From Neisseria sp. MVDL19-042950 (lineage in GTDB: Bacteria; Pseudomonadota; Gammaproteobacteria; Burkholderiales; Neisseriaceae), in assembly GCF_030504625.1 (NCBI RefSeq), contig NZ_JAUKWH010000001.1, positions 124,001 through 188,000 on the forward strand: DNA of 64,000 nt. Direction: 5' to 3'. The position numbers and the translations under genes are program-made. The notes under the pieces are model-generated. The model ran no database searches, was not told the origin of the DNA, and saw only the letters and a list, made by a program, of their open reading frames with translations. Of this stretch, positions 1 to 64,000 are shown in pieces (within the stretch, counting starts at the first letter, position 1; every line of letters begins with the position of its first letter).

Positions 1-849
1 ATTATGCCGGGGCACGGCGTGATGGTACACGGCTTGCTGCCCGATGCGCCTGCTTGCGAAGTAGCCAGCATGTCCGGCGTGTGCGTGGCGGGCATGGCGG
101 CGATGAAACATGCGTTTAACGCCGTGCGCACGGGTGAACACCGACATGCCGTCGCTGCCGCTTCAGAAGCCGCTTCCGCCGTGATGCGCGGCGAAAACTT
201 TCGCAGCGAAGCCTCGCAAAAACGGCTTGAAAACGCCCGCCCCGAAATCGGTTTTGAAAAAGACTTTTTACGCTGGATGCTTTCGGACGGCGCAGGTGCG
301 GTTTATTTGAGCAACCGCCCGAATTCAGACGGCCTCAGCTTTAAAATCCATTGGATAGACCTGCTTTCCTATGCCAACGAAATGCCCGTGTGCATGTATG
401 CGGGTGCCGAAGTGAAAGACGGCGGGTTTGTCAGTTGGAAAAGCGTCGATGCCGATTACCGCGAGAAAAACAGCCTGATGGCCATCAAACAGGATGTCAA
501 ACTGCTCAACGAAAATATTGTCCGCTACACCGTAGAAAAGCCTTTGCAGCGTATCAAGCAGAAATACAATTTGCAGGCCGATGAAATCGATTGGTTCCTG
601 CCGCATTATTCGTCGGGCTTTTTCCGCGACCGTGTAGCCGAAGGCTTGGTCAATGCCGGTTTTCCGATTCCGCAGGAAAAATGGTTTACCAACCTGTACG
701 AAAAAGGCAACACCGGTTCCGCCTCGATTTACATCATCCTTGAAGAATTCATACGCACTTTCCCGCTGCGAAAGGGTCAGAAAATATTGTGCTATATCCC
801 CGAAAGCGGGCGGTTTTCCACCTGTTTCATGTTGCTGGAGGCGGTATGA
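1..849 (+). CDS. 3-oxoacyl-ACP synthase III-like protein (5' truncated by window)
   Basis: KAS III (FabH-like) enzyme that would catalyse a decarboxylative or initiating acyl condensation, probably on the carrier protein encoded downstream. The reading frame is open through base 1 and the ATG at base 4 lies inside the thiolase fold, so the true start is upstream of the window. Within the visible part the likely nucleophile is in SGVCVAG (about residue 27), followed by His in LPHYSSG (about 201) and Asn in KGNTGSAS (about 233). This is the Cys-His-Asn triad of KAS III, which argues for an active enzyme. The stop overlaps the next ATG by 3 bases (ATGA), implying translational coupling in an operon. 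The exact substrate cannot be read; DarB-like synthases are alternatives to FabH. Confidence 0.85.
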   Translation: MMPGHGVMVHGLLPDAPACEVASMSGVCVAGMAAMKHAFNAVRTGEHRHAVAAASEAASAVMRGENFRSEASQKRLENARPEIGFEKDFLRWMLSDGAGAVYLSNRPNSDGLSFKIHWIDLLSYANEMPVCMYAGAEVKDGGFVSWKSVDADYREKNSLMAIKQDVKLLNENIVRYTVEKPLQRIKQKYNLQADEIDWFLPHYSSGFFRDRVAEGLVNAGFPIPQEKWFTNLYEKGNTGSASIYIILEEFIRTFPLRKGQKILCYIPESGRFSTCFMLLEAV

Positions 850-1256
850 AAGTAGACGATATTCCGCAAGACGAGAGCAAAACCTATCACGGCCATCAGA
901 AAATCATCTACGGCACGCGCGACGGCCATTACGAAGCCGCCACCAGCAGCGGCTGGCAGGACGAAGCATTCGCCACTGAGCAGGCCGTAGCGGAATTGGA
1001 CGAATTGACCGAACAGGCGTTGCAGGCCGTCTTAAAAGGCGAACGTTCGCCACTTTATTATTATATGTACCGCTACCGCCACGACGAAAGCAGCCTCGCC
1101 CAATCCGCAGGCTTGTGGCGTTGGCAGATAAGGCGGCATTTCCGGCCGGAAGTGTTTGCCAAACTCAACAACAAAACTTTAAGCAAATACGCCCAAGCCT
1201 TGCAGCTTGATGTTTCCACCTTGCGCCAGCCGCTTTCAGACGGCCTCGAACCATGA
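846..1256 (+). CDS. small hypothetical protein with HTH-like C-terminus
   Basis: 136-residue protein of unknown function. The track's longer ORF begins at 789, but the ATG at 846 overlaps the upstream stop as ATGA and is the more natural start. The N-terminal half is acidic and hydrophilic. The C-terminal half (about residues 85-130) reads like a Cro/CI-type helix-turn-helix, with SLAQSAGLWRWQIRRHF followed by LSKYAQALQLDVSTL, which resembles a recognition helix and the helix after it. The gene ends in a DUS copy (encoding LSDGL) and overlaps the next gene by ATGA. A regulator or accessory protein of the biosynthetic cluster is possible; no enzymatic motif is visible. Confidence 0.7.
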   Translation: MKVDDIPQDESKTYHGHQKIIYGTRDGHYEAATSSGWQDEAFATEQAVAELDELTEQALQAVLKGERSPLYYYMYRYRHDESSLAQSAGLWRWQIRRHFRPEVFAKLNNKTLSKYAQALQLDVSTLRQPLSDGLEP

Positions 1257-2266
1257 TCGAATTCCACCACCAGCACACGGCCCACTGCGAAAGCGGTGTG
1301 ATGTCTACCTTACTCAAGCACCACGGTTACGATTTAAACGAAGCCATGATTTTCGGATTGGCTTCCGCCCTCACGTTTGTTTATCTGCCCGTGGTCAAAT
1401 TGGCGGGCATGCCGCTGATTTCCTACCGCATGCCGCCGAAAGGCATCATCAAAAACACTTGTAAAAATTTGGGCATACGGTTGAATATGCGCAAGTTTTC
1501 ATCAGCCGAACAGGGGCGGAAGGCGCTGGACGAGGCTCTTGCCGCAGGCAAACTCGTCGGCTTGCAGACTTCCGTGTTTTGGTTGCCGTATTTCCCCGAA
1601 GAGATGCGTTTTCATTTCAATGCCCACAATCTGCTGGTGTACGACAAGGAAGACGGCGATTATTTAATCAGCGACCCTGTGTTTGAAACCGTGCAACGTT
1701 GCGCCGCCGAAGATTTGCAGCGAGCGCGTTTTGCCAAAGGCGCATTGGCCGCCAAAGGCTTGATGTACACCATCGATGGTTCGAGGCCGTCTGAAAACTG
1801 GTCTGCCGAGCTGCCGCGGTTGATTCGCAAGGCAGTTGGCAAAAACGCCAAACAGATGCTTGCGCCGGTGTTTTTCGTTGGTGTGCGCGGCATCCGTACG
1901 GTGGCCAAACAAATTGAAAAACTTGCCGGCAGCGGCAAATCGGAAAAATACAAAAAACTCTATCTCGGCCATATCGTGCGCATGCAGGAAGAAATCGGCA
2001 CCGGCGGCGCAGGTTTCCGCTACCTTTATGCTTATTTTCTCGAGCAAGCCGCCGACATCTGCGGCGAACCTGCTTTTCAGACGGCCTCGCAACGCATGAC
2101 GGCCATTGGAGACCAATGGCGCAAATTCGCAAGTTTGTGTGTGAAGCAATGCAAAAGGCCGTCTGAAAACGGCTATCGGGAAACGGCTGACTTTTTGCGG
2201 AAAATTGCTGACGCGGAAGAAAAATTGTGGTTGGATTTGAAAAATACCCGAAATCGAATCAAATAA
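1253..2266 (+). CDS. BtrH N-terminal-domain / DUF4872-type protein
   Basis: 337-residue protein with a C39-peptidase-like N-terminal fold. Cys12 (HCESG), His125 (NAHNLLVYD) and Asp141 (ISDP) are spaced like the Cys-His-Asp triad of BtrH-type proteins. BtrH of butirosin biosynthesis moves an acyl group from an acyl carrier protein to an amine acceptor. By analogy (inference), this protein could release the product of the neighbouring ketosynthases and ACP by acyl transfer; proteolysis of a leader peptide is a weaker alternative because no precursor peptide is visible. The C-terminal half is helical and DUF4872-like. Two DUS copies are embedded in the coding region (RPSEN). It overlaps the upstream gene by ATGA. 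Confidence 0.75.
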   Translation: MIEFHHQHTAHCESGVMSTLLKHHGYDLNEAMIFGLASALTFVYLPVVKLAGMPLISYRMPPKGIIKNTCKNLGIRLNMRKFSSAEQGRKALDEALAAGKLVGLQTSVFWLPYFPEEMRFHFNAHNLLVYDKEDGDYLISDPVFETVQRCAAEDLQRARFAKGALAAKGLMYTIDGSRPSENWSAELPRLIRKAVGKNAKQMLAPVFFVGVRGIRTVAKQIEKLAGSGKSEKYKKLYLGHIVRMQEEIGTGGAGFRYLYAYFLEQAADICGEPAFQTASQRMTAIGDQWRKFASLCVKQCKRPSENGYRETADFLRKIADAEEKLWLDLKNTRNRIK

Positions 2267-2290
2267 AATAATAACCGGAAACGAATATAC

Positions 2291-2305
2291 AAAAAAAAAA
2301 AAAAA
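2291..2305 (+). repeat. homopolymeric A tract (15 A)
   Basis: An uninterrupted run of 15 adenines lies 41 bases before the GTG start of the AT-rich gene at 2347. Tracts of this length slip during replication, and in Neisseria such tracts in promoter regions can vary expression. No clear -35/-10 pair could be assigned around it. Confidence 0.9.
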
Positions 2306-2346
2306 TAGAAATTACTGTCTTGTAATCAGCTTAGGAGAGGATTGTT

Positions 2347-3300
2347 GTGAGAGAGCCGGAATTATTCTTAACTAGGGTTTATAAGCCTTTAGATTCATTG
2401 GATTTTAATGGAGAAAAATTAAAGATTGATGAAAAAGAAATCAAATTCCTTCATCATTCTATTTTGAATAACAGTGAGTTTACAAAGGATGCGCGGGGAA
2501 ATTGGAAATTAATATTTTTTAAAGACGATGATTTATACCGGCAAGAATTTTATATTAAATTTAATGAATTAGATAAAGACGAAGATATTGCTTTTTGCCA
2601 AGATGACAGTTCGAGAATATTGAAAAACACGGACTTGAATTTCAAAAAATATGATGAAATCACACGATTATGTTTTGTTTATGATGGCCAAATACAAGGC
2701 GATTCGAGGAAAGATCATCAAATAAATGATGAATTTCTAAAATATATAGAACATTTATCGTTGATTGTCCGTGAATCAAAAGCGGTAAAGTTCGATGATT
2801 TCTATGAAACGAGATCACATTATGGCCATTTTGATGGAAGAGGATTGTCGTTTTTGGCCAAATTACCAAAGCAAAGAGCTTATTTGGAACGCTATATTTT
2901 ACTGGTAGCGCTGGCATACGCTTATTTAGGCGTATTGGAAAAATTCGGTAACGAGTTGGCCAAGTTGGGAAAACCGGAAGATATTTCCCGATTACATTTT
3001 TTATATGAAAAAATTTCTTATTTCTATGTGAAGTTCTTTTTTTGCCAGCCGGTACTCAGTAAAAATTCCGCCTCGGTTGAAGCGTGGAACCGTATCAGCG
3101 GCATTTTAAAAATTAGCGAATTAAAGAGTGAATTGGATCAAAAGGTTTCAATGATCCACTATATTTTAAATCTGCAATCCGAAAAGCAAGAGAGAAAACA
3201 AAAAGAAATAGATAAGAAAAAACAGGATAAAGTAAATATTACATTTGTGATTTTAGGGGTCGCCATCAGTTGCCTTCAATTGATCGGGCTATTCAAATAA
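2347..3300 (+). CDS. AT-rich hypothetical protein with C-terminal membrane anchor
   Basis: 317 residues, family not recognised. The GTG start at 2347 is preceded by a strong Shine-Dalgarno (AGGAGAGG). The first ~100 residues are charged and soluble and the middle is helical. Residues about 255-295 form a very charged, probably coiled-coil stretch (QSEKQERKQKEIDKKK) leading into a single hydrophobic segment (FVILGVAISCLQLIGLF) at the extreme C-terminus, so the protein is likely tail-anchored. Base composition is far more AT-rich than the flanking genes and it contains no DUS, both signs of recent acquisition. It interrupts the biosynthetic operon between the BtrH-like gene and the ABC transporter. 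Confidence 0.75.
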   Translation: MREPELFLTRVYKPLDSLDFNGEKLKIDEKEIKFLHHSILNNSEFTKDARGNWKLIFFKDDDLYRQEFYIKFNELDKDEDIAFCQDDSSRILKNTDLNFKKYDEITRLCFVYDGQIQGDSRKDHQINDEFLKYIEHLSLIVRESKAVKFDDFYETRSHYGHFDGRGLSFLAKLPKQRAYLERYILLVALAYAYLGVLEKFGNELAKLGKPEDISRLHFLYEKISYFYVKFFFCQPVLSKNSASVEAWNRISGILKISELKSELDQKVSMIHYILNLQSEKQERKQKEIDKKKQDKVNITFVILGVAISCLQLIGLFK

Positions 3301-3311
3301 TATAAATTTTT

Positions 3312-4214
3312 ATGATAGAAATAAAAAACCTTTCCCATCAATATCCAAACGCGCAAGTGCCGGCTTTGCGCGGTGTTTCGCTGGAAATCGGCGAGGGTGA
3401 AACTTTGGGTTTGCTGGGGCCGAACGGGGCGGGGAAAACCACGTTGATGTCGCTTCTGGCGGGTTTGCAGCCGGGGCAGTCGGGGCAGATTACTTTCGAC
3501 GGCGTGCCGTTCGCGCGCCTGAGTAAAAAACAGCGGCACCAAATTTCCCTTGTGCCGCAAGATTTTGCCTTTTATCCCTTACTGAGCGTTTGGGACAATC
3601 TCAAATTTTTTGCCGCGCTTTATGACGTGAAAGACAAAGCGCATTTGCAGCAGTTACTTGAAGAAACAGGCTTGGAAGCGCACCGCAACAAGCTGGCGAA
3701 GCATCTTTCAGGCGGCCTCAAACGCCGCTTGAATTTCGCCGTCGGTTTAATCAACCGGCCACGCCTGATTTTTCTGGATGAAATCACCGTCGGCATCGAC
3801 CCCGAATCGCGCCGGTTTATTCTGGAAAGCGTGGCGGAGCTGGGCAGGAGGGGCGTAACCGTTATTTATACGTCGCATTACCTGCAAGAAATTGAATTGT
3901 TGTGTAAAAATCTGGTATTGCTGAATCACGGCCGAATGATTTATCAAGGCGGCGTGCAGGATATTTTGCAGCAAAACGGCCGATCTGGTTTAAGCGTGCA
4001 AACGCAGCCGCCGCTGAGCGATGAGCATGTGGCCGTCTTAAACGGCAAACGGGAAGCGAACGGAGCCGTGCGGATTGAAACGCAAACTGCCGAGCCGGTG
4101 TGGGTGTTTTTGCAGGAAAAAGGTTATGCGGTAACTGCCTGCCAATTCGGTTTTGCATCGTTGGAATCGTTTTATCTCGATTTCTTGCGCAATCAGGCGG
4201 AGGTAACATGCTGA
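3312..4214 (+). CDS. ABC transporter ATP-binding protein
   Basis: 300-residue ATPase of an ABC-2 type exporter. Walker A GPNGAGKTT (about residues 36-44), the ABC signature LSGGLKRR (132-139) and Walker B LIFLDE (152-157) are intact, with the switch His in YTSHYLQE. The C-terminal ~80 residues form the variable domain typical of drug, antibiotic or polysaccharide exporters of this class. It overlaps the permease gene by 7 bases, so the two are co-translated. Placed between the BtrH-like protein and the carrier protein, it most likely powers export of the cluster's product, or of a lipid carrying it, across the inner membrane. Confidence 0.9.
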   Translation: MIEIKNLSHQYPNAQVPALRGVSLEIGEGETLGLLGPNGAGKTTLMSLLAGLQPGQSGQITFDGVPFARLSKKQRHQISLVPQDFAFYPLLSVWDNLKFFAALYDVKDKAHLQQLLEETGLEAHRNKLAKHLSGGLKRRLNFAVGLINRPRLIFLDEITVGIDPESRRFILESVAELGRRGVTVIYTSHYLQEIELLCKNLVLLNHGRMIYQGGVQDILQQNGRSGLSVQTQPPLSDEHVAVLNGKREANGAVRIETQTAEPVWVFLQEKGYAVTACQFGFASLESFYLDFLRNQAEVTC

Positions 4215-5452
4215 TTGCTTCTATTGTTAAAGAAATCAAGCTGTTGAGTAGAGATTTGCACGGCGTGGCGGTGTTGTTTGTGATGCCGGTGCTGTTTATG
4301 CTGATTATGTCGGCGGCGTTGAGCAATGAAGACGAGTTGAACCACCGCAGCAATATCGTGTTTATCGGCGAAAAAGACAGCAAACTGAATCAGGATTTCG
4401 TCAAAGCCCTGCAAGCCGAAAATCTGGCGGTGCAACAGGCCGCACCGTCGGAGCTTGCCGACTTTCAGACGGCCTTACAGCAAGGCAGGTTTGAATTGCT
4501 GGTGGTCAACCCCAACGGCAGCAAAACCGCGCTGACTGATGAAAAACCGCTGCAATTGTGGTTGAACCCGAGCGTAGACCGCTCGTGGCTGCTGGGTATG
4601 AAAGGCGTTTTGCAGAAACATTACACCGAAGAGCGGTTGGCGCATTTCCTCGACGGCAACCACGTTACGCTTGAGAACAACAAACGCGCGCCGATTAAAA
4701 AAATCCAAAACAAAGTAAACGAAGATTTGGATAAAAAATTCGCCGAAATCAACGACTATCTGGACAAGGATTTGTGGGAAGAAGTGTATCTCAACCGACA
4801 GGGCACACAGGTAACCAAGCCCAACTCGGTGCAGCACAGCGTGCCCGCATGGCTGATTTTCGGCATGTTTTTTATTATGATACCGCTTTCCAACGTCATG
4901 GCGATGGAACGGCAAACCAACACCATCACCCGTTTGCGCATGGCGCGTGCTTCGGCATGGAAGCTGATTGTGTCGAAGCTGGTGCCTTATTTCGTCATCA
5001 ACCAGTTGCAGTTTGCCGGCATGGTGGCACTCGGTTATTTCGTGCTGCCGCATCTGAACATGCCCGCATTCGAGCTTTCAGGCGGCCTGCTGTCTTATGC
5101 GGCGCTGTCTTCGGCGGTGAGTTTGGCCGCATTAGGCTACGGTTTGCTGGTAAGCGTGATTGCGCGCACCACCGAGCACGCCGTGGTGCTGGGCGGCGGC
5201 GGCATCATCATTATGGCGGCGTTGGGCGGCATTATGGTGCCGGTGTATGTGATGCCCGAAGTTATGCAGACGGTTTCACAGTTTTCGCCGATGGGCTGGG
5301 CGCTTACGGCATTTCAGAATCTGCTGCTGAATCATTATTCGCTGATGCAGATTCACACACAGCTTTTGTTGCTGGCAGGGTTCGGCGTAGCCGCATTAAC
5401 GGTTGCCGCGCTTTTATACCGCCATCAATTAAGAACACAGGTAAGATTTTAA
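4208..5452 (+). CDS. ABC-2 type permease
   Basis: 414-residue integral membrane partner of the upstream ATPase. The ATG at 4208 (in GAGGTAACATG) is preferred to the track's start at 4100, which lies inside the ATPase gene. One N-terminal membrane segment (about 20-40) is followed by a long hydrophilic, presumably periplasmic domain (about 45-220). A bundle of five to six membrane segments follows, including the FGMFFIMIPLSNVMAMERQ region typical of ABC2_membrane proteins. The stop abuts the ATG of the carrier-protein gene. Likely function is export of the cluster product; the substrate is unknown. Confidence 0.87.
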   Translation: MLIASIVKEIKLLSRDLHGVAVLFVMPVLFMLIMSAALSNEDELNHRSNIVFIGEKDSKLNQDFVKALQAENLAVQQAAPSELADFQTALQQGRFELLVVNPNGSKTALTDEKPLQLWLNPSVDRSWLLGMKGVLQKHYTEERLAHFLDGNHVTLENNKRAPIKKIQNKVNEDLDKKFAEINDYLDKDLWEEVYLNRQGTQVTKPNSVQHSVPAWLIFGMFFIMIPLSNVMAMERQTNTITRLRMARASAWKLIVSKLVPYFVINQLQFAGMVALGYFVLPHLNMPAFELSGGLLSYAALSSAVSLAALGYGLLVSVIARTTEHAVVLGGGGIIIMAALGGIMVPVYVMPEVMQTVSQFSPMGWALTAFQNLLLNHYSLMQIHTQLLLLAGFGVAALTVAALLYRHQLRTQVRF

Positions 5453-5740
5453 ATGGGCAATACGGTTAATACAGATTCCCCCGCGCTCGAGCGGGAATTG
5501 AAACTACTCATCGCGCGGGAGAGCGAAAGGGACGACCTCGATATCGACGCTTGGCAGGACGACGAACCGCTGTTCGGCCGCAAAAGCAGCATCGGTTTGG
5601 ATTCACTCGACGCGCTGCAAATCAGCGTTGCTTTGCAGGCCCGCTACGGCGTGCGTTTGAACGGCGACCGCATGGTGCGCAAACACATGATGACCGTGCG
5701 CGATCTGGCCGCATTTATCCGTGCCGGGCAAACGGAGTAG
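5453..5740 (+). CDS. acyl carrier protein (phosphopantetheine-binding)
   Basis: 95-residue carrier protein. The motif GLDSLDAL places the phosphopantetheine attachment Ser at residue 51, followed by the usual helix II and the hydrophobic LAAFI end. It differs from the housekeeping AcpP in having an Arg/Lys-rich C-terminal half (RYGVRLNGDRMVRKHMM). It begins immediately after the permease stop and lies 3 bases before the KAS gene. It should carry the growing acyl chain for the ketosynthases of this cluster and be the donor for the BtrH-like protein (inference). No dedicated phosphopantetheinyl transferase is in view. Confidence 0.9.
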   Translation: MGNTVNTDSPALERELKLLIARESERDDLDIDAWQDDEPLFGRKSSIGLDSLDALQISVALQARYGVRLNGDRMVRKHMMTVRDLAAFIRAGQTE

Positions 5741-5743
5741 CAT

Positions 5744-6838
5744 ATGGCCGTGTATGTTACCGGAGCCAGTTTCGTATGCGCACAGGGCGAGAACGAAGCG
5801 GCTTTTCCGCCGAACGGCAGTATCAAGCCGCCCGCCGTGCAGGTTTCGCAAATGCTCGGCCAAACAACCGAATGGCCTTATTTCAAGGCTTTCGGTCAGG
5901 ATTTGCTGACCTTGCCCGATTTGTTTGCGTTGCTTGAAAAACACATGCTTCAGACGGCCTCGGCAGCAGGTTGGGAGGAAGAAGAGCTCGGCTGCGTGCC
6001 GATTTTAATCGGGTCGACCGCTTATGTGGTGTCCGATCAGGAAAGCCGTTTTGGTAGCGGGCAGGATGTTTATGCCTATCCGCCGAACGAAATCAGCGAG
6101 CATCTGCGCCGCCGTTGGAACAATCCCCATGTTTACAGCTTTGCCACCTCTTGCACCTCCTCGGCGCAAGCCATAGGTTACGGCTGTAAAATGATTGAAA
6201 ACGGTTTTGCCGACAAAGCATTGGTTATCGGCTTCGAGATGTTCAACCGCTTTACGTTCGAGCATTTCCAAGCCATGCAGCTTTTGTCTTCCGGGGCGCA
6301 CAGCCTGCCGTTGGCCGATCCGCAAGGCATTATTCTGGGGGAAGGTTTGGCCTGCGTTGCGTTATCCGCACAGCCGGGCGGCAATAGGCATTATGCCATC
6401 AGCGGCATCAGCAGCCTTACCGACCACGAAAGCCTCACCAACAGCAGCGATGATGCTTTAAGGCGTTTGATTGCCGGTATTCTGAAGCAGGCGGGCGTAG
6501 ATGCCGCCCAGATTCAAACCGTTAAAGTGCATGCCACGGGCGGAATCGGCGACGAAGCCGAAGAAGCCGTGCTGCGCGAAATGCTTCCGCACAGTTACCG
6601 CCTGATTCTCAAACCTTATACCGGCCACCCGCTCGGCGCGGCGGGCGCACTTGAAACCGCCCTGATGTTGCGCTTTATCCAAAACGGCCGTTTCCCCGCA
6701 CTGCCGGATGCGGCGGATTACACCGATTTGCCGACCGCACACGGCCAACCCGTTTCAGACGGCCTGTGCCTGCATTATTTCCTCGGTTTCGGTGGCAGCA
6801 ATATCGGCTGGGTGTCGGAATGGTGTGAGGCCGTCTGA
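5744..6838 (+). CDS. beta-ketoacyl-ACP synthase (KAS I/II-like)
   Basis: 364-residue thiolase-fold condensing enzyme. Cys137 in FATSCTSS is the nucleophile; His in KVHATGG and His in TGHPLGAAG complete the Cys-His-His triad of FabB/FabF-type enzymes. At 364 residues it is shorter than FabF (about 412), so some loops are reduced. It would extend the acyl chain carried on the adjacent ACP. The end of the gene is formed by a DUS (GAGGCCGTCTGA supplies the stop). With no ketoreductase or dehydratase in the visible cluster, either a poly-beta-keto product, a single condensation, or borrowing of fatty-acid enzymes is implied. Confidence 0.88.
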   Translation: MAVYVTGASFVCAQGENEAAFPPNGSIKPPAVQVSQMLGQTTEWPYFKAFGQDLLTLPDLFALLEKHMLQTASAAGWEEEELGCVPILIGSTAYVVSDQESRFGSGQDVYAYPPNEISEHLRRRWNNPHVYSFATSCTSSAQAIGYGCKMIENGFADKALVIGFEMFNRFTFEHFQAMQLLSSGAHSLPLADPQGIILGEGLACVALSAQPGGNRHYAISGISSLTDHESLTNSSDDALRRLIAGILKQAGVDAAQIQTVKVHATGGIGDEAEEAVLREMLPHSYRLILKPYTGHPLGAAGALETALMLRFIQNGRFPALPDAADYTDLPTAHGQPVSDGLCLHYFLGFGGSNIGWVSEWCEAV

Positions 6839-6851
6839 AAAGGAATATGCT

Positions 6852-7553
6852 ATGAAACACACTTTCTGGATTCAGGCACAGCACAGTTATACCGCTACCG
6901 AAACCGACGGCATCGATCTGCGCCGCTACCTCAAGCAGCACGGCAGGGAAGCGCGCCGCATGAGCCGTTTCAGCCAACTGGTTTCGGCGGGCACCCTACC
7001 GTTTAATCCGTCGGCGGAAAGCAATATTTATCTGGCTTCACCGTTCAGCTCTCCGAGCAAATTCACCGATACTTTCAGCCGGTTGCTGAATGACAATCTG
7101 CCCAGCCCGCTGGATTTTATGGCTGCTTTAAACAATGCCGCCACGTTTCAGACGGCCCAGACGCTGGGTTGCGACGGCCCGTCGGTGTTTCTGCTGGTCA
7201 GCCCGCACACGTATTGGCAACCGTTATGGCTGGCGGTGAACGACTTGCTGCTGCATCCGCGGCAAACCGCATTGGTCGGATGGGCGTACGAGCGCATAAG
7301 GGCGGATGAAACGCAGCCGGAAGGCAGCTTTTGGTGGCAGATCGGCACCACGGCGGGCAGCAATCCTTCGGCTGAGATTATTGTCGATATGCAATCGAAG
7401 CATTTCGAGGAAGATGCTGCCGAATCGGCGGAAAAAAGCGGATTTTTACAGCCTGTTTCGCAAGTGTTCGATGTGCTTGCCCGTAAAGGGCAAGTTATTT
7501 TGCCGTGCGCGGGTTATCCGCAAAACGTGCGGATAACGGTTAAAACCGTTTAA
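6852..7553 (+). CDS. ketosynthase-like protein (Ketoacyl-synt_2 type)
   Basis: 233-residue KS-fold protein. The ATG at 6852 is chosen over the track's start at 6708, because the extra N-terminus there only encodes part of the upstream gene and a DUS. The sequence TLGCDGPSVFLL aligns with the N-terminal half of the beta-ketoacyl synthase fold seen in aryl-polyene-type clusters (Ketoacyl-synt_2). The protein ends before a C-terminal KS half, so it is unlikely to be a complete condensing enzyme alone. A chain-length-factor or structural-partner role with the KAS at 5744 is the likeliest reading. It is the last gene before a DUS-pair terminator. Confidence 0.78.
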   Translation: MKHTFWIQAQHSYTATETDGIDLRRYLKQHGREARRMSRFSQLVSAGTLPFNPSAESNIYLASPFSSPSKFTDTFSRLLNDNLPSPLDFMAALNNAATFQTAQTLGCDGPSVFLLVSPHTYWQPLWLAVNDLLLHPRQTALVGWAYERIRADETQPEGSFWWQIGTTAGSNPSAEIIVDMQSKHFEEDAAESAEKSGFLQPVSQVFDVLARKGQVILPCAGYPQNVRITVKTV

Positions 7554-7559
7554 ATCGGG

Positions 7560-7595
7560 AGGCCGTCTGAAAAATGATTTTCAGACGGCCTTTTT
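7560..7595 (+). terminator. DUS-pair terminator closing the biosynthetic cluster
   Basis: AGGCCGTCTGAAAA and TTTTCAGACGGCCT are inverted with a 5-base loop and followed by a T run, 7 bases after the KS-like gene. Confidence 0.85.
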
Positions 7596-7735
7596 AAAAT
7601 TAAGAAATGATTTGTAAATATCCCGTTATCAACTTGAAATACGGCCGTAATAGGCTAATCTGTATCATTGTCAACGGCAAGAGTTTCTGCCGCCGACTTT
7701 TCCCAACCATTTCCAAACGCATAGAATAGGAGAGT

Positions 7736-8050
7736 ATGATGAAAAAAGAATTTGAAGCACAAAAAGAAGCGTTAATGAAAGACATCCGTTCCGTTTTGGA
7801 CGATGTAGAAGAGCTGTATAACAGCGGGGTGGAAGCCGGTTCGGAAGAAGCCAAAGTTTTGAAAGTCAAGCTGCAAGACAAGCTCGACGTAGCCAAATCG
7901 AAACTGCGTGATTTTGAAGAGCAGGCAACTGAAAAAGTGAAACACACCGCCAAACAAGCCGATGAGCTGGTGCAGGAAAAACCTTATTACGCAATGGGTT
8001 TCGCTGCATTGGCCGGTTTGGTGGTCGGTATTTTGCTGAACCGCCGCTAA
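7736..8050 (+). CDS. DUF883 / YqjD-ElaB family membrane-anchored protein
   Basis: 104 residues (or 103 if the second ATG at 7739 is used; a GGAGAG Shine-Dalgarno lies just upstream). A long amphipathic, heptad-rich helical N-terminus is followed by one C-terminal transmembrane segment (YYAMGFAALAGLVVGILL) and a short basic tail NRR, the hallmark of the YqjD/ElaB family. In E. coli these tail-anchored inner-membrane proteins bind ribosomes in stationary phase. Here it heads a yqjD-yqjE-yqjK-like set, although a DUS-pair terminator separates it from the next gene. Confidence 0.88.
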   Translation: MMKKEFEAQKEALMKDIRSVLDDVEELYNSGVEAGSEEAKVLKVKLQDKLDVAKSKLRDFEEQATEKVKHTAKQADELVQEKPYYAMGFAALAGLVVGILLNRR

Positions 8051-8060
8051 TTGATGGCAG

Positions 8061-8094
8061 AAGGCCGTCTGAATGTTCAGACGGCCTTCTTTTG
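8061..8094 (+). terminator. DUS-pair terminator
   Basis: AAGGCCGTCTGAA and TTCAGACGGCCTT are inverted around a 2-base loop, followed by CTTTT, 10 bases after the YqjD-like gene. Confidence 0.8.
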
Positions 8095-8220
8095 TCGAAA
8101 AGCCGTTCATGCAAAAGGCTGTCGCCGAAGCATGATTCGGCGGTGTCAGTTGAATTGCGGTGCAGTTATATTCCTGTAAAATAAAGGCAATCTTTTCAGA
8201 CGGCCTCAAAAGGGAACGAT

Positions 8221-8622
8221 ATGAACGTCAAACAAAACATCAGCCATTTTAAAATTTTGCTCGGTCAGGGCGTGGATTTGCTGTTATTGCGCGTGCAGAT
8301 TCTGGGTTTGGATCTTACCGAGCAGGCGGGCAGTTTGTTGCGGATATTGGCCGCCATTATGTTTATCGGCGCTTTGTTTTCCTTGAGCATCATCAGCCTG
8401 TTGTTCGGTTTGGATCATGTGTTGAGCGATACCGCTAAAATCTGGGTGTTTTTCGGCATTTCCGGAGGATGCCTGCTGGTTATCGTCGGTTTGACGGCAT
8501 GGATCATCAACACATGGAACAATAAAAACGCACAAGTTGCCGCTACGCTGAACGATTTGCGTCAGGACATCGCCTATCTGCGCGGAAAAGCGGAAAATTA
8601 CCGGAGGGAGAATAATGAGTAG
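8221..8622 (+). CDS. phage holin family / YqjE-like inner membrane protein
   Basis: 133 residues with two central hydrophobic helices (about 41-65 and 75-98) flanked by amphipathic cytoplasmic helices; overall pattern of the YqjE family (PF07332). Despite the family's holin label there is no phage context. Its end overlaps the next gene by 8 bases. Together with the YqjD-like and YqjK-like neighbours it probably forms an inner-membrane set of unknown physiological role, linked in enterobacteria to stationary phase and stress. Confidence 0.82.
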   Translation: MNVKQNISHFKILLGQGVDLLLLRVQILGLDLTEQAGSLLRILAAIMFIGALFSLSIISLLFGLDHVLSDTAKIWVFFGISGGCLLVIVGLTAWIINTWNNKNAQVAATLNDLRQDIAYLRGKAENYRRENNE

Positions 8623-8896
8623 AATGTCTGAAGAGCGCGAGTTGCTCGAACTGAAAGCAAATTTGGCACGCCTGAAAATTGCTGCCGAACAGTTGAAACT
8701 GCGTAAAGAGCGCGAGCAGCAAAAACACATCGATTCAAAGTTCACCCAATTTGTTTCCCTTGCCGACGGTCTGCCTTCAAGCGATTTATTGTGGAAGAGC
8801 GCGTTTCTGCCGCTGCGTTGGAAACACCGCTTGCTGCTGGGTGCCGGATTGGTGCTGTGGCGTTGGTGGCATACCGAAGGGCGTAAAAGCCGTTGA
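8615..8896 (+). CDS. YqjK-like small protein
   Basis: 93-residue protein starting at ATG 8615, preceded by GGAGGG inside the end of the yqjE-like gene. The N-terminal ~45 residues form a charged coiled-coil-like helix (EERELLELKANLARLK). A short hydrophobic helix near the C-terminus (LLLGAGLVLWRWW) could insert into the membrane. Position and pattern match the third gene of yqjDEK-type operons; sequence resemblance alone is weak. Confidence 0.7.
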   Translation: MSRMSEERELLELKANLARLKIAAEQLKLRKEREQQKHIDSKFTQFVSLADGLPSSDLLWKSAFLPLRWKHRLLLGAGLVLWRWWHTEGRKSR

Positions 8897-8924
8897 TGCG
8901 CGGTGCCGTATGTTAAGCGATGAC

Positions 8925-8956
8925 CGAGGCCGTCTGAAACTTTTCAGACGGCCTCG
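8925..8956. terminator. bidirectional DUS-pair terminator
   Basis: CGAGGCCGTCTGAAA pairs with its inverted copy around a 2-base loop. It lies between the convergent yqjK-like and TauE/SafE genes and can serve both. Confidence 0.8.
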
Positions 8957-8961
8957 GTGTT

Positions 8962-9735
8962 TTAATAAGCCGTATGCAGCAAATCCCAGCCGAACTTGCC
9001 GATCAGCACACACAGCAACGCCATGAAGGCATAGCGCAGGAATTTGCTGCCGCCGCGTATCGCCAGATGCGTGCCCACTATACCGCCGCTCAGATTGGCC
9101 AGCGCGAGCGGCAACGCCCATGCCCAGACGATATGGCCGTGGGGAATGAAGAACGACAGCGCGGCCAGATTGGTGGTGAGGTTGATCACTTTGGCCGATG
9201 CGGTGGCAGTAAGAAAATCGTAGGCGAAAAAACGCACGAACACAAAAGCCAGCAGGCTGCCGGTGCCCGGCCCGAAGAGGCCGTCGTAAAAGCCGATCAA
9301 CACGCCGAAAAACAGCCCCAGCGCGGTTTCTTTGCGGGTAAGCGCGGCAGTGCGCACCGCCTGCCCCAAATCTTTTTTGAAAAACGTGTAAACGAACATC
9401 ACCGCCATAATCACCAGCATGGCGGGTTTGAGGTATTGCACGGGCACGTAAGCGACCAATTTCGCTCCGCCGTATGAAGCGATAAAAGCCAAAACAGCGG
9501 CAGGCAGCAGCATTTTCCACGGCACGGGGATTTTGCGGATAAATTGGGTGGTTGCGGTAAACGTGCCGCTGAACGAAGCGAATTTGTTGATGCCTATCAC
9601 CGAAGTAACCGGCACGGAGGCGGGCAGGGTGTTGAATAAAGCGGGAATCTGCAACAGCCCGCCGCCGCCGACGGCAGCATCCATCAGGCCGGCGAGAAAG
9701 CCGAAAACGAGCAGGGGGATAAGGTGGTAGTCCAT
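8962..9735 (-). CDS. TSUP (TauE/SafE) family permease
   Basis: 257-residue polytopic membrane protein with about eight hydrophobic segments and the glycine-rich N-terminal signature GLMDAAVGGGGLLQIP of the sulfite exporter TauE/SafE family. The second half repeats the motif (GFYDGLFGPGTGSLLAF), as expected for the duplicated fold. The family moves sulfur oxyanions or organosulfonates, but the substrate here is not evident. The upstream Shine-Dalgarno is weak. It is transcribed divergently from nothing close and converges on the yqjK-like gene. Confidence 0.88.
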   Translation of the reverse strand: MDYHLIPLLVFGFLAGLMDAAVGGGGLLQIPALFNTLPASVPVTSVIGINKFASFSGTFTATTQFIRKIPVPWKMLLPAAVLAFIASYGGAKLVAYVPVQYLKPAMLVIMAVMFVYTFFKKDLGQAVRTAALTRKETALGLFFGVLIGFYDGLFGPGTGSLLAFVFVRFFAYDFLTATASAKVINLTTNLAALSFFIPHGHIVWAWALPLALANLSGGIVGTHLAIRGGSKFLRYAFMALLCVLIGKFGWDLLHTAY

Positions 9736-9747
9736 AAATCGAGAAAT

Positions 9748-9776
9748 AGGCCGTTTGAAAATATTTCAGACGGCCT
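9748..9776 (-). terminator. imperfect DUS-pair terminator
   Basis: One arm is the degenerate GGCCGTTTGAAA, the other a full TTTCAGACGGCCT. It lies just beyond the stop of the CNP1-like gene. Confidence 0.65.
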
Positions 9777-9790
9777 GTCGGTATCGGGTG

Positions 9791-10396
9791 TTATTTATAA
9801 GGATTGCCGGCGGAAAGAGAGCGGCTGCCGGCGCGACGGATAACCCGTTCGCGCAACGCTTGCTCGTTTTCAGGTTTGCCGTCTTCGCAGAAAGCGCGGT
9901 AAAGCACGCCGCGTACCGGGTCGGCGGTATTCAGAATGGCACCGATGGGTTTCCATTCGCCGTTGCGCGGAGTAATCCAGCGTTTGTTTACGGTATCGCC
10001 GTAGCCGAATACTTTGAACGACGAACGTTGGCTTTCTTTTAAAGAAAACGAAGTGCCGGCACAGAATATGCCTTCGCTGCTCAAGTTGTCATAGCCTTGT
10101 TTCGATTGGATATTCAACACGTAGCGCACGGTGCCGTCGGGAGCGAGGGCGATACTGTCGAGCAGGATTTTCGGCTTTTTCGTATAAGTGTTGTTAACGT
10201 AAATATCAAACCAGCCGCCGTTGCGGGTGTCGGGAAAAGCAGGCAGGGCAACGTCGGCTTCTTTGAATTCGCGGGCGGCTTTTTCGGCCGTGCTTTCCTG
10301 ATAGCGGGAATTGGTTAAAGTGTCCTTATCGTGGTGCGGCGCGGCAAAAGCGTGGGCGGCGGCCAAAACCGGCACCAACAGAAGAAAACGGCGCAT
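9791..10396 (-). CDS. CNP1-like family exported protein
   Basis: 201 residues starting at the ATG whose complement is 10394-10396, preceded by GGAG on the minus strand. The track's start at 10465 adds a non-natural N-terminus. A signal peptide is evident (MRRFLLLVPVLAAAHAFA, cleavage near AFA/AP). The mature part resembles the CNP1-like family, with SIALAPDGTVRYVLNI, a conserved Cys in EGIFCAG and the WKPIG segment. Probably periplasmic; function unknown. CNP1 names a family and does not imply a prophage here. Confidence 0.78.
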   Translation of the reverse strand: MRRFLLLVPVLAAAHAFAAPHHDKDTLTNSRYQESTAEKAAREFKEADVALPAFPDTRNGGWFDIYVNNTYTKKPKILLDSIALAPDGTVRYVLNIQSKQGYDNLSSEGIFCAGTSFSLKESQRSSFKVFGYGDTVNKRWITPRNGEWKPIGAILNTADPVRGVLYRAFCEDGKPENEQALRERVIRRAGSRSLSAGNPYK

Positions 10397-10569
10397 GGGC
10401 TTCTCCGTGGGTTCAAAACAGCCGTCATTGTAGGGGGTGAGAGGGGAAAGGCGCAACCGGCGCAAAAGGTGGGCGGAGGCAAACCAACCCGTTTTGTTAA
10501 AAGAGGATAATTAAAAAGAAGCGGCCTTTTCGCTATATAATAAAGAATAACCGAAAAACAGGTATTTTC

Positions 10570-10797
10570 ATGACGACACAAACCTTAGACGTAATCGGGT
10601 TGAAATGCCCGCTGCCGATTTTACGGGCGAAAAAAGCCTTGGCGCAGATGCAGACCGACGAAGTGCTGACCGTGCTGGCCACCGATCACGGTGCACCCGA
10701 CGATTTCGCCGCCTTTTGCCGCCAAACCGGGCACGTATTGCTGGAATCTTCCGTGCGCGAAGACGGTGTATTCCAATTGGTTGTGAAGCACAAATAA
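10570..10797 (+). CDS. TusA-family sulfurtransferase
   Basis: 75-residue SirA/TusA fold protein. The CPxP motif KCPLPILRAKKAL contains the sulfur-carrying Cys13. TusA relays persulfide sulfur from a cysteine desulfurase, for example for tRNA thiolation or molybdopterin synthesis. The C-terminal half (DDFAAFCRQTGH) matches the family. The downstream lipoprotein gene begins 12 bases after the stop, next to a DUS. Whether this is TusA itself or one of its paralogues cannot be decided. Confidence 0.88.
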   Translation: MTTQTLDVIGLKCPLPILRAKKALAQMQTDEVLTVLATDHGAPDDFAAFCRQTGHVLLESSVREDGVFQLVVKHK

Positions 10798-10809
10798 GGC
10801 CGTCTGAAC

Positions 10810-11373
10810 ATGCGCCCGATTGTCGTCAGCCTTTCCGTTGCGTTTGCTTTAACGGCGTGCGGCGGCGACATGCCGCAGGCGCAGAAAGAAGCGGCTGCCG
10901 CCGAAATTGTGCAGTTGTTCGCGCAAGGTTGTGCGGCATGGCGCGGCGATGCGGCGCAGGTGGCGGAATGGGCGGAGCGGCAGCAATTCACCCGATTGAA
11001 TGCCGAAGCCGTGAAAAAACTGCCTCACGGCATGATGGAGCGGAACGTACAAACCGTGTGGCAGACGGAACGTAACGGCACGGTGTTTTACCTGAATACG
11101 AATGCCGAAGGTTGCAGCGTGAAAACCGTTGTCACAGACGAAACCGCCGTGCGCAAGCAGTTTGCGGCTGTGGCGGAACAAGCCGGTGCGAAAGTAAAAG
11201 CCCGCTTTCACAGCGATGAAGCCGCCGCTTCGATTTTCCCATTCCGCCGCTTAACGTATGCTTGGCAGTTTGAAGACGGAAAACGTGCTTTGTTAACCGC
11301 CAACACTTCTCCGTCGGACTATGTGCCCGTGCAAGCCGCGTTGTTCTTTGCACGGCAACCGGCGGAAAATTAG
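10810..11373 (+). CDS. putative lipoprotein
   Basis: 187-residue protein with a short lipoprotein signal (MRPIVVSLSVAFALTAC) and Cys17 as probable lipidation site. The mature part is about 170 residues and mostly hydrophilic, with two further Cys (QGCAAW and EGCSVK) that could form a disulfide. No family is recognised. It starts immediately after a DUS following the tusA-like gene, so the two may be co-transcribed. Confidence 0.7.
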   Translation: MRPIVVSLSVAFALTACGGDMPQAQKEAAAAEIVQLFAQGCAAWRGDAAQVAEWAERQQFTRLNAEAVKKLPHGMMERNVQTVWQTERNGTVFYLNTNAEGCSVKTVVTDETAVRKQFAAVAEQAGAKVKARFHSDEAAASIFPFRRLTYAWQFEDGKRALLTANTSPSDYVPVQAALFFARQPAEN

Positions 11374-11382
11374 CCCGTTCGG

Positions 11383-11428
11383 GCCGTCTGAAAAAGATTA
11401 GGCCGTGCCGACCGTTTTTCAGACGGCC
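11383..11428 (+). terminator. DUS-pair stem with long loop
   Basis: GGCCGTCTGAAAAA and TTTTTCAGACGGCC are inverted around a loop of about 20 bases between the lipoprotein gene and pyrC. Confidence 0.6.
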
Positions 11429-11460
11429 TCCGGTAAATCATGTTGAAACAAAGGAAAACC

Positions 11461-12498
11461 ATGCAAACCCTGACCATTACCCAGCCCGACGATATGCACC
11501 TGCACTTGCGCGACGGCGAGGCTTTGAAAGCCGTGCTGCCGTTCACCGCCCGCCAGATGGGGCGCGCCGTGATTATGCCTAACCTGAAACCGCCGGTGGT
11601 CAGCGTGGACGACGCGCAGGCTTATAAAGAACGGATTATGGCGGCTTTGCCTGCGGGCAGTACGTTCGAGCCGCTGATGACGCTCTATCTTACCGACAAG
11701 TCCACACCGGAGCTTGTGCGCGAAGCTAAAGCGGCGGGCATTGTGGCGTTTAAACTGTATCCTGCGGGGGCGACCACCAATTCCGATTCGGGCGTAACCG
11801 ATTTGTTCAAGCTGATTCCCGTGCTCGAAGAAATGGCTAAACAAGGCATATTATTTTTGGTGCACGGCGAAGTAACCGACCCCGAAATCGACATTTTCGA
11901 CCGCGAAGCCGTGTTTATTGAGCGCGTGATGAAGCCCGTGTTGGCGAAAGTGCCTGATTTGAAAGTGGTATTCGAGCACATCACCACTGCCGATGCCGCC
12001 CGTTTGGTAATGGAGGCGGGCGACAACGTGGCCGCCAGCGTTACCCCGCAACATTTACTGATGAACCGCAACGATTTGTTGGTAGGCGGCGTGCGCCCGC
12101 ACCATTACTGCTTGCCGGTGCTGAAACGCGAGAGCCACCGCAAAGCTTTGGTGGAGGCGATTACCGGCGATAAATCACACAAATTCTTTTTAGGTACCGA
12201 CAGCGCGCCGCACGCCCGTTCCGCCAAAGAAACCGCGTGCGGCTGTGCGGGCATGTTCAGTGCGGCCACAGCCATCGAGCTGTATGCCGAAGTGTTTGAA
12301 AATGCAGGGGCATTGGATAAGTTGGAAGCGTTTGCCTCGCAAAACGGCGCACGTTTCTACGGCCTGCCGGAAAATCCGCGCAAAATCACGCTGGTGAAAC
12401 AAACCCAGTTGGTTGCGCCGAAAGTGCCGTTCGGAGAAAACGAAGTGCTGGTGCCGATGCGTGGCGGTGAAAGCGTGGGCTGGACCGTGCAGTATTGA
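11461..12498 (+). CDS. pyrC: dihydroorotase
   Basis: 345 residues, matching class II PyrC (about 348 in E. coli). Catalyses interconversion of carbamoyl-aspartate and dihydroorotate in pyrimidine synthesis. Metal ligands are visible in MHLHLRDG, the lysine expected to be carboxylated in [15 protein letters not shown], and further His in [15 protein letters not shown] and the TDSAPH segment. The ATG at 11461 follows AAAGGA at good spacing; the track's start 7 codons earlier is less likely. It is flanked by DUS-pair terminators on both sides, so it is probably monocistronic. Confidence 0.95.
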
Positions 12499-12517
12499 TT
12501 GTCGCAAACCATAAACA

Positions 12518-12550
12518 AAGGCCGTCTGAAAAGTTTTCAGACGGCCTTTT
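12518..12550. terminator. bidirectional DUS-pair terminator
   Basis: AAGGCCGTCTGAAAA and TTTTCAGACGGCCTT lie between convergent pyrC and nusB, with T runs on both strands. Confidence 0.85.
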
Positions 12551-12565
12551 ACCGCATTGGAAGTT

Positions 12566-12991
12566 TCAGTTGCGTTTCGGATCGTTCGGGCGCAGTTGCG
12601 CGGCGAGTTTGTCGAGAATGCCGTTGACAAATTTATGCCCGTCGGTGCCGCCGAAAGTTTTGGTTACTTCGATGGCTTCGTTGATGATTACCGGATACGG
12701 CGTTTCAGGCATGGCGGCCAGCTCGTGGCAGGCCATCAGCAGCACGGCGCGTTCGATGGGACTGAGGTCGTTTTCATCACGGTCGAGCAGCGGGCGGATG
12801 ATGCGCATGTATTCGCGCGTGTTGGCATATGCGCCGAAAAACAGTTTGGTAAACAGCTCTCCGTCGGCTTTTTTAAATTCGCTGCTCTCGCGGATGTTTT
12901 TGGAAACTTCATGTTCCGAAGCCTGCGTGATGGCGGCTTGGTACAGTGCCTGCACGGTAAACTCGCGGGCGCGGCGGCGGGGTGTTTTCAT
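12566..12991 (-). CDS. nusB: transcription antitermination factor NusB
   Basis: 141 residues. The all-helical NusB signature is present: the Arg-rich N-terminus RRRAREFTVQALYQ, RAVLLMACHEL in the middle, and the conserved VIINEAIEVTKTFGGTDGHKFVNGIL end. It binds boxA RNA with NusE for rRNA antitermination. The order ribH-nusB is a widely conserved arrangement, seen here on the minus strand, though an inverted DUS pair separates the two. Confidence 0.95.
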   Translation of the reverse strand: MKTPRRRAREFTVQALYQAAITQASEHEVSKNIRESSEFKKADGELFTKLFFGAYANTREYMRIIRPLLDRDENDLSPIERAVLLMACHELAAMPETPYPVIINEAIEVTKTFGGTDGHKFVNGILDKLAAQLRPNDPKRN

Positions 12992-13015
12992 GGATATTCC
13001 TTTTAGGGTTGGGTG

Positions 13016-13052
13016 TTCAGACGGCTTCTTTCAGCATTGAGGCCGTCTGAAA
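13016..13052 (-). terminator. inverted DUS pair between ribH and nusB
   Basis: TTCAGACGGC and GCCGTCTGAA are inverted with a 16-base loop. It lacks a strong T run and may be only partially terminating. Confidence 0.5.
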
Positions 13053-13057
13053 CCGTT

Positions 13058-13540
13058 TTATTCTTCGTCGTCTTCTTCAAACTGTTCCGACAGCAGCAGG
13101 TTGACCAAATTGCCGCATTCCACGGCGACCACGGCGGCATCGGCCGCTTTTTCTTCGATGCGGGCGTGTGCCTGCTCGTCGTTTTCAGTGGTTAAAATGG
13201 CGTTGGCAATCGGAATGTTGTAGCTCATGGCAACGCGTGAAACGCCTGCGCCGGATTCGTTTGCCACCAGCTCGAAATGGTAGGTTTCGCCGCGGATAAC
13301 AGCACCGATGGCGATTAATGCGTCGAATTTGTCGGAAGATGCCAGATTTTGCAGCACAATCGGCACTTCCAACGCGCCCGGTACGGTGGCAACGGTAATG
13401 TTGTCGGCATCTACGCCCAGCTCTTTCAGTTTGCCGACGCAGACTTTCAGCATGGCGTTGCCGATTTCGTTGCTGAAACGCGCCTGCACGATGCCGATGC
13501 GCAGATGGGTGCCGTTGAGGTTGGGTTGGATGATATTCAT
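13058..13540 (-). CDS. ribH: 6,7-dimethyl-8-ribityllumazine synthase
   Basis: 160-residue lumazine synthase, the penultimate step of riboflavin synthesis, condensing 3,4-dihydroxybutanone phosphate with the ribitylamino-pyrimidine. Family motifs are intact: [30 protein letters not shown] with the catalytic His, and [14 protein letters not shown] short acidic tail (EEDDEE) ends the protein. It lies in the same orientation as the ribB-like gene upstream at 16373, separated by an EamA permease and an Imm33-like gene. Confidence 0.95.
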
Positions 13541-13580
13541 AATGTCACTCTCGGTATCAAGGTTTTGAAAAGGGGCGTTT

Positions 13581-13610
13581 GAGGCCGTCTGAAAAAAGTT
13601 TCAGACGGCT
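13581..13610 (-). terminator. DUS-pair terminator
   Basis: GCCGTCTGAAA and TTTCAGACGGC with a short loop lie after the Imm33-like gene on the minus strand. Confidence 0.7.
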
Positions 13611-13635
13611 TGCGTGTTCGAGGGGGCGGTGAAAA

Positions 13636-13959
13636 TCAGTCTTCCGGTTGCCAGTCTTCAACTGCGCGAAAACCGCCTTTGCCGTCCGCTTCCCATGCCG
13701 TGCCTGCCGCCTGCCCGATGAAATCGCCGGCAACGGGGTGGTTGCGGGTAATGTCGCTGAGGTTGCACACGGTGAAATTATCGGGGTCTTGCGTGTATTC
13801 GTCGGTTTCGTTGCCGCTGAAAAAACGCCAGCCGCTGTCGTTGTCGAACACCGCTGCTTCGCGGTACATGAAACCGACCGGCTCGCCGTTTTCGGTAACG
13901 GTTTTGGCGGCGATACAGCGGCCGAGCGCGGTGGAAAGGGCGTTGGCGAATTTGTTCAT
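13636..13959 (-). CDS. DUF2185 / Imm33-like protein
   Basis: 107-residue acidic protein. Segments CIAAKTVTENGEPVGFMYRE, DSGWRFFSGNETDEY and FTVCNLSDITRNHP match the DUF2185 family, which overlaps the Imm33 immunity-protein group. No toxin gene or polymorphic-toxin remnant is adjacent, so it is either an orphan immunity gene or a housekeeping member of the family. It sits between an EamA permease and ribH on the minus strand. Confidence 0.78.
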   Translation of the reverse strand: MNKFANALSTALGRCIAAKTVTENGEPVGFMYREAAVFDNDSGWRFFSGNETDEYTQDPDNFTVCNLSDITRNHPVAGDFIGQAAGTAWEADGKGGFRAVEDWQPED

Positions 13960-14026
13960 GTTTTCAGACGGCCTGATGGGAAGTTAGATGCGGATTTTAC
14001 ACGATTCGGCAGGCTTTCGCACGGCT

Positions 14027-14917
14027 TCAGGCGGGGCGGGTTTTGGGCTTCGGCGAGCCCAGATAAATCGCCGACAGGGTTAATGCCGCGCCGCACCATT
14101 GCAATGCGCTAATCGGTTTGTGCAGCCAAAAGTAGTCGATAACCAAAGTGGCCACCGGTTCGCTGAGCAGCAGCAAGCCGGTGAGGGAAAGGGAAAGCAG
14201 CGGAATCGCATAAGTAATCAGCCCCCATGCAAAGCATTGCATCACCACGCCGTATATCAGAATCAGGCTGATGTCGCGCAGGGTTTCGGGGTAGAACTTG
14301 TCGGCATCCCACATCAATGCGGGCAGAAAAACAGCCGCCATGCCGCCGATGCTGAGTAGGAACATTATCGGAAACAACGCCGCTTTTTCTTCCTGATGGG
14401 TTTTGCGGATAAATACCATTGATAACGCCAGCATCGCCCCCGACACGATACCGCTCACCAAGCCCCAAACGGCGTGGCTGTTGCGGCCGAGCTCGGGGCT
14501 GCCTATCAGGGCGACACCGATAACGGCCAGAAGCAGGCTGAATATTTGCAGCCTGCCCAAACGTTCGCCGAAAAAGAAAAAGCCGATGGCGGAAAGAAAA
14601 AAAATCTGCAAGCTGTTGAGCAGGGTGGAAATGCCGGGGCCGACGGCACGGATGCTTTCATGCCACAAGCCAAGATCGAAGCCGAGAAATGCGCCGGAAA
14701 GCAGCGCGAAGCAGGCGGTGCGTTTCTTTTTAGGGAACGCTTGTCCGAAAAAACGGGTGAGCAGCCCAAAAATAACCGCCGCAACCGCCAGTCGCCAAAA
14801 TGCAATCGCATACGCGCCGACCGGCACGAATTTAACAATCAGGCTGCCCAATCCGAAGATGACGCAGCCGGCCACCAAGGTCGGAGCGGCGTATTGTTTG
14901 GCAGATTGGATGTGCAT
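14027..14917 (-). CDS. EamA/DMT-family permease
   Basis: 296 residues from the ATG at 14917; the track's start at 15043 adds DUS-derived residues. There are ten hydrophobic segments in two EamA repeats. The first contains LWHESIRAVGPGISTLLNSLQIFFLSAIGFFFFGERL and the second LLLLSEPVATLVIDYFWLHKPI, both with the family's conserved Glu after the export-helix pair. Substrate unknown. Its place between ribB-like and ribH genes makes a flavin, riboflavin precursor or related metabolite conceivable, but this is inference from position only. Confidence 0.85.
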   Translation of the reverse strand: MHIQSAKQYAAPTLVAGCVIFGLGSLIVKFVPVGAYAIAFWRLAVAAVIFGLLTRFFGQAFPKKKRTACFALLSGAFLGFDLGLWHESIRAVGPGISTLLNSLQIFFLSAIGFFFFGERLGRLQIFSLLLAVIGVALIGSPELGRNSHAVWGLVSGIVSGAMLALSMVFIRKTHQEEKAALFPIMFLLSIGGMAAVFLPALMWDADKFYPETLRDISLILIYGVVMQCFAWGLITYAIPLLSLSLTGLLLLSEPVATLVIDYFWLHKPISALQWCGAALTLSAIYLGSPKPKTRPA

Positions 14918-14937
14918 GGCTTTCTCTTTTGATGATG

Positions 14938-14977
14938 TTTTCAGACGGCCTCGTATCTTAAACAGGCCGTCTGAAAA
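14938..14977 (-). terminator. inverted DUS pair after the ribB-like gene
   Basis: TTTTCAGACGGCCT and AGGCCGTCTGAAAA are inverted with a 13-base loop between the ribB-like and EamA genes. Confidence 0.6.
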
Positions 14978-15011
14978 AACTGTCGGCGGTCGGATTGCGG
15001 GTTTCGGGCGT

Positions 15012-16373
15012 TTAAATGTCCGAGTTGTCGTCCGCCTCTTCAAACCCGACTACTTCCAAGCCGAAGCCGGTTAAGCCGGTGAACGATGAAGGTTTTCCCA
15101 TCACGCGCATTTTTTTTACGTTGAGGTTGGCGAGGATTTGTGCACCGATGCCGTAGGTTTTGCTGTCCCATTTGCGTGTTTGGCTCATGCCTTTGGGCAG
15201 GGTGCGGTCGAGCAGGGTTGCGCCGGTTTCGGTGCGGTGCAGCAGGATAATCACGCCGCTTTCGGCTTGCTGGATGCGTTGGAGCGAGGCGGGCAGCGAC
15301 CATGAATGGCGGGGATTGGTTTGCAGGAAGTCCATTACGCTGAAAGGTTCGTGCACGCGCACAAGGGTTTCTTTGCTTGTTTCGGGCATGCCTTTAACCA
15401 GCGCGAGATGGGTTTCGCCGGAAAGTTTGTCTACATAAACATGCTGTTGGAAGTCGCCCCACGGTGTTTGTACGGCCATATCACCCATTTCTTCGAGCAG
15501 GCTTTCGGTGCGGCTGCGGTATTCGATCAGATCGGTAATGGTACCGATTTTGAGATTGTGTTCTTCGGCGAATTTCAGCAATTCGGGCATGCGTGCCATG
15601 GTGCCGTCGTCGTTGATGATTTCACAAATAACGGCGGCGGGAATCAGGCCGCACATTTGAGCCAAATCCACACCGGCTTCGGTATGGCCGGCACGTACGA
15701 GTACGCCGCCTTTTTGGGCGCGCAACGGGAAGATGTGGCCGGGTTGCACGATATCTTCGGGTTTGGCATTGGGGGAAACGGCGGTTTGGATGGTGAGGGC
15801 GCGGTCGGCGGCGGAAATACCGGTGGAGATGCCGTGGGCCGCTTCAATGGATACGGTGAAATTGGTACCGTATTGCGCTCCGTTTTTCTGGGTCATCATC
15901 GGCAGGCCGAGTTTTTCGACCATGGTTTCGTTCATCGGCAGGCATACCAAGCCGCGGGCGTACTTAATCATAAAATTGACGGCTTCGGGCGTAACGAATT
16001 GGGCGGCCATCAAGAGATCGCCTTCGTTTTCTCGGTCTTCGGCATCGGTGATGATCACCATTTTACCGGCCTTGATGTCGGCGAGAATTTCGGAAATAGG
16101 GGAGATGTGGCTCATTTTTGTGCTCGTTTCTGATGTGTGTGTGGCATCTTCGGTGGGCGTGTCGCCGTGGTCGGTATCCAGCCACATGGCGGGCATACCG
16201 GCGGTTTGCTCGATTTTTCGGGCTTTTTTCTCACCAAATGATTTGTTTTTCAAAAGGGCGGACAATTCGCCCTGATTGATGGCGGTAGCGGCAACAAATT
16301 GTGCCTGCTGTCCGCCGTAAAGTCGCGCTATCCATTGGCGTAGATTGTGGCGGCGCCGTTCTACGGTATCCAT
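15012..16373 (-). CDS. ribB: HTH-domain fusion of 3,4-dihydroxy-2-butanone-4-phosphate synthase with degenerate GTP cyclohydrolase II domain
   Basis: 453 residues in one uninterrupted frame. Residues about 1-66 look like a Cro/CI-type HTH domain (INQGELSALLKNKSFGEKKARKIE). A polar linker (about 67-86) leads to a full DHBP synthase (from MSHISPISEIL, residue 87) with DAEDRENEGD and RAGHTEAGVDL active-site motifs. The C-terminal domain (about 290-453) resembles GTP cyclohydrolase II, but the zinc Cys cluster is absent, with VRVHEPFSVMDFLQTNP in its place, so that activity is probably lost (RibBX-like). The ATG at 16373 has a good minus-strand Shine-Dalgarno (TAAGGAA). The internal ATG at 16115 has only a weak one, so the fusion start is preferred. 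Confidence 0.85.
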   Translation of the reverse strand: MDTVERRRHNLRQWIARLYGGQQAQFVAATAINQGELSALLKNKSFGEKKARKIEQTAGMPAMWLDTDHGDTPTEDATHTSETSTKMSHISPISEILADIKAGKMVIITDAEDRENEGDLLMAAQFVTPEAVNFMIKYARGLVCLPMNETMVEKLGLPMMTQKNGAQYGTNFTVSIEAAHGISTGISAADRALTIQTAVSPNAKPEDIVQPGHIFPLRAQKGGVLVRAGHTEAGVDLAQMCGLIPAAVICEIINDDGTMARMPELLKFAEEHNLKIGTITDLIEYRSRTESLLEEMGDMAVQTPWGDFQQHVYVDKLSGETHLALVKGMPETSKETLVRVHEPFSVMDFLQTNPRHSWSLPASLQRIQQAESGVIILLHRTETGATLLDRTLPKGMSQTRKWDSKTYGIGAQILANLNVKKMRVMGKPSSFTGLTGFGLEVVGFEEADDNSDI

Positions 16374-16732
16374 AAAAATTCCTTACCTATGCGGTTTGCG
16401 GCGATTATATGTTCGGCTTTACCAAAAAGCAAATTCAATTTTCAATTTTTATTTATTACTTTTTGGTTATTTAGGTAAAAGGCCGTCTGAAAATCATTTA
16501 TAGGATCTTTGCAAAATCTTTAGATAAGGATGTAATTCACAGCGTGGCAATACAGGTAATTCAGACATATCATATAGATAGATACTCAATCAAGCGGTAT
16601 GTAATGTAAAGATACGTTGGAAGTAAAGGTTTGCAAGGGTTTCTATGGTATTTTCAGGTGATCCTGATATTGAAAATTTTATTTGAAAATACTATATTGC
16701 AATTGTTTAGATAACAATGAAGCACGCTTACT
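16374..16732. other. 359 bp intergenic region between divergent genes
   Basis: AT-rich spacer between the ribB-like gene (minus) and the DUF4230 gene (plus). It contains one single DUS (16480-16491) and a short segment resembling an IS5-group insertion-sequence end (16503-16518). Promoters for both genes must lie here but no clear -35/-10 pair was found. No FMN riboswitch core is visible on the minus strand. Confidence 0.6.
16480..16491 (+). repeat. single DNA uptake sequence (AG-DUS)
   Basis: Full AGGCCGTCTGAA without an inverted partner, so not a terminator. Confidence 0.9.
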
Positions 16733-17347
16733 ATGAAAACCTTTCTACGTATTGCTCCGGTGTTGATTTTATTGATTATCGCTATTGTCGCTGCGTGGTT
16801 TTTCAGCAGTAATAAGCAAAAGAACAATGCCCACAAGGTGTTGACGAGTGAAAGTGTGCTGACACAGATTCAACACTTGAATCGTTTGGAAAGTACGGCT
16901 TTCCATATCGATACCATTATTAAAACGGAAAAGAAAGGCAACTGGTACGCCCTTTGGCAGGATTCGCAAACCGGTTTGTTCGTAGCACAAGGCAAAGTGC
17001 TGGCGGGATTGGATTTGAACAAACTGAAGGCCGAAAATGTAAATGTGGTTAATAGCAAAGTCATTATCAGTTTGCCGCCAGTGGAAATTTTGAGTGTGAA
17101 TCTTGAAAATTTGGAAATTTACGATATCAAAACCGGTTCGTTTGGTTTGCATCCCATTGATAAAAACGTATTGAAAGTGGTGCAGGAACAGGCGAAAAAA
17201 CAAGTATTGGCGAGTGCCTGTAAAGCCGATATTTTAGAGCATGCGCAACATCAAACTCAGCGACAGTTGGAAACATTGTTTGCGCTGGCTCAAACACAGG
17301 TTTCAATTTATCCTGCTGCCTTGCCTCCATGTAAATTTTCGAAATAA
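16733..17347 (+). CDS. DUF4230 domain-containing membrane-anchored protein
   Basis: 204 residues. One N-terminal membrane anchor (about residues 7-25) is followed by an exported domain. The pattern of DUF4230 is present: LNRLESTAFHIDTIIKTEK, then GKVLAGLDLNKL, then IISLPPVEILSVNLEN, and a C-terminal charged helix. Function unknown. It is followed by a degenerate DUS inverted repeat that should terminate it, and is probably a single-gene unit. Confidence 0.82.
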   Translation: MKTFLRIAPVLILLIIAIVAAWFFSSNKQKNNAHKVLTSESVLTQIQHLNRLESTAFHIDTIIKTEKKGNWYALWQDSQTGLFVAQGKVLAGLDLNKLKAENVNVVNSKVIISLPPVEILSVNLENLEIYDIKTGSFGLHPIDKNVLKVVQEQAKKQVLASACKADILEHAQHQTQRQLETLFALAQTQVSIYPAALPPCKFSK

Positions 17348-17354
17348 TGGAAAC

Positions 17355-17390
17355 TCAAACGGCCGAAAATAACACAAAACGGCCGTTTGA
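17355..17390 (+). terminator. degenerate-DUS inverted repeat
   Basis: TCAAACGGCC and GGCCGTTTGA are perfect inverted copies around a 16-base loop. Both arms share the C-to-T variant of the DUS core. Confidence 0.6.
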
Positions 17391-17420
17391 TGGCTTAACC
17401 GACAAAACGAAAGGATGAAC

Positions 17421-17915
17421 ATGTCTCAAGTAACCCTGCAAGGCAATTCTGTTGAAGTAGGCGGCGTATTCCCGCAAAAAGGCCAAAAAGCGCCTGATTT
17501 CCAATTGACCGGCGGTGATTTGTCTGAAAAAACGCTGGCCGATTTTTCCGGCAAACGTAAAATCCTGAACATTTTCCCCAGCGTGGATACCGGAGTGTGC
17601 GCTCAGTCGGTGCGTACGTTCAATGAAAAAGCAGCCGCTCTGAATAATGCGGTGGTATTGTGTATTTCGGCCGATTTGCCGTTTGCACAAGGCCGTTTTT
17701 GCGGTGCAGAGGGTATTGAGAATGTTGTAACGCTTTCTACTTTCCGCAGCAATTTTGCGAAAGACTACGGCGTGGCGATTGAAAGCAGCGTGCTGAAAGG
17801 GTTGACTGCGCGTGCGGTAGTGGTTTTGGATGAAAACAACCAAGTGCTGCACAGCGAATTGGTAAGTGAAATCGCCCAAGAGCCGAATTATTATGCTGCT
17901 TTAGGTGTGCTGTAA
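17421..17915 (+). CDS. tpx: thiol peroxidase
   Basis: 164-residue atypical 2-Cys peroxiredoxin of the Tpx family, reducing hydroperoxides at the expense of thioredoxin. Peroxidatic Cys60 is in [10 protein letters not shown] and resolving Cys94 in [12 protein letters not shown], spacing almost identical to E. coli Tpx (Cys61 and Cys95). The ATG at 17421 has AAAGGA at proper distance; the ATG two codons earlier overlaps that Shine-Dalgarno. Periplasmic or cytoplasmic location cannot be told, but no signal peptide is present. Confidence 0.95.
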
Positions 17916-17938
17916 GCTGGGTAGAGATTCTTTCGGAA

Positions 17939-17970
17939 AGGCCGTCTGAAAACGTTTCAGACGGCCTTTG
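17939..17970. terminator. DUS-pair terminator
   Basis: AAGGCCGTCTGAAA and TTTCAGACGGCCTTT are inverted with a 3-4 base loop between convergent tpx and recN. Confidence 0.85.
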
Positions 17971-18027
17971 GCTTTTTGAGGGTGTTTAAACCGCATATTT
18001 CAGCATGATACGGCAGGTGGTAATGGC

Positions 18028-19692
18028 TTATTTGCTTGCCGCCATTTCCAATAGCTCGGCCGCGTGGTTGCGCGTGGTATCGGTAATGGTTTCGCCGCCG
18101 AGCATGCGGGCAATTTCTTCGATGCGGAGTGTGTCGTCCAATACGTTGATTTCGCTGACGGTTTGCTCGCCTTCGCTGTGTTTGCGTACCTGCCAGTGGT
18201 TTTCGCCGCAGGCGGCGACTTGGGGGAGGTGGGTAACAGCGAGCACTTGGTGCTGTTTGCCCAACGAGCGCAAGGCACGGCCTACGGTTTCGGCTACACC
18301 GCCTCCAATGCCAGTATCCACTTCGTCGAAAATCAAAGTCGGCACGTGGGTATATTGGCTGGTAACGACTTGGATGGAAAGGCTGATGCGTGCCAGTTCG
18401 CCGCCGGAAGCAACTTTGTTGAGCGGCCGCAGCGGGCTGCCTTTGTTGGCGGAAACCTGATATTGCACGTGTTCCAAACCGTGTGCCGCAGGTGCGGACG
18501 GCAGCAGCTCGATATGGAATTGTGCGCCTTTCATGGCCAGATGCTGCATGTGCTCGGTGGTTTCGCGGCCGAGTTTGGCGGCAGCTTGGTGGCGCTGTTC
18601 GGAAAGTTTTTGTGCGGCCTCCATGTATTCGGCTTCGCTTTGGGCAACGGCGGTTTCCAGCGCGGCGATGTCGGCTGCGGCATGCAGGGTTTGCAGTTGT
18701 TCGTTTAATTCTTGCAGTTTGGCGGGCAGCTCTTCCGGCTCGACGCGGTATTTGCGTGCCATCCCCATCAGTTCGCCCATGCGCCGTTCTTGTTCGGCCA
18801 GCTCTTCAGGGTTGATTTCCACGCGGTTGGCAACATCGCGCATGTTGGCGCTGATTTCGCCGAGTTCTGCTTCGATGCTGGCAAGCATGTTGAGGCTTTC
18901 GGCAAAGCGCGGCTCGATATTTTGCAGGTTTTCCAGCAGCTTTCGGCACCGGTAAAGTTGCCGCTGCATGCCGTTGTCGCCGTCGATGTATTCGCCGGTT
19001 TGTTCGGCGGCCTGTAACAGATCGGCGGCATGGGCAAGGCTGCCGTGGGTTTGGCTGAGATTTTCCCATTCGCCGGATTTGGGTTCGAGGCGGTTGAGTT
19101 CGTTGAATTGCCATTCCAGCCTTTCGCGTTCGATGGCGATATTTTCGGCTTGGTTTTGAGCTTCGTTCAGGGCTTTGCGGGTGTTGTTCCAGCGTTGATA
19201 ATGCTGTTTTACCGCTTCGGCTTGCGGCAGGCTGCCTGCGAAGGCATCGAGCAGGTTGCGTTGGGCGGTTTCTTGGTTGAGCGAGTGGTGGGCGTTTTGG
19301 CCGTGGATGTCGATGAGTTGCTCGCCGACGGCTTTCAGTTGTGCGAGTGTGGCGGCCTGATTGTTGATGAAGCTGCGGCTTTTGCCTTTGGCATCAATGA
19401 TGCGGCGGATGCTGAGTTCTTCCGAGCCTTCTTCGAGCAGGCCTTGTTCGCGCAGTTGGTTTTGCAAATCGGGTAGGGCGCTTATATCGAACAGGGCGGA
19501 GAGTTGGGCTTCCTTGGCTCCGGTGCGGATTTGGCCGTAATCGGCTTTGTCGCCCAGCAAGAGGCCGATGGCATCAAGCGTGATGGATTTACCGGCACCG
19601 GTTTCGCCGGTAAGCACGGTAAAACCGCTTTGGAAGTTGAGGTTGAGCTTTTCGACAATCACAAAGTCGCGCAATGAAAGTGCCAGCAGCAT
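18028..19692 (-). CDS. recN: DNA repair protein RecN
   Basis: 554-residue SMC-like ATPase of recombinational double-strand break repair. Walker A GETGAGKSI (about residue 30), a long central coiled coil, and the C-terminal Walker B region (TLIFDEVDTGIGGGVAE) followed by VLAVTHLPQVAA are all present. Length matches the family. The start has an AAGGAA Shine-Dalgarno on the minus strand. In Neisseria RecN also influences transformation and resistance to oxidative damage. Confidence 0.96.
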   Translation of the reverse strand: MLLALSLRDFVIVEKLNLNFQSGFTVLTGETGAGKSITLDAIGLLLGDKADYGQIRTGAKEAQLSALFDISALPDLQNQLREQGLLEEGSEELSIRRIIDAKGKSRSFINNQAATLAQLKAVGEQLIDIHGQNAHHSLNQETAQRNLLDAFAGSLPQAEAVKQHYQRWNNTRKALNEAQNQAENIAIERERLEWQFNELNRLEPKSGEWENLSQTHGSLAHAADLLQAAEQTGEYIDGDNGMQRQLYRCRKLLENLQNIEPRFAESLNMLASIEAELGEISANMRDVANRVEINPEELAEQERRMGELMGMARKYRVEPEELPAKLQELNEQLQTLHAAADIAALETAVAQSEAEYMEAAQKLSEQRHQAAAKLGRETTEHMQHLAMKGAQFHIELLPSAPAAHGLEHVQYQVSANKGSPLRPLNKVASGGELARISLSIQVVTSQYTHVPTLIFDEVDTGIGGGVAETVGRALRSLGKQHQVLAVTHLPQVAACGENHWQVRKHSEGEQTVSEINVLDDTLRIEEIARMLGGETITDTTRNHAAELLEMAASK

Positions 19693-19713
19693 CGGGGTTC
19701 CTTGAGTGGTTGG

Positions 19714-19725
19714 AGGCCGTCTGAA
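19714..19725 (+). repeat. single DNA uptake sequence (AG-DUS)
   Basis: Full 12-mer just upstream of recN; no inverted partner within hairpin range. Confidence 0.85.
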
Positions 19726-19856
19726 AACGGGTTGTTCAGATTAAGTTTATTATAACTAAGATTTTTCGTAGTTTGAATAAGTTTTTTCGTAGTGTTTGTG
19801 TGATTTTATTTTAATGATTTGATTCTCTGCTGATTTTTACAATCCGGCATTATGCA

Positions 19857-19891
19857 AGGCCGTCTGAAACGTTTGTTTCAGACCGCCTTTC
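19857..19891 (-). terminator. imperfect DUS-pair terminator
   Basis: AAGGCCGTCTGAAAC pairs with GTTTCAGACCGCCTT, with a single mismatch (C for G) in the second copy. It lies after the RidA gene. Confidence 0.65.
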
Positions 19892-19896
19892 GAGCA

Positions 19897-20253
19897 TTAT
19901 TTTTTAATCTGCACGGCGGAAACTTTGATTTCTATCGCCCAGTCTGGGTTGGCCAGCTTTGCTTCCACGCAGGCGCGGGCGGGTGCGTGCCCGGGGGCGA
20001 CCCATGTGTCCCATGCTTCGTTCATGGCGGCGTAGTTGGCTAAATCGGGCAGGAATATGGTGGCTTCCAGAATGTGTTTTTTGTCGGAACCGCATTCGGC
20101 CAGCCATTTGTCGATTTGTGCCAGCACGTCGCGGGTTTGGTCGGTAACGCTTACGTCGGTGCGTTCCGGCACCATGCCGGAGAGAAATACAAAGCCGTTG
20201 GCAACGGTGGCTTCGGAGAGGCGGGGCGTTTGGCCGAAGTATTGCACAGTCAT
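19897..20253 (-). CDS. RidA-family reactive intermediate deaminase
   Basis: 118 residues from the ATG at 20253, which follows AAAGGAAAC on the minus strand; the track ORF starts 19 codons earlier without support. The RidA/YjgF fold is recognisable: VANGFVFLSGMVP, QTRDVLAQIDKWLAE, FLPDLANYAAMNEAW and the conserved Arg in APARACVEAKL that contacts the substrate carboxylate. RidA enzymes hydrolyse reactive enamine/imine intermediates made by PLP enzymes; this member's own substrate is unknown. Confidence 0.9.
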   Translation of the reverse strand: MTVQYFGQTPRLSEATVANGFVFLSGMVPERTDVSVTDQTRDVLAQIDKWLAECGSDKKHILEATIFLPDLANYAAMNEAWDTWVAPGHAPARACVEAKLANPDWAIEIKVSAVQIKK

Positions 20254-20373
20254 GTCGTTTCCTTTGCGATGGGCGAGTAAATGAAAGCAATTATGGTAAC
20301 ATAGGGCCACTCTGTTTTTAAGAATGTGCGGGCTTTGCTCCGCCCATTCTTCAATTTTCTTTTCTCCAATTTT

Positions 20374-20385
20374 TTCAGACGGCCT
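20374..20385 (-). repeat. single DNA uptake sequence
   Basis: TTCAGACGGCCT, 8 bases upstream of the YbaK-like start codon; probably uptake only. Confidence 0.85.
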
Positions 20386-20393
20386 CTTTAGTT

Positions 20394-20879
20394 ATGAGCA
20401 AACCTGATTATCCCGTTACGCCGGCCATCCGTTTTTTACGCGACCGCAAGGTGGATTTTGAACCGTGTCTTTATCCTTATGTCGAACATGGCGGTACGGC
20501 GCATTCAGCGCAGTGTTTGGGCGTGCCCGAGCATAAGGTGGTTAAAACCATCGTGCTGCAAAACGAGCAGAAAAAAGGCATGATCGTGCTGATGCACGGC
20601 GACAAACACATTTCCACCCGCAATTTGGCCCGTGAGTTGGGTATGAAGCATATCGAACCGGCCGCCCCGAAACAGGCGAATAAATGGACGGGTTTTTTGG
20701 TGGGCGGCACCAGCCCGTTCGGTATCAAAACGGCGCTGCCTGTGTATGTGGAGCGCACGATTTGGGATTTGGACGTGATTTACATCAACGGCGGCAAACG
20801 GGGCTTTTTGGTGGCCGTATCGCCGCAAGCCCTGAAAACATTGAACCCTCAAGATGTTAGTGTCGCCACTGATACTTAG
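20394..20879 (+). CDS. ybaK: Cys-tRNA(Pro) deacylase (YbaK/EbsC family)
   Basis: 161 residues. Trans-editing protein that hydrolyses Cys mischarged on tRNA-Pro. YbaK signatures are visible: AIRFLRDRKVDFEP at the N-terminus, HKVVKTIVLQ with the conserved Lys, and GGTSPFGIKTALPVYVE followed by INGGKRGFLV. No Shine-Dalgarno stands out before the ATG at 20394. The next gene follows 29 bases downstream with a good ribosome site. Confidence 0.93.
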   Translation: MSKPDYPVTPAIRFLRDRKVDFEPCLYPYVEHGGTAHSAQCLGVPEHKVVKTIVLQNEQKKGMIVLMHGDKHISTRNLARELGMKHIEPAAPKQANKWTGFLVGGTSPFGIKTALPVYVERTIWDLDVIYINGGKRGFLVAVSPQALKTLNPQDVSVATDT

Positions 20880-20908
20880 AAGGTAAATCGAGCAAAGGAG
20901 GAGTACTT

Positions 20909-21271
20909 ATGAACCATGGGGTTATCGAACACAACAAACCCGCCCCCGATAATCTGCGTACCTACACCATCATTGTGTATGCTCTGTATGCATTATCGCT
21001 GATCAACGGGATTACCGCGCTGGTGGGCGTGATTATGGCGTATGTGAAGCGTGATGAAATGCAGGGAACGATTTATTACGAACACATGCAGTATTTGATT
21101 AAAACCTTCTGGTGGAGCCTGCTGGGGCTTTTGGTCAGCTGGGTAACGCTCGCCCTGCTTATCGGCGGGTTGGTGTGGATTGTGGTCAGTGTTTGGTTTA
21201 TTTACCGTTTGGTTGCCGGATTTGTCAAGCTCTACGACAACAAACCCGTGTCGCCGGACGGCTGGCTGTAA
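20909..21271 (+). CDS. DUF4870-like membrane protein
   Basis: 120 residues with a hydrophilic N-terminus and three hydrophobic stretches (about 18-45, 68-92, 92-110). The ATG at 20909 follows AAAGGAGGAG, a strong Shine-Dalgarno. The pattern of paired small helices with a central polar loop (YVKRDEMQGTIYYEHMQY) fits the DUF4870/Tic20-like small membrane family found across Neisseria. Function unknown. It may be co-transcribed with the deacylase. Confidence 0.75.
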   Translation: MNHGVIEHNKPAPDNLRTYTIIVYALYALSLINGITALVGVIMAYVKRDEMQGTIYYEHMQYLIKTFWWSLLGLLVSWVTLALLIGGLVWIVVSVWFIYRLVAGFVKLYDNKPVSPDGWL

Positions 21272-21306
21272 ACGTTTGACTGCTTTTTGAATTTTTGTCC
21301 CCAACC

Positions 21307-21348
21307 TTTTCAGACGGCCTCTTGAATCCCGAGAGGCCGTCTGAAAAG
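21307..21348 (+). terminator. inverted DUS pair
   Basis: TTTTCAGACGGCCT and AGGCCGTCTGAAAA (with flanking CTC/GAG pairs) separate the DUF4870-like and EamA genes. Confidence 0.65.
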
Positions 21349-21366
21349 ATTATTTTTAGTGAAAAT

Positions 21367-22242
21367 ATGATTTATCTCCTGTCCAGCATCTTCTTCAGCG
21401 TATCCGTATCCGTATTGCTCAAAATCGCCCGTTCCAAAAAAATCGACATCGAACAAGCCGTAGCGGTGAACTATATCGCAGCTATTGCCTTAACTATGTT
21501 TTTGCTGCAACCCGATCTTTATTCATGGAAATCTTATCTGCCGACATGGTGGCTGTTTGCCGCGCTCGGTGTGCTGCTGCCCAGCGTGTTTGTGATTATG
21601 GGCAAGGCGGTGCAGCATGCGGGCATTGTGAAATCCGATGCGGCGCAGCGGCTGTCACTGTTTTTGCCGATTGCCGCTTCGTTTCTGATTTTCGGAGAAC
21701 GGCTTTCGCAAGGCCGCGTTATCGGTATTGCATTGGCGTTTACCGCGCTGTTTTGCTTGCTGTGGAAATCGGACGGCGGCAAAAAATCGGGCGGCTTTTT
21801 TACCACCGCCGCTTTGTTGCTCGGCGTATGGGCGGGCTACGGGGTGATTGATATTCTGTTCAAACAAGTCGCCAAAAGCGGCACGGCATTTGCAGGCAAC
21901 CTGCTGGTGGCATTCGGCTTGGCTGCCGTGCTGATGTTCGGTTATCTGTTTGCCAAAGCTACCAAATGGACGGCCGCAGGCATACTCGGCGGCTTGGTTT
22001 TGGGTTGTTTGAATTTCGCCAACATCTTTACTTATGTGCGCGCCCATCAGGAAATGAGCAGCAATCCTACGTTGGTATTTACCGGTATGAATATCGGCGT
22101 GATTGTGCTGGGCACGGTGGTCGGAGCGTTGGCGTTTAAAGAGAAAATCAGTGCGGTGAATGCGGCGGGGATTGTAGTGGCGGTGTGTGCCATCGGCTGT
22201 TTGTTTTATTGGAATGTGATTGCTGGGTGGTTGGGAGTTTAA
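21367..22242 (+). CDS. EamA/DMT-family permease
   Basis: 291 residues from the ATG at 21367; the earlier track start only reads through the DUS pair. About ten membrane segments in two halves. The first ends with LPIAASFLIFGERLSQGRVIGIALAF, the classic EamA end-of-repeat with Glu after a Phe-Gly. The second ends with VVGALAFKEKISAVNAAGIVVAV. The substrate is unknown. It is unrelated in detail to the other EamA protein at 14027. The spacing to the downstream AT-rich gene is 57 bases of AT-rich DNA. Confidence 0.86.
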   Translation: MIYLLSSIFFSVSVSVLLKIARSKKIDIEQAVAVNYIAAIALTMFLLQPDLYSWKSYLPTWWLFAALGVLLPSVFVIMGKAVQHAGIVKSDAAQRLSLFLPIAASFLIFGERLSQGRVIGIALAFTALFCLLWKSDGGKKSGGFFTTAALLLGVWAGYGVIDILFKQVAKSGTAFAGNLLVAFGLAAVLMFGYLFAKATKWTAAGILGGLVLGCLNFANIFTYVRAHQEMSSNPTLVFTGMNIGVIVLGTVVGALAFKEKISAVNAAGIVVAVCAIGCLFYWNVIAGWLGV

Positions 22243-22299
22243 TAAGCAGTTTTAAATATTGTTGATAAAATTTAAATAATTTTAAGGGAGAAAATTTAT

Positions 22300-23628
22300 A
22301 TGCGGAAATTGTTAGTATCTAAAAAAAGATTGAGAAATACTCTTAAGCCAGTAAGAAAACACGATTTAAAAGAAAAATTTAGTATGTGGATTTGGTTAGA
22401 ACATTGGATAAAGATTATTGCAGCAGTTTCTCCAATAGCATTACTTTTAGGAGCTACGCTAATTTATGCTCATCTTTTTACTTTAAATAGTATTGGTTTG
22501 TTTTCAGAGGTAATATCAACTCCTTCTGTATTTTTTTCAATTTTAATATTATTTTCTTTTTTAGTTATTTATATTTTTGGACTCCCTTTTTTCGCTCCCT
22601 ATAATTTAGCTAAACTTGTTAATAAGTATGAGAAAAAAAATATTAAATTTTATTTGATTATATTGATATTTTTAATATTAAAAGATTTTATTGGAATATA
22701 TTTTATAGGATGGGCAGCTGTTAAGAAAAATGAACTAATATTTATATTTTTTCTTACGCTATATTATTTTTTGTTCCCACTTTTTACTTTTTTATTTATA
22801 AAATCAAATAATTATTTTAATTTATTCTTATTTTCTATTGTGATATTTATTTTAGGAAGAGGACTTGTTTTACATTTTGAAGATTATGAGAATATAAGAT
22901 TATTTTGGATATTAGCCATTCCATTAACTTGTATTCTTCTCATGTTTTTCATGAAAAATAAATTTATGAAAAATATAAAAATAAAAGTTTATAGAAGTTG
23001 GGATTTTGTTTTAGATTTTTTTTCTTTTGGAGTAGTATTTGCTTTATCTAATCTTTTGTTGATTTTATTTGTTTTTTTAATAAGCGAAATTTGGTTTGAT
23101 AGTGATAAATCTTCTTTTCTTATTACAGTCATCATATGCTACTTGATTAATATTTTACCTTCATTTGGATTTTTAGGAGTGGGGAAGGGAAATAACCATA
23201 CTATATTATGGTGTTTCCCTATCATGTTTATTATTTTATTAGGTGCATTTATGGTGCTACTCCCAGGTTCTCAAGTTAGAAGTGGCTTGTTAATGTCACT
23301 AGGCTACATTGAAAATTATCAACAAGCTCGTTGGTATTTAATCGATACTCGTTTTGTGGAATGGAATGCCTTGAGAAGCAAAGAAAATATTAAAAATTCA
23401 ATGTCAGTTGATCATATGGAAACGTGGAAAAAAGTTTTTCAACCTTTGCCTCCTCGTATAAATATAAATGGATATAAATATTCTAATGCTTTTTATGGTT
23501 ATATAGCATGGAATTTAGGTAATATTAAAATTTTCTGCCCGCAAACCATTCAAAATAATGAAGATATTAATAAAAAATGCTTATACATTAAAAGTGAATT
23601 TTTACAGCCTTTACCTGACAGTGTGTAA
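22300..23628 (+). CDS. AT-rich polytopic membrane protein of unknown family
   Basis: 442 residues, not recognised. The start ATG follows AAGGGAG. After a basic N-terminus (~45 residues) there are roughly nine to ten hydrophobic segments up to about residue 335. A C-terminal hydrophilic domain of about 105 residues follows, containing two Cys (IFCPQT and KKCLYIK) and ending QPLPDSV. Codon use is extremely AT-rich with long A and T runs, no DUS, and sharply different from both neighbours, indicating acquisition. It is followed by a DUS-pair terminator. No transport or enzymatic motif could be assigned. Confidence 0.75.
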   Translation: MRKLLVSKKRLRNTLKPVRKHDLKEKFSMWIWLEHWIKIIAAVSPIALLLGATLIYAHLFTLNSIGLFSEVISTPSVFFSILILFSFLVIYIFGLPFFAPYNLAKLVNKYEKKNIKFYLIILIFLILKDFIGIYFIGWAAVKKNELIFIFFLTLYYFLFPLFTFLFIKSNNYFNLFLFSIVIFILGRGLVLHFEDYENIRLFWILAIPLTCILLMFFMKNKFMKNIKIKVYRSWDFVLDFFSFGVVFALSNLLLILFVFLISEIWFDSDKSSFLITVIICYLINILPSFGFLGVGKGNNHTILWCFPIMFIILLGAFMVLLPGSQVRSGLLMSLGYIENYQQARWYLIDTRFVEWNALRSKENIKNSMSVDHMETWKKVFQPLPPRININGYKYSNAFYGYIAWNLGNIKIFCPQTIQNNEDINKKCLYIKSEFLQPLPDSV

Positions 23629-23651
23629 TTAATAATATTAAAAATTTTAAA

Positions 23652-23687
23652 AGAGGCCGTCTGAAAATGTTTTCAGACGGCCTCTTT
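23652..23687. terminator. bidirectional DUS-pair terminator
   Basis: AGAGGCCGTCTGAAAA and TTTTCAGACGGCCTCT lie between the AT-rich gene (plus) and the small ORF/BCCT pair (minus). Confidence 0.85.
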
Positions 23688-23703
23688 GGTTGTTGTTTTC
23701 AAT

Positions 23704-23832
23704 TCAATCATCTTTCTCGAAGAAAGCCAGTTTGATCACATAAAACAGGAACAGCAAAGTCAGCAGCATCATCGAAGTTTCGAGAATATTTTCCTGAATG
23801 CTTTGGTTCCAATAAAGCAACTCTTTTTGCAT
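23704..23832 (-). CDS. 42-residue membrane microprotein downstream of the BCCT gene
   Basis: Too short for the ORF track. Minus-strand ATG at 23832, TGA ending at 23704. The encoded peptide has a polar N-terminus (MQKELLYWNQS), one hydrophobic helix (MMLLTLLFLFYVIKLAFF) and an acidic end (EKDD). The Shine-Dalgarno GGAGGAATAA is excellent and lies inside the last codons of the BCCT gene, whose stop ends 3 bases before this ATG, implying translational coupling. It may be a small accessory subunit or regulator of the transporter; this is inference from position. Confidence 0.7.
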   Translation of the reverse strand: MQKELLYWNQSIQENILETSMMLLTLLFLFYVIKLAFFEKDD

Positions 23833-23835
23833 GGT

Positions 23836-25389
23836 TTATTCCTCCTTCGGTGCGGTTTCTGCGGGGCGGGGTACGTCGCGGTTGAGCTGCCGCCACAGTG
23901 CGGCGAACCACAGATACATAATGAATACAAACGGAAAGCCTGAGAATGAGCCGACGGCTTTAATCCCTTCCATTTTGCCGGTAAAAATCACTGCGTAGCC
24001 GATGAGCGTCATCAATACGCTCCACACCACGGCGCGGAATTTGTTTTCGCGGCGGCCGTCGCTGCTGGTCATGATGCCCAATGAAATGGCGGCGCTGGTT
24101 ACGGTGGTTACGACGAAGCCGAGAAACAGCACCACGGTAAGCGGTTTGGTAAAGCCCGAGAGCGGCAACATATTGAGCAGATAGTAGAACGTGCCTTCAT
24201 AGTCGCCTTTGTTGGCGATTTCGGCCAAACGCCCCGTGCCTTCCACCGTATCCAGCAGGCTGAAGCCTGAGAATACCGAGAACCAAATCACAAGAAAGCC
24301 CACCGGCACGAGTATGGAGGCGAATATAAACTCGCGTAGCGTCCGCCCTTTGGAAATTTTGGCGAGGAACACGCCTACAAACGGTGCCCAAGTAACCCAC
24401 CAAACCCAGTAAGCCATCGGATACCACACCATCCAATCGCGGTTTTGGAAAAGATAAAGTTCGAAAGAATGGTGCACGGTTTGGGTAAGGATGTTACCGA
24501 TGGAGACGACTAGGGTGCTGAGAAAATAATGGGTGGGGCCAGTAATGAAAACAAACAGCAGCATCAATATCGATAGGAAAACGGTGGCATCGCCCAGCAG
24601 TTTCATCCCTTTGTGAATCGGTAAGACAGCGCCTGCGGTATAGAGTGCGGCAATGGCGGTGAGCACGATCAATTTCCAGCCGAGGGTATCGAACCCCATG
24701 CCGGTGATGATTTGCAACCCTGACGAAATTTGCGTAGAAGCCATGGCGATGGAAGACGAAACCGACATGGCGATGGAAATAATCGCAACGGCGGTAACGG
24801 TAATGCCCAGCGGCTTGGCCCATTTTTTATTTTTGAACGCATATTGCAAAGGGGCGGCGGGGGTGCATTCGGTTTTATGCTGGTACATAAAATAAGCCAT
24901 CACCAAGCCGCCGATGGTGTAAAGCGACCATGCCGGAATGCCCCATACGTGCAACGCGAGGCTCATGGCGTTTTCCACTTTCTGATATTCGGGCAGATTG
25001 GCGGCTTGTATGCCGATGGGGGAATGGTAGTAGTGCCATAACGCTTCGATGGGGCCGAAAAATACGATGCCGACACCGATACCGGCGGTAAACAGCATAT
25101 TCATCCACGACATAAACGAATATTCCGGTTGGGCATCTTTGCCGCCCAGCCTTATTTTGCCAAAGCGGGGAGACAGAGCCACCGCCATCCCCACGGTGAA
25201 AGCCAAAAGCGGCAGCCACATCACGATCCAGTCGAATTTCAGGTAGAAAAATTTGCTGATATCGGCAATGGAATTGGTAAGTAGAGCAGGGTTTACGACG
25301 GCCATGACAGCAAGGCAGCCTACCAATATGGAAGTCCACACAAAATAAGCGGGGCGCTTGACGGGCGGGGTTTCTTTTTCGGAAGACAT
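23836..25389 (-). CDS. BCCT-family betaine/choline/carnitine transporter
   Basis: 517-residue, 12-helix secondary transporter. The BCCT signature is present: FGPIEALWHYYHSP in the first part, the Gly/Ser-rich third-helix-type stretch, and the tryptophan-rich core WYPMAYWVWWVTWAPFVGVFLAKISKGRT. Short cytoplasmic termini suggest it lacks the long regulatory tail of osmosensing BetP. The likely substrate is choline, betaine or carnitine; no choline-oxidation genes are adjacent. The coding end overlaps the ribosome site of the microprotein gene. Confidence 0.92.
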   Translation of the reverse strand: MSSEKETPPVKRPAYFVWTSILVGCLAVMAVVNPALLTNSIADISKFFYLKFDWIVMWLPLLAFTVGMAVALSPRFGKIRLGGKDAQPEYSFMSWMNMLFTAGIGVGIVFFGPIEALWHYYHSPIGIQAANLPEYQKVENAMSLALHVWGIPAWSLYTIGGLVMAYFMYQHKTECTPAAPLQYAFKNKKWAKPLGITVTAVAIISIAMSVSSSIAMASTQISSGLQIITGMGFDTLGWKLIVLTAIAALYTAGAVLPIHKGMKLLGDATVFLSILMLLFVFITGPTHYFLSTLVVSIGNILTQTVHHSFELYLFQNRDWMVWYPMAYWVWWVTWAPFVGVFLAKISKGRTLREFIFASILVPVGFLVIWFSVFSGFSLLDTVEGTGRLAEIANKGDYEGTFYYLLNMLPLSGFTKPLTVVLFLGFVVTTVTSAAISLGIMTSSDGRRENKFRAVVWSVLMTLIGYAVIFTGKMEGIKAVGSFSGFPFVFIMYLWFAALWRQLNRDVPRPAETAPKEE

Positions 25390-25543
25390 ACTCGACCTCT
25401 CTCGGTTGTTGAGCGGGAACGAGTAAGACGTTGACGTAAAGTTTTGTTTTTTAAAATTTGTTATATGGATACTAGCACCATTGTAAGGGCATGTGAAAGA
25501 ATAGGTAGGTTTTTACCCGACAAATGCGGTTTTTGGTTTGTAC

Positions 25544-25555
25544 AGGCCGTCTGAA
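25544..25555 (+). repeat. single DNA uptake sequence
   Basis: Full AGGCCGTCTGAA upstream of the methyltransferase; no partner nearby. Confidence 0.85.
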
Positions 25556-25589
25556 AAGCAGGCGGGCGGTGGAACCCTCTGGTTTGTGT

Positions 25590-25608
25590 TAACATGATAA
25601 TCATTATT
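25590..25608 (+). promoter_or_regulatory. Fur-box-like operator
   Basis: TAACATGATAATCATTATT matches the 19-base Fur consensus at 15 positions, including all 14 of the core ATGATAATCATTAT. It ends 18 bases before the methyltransferase ATG, so iron-loaded Fur would probably repress this gene. Confidence 0.65.
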
Positions 25609-25626
25609 GTTTTACGGAGAGGTGTG

Positions 25627-26466
25627 ATGGACAAAAAAATTTCCACCGACGAAATCAGCGTATTGTCAGAAACCATGCTGATTACGCTGTGGGCCAAAGC
25701 GGTAGAAAACGACCGCCCCGATGCGCTGCTGCGGGACGAGGCGGCCGCACGCATGATGAAACAAATCGACTACGATTTCAGCACGTTTGCCGGAGCAAAA
25801 ATGTCGCAACCCGGCTGCTGCGGGCGTGCCGCTTTGATGGATAATGAAATCAAAGGCTTTTTGGCAAAACACCCCGATGCCGTGGTTGTGCAGCTCGGTG
25901 CGGGGCTGGATGCGCGTTTTGAGCGTTTGGGCAAACCCGCCGTTACCGCTTGGTATGATTTGGATTTGCCCGAAGTGATCGAGTTTCGGCGCAGGCTGCT
26001 GCCTGAAGACGGCAATCATTATCTGACAGCATCGATGTTTGATGAAGGCTGGATGGACACGGTAGCGGCGCACGGCAAGCCCGTTTTGCTGGTGTTGGAA
26101 GGGGTGCTGATGTATTTTGACGTGGCGGAAGTGCAGGCGCTTTTTGCCAAACTCACACGCAAGCTGCCGGGCGTGGTCGTGGTATTCGATATCGTGCCGG
26201 CGGTGGCGGTCGGCAAAGCGAAGTACCATGATACACTGAAGAAAATGAATAAAGGCGGCGAACGCCCCGAATTCAAATGGTCGGTGGTTGATGCAGGCGA
26301 GATGGAGAAGTGGCTGCCCGGCTTGCGTGTCGAGCATGTGGCTTATTTAAGCGATTGCTGCGGCCACCGCTATCCGTGGATCGCCCGTTTGTTTTACCGT
26401 ACCCGTTGGGGTAAGCGGAACTTAGACCAACGGATTGTGCGTATTGCGTTGGGAGAGGCCGTCTGA
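25627..26466 (+). CDS. class I SAM-dependent methyltransferase (LCMT-like)
   Basis: 279 residues from the ATG at 25627, preceded by GGAGAGG; the track start at 25594 lies inside the Fur-box-like site. The family resembles the leucine carboxyl methyltransferase group of small-molecule O-methyltransferases. The SAM site reads VVQLGAGLDARFERL (about residues 77-91), followed by WYDLDLPEVIEFR and LVLEGVLMYF, the LCMT pattern. The substrate is unknown. The upstream Fur-like site suggests iron-regulated expression. The gene's final codons run into a DUS. Confidence 0.85.
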   Translation: MDKKISTDEISVLSETMLITLWAKAVENDRPDALLRDEAAARMMKQIDYDFSTFAGAKMSQPGCCGRAALMDNEIKGFLAKHPDAVVVQLGAGLDARFERLGKPAVTAWYDLDLPEVIEFRRRLLPEDGNHYLTASMFDEGWMDTVAAHGKPVLLVLEGVLMYFDVAEVQALFAKLTRKLPGVVVVFDIVPAVAVGKAKYHDTLKKMNKGGERPEFKWSVVDAGEMEKWLPGLRVEHVAYLSDCCGHRYPWIARLFYRTRWGKRNLDQRIVRIALGEAV

Positions 26467-26553
26467 AAAGCTGATGCGGGGTTTCAGCGAAACCCGCACG
26501 GCTCGCTTTGGCGAAGCTCGCAAAGCCCGCTTTCAGACGGCATCAGATAGAGG

Positions 26554-26790
26554 CTATTTGAGGTTTAAGCGTTTTCCCCATTTTTTCACAAACTCGGTCA
26601 GCTCGGCCACGCTTTCGGGCTTCAGCATCGGGCGGGCTTGTTTGGCCAGTGTTTTGGCTTCTTGCAGATTGATTTCGCCTGCACGGTAGCGCGCCCAATG
26701 GGTTTGCACGTAGTCGGACATTTGTTGCTGCTGCGTTTCCTGCGTGTGTTTGAGGATAAATTTTAAGGCTTGTTTTTCGATGATGTTCAT
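26554..26790 (-). CDS. small conserved-looking hypothetical protein
   Basis: 78 residues, basic and helical (NIIEKQALKFILKHTQETQQQQ, then ARPMLKPESVAELTEFVKKWGK). No family recognised and no membrane segment. No strong Shine-Dalgarno precedes the ATG. It is bounded by DUS elements on both sides, and its codon use is similar to the neighbours. Likely a genuine small gene, but the evidence is length and composition only. Confidence 0.6.
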   Translation of the reverse strand: MNIIEKQALKFILKHTQETQQQQMSDYVQTHWARYRAGEINLQEAKTLAKQARPMLKPESVAELTEFVKKWGKRLNLK

Positions 26791-26820
26791 ATAGGTTTAA
26801 CTGTATTGGTTCTAGGAAAG

Positions 26821-26858
26821 AGAGGCCGTCTGAAAATGTGGTTTCAGACGGCCTCTTT
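26821..26858 (-). terminator. DUS-pair terminator after purM
   Basis: AGAGGCCGTCTGAAAA and TTTCAGACGGCCTCT with a short loop, 24 bases beyond the purM stop. Confidence 0.8.
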
Positions 26859-26881
26859 AGTCGGAGGAGGCTGAATATTTT

Positions 26882-27916
26882 TTAAGCCACTTGGGTTTGA
26901 TGCTCGTCGCCGTTGCGCGCGCGGATTTCGCCCAAGCGGTAAACGGTTTCGCCTTGTTCGGCCAAGAATTTCTGCACTGTGTCGGCATCTTCTTTGGCGA
27001 TAATCACTACCATGCCGATGCCGCAGTTGAAGGTGCGGTACATTTCTTGTTGCGCCACATTGCCCGCTTGTTGCAGCCATTGGAACAGCTTGGGCATTTC
27101 CCACGCTTTGGCGTCGATTTGGGCAACGGTGTTTTCCGGCAGCACGCGCGGCACGTTTTCGGTGATGCCGCCGCCGGTGATGTGCGCCATGCCTTTGATG
27201 GTGAACTGTTTCAGCGCGGCGAGAATCGGTTTTACATACAGGCGGGTGGGCGCGATGATGGCTTGGCGCAGGGTTTTGCCGCTGTCGAACGGTGCATCCA
27301 AATCGGGCTGGTCACGCTCGATGATTTTGCGTACCAATGAATAGCCGTTGGAATGTGCGCCGTTGGAAGCCAAGCCCAGCACGATGTCGCCGGGCACGAT
27401 GCTGCGGCCGTTGATGACTTGGTCTTTTTCCACCACGCCTACGGCGAAGCCGGCCAAGTCGTATTCGCCTTCGGGATACATGCCGGGCATTTCGGCGGTT
27501 TCGCCGCCGATGAGGGCGCAGCCTGATTCTTCGCAGCCTTGGGCGATGCCTTTAATCACGTCGGTAGCGCGGGCGACATCGAGTTTGCCGCAGGCGAAGT
27601 AGTCGAGGAAAAACAGCGGCTCTGCGCCTTGCACGAGAATGTCGTTCACGCTCATGGCCACGAGGTCGATGCCGACGGTGTCATGTTTGTCCCAGTCGAA
27701 AGCCAGTTTCAGTTTGGTACCTACGCCGTCGGTGCCGGAAACGAGCACGGGGTTGCGGTATTTTTTGCCGATTTCCACCAGTGCGCCGAAGCCGCCTAAA
27801 TCGCCCAACACTTCGGGGCGCATGGTGCGTTTGGCAAAAGGTTTGATGTTTTCAACGAGTTGGTCGCCTGCGTCGATGTCTACGCCTGCGTCGCGGTAGC
27901 TCAATGAATCGCTCAT
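26882..27916 (-). CDS. purM: phosphoribosylformylglycinamidine cyclo-ligase
   Basis: 344 residues, full length for AIR synthetase (purine biosynthesis step 5, ATP-dependent ring closure of FGAM). Motifs: [21 protein letters not shown] at the N-terminus, [48 protein letters not shown] and the glycine-rich [12 protein letters not shown]. It is flanked by a DUS-pair terminator downstream and divergent to the AI-2E-type permease, so is probably monocistronic. Confidence 0.97.
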
Positions 27917-27999
27917 GTTTCTGGCTTTCTGTAAGGGTAAAAATCGCGGCTATTTTACCTGAATTTGCAGAGGCATGGTTTGCGGAGTACAAATAATTT

Positions 28000-28011
28000 C
28001 AGACGGCCTCC
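28000..28011 (-). repeat. single DNA uptake sequence
   Basis: TTCAGACGGCCT between divergent purM and the AI-2E-family gene. Confidence 0.8.
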
Positions 28012-28105
28012 GTTTAAGAACGGCCGGATGCAAAACGGCCGTGAAACTGATATGCTTCATGGCCGTCTGAAAGAGGCGCTCGACAAGTTTGAAAATAGGA
28101 AACTT

Positions 28106-29176
28106 ATGTATCAAAAGAAAATACGCGGTGCCAAGCCGTGGATTATCATGGGGTTGGTGCTGGCCTCGTTGGTGTGGCTGTTGTACGCGCTCGGCGATGT
28201 CCTCACGCCTTTTATCGTGGCGGCGGTGTTGGCTTATATCCTGAACCCGCTGGTGGAGAAGTTGCGTCATAAAGGTGTGAAGCGCGGGCTGGCTTCGATG
28301 CTGGTAATGATTTTCTCGCTGCTGGTGCTGTTGGCGTTGGTGTTGATTATCGTGCCGATGCTGATCAACCAGTTCAACAATATCGTCATGCGTTTGCCGC
28401 AAATGATTGATTTCGTGCAAAACAAACTGCTGCCGTGGCTGAACGATATTGCGGGTGAACATATTAAAATCGACACGCAAACGGTGGTGGCGTGGCTTCA
28501 GGCACATACCGGAGAATTGAACAATGCGTTCCAGAAGCTGGCTCCTACTTTGATGCGGCAAAGCGGCAATGTGGTGGTGGGCGTTACCAATCTGATGTTG
28601 CTGCCGTTTCTGCTGTATTACTTTTTGCTCGACTGGCAACGCTGGTCGCACGGTATCCGCGCGTTGATCCCCCGCCGTTTTATCGATACTTACATGCGTG
28701 TCAGTGGCAATATGGATAAGGTGCTGAGCGAGTTTTTGCGCGGGCAGTTGATGGTGATGCTGATTATGGGGTTGATTTACGGAATAGGGTTGATGTTTAC
28801 CGGTTTGGATTCGGGTTTCGCCATCGGTATGATTGCCGGTATTTTGGTGTTTGTGCCGTATCTGGGCGCGTTTACCGGCCTGCTGCTGGCTACGCTGGCG
28901 GCGTTGCTGCAATTCGGTTCGTGGCAGGGATTGCTGATGGTGTGGGCGGTATTCGGCGTAGGTCAGTTTTTGGAGAGTTTTTTCATCACGCCGAAAATCG
29001 TCGGCGACCGTATCGGCCTTTCGCCTTTCTGGGTGATTTTTTCATTGATGGCGTTCGGGCAGTTGATGGGATTTGTCGGCATGCTGGTGGGTTTGCCACT
29101 GGCCGCCGTAACTTTGGTATTGTTGCGCGAAGGTGCGGATATGTATTTCAAGAGCAGATTTTACAAGCATAAATAA
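28106..29176 (+). CDS. AI-2E family transporter (PerM-like)
   Basis: 356 residues from the ATG at 28106, preceded by ATAGGA; the track start at 27965 runs through DUS copies and non-coding sequence. About eight membrane segments with the family's central segment (LLPFLLYYFLLDW) and the conserved C-terminal half (GMIAGILVFVPYLGAFTG, then ITPKIVGDRIGLSPFWVIFSLMAFGQLMGFVGMLVGLP). Members have been proposed as autoinducer-2 exporters or Na+/H+ antiporters; the role of this one is not evident. Ends at a DUS-pair terminator. Confidence 0.9.
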   Translation: MYQKKIRGAKPWIIMGLVLASLVWLLYALGDVLTPFIVAAVLAYILNPLVEKLRHKGVKRGLASMLVMIFSLLVLLALVLIIVPMLINQFNNIVMRLPQMIDFVQNKLLPWLNDIAGEHIKIDTQTVVAWLQAHTGELNNAFQKLAPTLMRQSGNVVVGVTNLMLLPFLLYYFLLDWQRWSHGIRALIPRRFIDTYMRVSGNMDKVLSEFLRGQLMVMLIMGLIYGIGLMFTGLDSGFAIGMIAGILVFVPYLGAFTGLLLATLAALLQFGSWQGLLMVWAVFGVGQFLESFFITPKIVGDRIGLSPFWVIFSLMAFGQLMGFVGMLVGLPLAAVTLVLLREGADMYFKSRFYKHK

Positions 29177-29192
29177 GGTGCCGGTAAAGGTA

Positions 29193-29227
29193 AGAGGCCG
29201 TCTGAAAAGTTTTCAGACGGCCTCTTT
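29193..29227. terminator. bidirectional DUS-pair terminator
   Basis: AGAGGCCGTCTGAAAA and TTTTCAGACGGCCTCT lie between convergent genes. Confidence 0.85.
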
Positions 29228-29242
29228 GCAATGTACTGTCCA

Positions 29243-29647
29243 TCAGTCGACGGTTTTATGTGCTCTGCTCATTTTCCATTTGAGGGCGTAGCCGAGAATC
29301 ACGGGGATAACGGCTAAAATGCATTTGGACGTCCATGTGGCATACCACGGTTTGACAATCAGAATCGTGTCCGTTACCGTGCCGGAAACCACGATGTTGC
29401 GCACGGCGATCCAATCGAGATACGGCCACCAGCAGGCGGCAAGCAGGCCGAGGAAAAACGGCCAGATAATGCGGCTGAGATTGCGTTGCCACAACACGAA
29501 ACATACCGCCGCCCAAATCAGTGTAAGCGCGGTAATCAGCAATTTGGTTTGCGAAGGTGCGCCGAAATAATTGGCGATCAGATAAGTCAATATCACCCAC
29601 AGAACGGCGAGTATGGCGACAATTAATTCTTCGGGGCGTTTAAACAT
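29243..29647 (-). CDS. small four-helix membrane protein
   Basis: 134 residues with four predicted membrane segments (about 8-27, 35-53, 59-78, 105-124) and a short basic C-terminus. The ATG follows AAAGGAATT on the minus strand. No family is recognised. Composition is like the surrounding genes. It is divergent to the SDR gene and converges on the AI-2E-family gene. Confidence 0.7.
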   Translation of the reverse strand: MFKRPEELIVAILAVLWVILTYLIANYFGAPSQTKLLITALTLIWAAVCFVLWQRNLSRIIWPFFLGLLAACWWPYLDWIAVRNIVVSGTVTDTILIVKPWYATWTSKCILAVIPVILGYALKWKMSRAHKTVD

Positions 29648-29847
29648 ATTGTAATTCCTTTGTATTACAAAGATATATCATATTCAAAGGCCGTCTGAAA
29701 CGGGCAGAAAAGGGTTGTTTAATATACAGCAAAAACAGGTTGCTGGATACGGCCGTATGTTTCAGGGCGTCTGAAAATTGATTAGAATGCCGGGCATGGG
29801 GCGGCTCAGTCGGGCGGTATTGCCGACGGCACAGACAGGATTGTTTT

Positions 29848-30573
29848 ATGAATACCAAAATCATCATCAGCGGGCACAGCAGCGGCTTGGGGCGTGCGCT
29901 GGCAGAGCATTATTTGAAGGCAGGTTGCGCCGTTTTAGGTTTGGCGCGGCGGCGGGTCGATTTGAGGCCGTCTGAAAAGCTGTTGCAGCATGCTATTGAT
30001 TTGGGCGACAGTAAAGCAGTGATCCGCTTGCTTTCAGACGGCATGTTGGATAACTTTATCGACGGTGCGGATGAAATCGTTTTAATCAATAATGCCGCCG
30101 TAGTCGCACCGAATGCCGTGGCAGGCATGCAAAACCCTGTGGAAATTACCGCTGCCGTATCGCTAAACGTTGCCGCACCGCTGTTGCTGTCCAATCACTT
30201 GATAGCAAGAAAACCCGCTCGCAGCATGTTGAAAATCGTGCATATCGGCAGCGGAGCAGGACGCAACGCCTATGCGGGTTGGAGTGTTTACGGCGCAACC
30301 AAAGCGGCCTTAGACCATCATGCCCGCTGCATTGCCGCCGAACAACATGCCGATATAAAAACCGCCTGCATCGCTCCGGGCGTGGTGGATACCGATATGC
30401 AGGCGGAAATCCGCGCCGCCGAAGCAGAGGCTTTTCCGATGTTGCAGCGGTTTCAAGACTTAAAAGCGCAAGGCGGTTTGAGCAGTGCGGCCGACACTGC
30501 CGCCCGCATCGCCGCGATGATTGCCGGTAAGGATTTCGGCAGCGAAACATTGGATGACGTACGGCGGCATTGA
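29848..30573 (+). CDS. short-chain dehydrogenase/reductase
   Basis: 241 residues. Rossmann glycine motif SGHSSGLGRA (about residues 8-17), NNAAV and the YGATKAAL active site, with Ser in HIGSGAGRN, give the Ser-Tyr-Lys triad of classical SDRs. The substrate is unknown. Two DUS copies lie inside the coding region: one encodes LRPSEKL (about 44) and one of the rarer ATGCCGTCTGAA type encodes SDGML (about 63). Both sit between alpha and beta elements where loops tolerate them. The gene is followed 33 bases downstream by the Smr gene after another DUS. Confidence 0.88.
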   Translation: MNTKIIISGHSSGLGRALAEHYLKAGCAVLGLARRRVDLRPSEKLLQHAIDLGDSKAVIRLLSDGMLDNFIDGADEIVLINNAAVVAPNAVAGMQNPVEITAAVSLNVAAPLLLSNHLIARKPARSMLKIVHIGSGAGRNAYAGWSVYGATKAALDHHARCIAAEQHADIKTACIAPGVVDTDMQAEIRAAEAEAFPMLQRFQDLKAQGGLSSAADTAARIAAMIAGKDFGSETLDDVRRH

Positions 30574-30605
30574 AGGCCGTCTGAAAATATAAAAGGTAGC
30601 GACAC

Positions 30606-31220
30606 ATGACCCACGATTTCCAGTCCACTTTAAAGGCTTTGGGCAAACAGGCTAAAAAAGAAGCACAGGCGCGTGCGGAAGCCGAAGCGGAGGCACGCAA
30701 ACAGGCCGCTCAAGAAGTAGATTTCGCCAAAGAAATGGGCGGCGTAACGCCGTTGAAAAACACCAATCGTTATACCCCGCCGCGCGATACTGCACCGATC
30801 AAGCCGCGCAAGAACGACGAAGCAGGCTTGGAGGCCGGCGATTATTTTTATGTCAGCGACGGAGGTTTCGACGAGCCGCCCGCATCGTTCAGTAAAAACG
30901 GACAAGGTAAAAACGACATCCGCCGCCTGCAAAGCGGCCATTGGCCGGTAGTGGCCGATGTCGATTTGCACGGCTATACGCAAGAGCAGGCGCAGGAAGT
31001 ACTGAGCGAGTTTATCGAGTTCACCAAAAAACGCGGCGTGTGCGGTGAAATCATACACGGCAGCGGCCTCGGGTCGTCGGGCTACAAACCCGTGCTGAAA
31101 ACTTTGGTGAGGCGTTGGCTGATGGCGCATCCCGACGTGCTGGCTTATGCGGAGCCGCATAAAGGCAACGACGGAGCGGTGCGGATTCTGCTCAAACGCA
31201 ACCGCACGCACGAAGACTAA
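30606..31220 (+). CDS. Smr-domain protein
   Basis: 204 residues. A charged, coiled-coil N-terminus (about 1-45, with alternating Ala/Glu/Lys) and an extended linker lead to a C-terminal Smr domain (about 118-200), with VDLHGYTQEQA and IIHGSGLGSSG containing the conserved DLHG and HGxG motifs. Stand-alone Smr proteins act as nucleases in some bacteria, on ribosomes or DNA. The role here is not determined. Confidence 0.88.
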   Translation: MTHDFQSTLKALGKQAKKEAQARAEAEAEARKQAAQEVDFAKEMGGVTPLKNTNRYTPPRDTAPIKPRKNDEAGLEAGDYFYVSDGGFDEPPASFSKNGQGKNDIRRLQSGHWPVVADVDLHGYTQEQAQEVLSEFIEFTKKRGVCGEIIHGSGLGSSGYKPVLKTLVRRWLMAHPDVLAYAEPHKGNDGAVRILLKRNRTHED

Positions 31221-31883
31221 ATTCTGATTTTTATATAAGGCAAGGCCGTCTGAAAACTAAGTCAGTGCTTTCAGACAGCCTTTTTACGATATCGAAATCT
31301 TGCCGAAATTTTTAGTTTCTGTGCTTTAAGCCGCATTGGTATTTTGAGGGGTAAGGGATTCAATATTTTAAATTTTGTAGTTATATGGATTATGCTTATG
31401 TGTTTTTTGTGCATCTGTATCCCGTGTAGCAGCAATTTATTTTTATCGTTATTGATGTAAGTGAAAAATAGTTACGTAAATCGCAGGTTAAGTAAATTCC
31501 ATTTTCTTTTTTGATTTTTTATTTTCTGAATAGCAAATAATTTTTGCTATTTTTGCATAATATTTTCTATTCCGAAGATATTTGTATGAAGTTGTTTCGG
31601 AATCCAATAATCACCGTTTAAAAACGGTCGTTTTCAATTTGCCAGAATATCCGTTTACTGATAGCATTCCGTGTTAAGCAATGTATATTGCGGCATACTT
31701 GCGCCCCGTCCGAAACCGTACGGTTTTATCATGGCAGCTGCGGAGCAGACAGGGCGTTTTCGTGTTGCCGCAAGCGTTTTGTTTGATGCGCAAACCGTTT
31801 TTTTAAGCAAGCGGTTTCGCAAACGAAAAAGAGAAAGCCTGCAAATCAGGCTGATTTCATAACACTCAACAGAAGGGATAATC
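31221..31883. other. 663 bp leader region upstream of aceE
   Basis: AT-rich non-coding DNA. After a DUS-pair terminator (31242-31286) it holds several inverted repeats: TAGCAAA/TTTGCTA at 31531-31549, TTCCGAA/TTCGGAA at 31570-31602 and ACCGTTT/AAACGGT at 31613-31628. The 63-codon ORF in the region lacks a ribosome site and is not convincing. The promoter of the pyruvate dehydrogenase operon must be here, but no clear sigma-70 pair was found. Confidence 0.6.
31242..31286 (+). terminator. imperfect DUS-pair terminator
   Basis: AAGGCCGTCTGAAA pairs with TTTCAGACAGCCTT (one mismatch), followed by a T run, after the Smr gene. Confidence 0.65.
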
Positions 31884-34553
31884 ATGTCCGCTCAAATTCA
31901 AGATGTTGATCCGATTGAAACACAGGAATGGCTGGATGCTTTAAGCTCGGTTTTGGAAAGCGAAGGTACCGAACGTGCCCATTACCTGCTGGAACAATTG
32001 GTTAAATATACCCGCCGCCGCGGCGTACACATGCCGTTCGATGCCACCACGGCTTATTTGAATACCATTCCCGTCGGCAAAGAACAAAAATCACCCGGCA
32101 ATCACGATTTAGAGCACCGTATCCGTGCCGCTATCCGTTGGAATGCCGCAGCTATGGTATTGCGTGCAGGTAAAAAAGATTTGGAATTGGGCGGCCATAT
32201 TGCTTCTTTCCAATCTTCCGCCACTTTGTATGATGTCGGTTTCAACCATTTCTGGAAAGCCAAAGGCGACGGCGAAGAGGGCGATATGATCTTCATTCAA
32301 GGCCACGTTTCACCGGGTATTTACGCCCGCGCTTTCGTAGAAGGCCGTCTGACCGAAGCCCAACTCGACAATTTCCGCCAAGAAGTGGAAGGCGAAGGCC
32401 TGTCTTCTTACCCGCATCCCCACTTGATGCCTGATTTCTGGCAGTTCCCCACCGTATCTATGGGCTTGGGCCCGTTGATGGCCATTTACCAAGCCCGTTT
32501 CCTGAAATATCTGGAATCACGCGGCTTGAGCAAAACCAAAGGCCGCAAAGTATGGGTGTTCTGCGGCGACGGCGAAATGGACGAACCGGAAAGCCAAGGC
32601 GCGATTTCACTGGCCGCCCGCGAAGGTTTGGACAACCTGATTTTCGTGATTAACTGTAACTTGCAACGCTTGGACGGCCCGGTGCGCGGAAACGGCAAAA
32701 TCATTCAAGAGTTGGAAGGCAACTTCCGCGGCGCAGGCTGGAACGTGCTGAAAGTGATCTGGGGCCGCCGTTGGGACAATCTGCTGGCTGCCGACACCAA
32801 TAATGCCTTGAAACAGCGCATGAACGAATGTTTGGACGGCGATTACCAAACTTATAAATCTAAAGACGGTGCCTATGTGCGCGAGCATTTCTTCAATACG
32901 CCCGAACTGAAAGCCATGGTAGCCAGCATGTCGGACGACGAAATCTGGGCGCTGAACCGTGGCGGTCATGACCCGCACAAAGTTTATGCCGCATATTACG
33001 AAGCAGTAAACAACGCCGGCGGCCGTCCGACCGTGATTTTGGCGAAAACCATTAAAGGCTACGGTATGGGTTCTGCCGGCGAAGGCCAAAACGTTGCCCA
33101 CCAAGCCAAAAAAATGGACGTGGAATCACTGAAAAAATTCCGTACCCGTTTCGGTATTCCGGTAAGCGACGAGCAAATCGAAAGCGGCGACCTGCCTTAC
33201 TACCGCTTCCCTGAAGACAGCGAAGAAATGCGCTACTTACGCGAACGCCGCAATGCTTTGGGCGGTTATCTGCCGCAACGCAACCCGAATAACGAATCTC
33301 TGCCGGTGCCTGAACTGTCTGCATTCGATGCACAGTTGCAAACCAGCGGCGACCGCGAATTCTCTACCACCATGGCGTTTGTGCGCATCCTTTCTACCTT
33401 GTTGAAGGATAAGCAAATCGGCAAACGCATTGTGCCGATCGTGCCCGACGAAAGCCGTACTTTCGGTATGGAAGGCATGTTCCGCCAATACGGTATTTGG
33501 AACCCCAAAGGCCAGCAATACACCCCGCAAGACAAAGACCAATTGATGTTCTACAAAGAATCTATCGACGGTCAGATTCTGCAAGAAGGTATTAACGAGC
33601 CGGGCGCGATGGCCGATTGGATTGCCGCGGCGACCAGCTATGCCAACAACCGTTACGCCATGATTCCGTTCTACATTTACTACTCAATGTTCGGTTTCCA
33701 ACGTGTAGGAGATTTGGCTTGGGCGGCTGGCGACATGCATGCACGCGGCTTCTTGGTAGGCGGTACCGCAGGCCGCACCACGCTGAACGGCGAAGGCTTG
33801 CAACACGAAGACGGCCACAGCCACATTCAAGCCGATCTGATTCCGAACTGCTTGTCTTACGACCCGACTTTCCAATACGAATTGGCTGTGATTATCCAAG
33901 ACGGTTTGCGCCGCATGTATGTGGAACAAGAAGACGTGTTCTATTATCTGACCGTGATGAACGAAAACTATGCCCACCCCGCTATGCCGCAACGCAAAGG
34001 CATCGAAGAAGAAATTCTGAAGGGTATGTATCTGTTCCGCGAAGGTGCGAAGAGCGACAAGAAAGTACAGTTGATGGGTTCGGGTGTGATTCTGAACGAA
34101 GTCATCAAAGCAGCCGATATGCTGAAAGCCGATTTCGGCGTAGAAGCCGACGTTTGGTCCGTACCTTCATTCAATCTGCTGCACCGCGATGCCATCGAAG
34201 TTGAGCGTTACAACCGCTTGCACCCGATGGAACAAAACAAACTGCCGTTTGTTGCCCAGCAGTTGCAAGGTCATGAAGGCCCGGTAATTGCTTCTACCGA
34301 CTACATCCGCAGCTTTGCCGACCGCATCCGCGCCCACATCCCCAACGATTACCACGTTTTGGGTACCGATGGTTTCGGCCGCAGCGATTCACGCGCCAAC
34401 CTGCGCGACTTCTTCGAGGTGGACAGCCGCCACGTTGCCGTTGCCGCGCTGAGCGCACTGGCCGATCAAGGCAAGATTGAGAAAGTGGTTGTGCAGCAAG
34501 CCATCGAGAAATATGGCATTAAAACCGATACTGCACCGAGCTGGAAGCGGTAA
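31884..34553 (+). CDS. aceE: pyruvate dehydrogenase E1 component
   Basis: 889 residues, homodimeric-type E1. It decarboxylates pyruvate on thiamine diphosphate and acetylates the lipoyl group of E2. The ThDP-binding region is visible as GDGEMDEPES followed about 30 residues later by NLQRLDGPVRGN (GDG...N motif). Length and the N-terminal segment (VDPIETQEWLDALSSVL) match E. coli AceE (887). The ATG follows AGAAGGGA at good spacing. It begins the aceE-aceF-lpdA cluster, with DUS-pair elements between successive genes. The long leader upstream implies dedicated control. Confidence 0.97.
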   Translation: MSAQIQDVDPIETQEWLDALSSVLESEGTERAHYLLEQLVKYTRRRGVHMPFDATTAYLNTIPVGKEQKSPGNHDLEHRIRAAIRWNAAAMVLRAGKKDLELGGHIASFQSSATLYDVGFNHFWKAKGDGEEGDMIFIQGHVSPGIYARAFVEGRLTEAQLDNFRQEVEGEGLSSYPHPHLMPDFWQFPTVSMGLGPLMAIYQARFLKYLESRGLSKTKGRKVWVFCGDGEMDEPESQGAISLAAREGLDNLIFVINCNLQRLDGPVRGNGKIIQELEGNFRGAGWNVLKVIWGRRWDNLLAADTNNALKQRMNECLDGDYQTYKSKDGAYVREHFFNTPELKAMVASMSDDEIWALNRGGHDPHKVYAAYYEAVNNAGGRPTVILAKTIKGYGMGSAGEGQNVAHQAKKMDVESLKKFRTRFGIPVSDEQIESGDLPYYRFPEDSEEMRYLRERRNALGGYLPQRNPNNESLPVPELSAFDAQLQTSGDREFSTTMAFVRILSTLLKDKQIGKRIVPIVPDESRTFGMEGMFRQYGIWNPKGQQYTPQDKDQLMFYKESIDGQILQEGINEPGAMADWIAAATSYANNRYAMIPFYIYYSMFGFQRVGDLAWAAGDMHARGFLVGGTAGRTTLNGEGLQHEDGHSHIQADLIPNCLSYDPTFQYELAVIIQDGLRRMYVEQEDVFYYLTVMNENYAHPAMPQRKGIEEEILKGMYLFREGAKSDKKVQLMGSGVILNEVIKAADMLKADFGVEADVWSVPSFNLLHRDAIEVERYNRLHPMEQNKLPFVAQQLQGHEGPVIASTDYIRSFADRIRAHIPNDYHVLGTDGFGRSDSRANLRDFFEVDSRHVAVAALSALADQGKIEKVVVQQAIEKYGIKTDTAPSWKR

Positions 34554-34557
34554 TGAT

Positions 34558-34600
34558 ATTTTCAGACGGCCTCTGAAAATGAAAGAGGCCGTCTGAAAAG
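34558..34600 (+). terminator. inverted DUS pair between aceE and aceF
   Basis: TTTTCAGACGGCCTCT and AGAGGCCGTCTGAAAA around a short loop; may attenuate rather than fully terminate. Confidence 0.6.
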
Positions 34601-34685
34601 AATATCCGCTTGAAACCGTTTTAAGTCTTACAACAAAACAACATGCCGCAGCACATGGCTGCTGCGGTTGTTAAAGGAAAGCACG

Positions 34686-36344
34686 ATGAGTCAAATCGTA
34701 GAAATCAAAGTACCCGACATCGGCGGCCATGAAAATGTAGACGTGATTGCCGTTGAAGTGAAAGCGGGCGACACCATCGCTGTCGACGATACCCTGATTA
34801 CGCTGGAAACCGACAAAGCTACCATGGACGTACCTGCCGATGCCGCGGGCGTGGTGAAAGAAGTTAAAGTCAACGTAGGCGACAAAGTTTCCGAAGGCAG
34901 CGTGATTGTCTTGGTTGAAGCCGCCGGTGCCGCCGCTCAAGCAGCGCCCGTCGCCGAAAAAGCAGCTGAGCCTGCTCCTGCCGCCGCACCTGCACAAGCT
35001 GCTCCTGTTGCGGGCGGCGCAACTGTAAAAGTGGAAGTACCCGATATCGGCGGCCACGAAAATGTAGACGTGATTGCCGTTGAGATCAAAGTAGGCGACA
35101 CCGTATCCGAAGACGATACGCTGATTACTTTGGAAACCGACAAAGCCACCATGGATGTGCCGAGCACCGCTGCCGGCGTAGTGAAAGCCGTGTATGTGAA
35201 AGTGGGCGACAAAGTTTCACAAGGCACTCAAATTATCGAAGTGGAAACCGCAGGCGGTGCAGCTGCCGCTCCTGCCGCAGCTCCTGCCGCAGCTCCCGCA
35301 CAAGAAGCGCCTAAAGCCGCTGTGCCTGCGCCGCAAGCTGCTCCGGCTCCTGCCGCGCCTAAAGCCGATGCCGCTCCGGTTGCCGCATTCGGCAATACGC
35401 CAGTAAACGAAGCCGCATTTGCCAAAGCCCATGCCGGCCCGTCTGCACGCAAACTGGCGCGCGAGTTGGGCGTGGATTTGAGCTTAGTTAAAGGTACGGG
35501 CTTGAAAGGCCGTATCGTCGGCGAAGACATCAAAGCCTTCGTTAAAGCTGCTATGCAAGGCGGTGCGGGCAAGGCTGCGCCTGCCGCTGCAACCGCTTCA
35601 TTAGGTGGCGGTTTGGACTTGCTGCCGTGGCCGAAAGTCGATTTCAGCAAGTTCGGCGAAATCGAAGTGAAAGAACTTTCCCGCATTAAGAAAATTTCCG
35701 GTCAAAACCTGTCGCGCAACTGGGTGATGATTCCCCATGTTACCGTGAACGAAGATGCCGATATGACCGAGCTGGAAGAGTTCCGCAAAACTCTCAATAA
35801 AGAGTGGGAGCGCGAAGGCGTGAAACTGTCGCCGTTGGCGTTCATTATCAAAGCTTCCGTAACTGCCTTGAAAGCTTTCCCCGAGTTCAATTCTTCTCTT
35901 GACGGCGAAAACCTGATTCTGAAGAAATACTACAATATCGGCTTTGCCGCCGACACGCCCAACGGCTTGGTTGTGCCCGTGATTAAAGACGTGGACAAAA
36001 AAGGCTTGAAAGAAATTTCTCAAGAGCTGACCGAGTTGAGCAAAAAAGCCCGCGAAGGCAAGCTCAAGCCTAATGAAATGCAAGGCGCCTGCTTTACCAT
36101 TTCCAGCTTGGGCGGTATCGGCGGTACCGGCTTCACGCCGATTGTGAACGCTCCCGAAGTAGCCATTTTGGGCGTGTGCAAATCACAAATGAAACCGGTA
36201 TGGAACGGCTCGGCTTTTGAACCGCGCCTGATGTGCCCGTTGAGCCTGTCGTTCGACCACCGCGTGATCGACGGTGCGGCCGGTATGCGCTTTACCGTGT
36301 ATCTGGCGAACCTGTTGAAAGACTTCCGCCGCGTGGTGCTGTAA
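34686..36344 (+). CDS. aceF: dihydrolipoamide acetyltransferase (pyruvate dehydrogenase E2)
   Basis: 552 residues from the ATG at 34686, which follows AAAGGAAAG. Domain order: lipoyl domain 1 (about 3-78, lysine in ETDKATMD), Ala/Pro linker, lipoyl domain 2 (about 115-190, same motif), a longer Ala/Pro-rich linker, a peripheral-subunit-binding domain ([22 protein letters not shown], about 250-290) and the catalytic domain ending with [10 protein letters not shown], which carries the catalytic His. Two lipoyl domains, against three in E. coli. It transfers acetyl from lipoamide to CoA as the core of the complex. Confidence 0.97.
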
Positions 36345-36346
36345 GG

Positions 36347-36389
36347 CTTTTCAGACGGCCTTTAGGAATCTTAGAGGCCGTCTGAAAAC
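36347..36389 (+). terminator. inverted DUS pair between aceF and lpdA
   Basis: TTTTCAGACGGCCT and AGGCCGTCTGAAAA around a 15-base loop. Confidence 0.6.
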
Positions 36390-36439
36390 AAGATTTTAAT
36401 GAAAGCAGTATATAAACTGCTTTACAGAAAGGTTTAACA

Positions 36440-38218
36440 ATGAGCTTGATTGAACTCAAGGTTCCCGATATCGGCGGCCATGAAAATGTGGACATTATTG
36501 CCGTAGAAATCAAAGCGGGCGATACCGTAGCGATTGAAGATACATTGGTTACTTTGGAAACTGATAAAGCCACCATGGACGTACCTGCCGAAGCTGCGGG
36601 TGTGGTAAAAGAAGTGAAAGTAAAAGTAGGCGACAAAATTTCCGAAGGCGGCGTGATTGCCGTGATTGAAGCTGCCGGTGCCGCAGCCGAAGCACCCAAA
36701 GCAGAAGCTGCCCCCGCTCCCGCGCAAGAAGCGCCGAAAGCGGCTGCACCTGCACCGCAAGCCGCGCAATTCAGCGGTTCGGCCGATGCCGAATACGACG
36801 TAGTGGTGCTGGGCGGCGGCCCGGGCGGTTATTCCGCTGCATTTGCCGCAGCCGACCAAGGTTTGAAAACTGCCATCGTAGAGCGTTACGCCACTTTGGG
36901 CGGCGTGTGTTTGAATGTGGGCTGTATTCCTTCCAAAGCCTTGCTGCACAATGCCGCTGTGATTGACGAAGTGCGCCATTTGGCTGCGAACGGTATCAAA
37001 TATCCCGAACCGGAATTAAATATCGACATGTTGCGCGGCTATAAAGAAAAAGTCATCGGTAAACTGACTACCGGCTTGGCCGGTATGGCTAAATCGCGCA
37101 AAGTGGATGTGATTCGCGGTAACGGCCAATTTGTCGGCCCGAACCACATGGAAGTGGCTCTGACTTCAGGCGAAGGTAAGGACGAAACCGGCGAGAAGAA
37201 AACCATCGCTTTCAAAAACGCCATCATCGCTGCGGGCAGCCGCGTGGTGAACCTGCCGTTTATTCCCGAAGATCCCCGTATTATCGACTCTACCGGTGCA
37301 CTGGCTTTGAAAGAAGTGCCGGGCAAAATGCTGATTATCGGCGGCGGTATCATCGGTTTGGAAATGGGTACGGTGTACAGCACGTTGGGCACCCGTTTGG
37401 ATGTGGTTGAAATGATGGACGGCCTGATGCAGGGAGCCGACCGCGATTTGGTTAAAGTTTGGCAGAAGCTGAACGAATACCGCTTCGACAATATCATGGT
37501 CAACACCAAAACCGTTGCCGTTGAACCGAAAGAAGACGGTATTTACGTTACTTTCGAAGGTGCCAATGCGCCCAAAGAGCCGCAACGTTACGATACCGTG
37601 TTGGTTGCAGCGGGTCGCGCACCCAACGGTAAACTGATTGGTGTCGAAAAGGCCGGTGTGATTGTTACCGACCGCGGCTTTATCGAAGTGGACAAACAAC
37701 AGCGCACCAACGTGCCGCACATTTACGCCATCGGCGATATTGTCGGCCAGCCTATGTTGGCACACAAAGCCGTGCACGAAGGCCATGTGGCAGCGGAAAA
37801 CTGCGCCGGCCACAAAGCCTATTTCGATGCGCGTGTGATTCCGGGCGTAGCCTATACCGCTCCCGAAGTGGCTTGGGTAGGCGTAACCGAAACCGCTGCC
37901 AAAGAGCAAGGCATTAAGATTACCAAAGCCAATTTCCCGTGGGCTGCTTCAGGCCGCGCGATTGCCAACGGTTGCGATCAAGGCTTTACCAAGCTGATTT
38001 TTGATGCCGAAAGCGGCAAAATCATTGGCGGCGGTATTGTCGGCCCTAACGGTGGCGATATGATCGGTGAAATCTGTTTGGCCATCGAAATGGGTTGTGA
38101 TGCCGTTGATATCGGCAAAACCATCCATCCGCACCCGACCTTGGGCGAAAGTATCGGTATGGCTGCGGAAGTGGCATTGGGTACTTGTACCGATTTGCCG
38201 CCGCAACGTAAAAAATAA
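36440..38218 (+). CDS. lpdA: dihydrolipoyl dehydrogenase with N-terminal lipoyl domain
   Basis: 592 residues. An extra N-terminal lipoyl domain (about 1-75, ETDKATMD) and an Ala/Pro linker precede a full E3 flavoprotein. The FAD site is VVLGGGPGGYSAAFAA, the redox disulfide is in GGVCLNVGCIPSK, and NAD binding is near LIIGGGIIGLEMG. The C-terminal His-Glu dyad region reads IHPHPTLGESIGMA. It reoxidises the lipoamide of E2 with NAD+. Lipoyl-bearing E3 subunits are known from Neisseria, which supports the taxonomic placement. It ends at a DUS-pair terminator. Confidence 0.97.
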   Translation: MSLIELKVPDIGGHENVDIIAVEIKAGDTVAIEDTLVTLETDKATMDVPAEAAGVVKEVKVKVGDKISEGGVIAVIEAAGAAAEAPKAEAAPAPAQEAPKAAAPAPQAAQFSGSADAEYDVVVLGGGPGGYSAAFAAADQGLKTAIVERYATLGGVCLNVGCIPSKALLHNAAVIDEVRHLAANGIKYPEPELNIDMLRGYKEKVIGKLTTGLAGMAKSRKVDVIRGNGQFVGPNHMEVALTSGEGKDETGEKKTIAFKNAIIAAGSRVVNLPFIPEDPRIIDSTGALALKEVPGKMLIIGGGIIGLEMGTVYSTLGTRLDVVEMMDGLMQGADRDLVKVWQKLNEYRFDNIMVNTKTVAVEPKEDGIYVTFEGANAPKEPQRYDTVLVAAGRAPNGKLIGVEKAGVIVTDRGFIEVDKQQRTNVPHIYAIGDIVGQPMLAHKAVHEGHVAAENCAGHKAYFDARVIPGVAYTAPEVAWVGVTETAAKEQGIKITKANFPWAASGRAIANGCDQGFTKLIFDAESGKIIGGGIVGPNGGDMIGEICLAIEMGCDAVDIGKTIHPHPTLGESIGMAAEVALGTCTDLPPQRKK

Positions 38219-38242
38219 AGCAGTTTGATTTAACTGTTGAGC

Positions 38243-38279
38243 AAGAGGCCGTCTGAAAGAACTTTCAGACGGCCTCTTC
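38243..38279. terminator. bidirectional DUS-pair terminator
   Basis: AAGAGGCCGTCTGAAAG and CTTTCAGACGGCCTCTT lie between convergent lpdA and the giant oxidoreductase gene. Confidence 0.85.
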
Positions 38280-38291
38280 GTATCATACGGC

Positions 38292-41200
38292 TTACAGCAA
38301 CACTTTCTCAATGCCGCCGTTATTGGCTTTTTCGACAAACTCGTTTTGCCAGTTGTCGCCGAGGATGTGTTTCGCCATTTCCACCACGATGTAGTCGGCG
38401 GGCATGGCGTTGTCGTCGGTGTAGCGGCTCAAACCTTGCAGGCAGGCGGGGCAGGAGGTGAGCATTTTGACCGGCTCGCCCTGTGGAAGCTGCTTGAGGT
38501 TTTTCTCGATTTCTTCCTGCTTGCGGAATTTCACTTGTGTGGCGATGTCGGGTCGTTTGACGGCAAACATACCCGATTCACCGCAGCAGCGGTCGCTCAA
38601 CACCACTTCTTTGCCCATCAGTTCGCTGGTCATTTTGGTGGCGTTCATGGTTTTGATCGGGCTGTGGCAGGGGTCGTGATACAGGTATTGCTGGCCGCTC
38701 ACGCCGTCGAGCTTGATGCCTTTTCCCAATAAAAACTCATGAATATCAATGATGCGGCAGCCGGGGAAAATGTCTTCGAAGCGGTATTTTTCCAACTGGT
38801 CGTAACAAGTGCCGCAGCTCACGACCACGGTTTTGATGTCGAGGTAGTTTAAGGTGTTGGCCAAACGGTGGAAGAGCACGCGGTTTTCGGTGGTCATCTG
38901 TTCGGCTTTGTCGTGGTTGCCGCCTGCGTCTTGCGGATAGCCGCAGCAGAGGTAGCCCGGCGGCAGCACGGTTTGTACGCCGGCATGCCACAGCATGGCT
39001 TGCGTGGCTAGTCCGACTTGGCTGAACAGGCGCTCGGAACCGCAGCCGGGGAAGTAGAACACGGCTTCGCTGTCTTCCGGCAGCTGCGGGTTGCGGATAA
39101 TCGGCACGGTTTTGTTGTCTTCGATGTTCAGCCAAGCGCGTGCAGTTTTAATCGGTACATGGCGCGGCAGCGGGCGGTTGATGAAGTGAACCACCTGCTC
39201 TTTAATCGGCGAGCCGCCCGTGGTGGCTTTGGGGGCTTTTTTCAGACGGCCTGCTCCGATGTGGGCTTTTCTGCCCCAGTTGTAGGCCAGATTCTGTAAT
39301 TTGAAACCGGCTTCCACCACGCCTTTGCGCAACACTTGGATGGTGCGCGGGTCTTTGGCGTTGAGGAAGGCCATGCCGGCGGCAACGGCGGGGTTGAACT
39401 TGCGTTTGCCGGCTTTGCGCAGATAGTTGCGGATGGCTACGGTTACGTCGCCGAAGTCGATGTTGACGGGGCAAGGCTTCACGCAGCGGTGGCACACGGT
39501 GCAGTGGTCGCCGAGGTCGTTTAATTCGTCGAAGTGGCGCAGCGATACGCCGCGGCGGGTTTGTTCTTCGTATAAAAACGCTTCGGTGAGCAAACCGACA
39601 CCGAGGATTTTGTTGCGCGGGCTGTACAGCAGGTTGGCGCGCGGCACATGGGTGCTGCATACGGGTTTGCACTTGCCGCAGCGTAGGCAGTCTTTCACCG
39701 ATTCGGCGATGGTGCCGAGGTCGGACTGCTCCATAATCAGCGATTCCACGCCGAGCAGCTCGAACGAAGGCGTGTAGGCGTTGCGTAAGTCGGAGCCGCG
39801 CATGAGTTTGTAGCGGTTGAAGCGGCCTTGCGGATCGACTTTGGCTTTGTAGTCCCAGAAGGGCTGCATTTCTTCGTCGGTAAGGAATTCGAGTTTGGTG
39901 ATGCCGATACCGTGTTCACCGGAAATCACGCCGTTGAGGCTGCGGGCGATTTTCATGATGCGTTCCACCGCTTTATGGGCGGTTTGCAGCATGTCGTAAT
40001 CGTCTGAATTCACGGGAATATTGGTGTGGACGTTGCCGTCGCCCGCGTGCATGTGCAGGGCGACGAACACGCGTCCGCGCACCACGCGGCTGTGAATCTT
40101 GGCCAAACCTTCCATGATTTTGGTGTCGGCCTTGCCGCTGAAGATTTCAGACAGGGGTTTCATCACGTCGGCTTTAATCGACACGCGCAAGCGGAAATCG
40201 CGGAAGGCGATGAAGCAGCTTTCTTCGTCTCTGGCTTCGGGCGCGGCGTGGACGGCATGGCCGTAGCGTTGTTTGTATTCGCCCAAAGGCGCGTCGAGGT
40301 TGCTAAGCAGCCATTCCCAACGCTCTTTCACAGCGGAAACGTGTTGGAGCGCGTGTTTGGCACGTTCACCCAATAATTCGCTGCCGGGCAGGTCGGTACC
40401 CATTTTGTCCACCGGCAGGCGGCCTTGCAGGTATTGTTGCAGGGCGTTGCAGAGAGCCAGTTTGTTTTTAATCGACAGTTCGATGTTGATGCGCTCGATG
40501 CCGTCTGAATACTCGCCCAAACGCTCCAGCGGAATCACCACGTCTTCATTGATTTTAAAGGCGTTGGTGTGCTTGGCGATGGCGGCGGTGCGGCTGCGGT
40601 CGAGCCAGAAGGTTTTGCGCGCTTCGGGGGTAACGGCGATAAAGCCTTCGCCGTCGCGGGCTTGCGCCAGTTTGACGATATGCTCGGCGGCATCGGCGAC
40701 GGCGGCTTCGTCGTCGCTCACAATGTCGGCAATCAGCACCATTTTCGGGCGGCCTTTACCCGCCGCTTTGGTGGCGTAGCCGACCGCGCGCACATAGCGC
40801 CAGTCGAGATGTTCCAAACCGGCCAGCTTCACGCTGTCGTGGCCGAGCATGTAGTCGCGGATTTCCACGATAGACGGCGTGGCGTTGGCAACCGTGCCGA
40901 AAAATTCCAAACACACGGTGCGGATGTATTTCGGCATGGTGTGCAGCACGAAGGCCACGCTGGTGATGATGCCGTCGGTGCCTTCTTTTTGCACGCCGGG
41001 CAGGCCGCTGAGGAATTTGTCGGTAACGTCTTTGCCGAGGCCGACTTTGCGGAATTTGCGGCCGTCGATTTCCAAGCGTTCGGTTTTAACGATATTGAGG
41101 CCGTCTGAATCTAAAGTATGCACATCGAAAACGGCGGTTTCTTCGTCGTGGATTTTGCCGAAGTTGTGGCGCACACGCTCGATTTTCAGCCACTCGCCTT

Positions 41201-42122
41201 GCGGGTTGACCATTTTCCAGTAAGCAAGGTTATCGAGCGCGGTGCCCCACAATACGGCTTTCTTGCCGCCCGCGTTCATGGCCACGTTGCCGCCCACGCA
41301 GGAAGCGTCGGCGGAAGTCGGGTCAACCGCGAATACCAGTTTGGCGGCGGTGGCGGTTTCTTCCACGCGCCGCGTTACCACGCCCGCGCCGCAATGGATA
41401 ATCGGGTGTTTGCCTTCCAAACCGGGCAGTTCCACATATTCCACGCCGTTGTGTTTGTCGAGTTTTTCGGTGTTGATGACCGCGCTCATGGCATCGAGCG
41501 GCACCGCGCCGCCGGTATAGCCCGTGCCGCCGCCGCGCGGAATGATGGTTAAATCGAGTTCGATTAAGGCTTTCACCAAAGGCGCGACTTCGGCTTCGGT
41601 GTCGGGATTGACCACCACAAACGGATATTCCACACGCCAGTCGGTAGCGTCGGTAACGTGTACCACGCGGGCGAGGCCGTCGAACATGATATTGTGTTTT
41701 TTGGTGATTTTGGAAAGGCGTTTTAGGATTTCGGCGCGTTTGTTGCGGGTGGTTTCAAAACTTTCGTCAAACCGTTGTATTGCCGCTTCCACGGCCTGAA
41801 GCAGTTGGTCGACTTGGGGATTGTTGTCGCGCCGTTTTTGGATTTCATTCAGGCGATGGCGCATTTCCCGCACCAATGCCGCCCGCCGGTGCGGTTGGTC
41901 GAGCAGATCGTCCACCAGATAAGGGTTGCGCACCACCACCCAAATATCTCCCAGCACTTCAAACAGCATCCGCGCCGAACGGCCTGTTTTGCGTTGGTTG
42001 CGCAGCTCTTGCAGCACGTTCCAAGCCTCTTCTCCGAGCAGGCGGATCACGATTTCGCGGTCGGAATAAGACGTGTAGTTGTAGGGAATTTCCCGGATGC
42101 GTTGCGTTACGTTGGTGGTCAT
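38292..42122 (-). CDS. DUF3683 / FAD-binding / Fe-S oxidoreductase (D-lactate or glycolate dehydrogenase-like)
   Basis: 1276 residues. Order: DUF3683 N-terminal domain (about 1-140), FAD_binding_4 domain (about 180-400, [15 protein letters not shown]), FAD-linked oxidase C-terminal domain (to about 770, [17 protein letters not shown]), two 4Fe-4S clusters ([11 protein letters not shown] near 815 and [12 protein letters not shown] near 872), and a C-terminal CCG/heterodisulfide-type domain ([10 protein letters not shown] near 1056 and CCGESGMF near 1179). This arrangement fuses the subunits of glycolate- or lactate-oxidase complexes (GlcDEF-like) into one chain. Substrate is probably D-lactate or a 2-hydroxyacid, with electrons passed to the respiratory chain. 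Confidence 0.88.
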
Positions 42123-42433
42123 GGCGTGCGGTTCCGTGTGTTTTTTTATTTATCGGCAGGCTCTTTTGTTAATTTTTTAAGGCCGTCTGAAAAATATGTA
42201 AGGAATAAGGAAATAGTTGTGTAATGTAGTGTAATTTCCATTGTTTTTCAATGGAAAAATATAGATATCAGTATGCAGGCATTTCATAAAGAGGTAGGAA
42301 TTTTGTTGACAATTTGTGTGGCTGTACGATGTATTGCGCTGTATTTCAAAGGCGGTTAACCGCTTGTGGAAGAGCGGAAAAGGTATAATATATTGACAGA
42401 TATTGCAGATTTTCACCTGTTGGGGAGCAATTG
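42123..42433. other. 311 bp intergenic region
   Basis: Between divergent genes. It holds one single DUS (42180-42191), a TTGACA at 42306-42311 and a TATAAT at 42384-42389 that do not form a standard pair with each other. The TATAAT is the likelier -10 for the gene at 42434, but its -35 is unclear. Confidence 0.5.
42180..42191 (+). repeat. single DNA uptake sequence
   Basis: Full AGGCCGTCTGAA upstream of the oxidoreductase gene, without a partner. Confidence 0.85.
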
Positions 42434-42742
42434 ATGAAGCAAAAAGTATTGTTGCCGTTGGTTATATCGGTGTTGGTCGTGCCTGCCGTTTATGCCCAAC
42501 CTTCCGTTTCTGCCGATTCGGAACAAAGTGTGCTTTCCGAAAGCGGTATTACGGTGGCGGACAACAGCCGTTTGGCCAATCCGCGCCGGAAAACTGCGAA
42601 AGACAAGCGTTCGTTGAGCCAAAGAATCGCCGACAAGTTGGAAAAAGACCGCCGCCGACGGGAAACTAAAAAATTGATACGTGAGCAAGAAAAGCAGAGA
42701 AAACAGCAGCGCGAAGCATCCGCCCCTGAAACAGGCAGCTAA
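42434..42742 (+). CDS. exported small charged protein
   Basis: 102 residues from the ATG at 42434 (GGGGA upstream); the track's TTG one codon earlier is less likely. A signal peptide is evident (MKQKVLLPLVISVLVVPAVYA, cleavage near VYA/QP). The mature protein is short, polar, and strongly charged, with a basic C-terminal half rich in Lys/Arg/Glu (DKLEKDRRRRETKKLIREQEKQRKQ), probably helical. No family recognised; periplasmic location is likely. Confidence 0.7.
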   Translation: MKQKVLLPLVISVLVVPAVYAQPSVSADSEQSVLSESGITVADNSRLANPRRKTAKDKRSLSQRIADKLEKDRRRRETKKLIREQEKQRKQQREASAPETGS

Positions 42743-42795
42743 ACTTTCATCCGTGTGCCGGTTTGGAAAGCCGCCGTATTGTCTGCCGCCCCGTA

Positions 42796-42824
42796 TTGCT
42801 TATTCATTTTTTTGACTATATAAT
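42796..42824 (+). promoter_or_regulatory. sigma-70 promoter of the 4.5S RNA
   Basis: TTGCTT (-35) and a perfect TATAAT (-10) are separated by exactly 17 bases. The -10 ends about 10 bases before the RNA 5' stem. Confidence 0.7.
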
Positions 42825-42836
42825 ACGCATTCTTCT

Positions 42837-42937
42837 ATGGCGGGTCTCCCCGCATGGTAATTTGGAACAACGGGTCAGGGGCGGAAGCCAGCAGCCCACT
42901 CTGATGCGCCAGTGCCGGGGGTCGGGCTCGCCACCCT
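42837..42937 (+). ncRNA. ffs: 4.5S signal recognition particle RNA
   Basis: The universally conserved SRP domain-IV core GGTCAGGGGCGGAAGCCAGC, with the following AGCC, lies in a hairpin whose outer stem pairs TGGCG (42838-42842) with CGCCA (42929-42933). Length of about 100 bases equals the bacterial 4.5S RNA, which binds Ffh for co-translational membrane targeting. A clear promoter precedes it and a hairpin terminator follows. Exact ends are inferred from the stem. Confidence 0.88.
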
Positions 42938-42945
42938 AACATTTG

Positions 42946-42979
42946 AAAACACCGACAAGTGAACCGTCGGTGTTTTTTT
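42946..42979 (+). terminator. intrinsic terminator of the 4.5S RNA
   Basis: AACACCGAC and GTCGGTGTT form a 9-bp stem with a 9-base loop, followed by seven T. Not DUS-based. Confidence 0.85.
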
Positions 42980-43009
42980 ATGGCTGTTTTGCCGGCCCGC
43001 AAAGTCTTT

Positions 43010-43054
43010 GAGGCCGTCTGAAAAGAATGACGGCTGAATTCAGACGGCCTCTTG
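43010..43054 (+). repeat. inverted DUS pair upstream of hpnC
   Basis: GAGGCCGTCTGAA and TTCAGACGGCCTC with an 18-base loop. A back-up terminator for the RNA gene or uptake sites. Confidence 0.7.
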
Positions 43055-43082
43055 AAACCGCCCAATTAACGGAAAACCGATT

Positions 43083-43898
43083 ATGTCTGTCAACCATTAC
43101 GAAAATTTCCCCGTCGGTTCGATCATGCTGCCGCGTCGCCTGCGTGTGCCGACGCATGCGGTTTATGCTTTCGCCCGTACTGCCGACGATATTGCCGATG
43201 AAGGTTGTGTCAGCGACGAAGAGCGTTTGCAGGGGCTGGATGCTTTGCAGCAAGAGTTGGATACGATTTCGCGCGGTGAAACGCCGCAAACCGAAATGAT
43301 GCGCCGCTTGCAACGCGAGGCGGTGCGCCCGTTCGAAATGCCTTTGCAGCCGTTTTACGATTTACTTTCCGCGTTCCGTCAGGATGTGGTGAAAAAGCGT
43401 TATCAGAATTTTGCCGAATTGGTGGATTATTGCCGCCGCTCCGCCAATCCGGTGGGGCGCATCATGCTGCATCTTTACGGCGAAACCGATGCGCGCAGTA
43501 TTGCTCAAAGCGACGGCATTTGCACGGCTTTGCAGTTGGTTAATTTCTGGCAGGATGTAGCGGTCGATTGGGAAAAAGGGCGGGTTTATATTCCGCAGGA
43601 CGATTTGGAAAAATTCGGCGTAAGCGAAACCCAAATCGCCGAAGGCCGTGCCGACTTTGCCTTCCAACGGTTGATGGCGCATGAGTGTACCCGCGCGCAT
43701 AATATGTTGAAAGCAGGTTCGCCGCTGGGTAAAACGTTGAAAGGGCGCATCGGCTTTGAATTGAGAATGATAGTGATCGGTGCGCAGCAGATTTTGAGCA
43801 AACTGGAAGCCAACCGTTATGATGTTTTTCAAAAACGCCCCAAATTGGAAGCGAAAGATTGGTGGGTGATCGTGAAACGTGCGGCATTGAAGAAATAA
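43083..43898 (+). CDS. hpnC: squalene synthase HpnC-like protein
   Basis: 271 residues of the trans-isoprenyl diphosphate synthase (squalene/phytoene synthase) fold. HpnC-type N-terminus ENFPVGSIMLPRRLRVPTHAVYAFARTADDIADEG holds the first Asp-rich motif, and the second region reads NFWQDVAVDWEKGRVYIPQ. In hopanoid producers HpnC works with HpnD and HpnE to make squalene; neither partner is in the window. The product may be squalene or a presqualene-derived intermediate. The gene is isolated between DUS pairs. Confidence 0.86.
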   Translation: MSVNHYENFPVGSIMLPRRLRVPTHAVYAFARTADDIADEGCVSDEERLQGLDALQQELDTISRGETPQTEMMRRLQREAVRPFEMPLQPFYDLLSAFRQDVVKKRYQNFAELVDYCRRSANPVGRIMLHLYGETDARSIAQSDGICTALQLVNFWQDVAVDWEKGRVYIPQDDLEKFGVSETQIAEGRADFAFQRLMAHECTRAHNMLKAGSPLGKTLKGRIGFELRMIVIGAQQILSKLEANRYDVFQKRPKLEAKDWWVIVKRAALKK

Positions 43899-43939
43899 CC
43901 GAACAGGCCGTCTGAAAAGTTTTCAGACGGCCTGTTCGG
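43899..43939 (+). terminator. long perfect DUS-pair hairpin
   Basis: CCGAACAGGCCGTCTGAAAA and its exact inverted copy are separated by a single base (G), so the pairing extends well beyond the DUS core. Confidence 0.85.
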
Positions 43940-44120
43940 TTGGGTGTGGAAGTCGGCTGTTCAAAGGCGGCCAAGCGGCCGGTATCAATCGCGATAAAGA
44001 GTTCTTCGTTGATACGTTGTTTTTCTTTTCAGACGGCCTGAAAGCGGAAAAAACTGCTGCTCCAACATAAGCGCGTGAAATGGCGATAAAATAGCCGCCT
44101 GCATAAACCGTTAAATCATC

Positions 44121-45131
44121 ATGGCTAAAAAAATTCTGATTATTTCCCCGAGCTGGATCGGCGATTGCGTGATGACGCAGCCGCTTTACCGCCGTTTGCA
44201 AGAACTTCATCCTGATTGCACGATTGACGTATTTTCCCCCAAATGGTCGATGGCTGTGTTCGAACGCATGCCCGAAATCAATGAAATTTTTGAAAACCCG
44301 TTCGGGCATGGTGCGTTGGAATTGAAAAAGCGCATCCGAACGGGCAGGGCGTTGGGAAAACGGGGTTATGATCAAGTAATCGTGTTGCCCGGTTCGCTCA
44401 AATCAGCCTTGATTGCGGCAGCAACCGGCATCAAACAGCGTACCGGTTATGTAGGCGAAACCCGTTATTTGCTGCTGAACGACATACGCAAACTCGATAA
44501 AGCCGCTTTGCCGCTGATGGTAGACCGTTACACCGCGCTGGCGCATCCCTCCCAAGCCGATTTTAACGGCCGTTCGAGTTATCCCGCTTTTCAAATCGCC
44601 CCCGCAAGCCAGCAGGCCGTGCTGGAGAAGCACGGTTTAAACACGGCCAAACCGGTGCTGGCTTTCTGCCCGGGCGCAGAATACGGCCCTGCTAAACGTT
44701 GGCCGGCCCGCCATTTTGCCGAACTTGCGCGACGTTACGCGGCAAAAGGCTGGCAGATTTGGCTTTTCGGTTCGCAAAAAGATTTCGATATCGCCGAAAA
44801 CATCAACATGCTTTCAGACGGCCTCTGCATCAATTTATGCGGCCAAACCAGCCTTTCCGAAGCCATCGACCTGTTGGCCTGTGCCGATACGGTAGTCTGC
44901 AACGACAGTGGCCTGATGCACCTTGCTGCCGCGTTGGGCAGGAAACTGGTGGCCGTATACGGTTCGTCGAGTGCCGACCACACGCCGCCGTTGAGCGATA
45001 AGGCTCGAATCGTCAGCTTAAATCTTGATTGTTCACCTTGTTTCAAACGCGAATGTCCGTTCGGGCATACCGATTGTTTAAACAAACTCGACCCCGATAT
45101 GGTAGAAAAGGCGGCGCAGGAATTATGCTGA
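44121..45131 (+). CDS. waaF: lipopolysaccharide heptosyltransferase II
   Basis: 336-residue GT9-family enzyme that adds the second heptose to the LOS inner core from ADP-heptose. It begins with the family's ILIISPSWIGDCVMTQPLYR and has the nucleotide-sugar binding end VVCNDSGLMHLAAALGRKLVAVYGSSS. Length equals RfaF homologues. A DUS copy is in the coding sequence (LSDGLC). Acts at the inner face of the inner membrane. It is followed about 130 bases downstream by proA with no clear link. Confidence 0.95.
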   Translation: MAKKILIISPSWIGDCVMTQPLYRRLQELHPDCTIDVFSPKWSMAVFERMPEINEIFENPFGHGALELKKRIRTGRALGKRGYDQVIVLPGSLKSALIAAATGIKQRTGYVGETRYLLLNDIRKLDKAALPLMVDRYTALAHPSQADFNGRSSYPAFQIAPASQQAVLEKHGLNTAKPVLAFCPGAEYGPAKRWPARHFAELARRYAAKGWQIWLFGSQKDFDIAENINMLSDGLCINLCGQTSLSEAIDLLACADTVVCNDSGLMHLAAALGRKLVAVYGSSSADHTPPLSDKARIVSLNLDCSPCFKRECPFGHTDCLNKLDPDMVEKAAQELC

Positions 45132-45262
45132 GGCAGGCCGGCTTTTCAGATGGCCTCGAATATTGCCTAATCCGTTTGCCGCGTTTACCATAGCCGCGAA
45201 GCCCTGTTTGTAAGGTTGTCTTCAAATCCATTACTTTTCCATTTCCCATCGGGCCGCACATT

Positions 45263-46522
45263 ATGCAGAATATCCAAGAATACGTCCGTCAAACCGCCGC
45301 CGCTGCAAAGCAGGCTTTTTATGCATTGGCGGCAAGCTCCACCGCACAGAAAAATGCCGCTTTGTTACGGATGGCGGAGCTCCTCAAACACCATCAGTCC
45401 GCCGTGCTTGCCGCCAACGCCCAAGATATGGAGCAGGCGGCAGCAAAAGGGTTGGATGCCGCTTTGCTCGACCGCCTGAAACTGACTGAAAACACCATAG
45501 AGAGTATGTGCGAAGGCTTGCGGCAAATTGTCGCTTTGCCCGACCCCGTAGGGGAAATGGACGAATTCCGCATCCGCCCGAACGGTTTGCAAATCGGCAA
45601 AATGCGTGTGCCGCTGGGCGTTATCGGCATTATTTACGAATCGCGCCCGAACGTAACCGTTGATGCCGCCGCTTTGTGTTTGAAATCCGGCAATGCCTGC
45701 GTGCTGCGAGGCGGTAGCGAAGCGTTCAACAGCAATATGGCGGTGGCCAAGTTGATTACTCAGGCGTTGGCTGAAAACGGTTTGCCCGCGGATGCCGTGC
45801 GCCTGATTGAAAACACCAGCCGCGAAAGTGTCGGCGCAATGCTGCAAAGCCCCGATTTGATCGATGTGATTATTCCGCGCGGCGGCAAATCGCTGGTTGC
45901 CCGCATTGCCGCCGAAGCACGCGTGCCAGTGATTAAGCATCTTGACGGTATCTGCCATGTTTATATCGACCGGGCCGCCGATACGCAGAAGGCCGTGGAT
46001 ATTGCTTTTAATGCCAAAACTTCGCGCTACGGCACTTGCAATACGATGGAAACGCTGCTGGTACACGAGAGCCGCGCCGCCGAAATTCTGCCGTTGCTGG
46101 AGAAAAAATATGCAGAGAAAGGCGTGGAGTTGCGTGGTTGCGAGCGTACGTCGGCCGTCTTAAAAAACATTAAGGCGGCAACCGAAGAAGATTGGCGCAC
46201 CGAATATCTGGCTCCCGTTTTGGCCGTAAAAACAGTCGGCAGTATGGCCGAGGCGATTGCCCACATTAACATGTACGGCAGCCACCATACCGACAGTATC
46301 GTTACCGAATCTTATACCGATGCGCAGATTTTCCTGCGTATGGTCGACAGCGCCAGCGTGATGGTAAATGCCAGCACACGTTTTGCGGACGGATTTGAAT
46401 ACGGGTTGGGGGCGGAAATCGGCATTTCTACCGATAAAATCCATGTGCGCGGCCCCGTCGGACTGCACGGGTTGACCGGCCAAAAATGGGTGGTGCTTGG
46501 CAACGGGCAAGTGCGCATGTAA
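45263..46522 (+). CDS. proA: gamma-glutamyl phosphate reductase
   Basis: 419 residues, full length. NADPH-dependent reduction of gamma-glutamyl phosphate to the semialdehyde in proline synthesis. Aldehyde-dehydrogenase-like fold with catalytic Cys in [14 protein letters not shown], the coenzyme segment [27 protein letters not shown], and the C-terminal [19 protein letters not shown]. No proB is adjacent, so the pathway genes are dispersed. Confidence 0.97.
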
Positions 46523-46907
46523 TTTGTTTTGTAAACGCATCAGATGTTATCAATCGGCAAATCGGCGGTTGGGAGGAATGGTTGATTTGTTCAATAAATA
46601 GAGACTATTGCGGATTTACTGCTTTGTATTATGCCGAAAAATTATTTTAAAAGCTGATTATGCCGATTTTTTGCAAAAAAAGGCCGTCTGAAAAATACAT
46701 TAAGATATCTTCAGACGGCCGTTTGCCTGTTAAAGAAGCCGTTTGAAACATTCACAAATTTGCATACCTTTTCTTAACGGCATCTTTGCGGTTATCGGGC
46801 TTTTTGCGACAATATCACCGTTCTTCAGGACACAGAACACATTCTCTTAACGATTTAAAAATCCATATCGAAAACAATACACAAATCGCACTTCCAAAGG
46901 AAAACTC
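46523..46907. other. 385 bp intergenic region before htpX
   Basis: AT-rich, with an inverted DUS pair (46680-46720) that terminates proA. The rest includes a degenerate DUS (GCCGTTTGAAAC) and presumably the htpX promoter. No ORF or RNA is recognised. Confidence 0.55.
46680..46720 (+). terminator. DUS-pair terminator after proA
   Basis: AGGCCGTCTGAAAAATA pairs with TATCTTCAGACGGCC; the cores are perfect and the inner part imperfect. Confidence 0.65.
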
Positions 46908-47750
46908 GTGAAACGTATCTTTTTGTTTTTAGCAACCAACATTGCCGTTCTCGTTGTTATCAGCGTCATCCTCAGCGTTCTCGGCGTGAGCAGCAATCCC
47001 AATGAAATGGGCAGCCTGCTGGTGTATTCCGCCGTTATCGGCTTTACCGGCTCGATTATTTCGCTGTTGATGTCGAAAACCATGGCGAAACGCTCGGTCG
47101 GCGCCGAGGTGATTACCCAGCCACACAACGAAACCGAAGCATGGCTTTTGCAGACGGTTGAGAATCAGGCCCGCCAATGGAATCTGAAAACACCCGAAGT
47201 TGCGATTTACCATTCACACGAACCCAACGCTTTTGCCACCGGTGCCAGTAAAAACAATTCGCTGGTTGCCGTCAGCACCGGTTTGCTCGATCACATGTCC
47301 CGTGACGAAGTGGAAGCCGTTCTTGCGCATGAAATGGCGCACGTCGGTAACGGCGATATGGTTACGCTCACTTTGATTCAAGGCGTAGTCAATACGTTTG
47401 TTGTGTTCTTGGCACGCGTGGTTTCGGGCTTGGTGGCCCGCAGCGACAACGGCGAAGTTTCGCAAGGCACTTATTTCATCGTGAGCATGGTATTGCAGGT
47501 TGTATTCGGTTTTCTGGCGAGCTTTATCGTTATGTGGTTCAGCCGCCAACGCGAATACCGTGCCGATGCGGGTGCCGCCAAACTGGTGGGCGCTCCGAAA
47601 ATGATTGCCGCGCTGCAACGCTTGAAAGGAAACCCGAGCGATCTGCCTAAAGAAATGACAGCAATGGGTATTGCCAGCGAAGAACGCGATTCGCTTTTGA
47701 GTACACATCCGACTTTGGATAACCGTATTGCGCGTTTGAAACAGTTGTAA
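46908..47750 (+). CDS. htpX: membrane zinc protease HtpX
   Basis: 280 residues from the GTG at 46908 (AAAGG upstream). Two N-terminal membrane segments, the zinc-binding [11 protein letters not shown] (His at about 142), two more central membrane segments, and the second-metal/Glu region [14 protein letters not shown]. HtpX degrades misfolded inner-membrane proteins and is usually stress-induced. It lies between DUS-pair terminators, so is probably monocistronic. Confidence 0.96.
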
Positions 47751-47764
47751 GGAAATGAAGGATC

Positions 47765-47799
47765 AGGCCGTCTGAAATAAAATTTTCAGACGGCCTTTT
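47765..47799 (+). terminator. DUS-pair terminator after htpX
   Basis: AGGCCGTCTGAAAT and ATTTTCAGACGGCCT with a short loop and a T run. Confidence 0.8.
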
Positions 47800-48002
47800 A
47801 TTGCACATTCGGCATGTGTTCGGTTTTAACAGTAGAATAATTATAGAAGCAGCTTTATTTTGGAAGATATGAGTGTCATTTAAATAATTTTTAATGGTAC
47901 TATTTCTTTTGATATTTGTTGACCGGTTAGAGGGCTGGACGGCCGTCTGAAAATATTTCAGATAATTGAGTAAGGTATTGTATAAAATAAACAAACTATC
48001 TG

Positions 48003-49358
48003 ATGGAGCAAAGCGTGTACCGCAGTACCCACATTATCAGCGGAGAAACATTATTTGAGCGTTCGGCACAGCAATGGGCCGAATTTGAGGAAAACTTGCA
48101 GGATTTACGTTGCCGGCAACGTAACTTTGCCGCATTGCCCGTAACGGTAAGAACCGCATTATTGCTGGATTTCGCCGAAAAATTGGCGGCTAACCGCGAT
48201 CGGTTGGCCGAAATGGTATGCGAAGAAGTGGGGCGCTGTTTGCGCGAGTGCAGGGCGGAGTTGGATAAGTCGGTGGAGCTGATTCGTTATTATGCACGTT
48301 TGGCTCCCGAATTATTGGCCCATAAAACTATTGCAACACAGGCCAGTCTAAGCCAAGTGCGTTTTGAGCCTTTGGGAGTCGTGCTGGCCGTTATGCCGTG
48401 GAATTATCCGGTGTGGCAGGTTTTGCGTTTCGCCGTTCCCGCTTTATGTGCCGGCAATGCTTGTGCAGTAAAGCTGGCACCGACTGTGGCAAGGGTAACG
48501 GATGCGTTGTTTGACTTGGTCGGCGGCACATTGCCGTTAATTCCCGCTTGGTTGGATGATGCCGATGTGCTGCATGCGATTGAGCAAACTGATGCGATGG
48601 CGTTTACAGGTTCGGCGGATACCGGCCGCCGGTTGGCGGCACATGCCGGCATGAATCTGAAGAAAACGGTATTGGAACTGGGCGGCAGCAATGCTTTTAT
48701 GGTGATGCCCGATGCGGATGTGGCGCAAGCGGCAAAAGACGCGTGTTATTCCCGCTTTCGCGATGCGGGGCAGTCGTGCAATGCGGCGAAGCGGATTATC
48801 GTTACCGAAGCGGTGGCCGATGAGTTCGTACCGCTGTTTCTCGCAGAATGTGCCAAGTTGAAAACCGGCCATCCGATGGATGAAAAAACGACACTGGCAC
48901 CGTTGCACCGAAGCGATTTGCGCGAGCGGGTTCACAGTCAGGTGCGGGACGCGCTGGCAAACGGTGCGACGGCTTTGTGCGGCGGTTTTTTGCCGGAAGG
49001 TAAAGGCTGGTTTTATCCGGCTACCGTTTTAGACGGCGTAACCCGCAATTGCCGCGTGTATCGTGAAGAGGTGTTCGGCCCCGTGGCCGTGCTTTTGAGG
49101 GCGCGGGACGAAGAACATGCCGTGCGGCTGGCGAATGACAATCCTTTCGGGCTGGGCGCGAGTATTTATAGTGAAAATGTTGCGAAAGCGTGGCAATATG
49201 CGGAAAAACTGCACACGGGTGCGGTGTTTATCAACCGCCACACCAGCAGCGATTTGCGCCTGCCGTTCGGCGGAGTGAAAGATTCGGGTTACGGAAGGGA
49301 GCTCTCGGAATTCGGATTGTATGAATTTGTAAATGTAAAAGCTTATTGGCAGAGATAA
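48003..49358 (+). CDS. aldehyde dehydrogenase (succinate-semialdehyde dehydrogenase-like)
   Basis: 451-residue NAD(P)-dependent aldehyde dehydrogenase. The catalytic Cys is in AGQSCNAAKRI and the general-base Glu in LELGGSNAFMV; the cofactor region is VMPWNYPVWQVLRF and FTGSADTGRRLA. The compact size and lack of an N-terminal extension fit the YneI/Sad type succinate-semialdehyde dehydrogenases, though other aldehydes are possible. Start choice is uncertain. The ATG at 48003 has no Shine-Dalgarno, while a GTG at 48015 has GGAG 6 bases upstream, which would give 447 residues. Confidence 0.85.
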   Translation: MEQSVYRSTHIISGETLFERSAQQWAEFEENLQDLRCRQRNFAALPVTVRTALLLDFAEKLAANRDRLAEMVCEEVGRCLRECRAELDKSVELIRYYARLAPELLAHKTIATQASLSQVRFEPLGVVLAVMPWNYPVWQVLRFAVPALCAGNACAVKLAPTVARVTDALFDLVGGTLPLIPAWLDDADVLHAIEQTDAMAFTGSADTGRRLAAHAGMNLKKTVLELGGSNAFMVMPDADVAQAAKDACYSRFRDAGQSCNAAKRIIVTEAVADEFVPLFLAECAKLKTGHPMDEKTTLAPLHRSDLRERVHSQVRDALANGATALCGGFLPEGKGWFYPATVLDGVTRNCRVYREEVFGPVAVLLRARDEEHAVRLANDNPFGLGASIYSENVAKAWQYAEKLHTGAVFINRHTSSDLRLPFGGVKDSGYGRELSEFGLYEFVNVKAYWQR

Positions 49359-49365
49359 AAGAACA

Positions 49366-50106
49366 ATGAACAGATTATTGCAGGCAGGTTTCACGGCGGC
49401 AGTGCTCGTTGGCGTTGCGTTGCCCGCAGCGGCGGAAACCATGGAAGTTTATTTCAACCAGCAGGGGCAGGTTACTGCAACCATGTCGTCGGTATCGTAT
49501 GTGCGTAAATACGAAGTAAAAGACGGCATTGCGCAGGTACAGGATTTCTATTACCCGTCGTTGAAAAAATATTCCGACCCGTATCAGATAACGGCAAACC
49601 AGATTAAAGAATTTGTGCCCGCCTTGGCGAACGGCACCATTACGCTGTGGCATTTTAACGGCCAGAAAAAGATGACCGGCCAGTATAAAAACGGCAAACC
49701 CGACGGCGAGTGGATAAACTGGTATCCAAACGGCAAAAAGTCGGCCGTAATGCCTTATGCGGAAGGAAAAAGCGAAGGCACGGGGGCGCGTTTTTACCGT
49801 AACGGCAACAAAGAGAGCGAGATTCAATTTAAAAACAATCAGGCCAACGGTTATTGGAAGCAATGGTATCAAAGCGGCAAACCCAAAACCGAGATGGTGA
49901 TGGTAAACGACAAGCCGGTAAGCATTATCAGTTGGAATGAAGACGGGCTGCTGCTTTCGGAAATCACCATGACTGACGGAAAGCGAAACGGCATCGTGCT
50001 CGATTGGCATGACAACGGTGCGAAAAAGTCGGAAGCGGTTTATCAGGATGGCGAGCTGATAAAAAAGACCGTTTGGGATGACGAAGGTTATCTGTTGGAA
50101 GAGTAA
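49366..50106 (+). CDS. exported MORN-repeat protein (YwqK-like)
   Basis: 246 residues. Signal peptide (MNRLLQAGFTAAVLVGVALPAAA) followed by about six MORN_2-like repeats of the form NGKPDGEWINWYPNGKKS and FKNNQANGYWKQWY. Databases often label such proteins YwqK-family antitoxins, but no toxin is adjacent and the export signal suggests a periplasmic or surface role. It starts 7 bases after the aldehyde dehydrogenase stop and may be co-transcribed with it. Ends at a DUS-pair terminator. Confidence 0.82.
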   Translation: MNRLLQAGFTAAVLVGVALPAAAETMEVYFNQQGQVTATMSSVSYVRKYEVKDGIAQVQDFYYPSLKKYSDPYQITANQIKEFVPALANGTITLWHFNGQKKMTGQYKNGKPDGEWINWYPNGKKSAVMPYAEGKSEGTGARFYRNGNKESEIQFKNNQANGYWKQWYQSGKPKTEMVMVNDKPVSIISWNEDGLLLSEITMTDGKRNGIVLDWHDNGAKKSEAVYQDGELIKKTVWDDEGYLLEE

Positions 50107-50131
50107 AACATAAAGCCGGAGCAGCTTTCTT

Positions 50132-50167
50132 CGAGGCCGTCTGAAAAGCATATTTCAGACGGCCTTT
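50132..50167 (+). terminator. DUS-pair terminator
   Basis: GAGGCCGTCTGAAA and TTTCAGACGGCCTTT with a 7-base loop. Confidence 0.75.
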
Positions 50168-50260
50168 ACATTCATCTTTCCGACAGGCAAATGTTTTCCG
50201 TTATAATGCTCACTTTCTTAACCGTTGTTTCCAAAACATATTCAGGCCGTCTGAACACCC

Positions 50261-51592
50261 ATGAAATTTGCCCGAGCCTACCGCCGTTGGTGGCGTTACC
50301 GTACATACCGCAGCGATGCGACTTTGCCGGCGCATTCGTTGGATTGCCCCGAATGCGGCCAGCGGATGATGTTGCCGCGCTTGCGGCAGGGGCAGGAAGC
50401 GCATTGTCCGCGATGCGGGTATGAAGTGGTGGAAATCGAAAAAAATCCCTATATCGCTCCTTTGGCGTATGCCGTTGCATCTTTGGTGCTGATGGCGTTT
50501 GTGTACAACATGATGTTTGTTACCGTAACGATGGCCGGAGTAACGTCGATTCTGTCGCTGCCTTCGATGATGAAACAGTTGATTCTGCTGGATTTCGGTT
50601 TTTTGGCAGAAGTGATGTTCGTGCTCACTTTCGGCACGCCGCTGCTGTTTCTGCTGCTTTGCATATATGTGTATACCGCCCTGATACGCGACAAAATTTA
50701 TCCGGGGTTGTTTTACGCTACCCGCACGTTGGTGCGGCTGCGCCATTGGATTATGGTGGATGTGTTTTTTATTTCGACGCTGGTGTCGTATATCAAACTC
50801 TCTTCGGTGGCACGGGTGGAATTCGGCGCGGCGTTTTATCTGATGTTCGGGCTGGCCGTGATGCTGATACGTACTTCGGTGGCGATTCCGCAACATTGGG
50901 TTTATTATAAAATCCATCACATGCTCGGCAGAAATGCTGTTCAGACGGCCTCCGAAGAACATATCTGTTGCAGCCGCTGCCTGTATTTCCGTGATAAAAC
51001 CGAAAACACTTGCGGTGTGTGCGGAGCCGATTTATACCGCCGCCGCCCGCAGAGTTTGAGCGTATCGATGGCGTTTTTGGCCGCGGCCATCGTGTTGTAT
51101 GTTCCGGCCAACGTGCTGCCGATTATGATTTCTTCCAATCCGGCAACGGTGCAGATCAATACGATTTTCAACGGCATCGTGTATATGTGGAACGACGGCG
51201 ACAAGCTGATTGCGATGATTATTTTCAGCGCGAGTATTTTGGTGCCGGTGGCGAAAATCGTATCATTGTTGTTTTTAATCGGCAGCGCCCGTTTCGGTCT
51301 GCCGATGGGGATACATAAAATGTCGCTGCTCTACCGCTTTACCGAGGCGGTGGGCAAATGGTCGATGATCGATATTTTTGTCATCATTGTTTTAATGAGT
51401 GCGTTCCACACCAATCTGGCGCGGGTGGTGCCGGGCGCGGCGGCCATATATTTTTGTTTGGTGGTGCTGCTTACCATGCTTTCCGCCTATTTTTTCGATC
51501 CGCGCCTGTTGTGGGACAAAGCCCGCAACGATGCCGCTTTAACCGAAAGGCCGTCTGAAAACGCGCCTGCAAACCAACCCGAATATGAATAA
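50261..51592 (+). CDS. pqiA: intermembrane transport protein PqiA
   Basis: 443 residues of the paraquat-inducible protein A family, the inner-membrane part of a lipid-transport system. Two zinc-ribbon-like Cys pairs (LDCPECGQR and CPRCGYE, then CCSRCLYF and CGVCGADLY) each precede a four-helix membrane block. A DUS ends immediately before the ATG, and another is in the coding sequence (ERPSEN). It overlaps pqiB by 8 bases, so pqiABC is one operon. Confidence 0.95.
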   Translation: MKFARAYRRWWRYRTYRSDATLPAHSLDCPECGQRMMLPRLRQGQEAHCPRCGYEVVEIEKNPYIAPLAYAVASLVLMAFVYNMMFVTVTMAGVTSILSLPSMMKQLILLDFGFLAEVMFVLTFGTPLLFLLLCIYVYTALIRDKIYPGLFYATRTLVRLRHWIMVDVFFISTLVSYIKLSSVARVEFGAAFYLMFGLAVMLIRTSVAIPQHWVYYKIHHMLGRNAVQTASEEHICCSRCLYFRDKTENTCGVCGADLYRRRPQSLSVSMAFLAAAIVLYVPANVLPIMISSNPATVQINTIFNGIVYMWNDGDKLIAMIIFSASILVPVAKIVSLLFLIGSARFGLPMGIHKMSLLYRFTEAVGKWSMIDIFVIIVLMSAFHTNLARVVPGAAAIYFCLVVLLTMLSAYFFDPRLLWDKARNDAALTERPSENAPANQPEYE

Positions 51593-53231
51593 CGATAACC
51601 AAAAAAACGATAACCAACCCGTGCCCGCCCGTGTGCGCAAAACCAATGTGTTCACCTCGGTGGTGTGGCTGATTCCGCTAATCGCTTTAGTTGTAGGCGG
51701 CTGGCTGCTGATGAAAGACATCCGCAACCGCGGCCCTGAAGTAACCCTGCTGATGGAAAGTGCCGACGGTATCGAAGTGAACAATACCGTGGTAAAAGTG
51801 CTGAGCGTGGAGGTCGGCCGCGTTTCACGTATCCGGCTACGCGGCGACCGCAAAGGCGTGGAAGTAACCGCGCGCCTTACGGCGGATGCCAAAGATATGA
51901 TGCGCAAAGACACCCAATTTTGGGTGGTGAAACCGCGTATCGACCAAAGCGGCATTACCGGCCTGAATACTTTGGTTTCAGGCTCTTATATCGCATTCAC
52001 GCCGGGCAGCAGCGAAGAAACCGAAGATGTTTTTGAAGTGTTGGATATTCCGCCGATTGCCGCCATCGGCCAAAGCGGTTTGCGCCTGAAACTGATCGGG
52101 GCCAACAATAAAATGATTGCCGTCGGCAGCCCCGTGCTTTACGAAGACTTTATGGTGGGGCAGGTGGAAAGTGCCCAGTTCGACCCGAAAGACCAAACCG
52201 TTAACTACACCGTTTTCATTCAAAGCCCGAACGACAAACTGGTGGGCGAACACAGCCAGTTTTGGCTGCAAAGCGGCATCAATATCGAAACCACCAACGG
52301 CGGAGTCCGCGTAGATTCCGCTCCGCTTTCCGCTTTGCTTTCCGGCGCAATTTCGTTCGGTACGCCGTTGGATGGCGACAAAGGCAAACCCGCGGTCAAT
52401 GACGATACTTTCGAACTGTATGACGACCGCAGCCAAATCGACAACCTGCCAAGTTCGCGGGCCTTGTATTACATTGCTTTCTTTAACCAAAGCGTGCGCG
52501 GCTTGAGCCCGGGCGCGCCGGTGGAATACAAAGGCATCAATATCGGAGCCGTGGTCGACGTGCCTTATTTTGCCGGCAGCGACAGCCTGAAACTTCTGCA
52601 AAACGGTTGGATTCCCGTACGCATTCGCATAGAGCCTGCCCGTATGGAAATCAATGCGGGCGAGCAAAGCCGCGAATACTGGCAAAACCAGTTTCAGACG
52701 GCCTTAAAGAAAGGTTTGACCGCAACCATTTCAAGCAACAATCTGCTAACCGGCAGCAAAATGATTGAATTGAACGACCAGCCTTCATCAAGCGCGAAAC
52801 TCAAACCTTATGCGGATTATGCCGGCAACGTCGTGATTGCCACCCAAAACGGCGGCTTGGGCAATTTGCAGGCTCAGTTGGGCGATTTGCTGGAAAAATT
52901 CAACAAACTGCCGCTGGACAAAACCGTCGGCGAATTAAACGGCTCGCTACGCGAATTAAAAGCCACGTTGAACTCTGCCAATGCGCTGCTCGGCAAACCG
53001 CAAACGCAGAATATTCCGCAAGAATTGAATCAAACGCTGAAAGAATTGCGCCAAACTCTGCAAGGCGTATCGCCGCAGTCGCCGCTGTATGGCGATGTTC
53101 AGGCCACGCTGCAAAGCATCGATAAAACCCTGAAAGAAGCGCAGCCGGTTATCAATACCTTGAAAGAAAAACCCAATGCGCTGATTTTCAACAGCAATGT
53201 TAAAGACCCGATACCGAAAGGAAGCCGCTGA
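51585..53231 (+). CDS. pqiB: MCE-domain protein PqiB
   Basis: 548 residues. A single N-terminal membrane helix (VVWLIPLIALVVGGWLL, about 25-42) anchors three MCE domains in the periplasm (about 45-135, 160-220, 280-385), followed by a helical stretch of about 140 residues that builds the PqiB channel. It shuttles lipids between inner and outer membranes with PqiA and PqiC. The DUS in QTALKKG is coded in the third MCE region. The stop overlaps the pqiC ATG by one base. Confidence 0.95.
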   Translation: MNNDNQKNDNQPVPARVRKTNVFTSVVWLIPLIALVVGGWLLMKDIRNRGPEVTLLMESADGIEVNNTVVKVLSVEVGRVSRIRLRGDRKGVEVTARLTADAKDMMRKDTQFWVVKPRIDQSGITGLNTLVSGSYIAFTPGSSEETEDVFEVLDIPPIAAIGQSGLRLKLIGANNKMIAVGSPVLYEDFMVGQVESAQFDPKDQTVNYTVFIQSPNDKLVGEHSQFWLQSGINIETTNGGVRVDSAPLSALLSGAISFGTPLDGDKGKPAVNDDTFELYDDRSQIDNLPSSRALYYIAFFNQSVRGLSPGAPVEYKGINIGAVVDVPYFAGSDSLKLLQNGWIPVRIRIEPARMEINAGEQSREYWQNQFQTALKKGLTATISSNNLLTGSKMIELNDQPSSSAKLKPYADYAGNVVIATQNGGLGNLQAQLGDLLEKFNKLPLDKTVGELNGSLRELKATLNSANALLGKPQTQNIPQELNQTLKELRQTLQGVSPQSPLYGDVQATLQSIDKTLKEAQPVINTLKEKPNALIFNSNVKDPIPKGSR

Positions 53232-53749
53232 TGCGTAAAATATTTTTTATTGCCGCCTTTGCCGCGTTAAGCGCATGCAGCACGCCTGCACCGCAGTATT
53301 TCACATTGCCCGACAGCCAATACAGCCAGCCCGCACGCAGAGGCAGCGAAATCGCGGTACGCGTTTATCTGGCGGAGCTGTTAAACAACGGCGGCCTTGT
53401 GTATCAAACCGATGCCTACCATGTGAATTTCGCCCGCAACCATCTTTGGGCGGGTGCGCTGGATAACGCATTGATCGCCGGTTTCAGTAACAAACTCAAT
53501 CGTTTGGATACCCGCTATATGTTTGTGCCCGCCGCACGGAGCAGCAGCGCGCAGACATTGAAAATTTATGTGGAAGCGTTTCAGGGTAGTTATCAGGGCA
53601 AGACTTTGGTAAGCGGCTATGCCTTGTGGCCGAACGGAGAGGGCAGGCCGTTCCATATCGAAACGCCGCAGCAGGGCGACGGCTATACCGCGATGGTCGA
53701 ATCGCTTAACAAAGGCTTGGAAGATGCCGCACAAGCGATTGTCTATTAA
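53231..53749 (+). CDS. pqiC: outer membrane lipoprotein PqiC
   Basis: 172 residues. Lipoprotein signal (MRKIFFIAAFAALSAC, Cys16) and the ABC-auxiliary-type fold of PqiC (YFTLPDSQYSQ, then RVYLAELLNNGGLVYQTDAYHVNFARNHLWA). It docks the PqiB channel to the outer membrane. It is translationally coupled to pqiB and is the last gene of the operon, before a DUS-pair terminator. Confidence 0.93.
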   Translation: MRKIFFIAAFAALSACSTPAPQYFTLPDSQYSQPARRGSEIAVRVYLAELLNNGGLVYQTDAYHVNFARNHLWAGALDNALIAGFSNKLNRLDTRYMFVPAARSSSAQTLKIYVEAFQGSYQGKTLVSGYALWPNGEGRPFHIETPQQGDGYTAMVESLNKGLEDAAQAIVY

Positions 53750-53765
53750 TTCGTCTTGCAATCTT

Positions 53766-53802
53766 AAAAGGCCGTCTGAAAAGCTTTTTCAGACGGCCTT
53801 TG
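53766..53802 (+). terminator. DUS-pair terminator after pqiABC
   Basis: AAAGGCCGTCTGAAAA and TTTTCAGACGGCCTTT around a short loop. Confidence 0.85.
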
Positions 53803-53888
53803 CCGTTTATCTGACGGATATCTCACCCGCATTAGCGGAAATGCCGTTTTTCGGCTAAAATGTGCAGCTATTTGATTCCGATTTTATC

Positions 53889-53929
53889 AGGCCGTCTGAA
53901 AAAGCCGGACACTGTTTCAGACGGCCTAC
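53889..53929 (+). repeat. inverted DUS pair upstream of lepA
   Basis: AGGCCGTCTGAAA and TTTCAGACGGCCT with a 15-base loop, just upstream of the lepA ribosome site. Confidence 0.75.
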
Positions 53930-53947
53930 ACAGCACAAAAGAGTAGT

Positions 53948-55753
53948 ATGTCTAACTCAATGAAAAACATCAGAAACTTTTCCATTATCGCCCACATCGA
54001 CCACGGCAAATCCACATTGGCCGACCGCTTTATCCAATATTGCGGCGGTTTGGAAATGCGCGAAATGAGCACGCAGGTGCTGGATTCGATGGATATCGAA
54101 AAAGAGCGCGGCATTACCATCAAAGCGCAAACCGCCGCCCTGAGCTACAAAGCGCGCGACGGGCAAACCTATCAGCTCAATCTGATCGACACCCCCGGAC
54201 ACGTCGACTTTTCCTACGAAGTTTCCCGCTCGTTATCTGCTTGCGAAGGCGCGCTTTTGGTTGTGGACGCTTCGCAAGGCGTGGAAGCGCAAACCGTGGC
54301 CAACTGCTACACCGCGATTGATCTGGGCGTGGAAGTAGTGCCCGTGCTGAACAAAATCGATTTGCCCGCCGCCGACCCCGACCGCGTGGCGCAGGAAATT
54401 GAAGACATCATCGGCATCGATGCCGTCGGCGCCGTAACCTGTTCGGCCAAAAGCGGCTTGGGCGTGGAAGACGTGTTGGAAGAAATCGTAGCCAAAATTC
54501 CCGCTCCCGAAGGTGATGAAGATGCACCCTTGCAAGCCATGATTATCGACTCTTGGTTTGATAATTACGTCGGCGTGGTGATGCTTATCCGAGTGAAAGA
54601 AGGCCGTCTGAAACTGAAAGACAAGCTGCTGTTTATGAGCACCAAAGCCGAAACACAGGCGGAGCAATTGGGTGTATTCACGCCGAAATCGTTGCAAAAA
54701 CAAGAATTAAAGGCCGGCGAAGTAGGCTTTCTGATTACCGGTATCAAAGAATTGAATGCCGCCAAAGTAGGCGACACTATTACTTTGACGGCCAACCCTG
54801 CTGCCGAGGCTCTGCCCGGTTTCCAAGAGGTTCAATCACAGGTATTTGCCGGTTTGTATCCGGTGGAAAGCCACGATTATGAAGCCTTGCGCGACGCTTT
54901 GGAAAAACTGCAATTAAACGACGCTTCGCTGAAATTCGAGCCGGAAGTTTCCCAAGCGTTGGGTTTCGGTTTCCGCTGCGGCTTCTTGGGGCTGTTGCAT
55001 TTGGAAATCGTGCAGGAGCGCTTGGAGCGCGAATTCGATATGGACTTGATTACCACTGCGCCGACGGTGGTGTATGAAGTATTGCTGAAAAACGGCGAAA
55101 AAATCGAAGTGGAAAACCCATCCAAACTGCCGGATGTCGGTTTGATCGATACTATTTTCGAGCCGATTATTACCTCTACTATTCTGGTGCCGCAAGAATA
55201 CGTGGGTGCCGTGATGACCTTGTGCAACCAAAAACGCGGGGTGCAGAGAAACATGCAATACATGGGCCGGCAAGTGATGCTGACTTATGATCTGCCCATG
55301 AACGAAGTGGTAATGGATTTCTTCGACAAACTGAAATCCACTTCGCGCGGCTATGCTTCGTTGGATTACGAATTCAAAGAATTCCAAGCAGCCGATCTGA
55401 TTAAGCTGGATATTATGGTGAACGGCGAAAAAGTTGATGCCTTGAGCCTGATAGTCCACCGCTCCAATGCCGTGTTCCGCGGCCGCGAACTGGCGGCGAA
55501 AATGCGCGAACTGATTCCGCGCCAGATGTTCGATATTGCCGTACAAGCGGCGATCGGCAGCCAGATTATCGCCCGCGAAACCGTGAAAGCCCTGCGTAAA
55601 AACGTATTGGCCAAATGTTACGGCGGCGATATCACGCGTAAGAAAAAACTTCTTGAAAAACAAAAAGCCGGTAAACGCCGTATGAAACAGGTCGGCAATG
55701 TGGAAATTCCGCAGAGCGCGTTCTTGGCTATTTTGCAGGTTGGGGATAAATAA
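53948..55753 (+). CDS. lepA: translation elongation factor 4 (LepA)
   Basis: 601-residue GTPase. G1 [10 protein letters not shown]3 DTPGHVDF and G4 NKID are intact, with the LepA-specific C-terminal domain ([19 protein letters not shown]). It acts on stalled or poorly initiated ribosomes. The ATG at 53948 has AAGAG upstream; a second ATG four codons later matches the E. coli start but lacks a ribosome site. It overlaps lepB by one base. Confidence 0.97.
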
Positions 55754-56739
55754 TGAGCAAAACTTTGATACTTGGCGCAGTTGCCGCCCTGATTATCGGC
55801 TTGGTGCTGTTTGCCAAAAGCAATAAAGAGCGCGAAGAAAACGGCGAATGGAGCAATTCGCTGCAATGGGGCTATCTGTTGATGATGGTGGGTACGTTCG
55901 GCGTGTTGTCGGCATTCATGAGTTTTACCGCCGTTTTGCTGATTTTCGTGCTGTTTACCGGTGTGGTTTGGATTATCCATAAAGGCCGTCTGAAAAAGCA
56001 GGCGGGAAGTGTGGAAAGCAATCATTTTACCGATTATATGGGCGGTTTTTTCCCGATTATTCTGGTGGTATTCGTGTTGCGTACTTTTATCGGCGAACCG
56101 TTCCAGATTCCTTCCAGCTCGATGCGTCCCGGTTTGGTAGTCGGCGATTTTATTTTGGTGAATAAGTTTGCCTACGGCATCCGCACGCCGATCATCAATA
56201 ACGTTTTGATCCCGGTGGGCAGCGTGGAACGGGGCAATGTTGTGGTGTTCAATTACCCTGAAGACACGTCTATCAACTACATCAAGCGCGCCGTCGGTTT
56301 GCCGGGCGATTTGGTTGAATATAAAGACAAGGTGTTGAGCGTTAACGGGAAAGTGGTAGAAGATCATGCCGTCGGCGAACAAAGCTATACGGAAAATACC
56401 CGCCAGTACGGTTCCCTCACCGTTCATGCCGAAGCATTTAAAGAAACGCTCGGTTCGCACCAGTTTGAAGTGTTGAAAATTCCGGAACAGCCCAGCTTCC
56501 TGCCGCAAGGCGTGCGTCCCGAATTTGCCCACCACCAGAATTGCGAGTATGCGGAAGACGGATCATGGTTCAGATGCGTTGTGCCCGAAGGCCATTATTT
56601 TATGATGGGCGATAACCGCGATAATAGTGAAGACTCGCGTTATTGGGGCTTTGTCAGCGATAAGCTGATTGTCGGCAAGGCTTTCTTTATTTGGATGAAT
56701 TTCGGCGATATAAGCCGTATCGGTATGAAAATCCGATAG
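55753..56739 (+). CDS. lepB: signal peptidase I
   Basis: 328 residues. Two or three N-terminal hydrophobic segments, then the catalytic periplasmic domain with Ser123 in PSSSMRPGL and Lys178 in YIKRAVGLPGD, the general base, and the conserved GDNRDNSEDSRYWGFV box. It cleaves signal peptides of exported preproteins. A DUS lies inside the gene at the cytoplasmic loop between membrane segments (HKGRLKKQ), an apparently tolerated insertion. It is coupled to lepA. Confidence 0.97.
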   Translation: MSKTLILGAVAALIIGLVLFAKSNKEREENGEWSNSLQWGYLLMMVGTFGVLSAFMSFTAVLLIFVLFTGVVWIIHKGRLKKQAGSVESNHFTDYMGGFFPIILVVFVLRTFIGEPFQIPSSSMRPGLVVGDFILVNKFAYGIRTPIINNVLIPVGSVERGNVVVFNYPEDTSINYIKRAVGLPGDLVEYKDKVLSVNGKVVEDHAVGEQSYTENTRQYGSLTVHAEAFKETLGSHQFEVLKIPEQPSFLPQGVRPEFAHHQNCEYAEDGSWFRCVVPEGHYFMMGDNRDNSEDSRYWGFVSDKLIVGKAFFIWMNFGDISRIGMKIR

Positions 56740-56755
56740 TTGGATCCGTCTTGAT

Positions 56756-56788
56756 GAGGCCGTCTGAAAAAAGTTTTCAGACGGCCTT
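56756..56788 (+). terminator. DUS-pair terminator after lepB
   Basis: AGGCCGTCTGAAAA and TTTTCAGACGGCCT with a short loop and T run. Confidence 0.85.
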
Positions 56789-56899
56789 TGTTATGAATAA
56801 GGATATATGGCCGCGAAAAGTGGCGGTTTATCCGTTATACATTGAAAATAAACAATAATCAGCGCATAATGACTTTCACTTTTTGAAAAAGGAATACCC

Positions 56900-58087
56900 A
56901 TGCAAAACTATCTGACTCCCAATTTTGCTTTCGCTCCCGTCATTCCCGATCACGCCTCCGGCAGTCGGGTGTGGGATAGTGAAGGGCGGGAATACATTGA
57001 TTTGGCAGGTGGTATTGCGGTGAATGCGTTGGGGCACTGCCACCCCGTATTGGTTAAGGCGTTAACCGAGCAGGCGGGCAAATTGTGGCATATCTCCAAT
57101 ATCTACACTACCGAACCCACACAAAAACTGGCAAAAAAGCTGACCGAGCATACTTTTGCCGAGAAAGTGTTTTTTTGCAACTCCGGTGCGGAAGCCAATG
57201 AAGCGGCGTTAAAACTGGCACGCAAATATGCCCGCGATCATTTCGGCGAAGGTAAAAACGAAATCATCGCCTGCATCAACGGTTTTCACGGGCGCACATT
57301 GTTCACGGTTTCCGTAGGCGGCCAGCCGAAATACAGCCAAGATTTCGCCCCTTTGCCACCTGCCATTTCCCATGTGCCGTTCAATGATGTGAAAGCATTG
57401 TCCGAAGCGGTCAGCGAGCGAACTTGCGCAGTTATCCTCGAACCGATACAAGGCGAAAGCGGTGTTTTGCCGGTGGATGCCGAATTTTTGCAGGCTGCTC
57501 GCCGGTTATGTGATGAAAACCATGCTTTGTTGATTTTGGATGAAGTGCAAACAGGCATGGGGCGCACCGGCAAATTATTTACTTATGAACATTACGGCGT
57601 TACGCCCGATATTCTTACCAGTGCCAAAGCGCTCGGCAGCGGCTTTCCGATTGGTGCGATGCTGACGACCGATAAAATCGCTTCGGCTTTTACTCCGGGA
57701 ACACACGGTACCACTTTTGGCGGAAACCCGCTGGCCTGTGCCGTTGCCGGAAGTGCTTTCGATGTGATTAATGCGGCGGATACGTTGGAAAACGTTCATC
57801 AGCAAGGAGAAAAGCTGAAGGCCGTCTTAAAAGATTTGGGTAATGAAACAGGCGTGTTTAAAGAAGTTCGCGGTATGGGGTTGCTGATAGGCTGCGTGTT
57901 GGCGGACGAATATGCAGGCCGTGCCGGAGAGTTGACGCAAGAAGCGTTGAAACACGGCTTGATGATTTTAGTGGCCGGCGGAAATGTTATCCGCTTGGCG
58001 CCCAGCTTGTTGTTGAATGACGAAGATAGGGAAGAAGGAATACGCCGCTTGCGTTTGGCGGTATCGGCGTGGCTGGGGAAGCAGTAG
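56900..58087 (+). CDS. argD: acetylornithine aminotransferase
   Basis: 395-residue class III PLP enzyme. N-acetylornithine/2-oxoglutarate transamination in arginine synthesis, possibly also succinyldiaminopimelate transamination. The PLP lysine is in SAKALGSGFPIGAML, with NSGAEANEAALKLARK and EPIQGESGVLP typical of ArgD/AstC. The start follows AAAAAGGAATACCC. It ends at a DUS-pair terminator. Confidence 0.95.
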   Translation: MQNYLTPNFAFAPVIPDHASGSRVWDSEGREYIDLAGGIAVNALGHCHPVLVKALTEQAGKLWHISNIYTTEPTQKLAKKLTEHTFAEKVFFCNSGAEANEAALKLARKYARDHFGEGKNEIIACINGFHGRTLFTVSVGGQPKYSQDFAPLPPAISHVPFNDVKALSEAVSERTCAVILEPIQGESGVLPVDAEFLQAARRLCDENHALLILDEVQTGMGRTGKLFTYEHYGVTPDILTSAKALGSGFPIGAMLTTDKIASAFTPGTHGTTFGGNPLACAVAGSAFDVINAADTLENVHQQGEKLKAVLKDLGNETGVFKEVRGMGLLIGCVLADEYAGRAGELTQEALKHGLMILVAGGNVIRLAPSLLLNDEDREEGIRRLRLAVSAWLGKQ

Positions 58088-58117
58088 CCGGTTTATTGCT
58101 TTGATATGTAAATGATA

Positions 58118-58150
58118 AGAGGCCGTCTGAAAACTTTTCAGACGGCCTCT
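58118..58150. terminator. bidirectional DUS-pair terminator
   Basis: AGAGGCCGTCTGAAAA and TTTTCAGACGGCCTCT lie between convergent argD and the DUF1232 gene. Confidence 0.85.
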
Positions 58151-58161
58151 GCCATCAAATC

Positions 58162-58527
58162 TTATCTGTTGAACAGTTTCTCTGTGGCAATACGTGCTTT
58201 TTCGCGGATTTCTTCGGTTAAATAGCTTTTAACTTGAGCGTAAACCAAAGTAATGACTGCGATGTCGTCGCTGAATCCCAAAGGCCCGAGCAAATCGGGA
58301 ATACTGTCTATCGGGCTGAGGAAGTAAACCAAAGCGCCGAGGATAATGACTTTGGCGCGTTTGGGTGTGGTGGGTGCTTTAAACAGAAAATACAGCGCAT
58401 ACAGTTGGCGAACCACCGGTGCGCCGAGCCTGCCGGCGAAACGGCCGAGTTTGCGCAAAAAACTAGGGTCGTCCAATTTTCGGCGGCGGAATTTGGGGAT
58501 GAACTCTTCAGGAGACGGTCTGTGCAT
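58162..58527 (-). CDS. DUF1232 (YkvA-like) membrane protein
   Basis: 121 residues. A basic N-terminus precedes the DUF1232 core KAKVIILGALVYFLSPIDSIPDLLGPLGFSDDIAVI, which carries the SPIDSIPD signature of the family. One or two short hydrophobic helices. Function unknown. No clear minus-strand ribosome site, but the family match is strong. Confidence 0.88.
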   Translation of the reverse strand: MHRPSPEEFIPKFRRRKLDDPSFLRKLGRFAGRLGAPVVRQLYALYFLFKAPTTPKRAKVIILGALVYFLSPIDSIPDLLGPLGFSDDIAVITLVYAQVKSYLTEEIREKARIATEKLFNR

Positions 58528-58564
58528 ATTAAAAACCTCGTGGTGTGTAATATGTAATACGTTT

Positions 58565-58661
58565 GAAACGTCGCAAAACTTTTCTTGTGGCGCATTGAAG
58601 TGTTGTCAGCGGTTACTATACCTTAAACCACTTCCGCCTCGAGGAATTTTGCAAAGGTTTC
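58565..58661. mobile_element. possible MITE-like remnant of an IS5-group element
   Basis: The right end GGAATTTTGCAAAGGTTTC is nearly identical to the inverse of an IS1106-type terminal repeat as I recall it. The left end GAAACGTCGCAAAACTT is an imperfect inverted copy. The 97 bp between carry no transposase. This is uncertain and rests on remembered sequence. Confidence 0.3.
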
Positions 58662-58817
58662 GTTCCGTACATGGGGAAAGGTTGTCGTAATTGCAAGTGA
58701 AAGTATATTTGACAGTCGGTTAAAGAAAGAAAAAGCGCAAAGCGGTATGCTTTACATAATGAAGGCTGCAACCGCATATGCATCGGATGGGCTTTGGTGC
58801 ACAAGAAACAGATGTAG

Positions 58818-58882
58818 AAAGGCCGTCTGAAAAAGCGGACGGTGCGATAAATGTCTCGGGCTTGTTTTCAGACGGCCTTTTC
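58818..58882 (-). terminator. widely spaced DUS pair downstream of mdh
   Basis: AAGGCCGTCTGAAAA and TTTTCAGACGGCCTTTT are separated by about 33 bases, beyond the mdh stop on the minus strand. Confidence 0.55.
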
Positions 58883-58895
58883 GGGTTTTAAAAGA

Positions 58896-59873
58896 TTACA
58901 GCAGGTGGGCAACGCCTGCTTTTTCTTCTTCCAGTTCTTTCAACGTGATATTGATGCGCTCTTGGCTGAATTCATCGATTTCCAAACCTTGAACCAGTTT
59001 GTATTCGCCGTTTTCGCAAGTAACGGGGAAACCGAACATGGTGCCTTCGGGAATGCCGTAAGAACCGTCAGACGGAATGCCCATCGTTACCCATTTGCCG
59101 TTGGTGCCCAACACCCAATCGCGGATATGGTCGATGGCGGCATTGGCGGCAGAAGCGGCGGAAGACAGGTCGCGTGCTTCGATAATGGCCGCGCCGCGTT
59201 TGCCCACGGTAGGCAGGAATACATCGGCGTTCCATTCTTGGTCGTTGATCATATCTTTTACACTTTCGCCGTTGATGGTGGCGAAGCGGTAATCGGCATA
59301 CATGGTGGGAGAGTGGTTGCCCCATACGCACAGTTTTTCAATCTCGGCCACAGGCTTGCCGGTTTTCTCGGCGATTTGGCTTAATGCACGGTTGTGGTCG
59401 AGGCGCAGCATGGCGGTGAAGTTTTTGGCAGGCAAATCGGGAGCCGATTTCATGGCGATGTAGGCATTGGTGTTCGCGGGGTTGCCGACAACCAGCACTT
59501 TTACGTTACGGTCGGCCACTTTGTTCAGCGCTGCTCCTTGCACGGTAAAGATTTCTCCGTTGGCTTGCAGCAAGTCGGCACGTTCCATACCTTTGCTGCG
59601 CGGGCGCGAACCCACCAAAATGGCGATTTGCGCATCTTTGAACGCTTCTTCGGGGTTGTCGGTAGTGAACATGCCGGCCAGAAGCGGAAACGCGCAATCC
59701 TGTAATTCCATCATCACGCCTTTTACGGCATTTTGAGCCTGAGGCAAATCCAGCAACTGCAAAATAACGGGTTGGTCTTTACCCAGCATTTCACCGCTAG
59801 CGATGCGGAACAATAAAGCATAACCAATTTGACCTGCTGCACCGGTAACGGCAACGCGAACGGGTGTTTTCAT
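58896..59873 (-). CDS. mdh: malate dehydrogenase
   Basis: 325 residues, NAD-dependent. Rossmann motif [11 protein letters not shown], substrate Arg pair in [14 protein letters not shown], and the catalytic His region [12 protein letters not shown], all as in the cytosolic-type bacterial Mdh. The start has AGGAGAG on the minus strand. It interconverts malate and oxaloacetate and stands beside sdhCDAB, next to the rest of the TCA genes. Probably monocistronic. Confidence 0.97.
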
Positions 59874-60478
59874 ACCAAAACTCTCCTGAATTAATTGTTT
59901 GTGTAAAGAAACAGTGTTTTGTCGGAAGAATGTTTTCAGACGGCCTTATCAAACGGATGTGCCGCATGAGCGGTCTTCATAGAACACTGATAAGTATGCT
60001 GTGACGGATATTGGTTGTATGTGCAATAAAATCGGCTTCTACGCAGGAACAAGCGTGGGAAGCCGTGCCACGACATTTGTAATCATACCAAATTTATTGA
60101 TAGGGGCAATATTATTTTGTAGTCGCCTGAAACTTTTCAAATGCGATAAGTCCATAGCAATAAATAAGTGTCGGACGGAACTATCATATATATTGACCGT
60201 AGCCGTTTCTTTTGCGGCCTTTGAGAGCATCGGGAAAATAAATATCGCCCGTTTTTTGAAAAATGATCCGGCACGAAAGCCGGTGAAAGGCTCTTGGTTT
60301 GTAAGGTTGACGTTAAATTTCATTAAAAAACCGCTAAAGGGGGCTGTTCAATATTTGGCAAACCATGTAAATTACGTGCTGAAGTAGTTTTGTGTAGCTT
60401 GATTTTAAATAAAGTTTGGGCAAAACACTTCTCGGTTTTGAGAATTTGAGAAAAATACTGTAGAAAGAGGATATTGAA
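59874..60478. other. 605 bp region between mdh and sdhC
   Basis: Contains one single DUS (59935-59946) and two overlapping candidate ORFs on opposite strands (60001-60387 plus, 60039-60323 minus), neither with a family match or a good ribosome site. The sdh promoter presumably lies in the last 100 bases but is not clear. Confidence 0.5.
59935..59946 (-). repeat. single DNA uptake sequence
   Basis: TTCAGACGGCCT without an inverted partner, about 60 bases upstream of mdh. Confidence 0.85.
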
Positions 60479-60856
60479 ATGCAGACGAAACAGCGCCCTG
60501 TATTCCTTGAACTCCCTAATATCAGGTTGCCGATACCCGGGATTGTTTCCATTCTGCACCGCATCAGCGGGGTCATTTTGTTTGTGAGCCTGCCGTTATT
60601 GCTGTGCTTTCTTAGCGGCACGTTAAGTCGTGAAGCTGCATTCGAAACGTATCGTGCAGTTGTTGCCAACCCTTTTGTCAAACTTGCTTTAATCGGATTG
60701 CTTTGGGCCTATTTGCATCATCTATTGGCCGGCATCCGTTTTTTATTTTTGGACGCCCATAAAGGTTTGGAATTGCAAACTGCACGCGCAACTGCGAAAT
60801 TGGTATTCGTTGCAGCTTTGATTTTAACTGTCGTGATAGGAGCATGGTTATGGTAG
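60479..60856 (+). CDS. sdhC: succinate dehydrogenase cytochrome b556 subunit
   Basis: 125 residues with three membrane helices. It starts at the ATG after AAAGAGG. SIHR-type heme/quinone region is seen as SILHRISGVILF and the heme His ligand in YLHHLLAGIRFL. Overlaps sdhD by 7 bases. Anchors the catalytic SdhAB to the inner membrane and binds quinone. Confidence 0.95.
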   Translation: MQTKQRPVFLELPNIRLPIPGIVSILHRISGVILFVSLPLLLCFLSGTLSREAAFETYRAVVANPFVKLALIGLLWAYLHHLLAGIRFLFLDAHKGLELQTARATAKLVFVAALILTVVIGAWLW

Positions 60857-61197
60857 ACCGCAAATTGGCCGGTGCCCATTACGGCCTGCGTGATTGGGCG
60901 ATGCAGCGCGTAACAGCCGTGATTATGCTGATTTACACCGTTGCATTCATTATTTTTCTTTTGTCATTGCCCGGCGATTATGAGTCTTGGCAAGCATTTT
61001 TCTCCCAAATTTGGGTGAAAGTATTTACCCAGGTTACTTTTATTGCTGTATTCCTGCACGCTTGGGTAGGTATCCGCGATTTGTGGATGGACTATATCAA
61101 GCCGTTCGGACTGCGCTTGTTTTTACAGGTGGCCACTATCGTTTGGCTGGTAGGCTGTTTGGTGTATTCGGTTAAAGTAATTTGGGGTATCGTATGA
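60850..61197 (+). CDS. sdhD: succinate dehydrogenase hydrophobic membrane anchor
   Basis: 115 residues from the ATG at 60850 (TAGGAGC upstream) rather than 60844. Three membrane helices; [17 protein letters not shown] and [17 protein letters not shown] are typical of SdhD, including the heme-coordinating His in the latter. It overlaps sdhC and shares an ATGA with sdhA, so the operon is tightly coupled. Confidence 0.94.
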
Positions 61198-62957
61198 GTT
61201 TTCCTGTTCGTAAGTTTGATGCTGTAATTGTTGGCGGCGGCGGTGCCGGTTTGCGTGCCGCTCTGCAATTGTCAAAGTCTGGTTTGAATACAGCCGTATT
61301 GTCTAAAGTTTTCCCTACCCGCTCTCACACCGTAGCTGCCCAAGGCGGTATTTCCGCTTCTTTGGGTAACGTGCAGGAAGACCGTTGGGACTGGCACATG
61401 TACGACACCGTAAAAGGTTCGGATTGGTTGGGCGACCAAGATGCCATCGAATTCATGTGCCGCCGTGCTCCTGAAGCCGTTATCGAGTTGGAGCATATGG
61501 GCATGCCTTTCGACCGCGTAGAGAGTGGCAAAATTTATCAACGTCCTTTTGGTGGCCATACCGCCGAACACGGTAAGCGTGCGGTAGAACGTGCTTGTGC
61601 AGTGGCCGACCGTACCGGCCATGCCATGTTGCATACGCTGTATCAGCAAAATGTACGTGCCAACACCCAATTTTTTGTGGAGTGGACGGCGCTGGATCTG
61701 ATCCGTAACGAAAACGGCGATGTCGTCGGCGTAACCGCTATGGAAATGGAAAGCGGCGATGTTTATATCTTCCATGCCAAAGCCGTATTGTTTGCCACAG
61801 GCGGTGCGGGCCGTATTTATGCTTCTTCAACCAATGCCTTCATGAATACCGGCGACGGCTTGGGTATTTGTGCCCGTGCGGGTATTCCGCTCGAAGACAT
61901 GGAATTCTGGCAATTCCATCCCACAGGTGTGGCCGGAGCCGGCGTATTGATTACCGAAGGCGTGCGTGGCGAAGGCGGTATTCTGCTGAACTGCGACGGC
62001 GAACGTTTCATGGAACGTTATGCGCCGACCGTAAAAGATTTGGCTTCTCGCGACGTGGTTTCGCGAGCTATGGCGATGGAAATTTATGAAGGCCGTGGCT
62101 GCGGTAAAAATAAAGACCATGTGTTGCTGAAAATCGACCATATCGGTGCGGAAAAAATTATGGAAAAACTGCCGGGTATCCGCGAGATTTCCATCCAGTT
62201 TGCCGGTATCGACCCGATTAAAGATCCGATTCCGGTTGTGCCGACCACTCACTACATGATGGGCGGTATTCCTACCAATTATTTGGGCGAAGTGGTTGTG
62301 CCGCAAGGCGATAATCCCGAAGCCGTAGTGAACGGTTTATATGCAGCCGGAGAATGTGCTTGTGCTTCCGTGCATGGTGCCAACCGTTTAGGTACCAACT
62401 CCCTGTTAGACTTGGTTGTATTCGGTAAATCTGCCGGCGACAGCATGATTGAGTATATTAACAAGCAAGACGGCTGGAAAGAGTTGCCCGGCAATGCAGG
62501 CAAGCTTACCAAACGGCGTTTGGATCGTTTGAATAACCAAACCGGCGGAGAGAATGTAGATGAATTGCGTCGCGAGTTACAACGCACGGTTCAACTGCAT
62601 GCCGGTGTGTTCCGTACCGATGCCATCTTAAAAGAAGGTGTGGATAAGGTATTGACGATTGCAGAGCGCGTGAAAAATACCGAAATTAAAGACAAGAGCC
62701 AAGTATGGAATACCGCACGCATAGAGGCTTTGGAGTTGGATAACTTGATTGAGGTGGCCAAAGCTACTTTAGTATCCGCCGAAGCGCGTAAAGAATCGCG
62801 CGGAGCACATGCTTCGGACGACCACCCCGAGCGCGATGATGAAAATTGGATGAAACACACCCTTTTCTACACCGCCGACAACAGCTTGTCCTACAAACCG
62901 GTTCACACCAAACCACTTACCGTCGACTATATTGAACCGGCCAAGCGCGTTTACTAA
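61194..62957 (+). CDS. sdhA: succinate dehydrogenase flavoprotein subunit
   Basis: 587 residues from the ATG at 61194 (the track's TTG start is not needed). FAD motif [16 protein letters not shown], covalent-FAD His45 in [15 protein letters not shown], the dicarboxylate-binding HPTG, and the catalytic Arg region [19 protein letters not shown]. Oxidises succinate to fumarate. Its length and C-terminus (YIEPAKRVY) match the SdhA family. Confidence 0.97.
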
Positions 62958-62978
62958 AAAATATAAGGAACACAACAC

Positions 62979-63683
62979 ATGGAAAAGATACGTTTTCAGG
63001 TGTACCGCTACAATCCTGACGCAGATGCAAAGCCCTATATGCAGGATTACGAAGTGGAAATCGAACCTACTGATGTTAAATTATTGGATGCATTGGTTAA
63101 ATTAAAAGCTGTGGATGACAGCCTGTCTTTCCGCCGCTCATGTCGTGAAGGTATTTGCGGTTCAGACGGCATGAACATCAACGGCAAAAACGGGTTGGCT
63201 TGCTTAACCGATATCCGCAGTTTGAAACAGCCGATTAAATTGCGCCCGCTGCCGGGATTGCCCGTTGTTCGCGATTTGATTGTTGATATGACACAGTTTT
63301 TCAAACAATATCACTCCATCAAACCGTATGTTGTCAACGATACTCCCGCACCTGATCGCGAGCGTTTGCAAACCCAAGAAGAACGCAAAGAGTTGGACGG
63401 CTTGTACGAATGTATTTTGTGCGCTTGCTGTTCCACCGCTTGTCCGTCGTTTTGGTGGAATCCTGATAAGTTTGTAGGCCCGTCCGGTTTATTGAATGCT
63501 TACCGCTTTATTGCGGACAGCCGCGATACCATCACCAATGAACGGTTGGATAATTTGAACGACCCTTACCGTTTGTTCCGTTGCCATACGATTATGAATT
63601 GCGTGGACGTATGTCCTAAGCATTTAAATCCGACACGGGCAATCGGCAAGATTAAAGAAATCATGTTGAAACGAGCTATTTAA
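62979..63683 (+). CDS. sdhB: succinate dehydrogenase iron-sulfur subunit
   Basis: 234 residues. Cluster ligands are in SCREGICGSDGMN and LACLT (2Fe-2S), CILCACCSTACP (4Fe-4S) and CHTIMNCVDVCPKHLNP (3Fe-4S). A DUS of the rarer ATGCCGTCTGAA form overlaps the conserved GSDGM segment. The start follows ATAAGGAAC. It passes electrons from SdhA to quinone. Confidence 0.97.
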   Translation: MEKIRFQVYRYNPDADAKPYMQDYEVEIEPTDVKLLDALVKLKAVDDSLSFRRSCREGICGSDGMNINGKNGLACLTDIRSLKQPIKLRPLPGLPVVRDLIVDMTQFFKQYHSIKPYVVNDTPAPDRERLQTQEERKELDGLYECILCACCSTACPSFWWNPDKFVGPSGLLNAYRFIADSRDTITNERLDNLNDPYRLFRCHTIMNCVDVCPKHLNPTRAIGKIKEIMLKRAI

Positions 63684-63688
63684 ATAAA

Positions 63689-63937
63689 ATGGTGGCTTTT
63701 GATGAAACCGCGAAGCGGAGAATCCGCTTCTTAACCCGCAGAGGTTTGCTTGAGCTTGATATCGTGCTCGGGCGGTTTATGGAAAAAGAATTCCAGAACC
63801 TCAATGATGAAGAATTGTCAGTGTTTGTAGCGCTTTTGGATTTGCCCGATCCTGAATTTTTGGCGTTGGTAAACGAAAAAGAAAAAACAGACAATCCGCA
63901 ATTTAAATCATTGCTGGATAAAATCAGGCAGTGTTAA
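63689..63937 (+). CDS. sdhE: succinate dehydrogenase assembly factor SdhE
   Basis: 82 residues. The RGxxE motif appears as RRGLLELD near residue 18, and the helical bundle matches SdhE/SDH5, which promotes flavinylation of SdhA. It begins 5 bases after sdhB, within the same operon. Confidence 0.94.
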   Translation: MVAFDETAKRRIRFLTRRGLLELDIVLGRFMEKEFQNLNDEELSVFVALLDLPDPEFLALVNEKEKTDNPQFKSLLDKIRQC

Positions 63938-63992
63938 TAAGACTGCTTGCATATTTCATCACCTTGCATAGAAGAATAAAGGAGCTAAAGAG

Positions 63993-64000
63993 ATGTCTCA
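63993..64000 (+). CDS. gltA: start of the next gene, probably citrate synthase (truncated)
   Basis: Only ATGTCTCA is visible, preceded by AAAGGAGC at good distance. In Neisseria gltA usually follows sdhE, which is the sole basis for the name; the sequence itself does not identify it. Confidence 0.35.

Follow-up and report, generated by a model that had tools for sequence, protein, structure and literature searches.

Close to the start of a stretch of Neisseria DNA, genes for condensing enzymes, an acyl carrier protein (ACP), a BtrH-like protein and an ABC transporter lie close together, and the question arises which product they make and whether the pathway is a new one. The original prediction was an ACP-dependent cluster outside the characterised pathways that transfers a short beta-keto acyl group. 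The window, i.e. the whole stretch of 64 kb that was analysed (G000:C1:124001-188000), belongs to a genome of 2.44 Mb and contains the neisserial DNA uptake sequence (DUS) 95 times according to a DUS scan, and the named relatives in the closest range are Neisseria. Because the window start cuts the first gene, darB, the flank C1:108001-126000 (L004) was added to the analysis.

Gene content and identity of the locus

Gene letters are used here as in PMC3949708, and NCBIfam letters differ (DarH there is darE and the DarG family is darD). From the flank into the window, the gene order is darA-B-D-E-[orfX]-F-I-C-J-K, with orfX and those dar genes that lie in the window on the plus strand. The cluster had been expected to continue upstream, and the flank indeed added darA and the rest of darB (L004:14683-16849). 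darA (L004:14683-15696, with translation probably beginning at 14755) was tentatively assigned by its position, which is kept in nearly all relatives, by its conservation and by a weak flavodoxin match. darB (L004:15698-16849, 383 codons; its 3' part at 1-849 of the window) is predicted to encode the KAS III-like cyclase of 2,5-dialkylresorcinol (DAR) formation. Full-length DarB reached 581.8 bits against a cutoff of 450 for the NCBIfam StlD/DarB family and stayed below the stricter resorcinol_DarB model (465.8 bits vs 550), so its product could differ in detail. The closest solved relative is the ketosynthase StlD (PDB 5gk0, phmmer E 1.5e-126), and the Cys-His-Asn motifs (SGVC, LPHYSS and KGNTG) are intact.

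The next gene, darD (846-1256), codes for a conserved protein to which no role is assigned (178.4 bits vs a cutoff of 70 for the NCBIfam 'DarG family dialkylresorcinol biosynthesis protein') and shares ATGA overlaps with darB and with darE (1253-2266). The latter encodes a BtrH-like acyltransferase with the Pfam domains BtrH_N and DUF4872 and is followed by orfX (2347-3300), an inserted gene of 317 codons. Neither darD nor the low-GC orfX was mentioned in the original observation. darF (3312-4214, Pfam ABC_tran) codes for the ATP-binding subunit of an ABC transporter and is found in the same position in related loci, and the start of darI (4208-5452, Pfam ABC2_membrane_3), the gene for the ABC-2 permease, overlaps the darF stop. 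An ACP with the serine of its GLDSL motif at position 51 is encoded by darC (5453-5740, Pfam PP-binding), and a KAS I/II-like ketosynthase (KS) with intact Cys-His-His motifs (TSCTSS, KVHATG and TGHPLG) by darJ (5744-6838, Pfam ketoacyl-synt N and C).

The product of the last gene, darK (6852-7553), is devoid of the KS cysteine motif and found no match in a Pfam search, and hhalign aligned it to the ApeC-type chain-length-factor family with a probability of 93.8 (E 1.7e-7). By this profile comparison DarK belongs to the KS fold as a divergent relative of ApeC, and due to this relatedness DarJ and DarK may form a KS/chain-length-factor pair. An inverted DUS pair followed by a T-run (7562-7594, plus strand) is the probable terminator of the operon. 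The junctions darB/darD, darD/darE and darF/darI overlap and the others abut, except around orfX, which begins 80 bp after the darE stop.

All predicted components were recovered: the KAS III-type enzyme, whose gene the window start truncates, the BtrH-like protein, the ABC ATPase and its ABC-2 permease, the ACP and the KAS I/II-like enzyme by Pfam or NCBIfam, and the KS-fold partner by profile comparison. The original reading of the tight junctions (orfX apart), of intact triads in both condensing enzymes (DarB and DarJ) and in the BtrH-like protein (Cys12-His125-Asp141), and of ACP-dependent biosynthesis with a linked ABC transporter was also right.

Judged from gene content and order, the locus is almost certainly a dar operon in its Neisseria form (darABDEFICJK). 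In Azoarcus sp. BH72, azo0293-azo0283 comprise darA, darB, darD (conserved hypothetical), darE (BtrH-like), darF (ABC ATPase), a Phd/PilT-like pair, darI (permease), darC (ACP), darJ (KS) and darK (PMC3949708, Table 1). The pigment of this strain, arcuflavin, is an aryl-polyene/DAR hybrid (PMC3949708), for which an ester bond was proposed. As far as the published annotation, rather than the Azoarcus sequence, allows a comparison, the core genes occur in a common order and the polyene genes are unlinked in both organisms, whereas the Phd/PilT-type pair lies between darF and darI in Azoarcus and orfX between darE and darF in Neisseria (PMC3949708). The combination of genes had not been recognised as a characterised pathway, but azo0283-0293 has the same gene order with a known product, arcuflavin (PMC3949708). 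Judged from its genes, the pathway is thus a known one, which makes the resorcinol portion of a yellow, flexirubin-like pigment. DarA and DarB were shown in relatives to make DAR.

Related dar genes recur in 80 named loci of Neisseriaceae, Pasteurellaceae, Orbaceae, Pseudomonas and Pseudoalteromonas, and darA-B-D-E are contiguous in 75 of them. A literature search for DAR or a hybrid pigment in Neisseria found no report.

It was also considered whether the genes form a stand-alone, uncharacterised cluster in which DarE takes a short beta-keto acyl group off the ACP and passes it to an unspecified acceptor, as the 64-kb window contains no reductive enzymes. The gene-for-gene match to the published DAR locus (PMC3949708), the equivalog match of DarE and the reductive enzymes elsewhere in the genome make this very improbable, and published synteny contradicts an uncharacterised stand-alone pathway (PMC3949708).

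An aryl-polyene gene set on a second contig

The original observation that ketoreductase, dehydratase, acyltransferase and thioesterase genes are lacking holds within the window, but all of them were found elsewhere in the genome, on contig C12, and truly missing reductive enzymes are thus ruled out. The aryl-polyene gene set lies there at two sites, roughly 19 kb apart and unlinked to dar. The first piece (L115:7843-16449) encodes an ApeC-like KS domain, a lysophospholipid acyltransferase, two ACPs, an IspA/COG4648-like membrane protein, an AMP-ligase fused to an ApeI dehydratase, a glycosyltransferase, an LpxL-like acyltransferase, a thioesterase, a nitroreductase-family protein and LolA, and the second (L116:15293-19563) two KS, a ketoreductase, an ApeP dehydratase and a small lipoprotein. 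The core gene set is therefore present; MMPL-type ORFs occur elsewhere in the genome, the assignment of an exporter being uncertain.

Compared to the aryl polyene cluster of E. coli CFT073, contig C12 holds counterparts of ApeC, D, E/F, G, H/I, J, K, L, O, P, Q and R, whereas no dar genes are described for the E. coli cluster (PMC8253772) and the polyene genes of the Neisseria genome are split over two sites. In Chitinophaga pinensis and Flavobacterium johnsoniae, the flexirubin clusters combine darA/darB with aryl-polyene genes, as is the case here, and their product is a polyene-DAR ester (PMC3992019). In contrast to the two unlinked loci in this Neisseria genome, flexirubin genes of Flavobacterium form one large cluster (PMC3992019).

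A further difference concerns the starter. Flexirubin clusters start from tyrosine via an ammonia-lyase (PMC3992019), and this start is ruled out for the Neisseria genome, in which a search for aromatic/tyrosine ammonia-lyases (PF00221) found no match. As UbiC, which yields 4-hydroxybenzoate, is encoded in the genome and no such lyase was found, 4-hydroxybenzoate is likely to be the starter of the polyene; this route was described for E. coli (PMC8253772).

The co-occurrence of both gene sets was analysed with ApeP (PF22817) and PRK09184 as markers of the polyene cluster. These replaced DUF3261 (PF11659), which gave no match in any Neisseria and was uninformative because the control was silent too. 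ApeP was above cut-off in 23 of 24 darE-positive but only in 13 of 22 darE-negative Neisseria species (Fisher p 0.004, with species that are related and not independent). In several Neisseria species, the dar and polyene clusters are only 8-15 kb apart.

DarE and the proposed joining of the two halves

DarE reached 501 bits against the equivalog cutoff of 300 for the NCBIfam 'BtrH-related acyltransferase DarH', and Cys12, His125 and Asp141 are kept without exception in 17 homologues. A search of PDB sequences with a DarE profile retrieved designed coiled coils only. The AlphaFold model (pLDDT 84) matched AziU3/U2, CcbD and CtaG over the whole length (E 4e-11 to 4e-8), and C12, H125 and D141 correspond to C11, H128 and D144 of CtaG with an identical His-Asp spacing of 16 residues. 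CcbD and CtaG are condensing enzymes that depend on carrier proteins. According to the titles of the PDB entries, the CcbD structures include a complex with the PCP of CcbZ, and CtaG was solved with p-hydroxybenzoate. By its predicted structure, DarE has a fold of the BtrH/CcbD/CtaG type with a Cys-His-Asp triad. It resembles this group, including AziU3, along its whole length and in the triad, whereas sequence identity is 12-16%. Known members of this fold mostly form amides, whereas an ester is proposed for DarE.

As originally predicted, DarE is likely to act as an acyltransferase between a carrier protein and an acceptor, and we consider it probable that DarE makes the polyene-DAR ester. 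Previously, DarE had been described as a BtrH-like peptidase in the paper from which its name comes (PMC3949708), and for flexirubin another, ligase-like enzyme (FlxW) was proposed to join polyene and DAR (PMC3992019). DarE is a concrete candidate for the so far unassigned polyene-resorcinol joining step.

Gene identity, order and conservation, the co-occurrence with polyene genes and the fold and triad of DarE were computed here, and the best overall explanation, to which we assign a probability of roughly 80%, is that DarA, DarB and DarC make a DAR that is coupled to an aryl polyene from the unlinked cluster. DarB would join two ACP- or CoA-bound intermediates of the fatty acid type, the exact chains being presumed, and would then cyclise the product, which DarA, by analogy to its relatives, would aromatise to the 2,5-dialkylresorcinol. 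Together with DarJ and DarK, DarC would provide or lengthen an acyl chain held on this dedicated ACP. At DarE, an acyl group would pass from a carrier protein to Cys12, which His125 and Asp141 activate, and from there to a phenolic hydroxyl on the DAR. This group is most likely the aryl-polyene carboxylate that the second cluster makes, and the bond would be an ester of the type seen in flexirubin. DarF and DarI are probably responsible for the passage of the product, or of an intermediate, through the inner membrane. The outcome in this strain would be a pigment of the flexirubin/arcuflavin type in the cell envelope.

An operon that releases free dialkylresorcinol as a signal or antioxidant, with DarE attaching another acyl group or acting as a thioesterase/hydrolase and without any coupling to the polyene, would fit the amide-forming and peptide-acting enzymes among the folds of the DarE family, the naming as a peptidase and the unlinked position of both clusters in this genome. 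We regard it as unlikely, since darE almost never occurs without polyene genes in the sampled Neisseria species, the two clusters are close neighbours in several of them, and Azoarcus showed no free DAR despite having genes able to make it (PMC3949708).

Accessory genes inserted next to darE

The proposed pathway leaves orfX to be explained. Its GC content is 32.9%, compared to 52-59% in the neighbouring genes, and no match was found in the 80 related dar loci. Leaving its own genome aside, distant relatives were detected in 2 of 83 genomes of the family and in 1 of 369 of the class, and none was found in plasmids or viral contigs. A PADLOC CorA-like model matched weakly (E 5.6e-5), and the structure model (pLDDT 47) was too poor for a structure search; a long C-terminal helix ends in a membrane segment. 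orfX has the same orientation as the operon and lies only 11 bp before darF, as would be expected for a conserved, functional member of the pathway, but its absence from related loci, its low GC content and the unrelated genes at the darE/darF junction of other species render such a role highly improbable. Judged from these sequence features, orfX is accessory cargo outside the pathway.

To see how often such genes occur, the dar loci of all 35 darE-positive Pasteurellaceae species among 140 were compared (one genome per species), and a junction was scored as occupied if it contained an extra ORF of at least 100 codons. The darD/darE junction was occupied in 22/33 and the darE/darF junction in 19/34 loci, which adds up to 41/67, compared to 11/184 for the other six common junctions taken together (darA/darB 4/31, darB/darD 0/32, darF/darI 5/32, darI/darC 2/30, darC/darJ 0/30 and darJ/darK 0/29; Fisher p about 2e-19, a descriptive value because the species are related). 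The extra ORFs at the two darE junctions, of which 51/52 are read in operon direction, belong to 21 families, 12 at darD/darE and nine at darE/darF. In Neisseria, darE/darF was occupied in 9/18 loci, eight times with SH3-domain proteins, of which one to three copies were present, and once with orfX.

Many of the inserted genes resemble anti-phage defence genes. A family with a strong match to the RhuM/PDC-S05 defence model was present at 11 darD/darE sites, and further cargo matched Shedu SduA (E 4e-125), a DRT8-type reverse transcriptase (E 3e-130), HEC-01A/B (E 3e-150 and 4e-77) and PDC-M50A (E 2e-45). A PtuA-like ATPase (E 3e-37) was found beside a PIN-domain protein in darA/darB, and Thoeris ThsB (E 3e-81) follows darE in the contig-end locus L038, outside the counted junctions. 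The remaining cargo is transposase-like, lipoprotein or unassigned. Strong PADLOC matches were obtained for 8 of 20 scanned cargo proteins, a proportion that is indicative only as the 20 were chosen by hand, and 100 control ORFs outside the dar block of the same Pasteurellaceae loci yielded two PADLOC families at E<=1e-10 with one ORF each.

In neisserial minimal mobile elements, as defined in PMC3898611 with reference to Saunders and Snyder 2002, a pair of conserved genes encloses varying whole-gene cassettes. By analogy, the darE junctions resemble such an element inside a biosynthetic operon: the cassettes differ and the two flanking genes stay the same in both cases, whereas the conserved flanks here belong to one operon and the pattern extends across species of two families rather than strains of one species. 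The chances appear about even that darD/darE and darE/darF in Pasteurellaceae and darE/darF in Neisseria are a shared landing site, at which accessory genes, many of them for anti-phage defence, are repeatedly exchanged in sense within the pigment operon, probably by natural transformation, with orfX as one such cargo and possibly an undescribed membrane effector.

The hot spot shows defence genes carried inside an unrelated biosynthetic operon and is the less ordinary and more worthwhile side result, as comparing darE junctions across species offers a simple route to new defence genes. With darE present in 24 of the 46 Neisseria species sampled, the dar pathway is extended to about half of them, and pigments of this kind may shield host-associated bacteria from oxidative stress.

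Probable gene exchange at the junctions flanking darE

Within the dar operon for dialkylresorcinol pigments, the two junctions on either side of darE (darD|darE and darE|darF) are a hot spot at which accessory and defence genes appear to be exchanged. In Pasteurellaceae, extra genes occupied 41 of 67 darE-flanking junctions, whereas the other common dar junctions were occupied in only 11 of 184 cases. The sites concerned are window positions 2347-3300, which hold the ORF orfX, and the darD|darE and darE|darF junctions of the related dar loci L192-L226 and L121-L137.

In many Neisseria, darE|darF carries a gene for a protein of approximately 250 codons, present singly or as two or three copies in tandem (L027, L028, L125-L128, L131, and L132). 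These proteins have a bacterial SH3-like domain and an apparent signal peptide.

Dar loci of Bibersteinia trehalosi and record L041

A remnant of the dar operon was observed in Bibersteinia trehalosi (L047, NZ_SMAM01000004.1). Here darE is interrupted by an in-frame stop and is followed by a gene for a DRT8-type reverse transcriptase, and neither darA nor darB was found. The polyene genes are retained. The dar genes of L041 (CABDVE010000001.1, titled Pseudomonas stutzeri NCTC11607) resemble those of Pasteurellaceae, and this record is probably mislabelled.

The upstream region and the aryl-polyene cluster

Upstream of the dar operon, at a distance of about 12 kb, lies a putative Cas9-like ORF, so called from a by-eye reading of its translation only (minus strand, L004:1-2943, corresponding to C1:108001-110943 of the window's contig), which comprises 981 codons and continues past the edge of the stretch examined.

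The aryl-polyene cluster, part of which lies in L115 on contig C12, appears to hold an insertion as well (L115:10603-11091), because a 162-codon ORF with a GC3 of 0.21 is found inside it.

Follow-up and report, generated by a model that had tools for sequence, protein, structure and literature searches.

Does a short open reading frame trailing a BCCT family transporter gene in Neisseria sp. MVDL19-042950 encode a protein, and if so, is that protein a partner of the transporter? The frame lies in a 64,000-nucleotide stretch of the genome (the window), in which a first-pass annotation had read it as a 42-residue membrane microprotein linked to the transporter.

Layout of the transporter and microprotein genes

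The frame occupies exactly positions 23704–23832 of the minus strand, stop codon included; the first-pass annotation had given no strand. Its translation, MQKELLYWNQSIQENILETSMMLLTLLFLFYVIKLAFFEKDD followed by the stop codon, contains a single hydrophobic stretch (approximately residues 20–38) and the charged tail EKDD, in agreement with the one hydrophobic helix and charged tail described earlier. The ATG (23832–23830) stands in the same frame as the transporter stop codon TAA (23838–23836) after a gap of 3 nt, and a Shine-Dalgarno sequence, AAGGAGG (23847–23841, minus strand), is found 8 nt from the ATG and inside the last codons of the transporter gene, where the annotation had placed one. 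The two in-frame genes are separated by one stop codon and one further codon (23832–23838), as they are in 11 of the 23 orthologous loci described below, and read-through of that stop would yield a fusion of transporter and microprotein. No natural fusion was seen, every microprotein frame in these loci being short.

About 17 nt downstream of the microprotein stop codon, a terminator scan located a terminator-like hairpin (23650–23687, minus strand but reading on both strands), the 17-bp stem of which consists of inverted GCCGTCTGAA repeats; we take GCCGTCTGAA to be the Neisseria DNA uptake sequence. Since this hairpin follows the microprotein and the transporter gene directly precedes it, the two genes form one predicted transcription unit. 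The hairpin could serve both converging genes. The plus strand carries an AT-rich frame (22300–23628) for a hydrophobic 442-residue product without a Pfam match, which looks recently acquired and is found beside the transporter and microprotein genes in just two of the 23 loci, those of the window genome and of G010.

The transporter gene (23836–25389, minus strand) encodes 517 residues and matches the BCCT model over the full length of the domain (PF02028, E = 7.7e-115, residues 16–504), with a very short C-terminal tail of 12 residues beyond the last conserved core position. Its scores fell short of the curated thresholds for every BCCT equivalog in NCBIfam, including the glycine betaine BCCT (323.8 against 650), BetT (259.1 against 695) and CaiT (171.5 against 541), and so assign it to none of these named subtypes. 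Two other BCCT genes in the same genome, 27–30% identical to it, have no microprotein counterpart.

Conservation in Neisseriaceae and Moraxellaceae

We assessed coding potential across 23 intact orthologous BCCT loci (group A), from 21 Neisseriaceae and 2 Moraxellaceae genomes. Of 83 Neisseriaceae genomes, 21 contained a homologue of the microprotein (E values of 1e-22 to 2e-7), always directly behind the orthologous transporter gene (71–100% identity), with named records from Neisseria wadsworthii, N. sicca, N. dentiae, N. iguanae and N. weixii. An intact transporter orthologue was present only in these 21 genomes, and the remaining 62 had neither an intact orthologue nor the microprotein. 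Among 299 Moraxellaceae genomes the microprotein was found in two, both with the transporter and one of them Psychrobacter lutiphocae, and was absent from the other 297; this rarity, always with the transporter, suggests that the two genes were transferred as a unit. The microprotein was never found away from a BCCT gene in the genomes of either family. A group-A profile gave no convincing match outside the window genome among 369 Gammaproteobacteria genomes, and no group-A microprotein was found in plasmids.

The microprotein frame was intact in all 23 loci, with an ATG or GTG start, a purine-rich ribosome-binding site and a stop codon. Conservation of the frame beside BCCT genes was the check proposed in the first-pass annotation, which named frameshifts or missing start codons in relatives as grounds for rejection; no relative that retains an intact transporter gene showed either. 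A broken transporter gene (L147, G044:C1:917000-927000) survives as two fragments, 87% and 74% identical, and lacks both its 3' end and the microprotein. The arrangement of the two genes varied, with overlaps of up to 14 nt and gaps of up to 86 nt, and a ribosome-binding site was kept each time, which indicates that it is the protein and not the distance between the genes that is conserved. Pooled pN/pS was 0.31 in frame and 0.92, 1.68, 0.94, 0.52 and 2.14 in the five other frames, while substitutions were concentrated at third codon positions (0.32, 0.14 and 0.50 at positions 1, 2 and 3). These codon statistics mark the microprotein frame as a genuine gene subject to purifying selection. Invariant residues among 20 distinct sequences were Y7, Q10, N15, E18, T19, F28, L29, Y31, V32, K34 and A36, of which Y7, Q10, N15, E18, T19 and K34 are polar; clustering of the conserved residues on one helical face was not significant (permutation p = 0.18).

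The transporter–microprotein pair was constant while flanking genes changed between group-A loci, which associates the microprotein with the transporter and not with neighbouring genes. The most frequent arrangement, seen in 15 of the 23 loci (within L128–L146), has a choline/carnitine O-acyltransferase gene downstream (Carn_acyltransf, PF00755, E = 4e-103), overlapping the microprotein by 4–20 nt in three of them. The acyltransferase gene is not adjacent in the window or in L127, L131, L136, L138, L140, L148 and L149; in the window genome it lies on another contig (G000:C2:70320-71984). In L137 the gene is broken into two frames. This neighbour hints at carnitine or choline as the transporter substrate.

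A second group in other alpha- and gammaproteobacteria

A second group of transporters (group B, 40 loci) is approximately 34% identical to that of the window. Its first members were the nearest short-tailed BCCT genes of other gammaproteobacterial families (L098, L102 and L103) together with one from Roseobacter denitrificans (L191); in all four, a 30–44-codon single-helix frame overlaps the BCCT stop codon. Two added family searches contributed 31 further loci. A single-helix frame of 30–48 residues, usually overlapping the stop codon, lay behind the transporter gene in 40 of 40 loci, which are not independent because 30 of them belong to one family. These microproteins share a motif of roughly LxDTLLNLxTFAFIGxxIWLxxRK, all match a group-B profile HMM (E ≤ 1e-14) that had zero matches among other BCCT loci, and have a pN/pS of 0.28. 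The link to the transporter that the first-pass annotation had drawn thus holds in this group as well as amid the changing flanks of group A.

In three alphaproteobacterial loci (L267, L269 and L270, approximately 2988–3450), a frame of about 139–162 codons stands between the transporter and microprotein genes; its products resemble each other and have a signal-peptide-like start. The microprotein persists there, approximately 0.5 kb downstream and with its own upstream purine-rich stretch. Group-B pairs are followed by unrelated genes. Annotation of the microprotein is uneven: it is recorded as a hypothetical protein in R. denitrificans (WP_011655363.1) and unannotated in Roseibium and two Rhodobacterales plasmids, and among four group-B plasmid records it is annotated in one and absent from three, the gene table itself being incomplete. 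In two group-B genomes (L238, 6703–9927; L239, 6505–9693), the transporter gene follows a large frame resembling an RND efflux pump, with an overlap of 4 nt in L238.

The relationship between the microproteins of the two groups was assessed by comparing their profiles. The hhalign alignment was ungapped over 26 columns with E = 0.0012 but a probability of only 19%, and matches across groups with the HMMs began at 0.0045 in tiny databases. Common ancestry of the group-A and group-B microproteins is therefore likely, short of proof.

Microprotein-bearing transporters form one clade with short C-terminal tails

Across both groups, all 63 of 63 loci had a frame of 30–57 residues with one hydrophobic helix on the same strand directly behind the transporter gene, a count that includes the three loci with one intervening frame. 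In a maximum-likelihood tree of 57 BCCT proteins, all transporters accompanied by a microprotein fell on one side of a single branch (95 bootstrap, 90 SH-aLRT), and the same clade had a FastTree support of 98. C-terminal tails beyond the last conserved core position spanned 2–16 residues in the 23 group-A loci and 4–13 in the 40 group-B loci. The median was 156 (range 8–200) in a comparison set of 109 further BCCT loci, which were sampled for their similarity to two query sequences. The microprotein was absent from all 109. Nine of them nevertheless had tails of 20 residues or fewer, so a short tail alone does not require the microprotein. On a Martelella plasmid, one short-tailed BCCT gene without a microprotein (L225, 2358–3219) overlaps a gene for a glycine betaine ABC substrate-binding protein.

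Comparison with known small transporter proteins

When 15 group-A and 4 group-B microproteins were compared with the complete Pfam (24,736 models) and NCBIfam (18,950 models) libraries, no significant match emerged, and hence none to AcrZ, MetS, KdpF or other small transporter subunits insofar as the libraries include models for them. The group-A profile likewise matched no PDB sequence, and the open-access literature, to which our survey was confined, yielded no report of a small subunit or microprotein for a BCCT transporter. The closest functional parallel to the role proposed below is MetS, a short single-helix subunit that is encoded beside a LeuT-fold transporter and needed for its function in MetPS, the sodium-coupled methionine transporter of Corynebacterium; that transporter belongs to the NSS family, not BCCT, and the microprotein described here has no Pfam or NCBIfam match.

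Modulation of transporters by small proteins is already known, with AcrZ, MgtS, MgtR and SgrT as examples (PMC10710835). AcrZ (49 residues) is a single helix that packs against the AcrB efflux pump at its membrane domain and tunes it (PMC10710835), and so resembles the microprotein as a single-helix small protein of a secondary transporter, although its partner is an RND pump rather than a BCCT carrier and the microprotein gene lies within the transcription unit of the transporter itself. MgtS, MgtR and MgtU (28–31 residues) bind MgtA, MgtB or PitA and alter their stability or activity (PMC10710835); they too are tiny membrane proteins acting on transporters, but they steer degradation or inhibition, no sequence relation to the microprotein was found, and they are not described as obligate BCCT partners. 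Within the BCCT family, the long C-terminal domain of BetP regulates its activity (PMC10710835). That domain is covalent and cytoplasmic, whereas the microprotein is a separate membrane helix and the window transporter has no such tail.

Alternative explanations

Four other accounts of the frame were weighed against this evidence. That it is spurious and conserved merely through nearness to a conserved gene would fit a frame so short and unannotated in most records, but the codon evidence refutes this, since pN/pS is low in both groups; the frame has also been retained across an inserted ORF, and the R. denitrificans homologue is annotated as a protein, leaving this account with practically no probability. 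Small type I toxins have a similar length and a single hydrophobic helix, and the microprotein recalls them in both respects, so that it might be a stand-alone toxin-like or stress peptide placed behind the transporter by chance. Such a peptide would be expected neither to occur solely with the transporter, as it does throughout the 83 Neisseriaceae and 299 Moraxellaceae genomes, nor to conserve its six polar residues, and we give this account little weight. A partnership with the gene downstream, for example the acyltransferase that so often follows and at times overlaps the microprotein, is very improbable and largely refuted by synteny: eight group-A loci, including the window, keep the microprotein without an adjoining acyltransferase, and group B has unrelated genes in that position.

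A conditional negative regulator or protease adaptor, in the manner of MgtR or SgrT, is unlikely, yet it deserves more consideration. The microprotein would then inhibit the transporter or present it to FtsH or another protease, and its size and anatomy fit, given that proteins of 28–49 residues act in this way on MgtA/MgtB, PtsG and others (PMC10710835). An inhibitor encoded on the message of its own target in 63 of 63 loci would, by argument, amount to a constant brake, and a constitutive partner agrees better with that pattern. A matched subunit, more than an inhibitor acting conditionally, would also account for the coupled layout, for the obligate inheritance of both genes together and for a single helix whose polar residues are conserved.

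Proposed role

Because the microprotein has been kept with the transporter in every related genome examined, it is most likely a small subunit of that transporter. We put at roughly 0.7 the probability that it is an unrecognised, obligate subunit, acting as stabiliser or regulator, of a BCCT carrier that lacks a C-terminal extension. Transporter and microprotein would be translated from one mRNA, the microprotein by coupled re-initiation, which should match its supply to that of the transporter. In its predicted topology, the microprotein would insert as a single transmembrane helix, bind by packing against the transporter, and stabilise or tune it. AlphaFold2 modelling of the read-through fusion (transporter, TAA and microprotein; 16 rows) drew the microprotein as one helix over its residues 12–37, at a low-confidence overall pLDDT of 48.6 that gave no usable docking. 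As these carriers have no BetP-like tail, a helix acting in trans to stabilise the transporter or set its activity is our best guess, and it would probably supply a role that a C-terminal extension has in most other BCCT transporters. We lean slightly towards extending this to the whole clade as a two-component system of alpha- and gammaproteobacteria, in which a carrier without the extension would be controlled by an obligate single-helix subunit coupled to it at the stop codon. The wider family and its association with short C-terminal tails go beyond what the first-pass annotation saw.

The open-access literature surveyed describes no small-subunit architecture for BCCT transporters, among which BetP and CaiT are textbook single-gene carriers for the study of osmosensing and the LeuT fold. 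Most annotation misses the microprotein gene and, if the proposed role is true, functional and structural studies of this clade that used only the transporter gene would have missed a component. A natural comparison between tail and proposed subunit in the control of BCCT activity is also offered by the clade.
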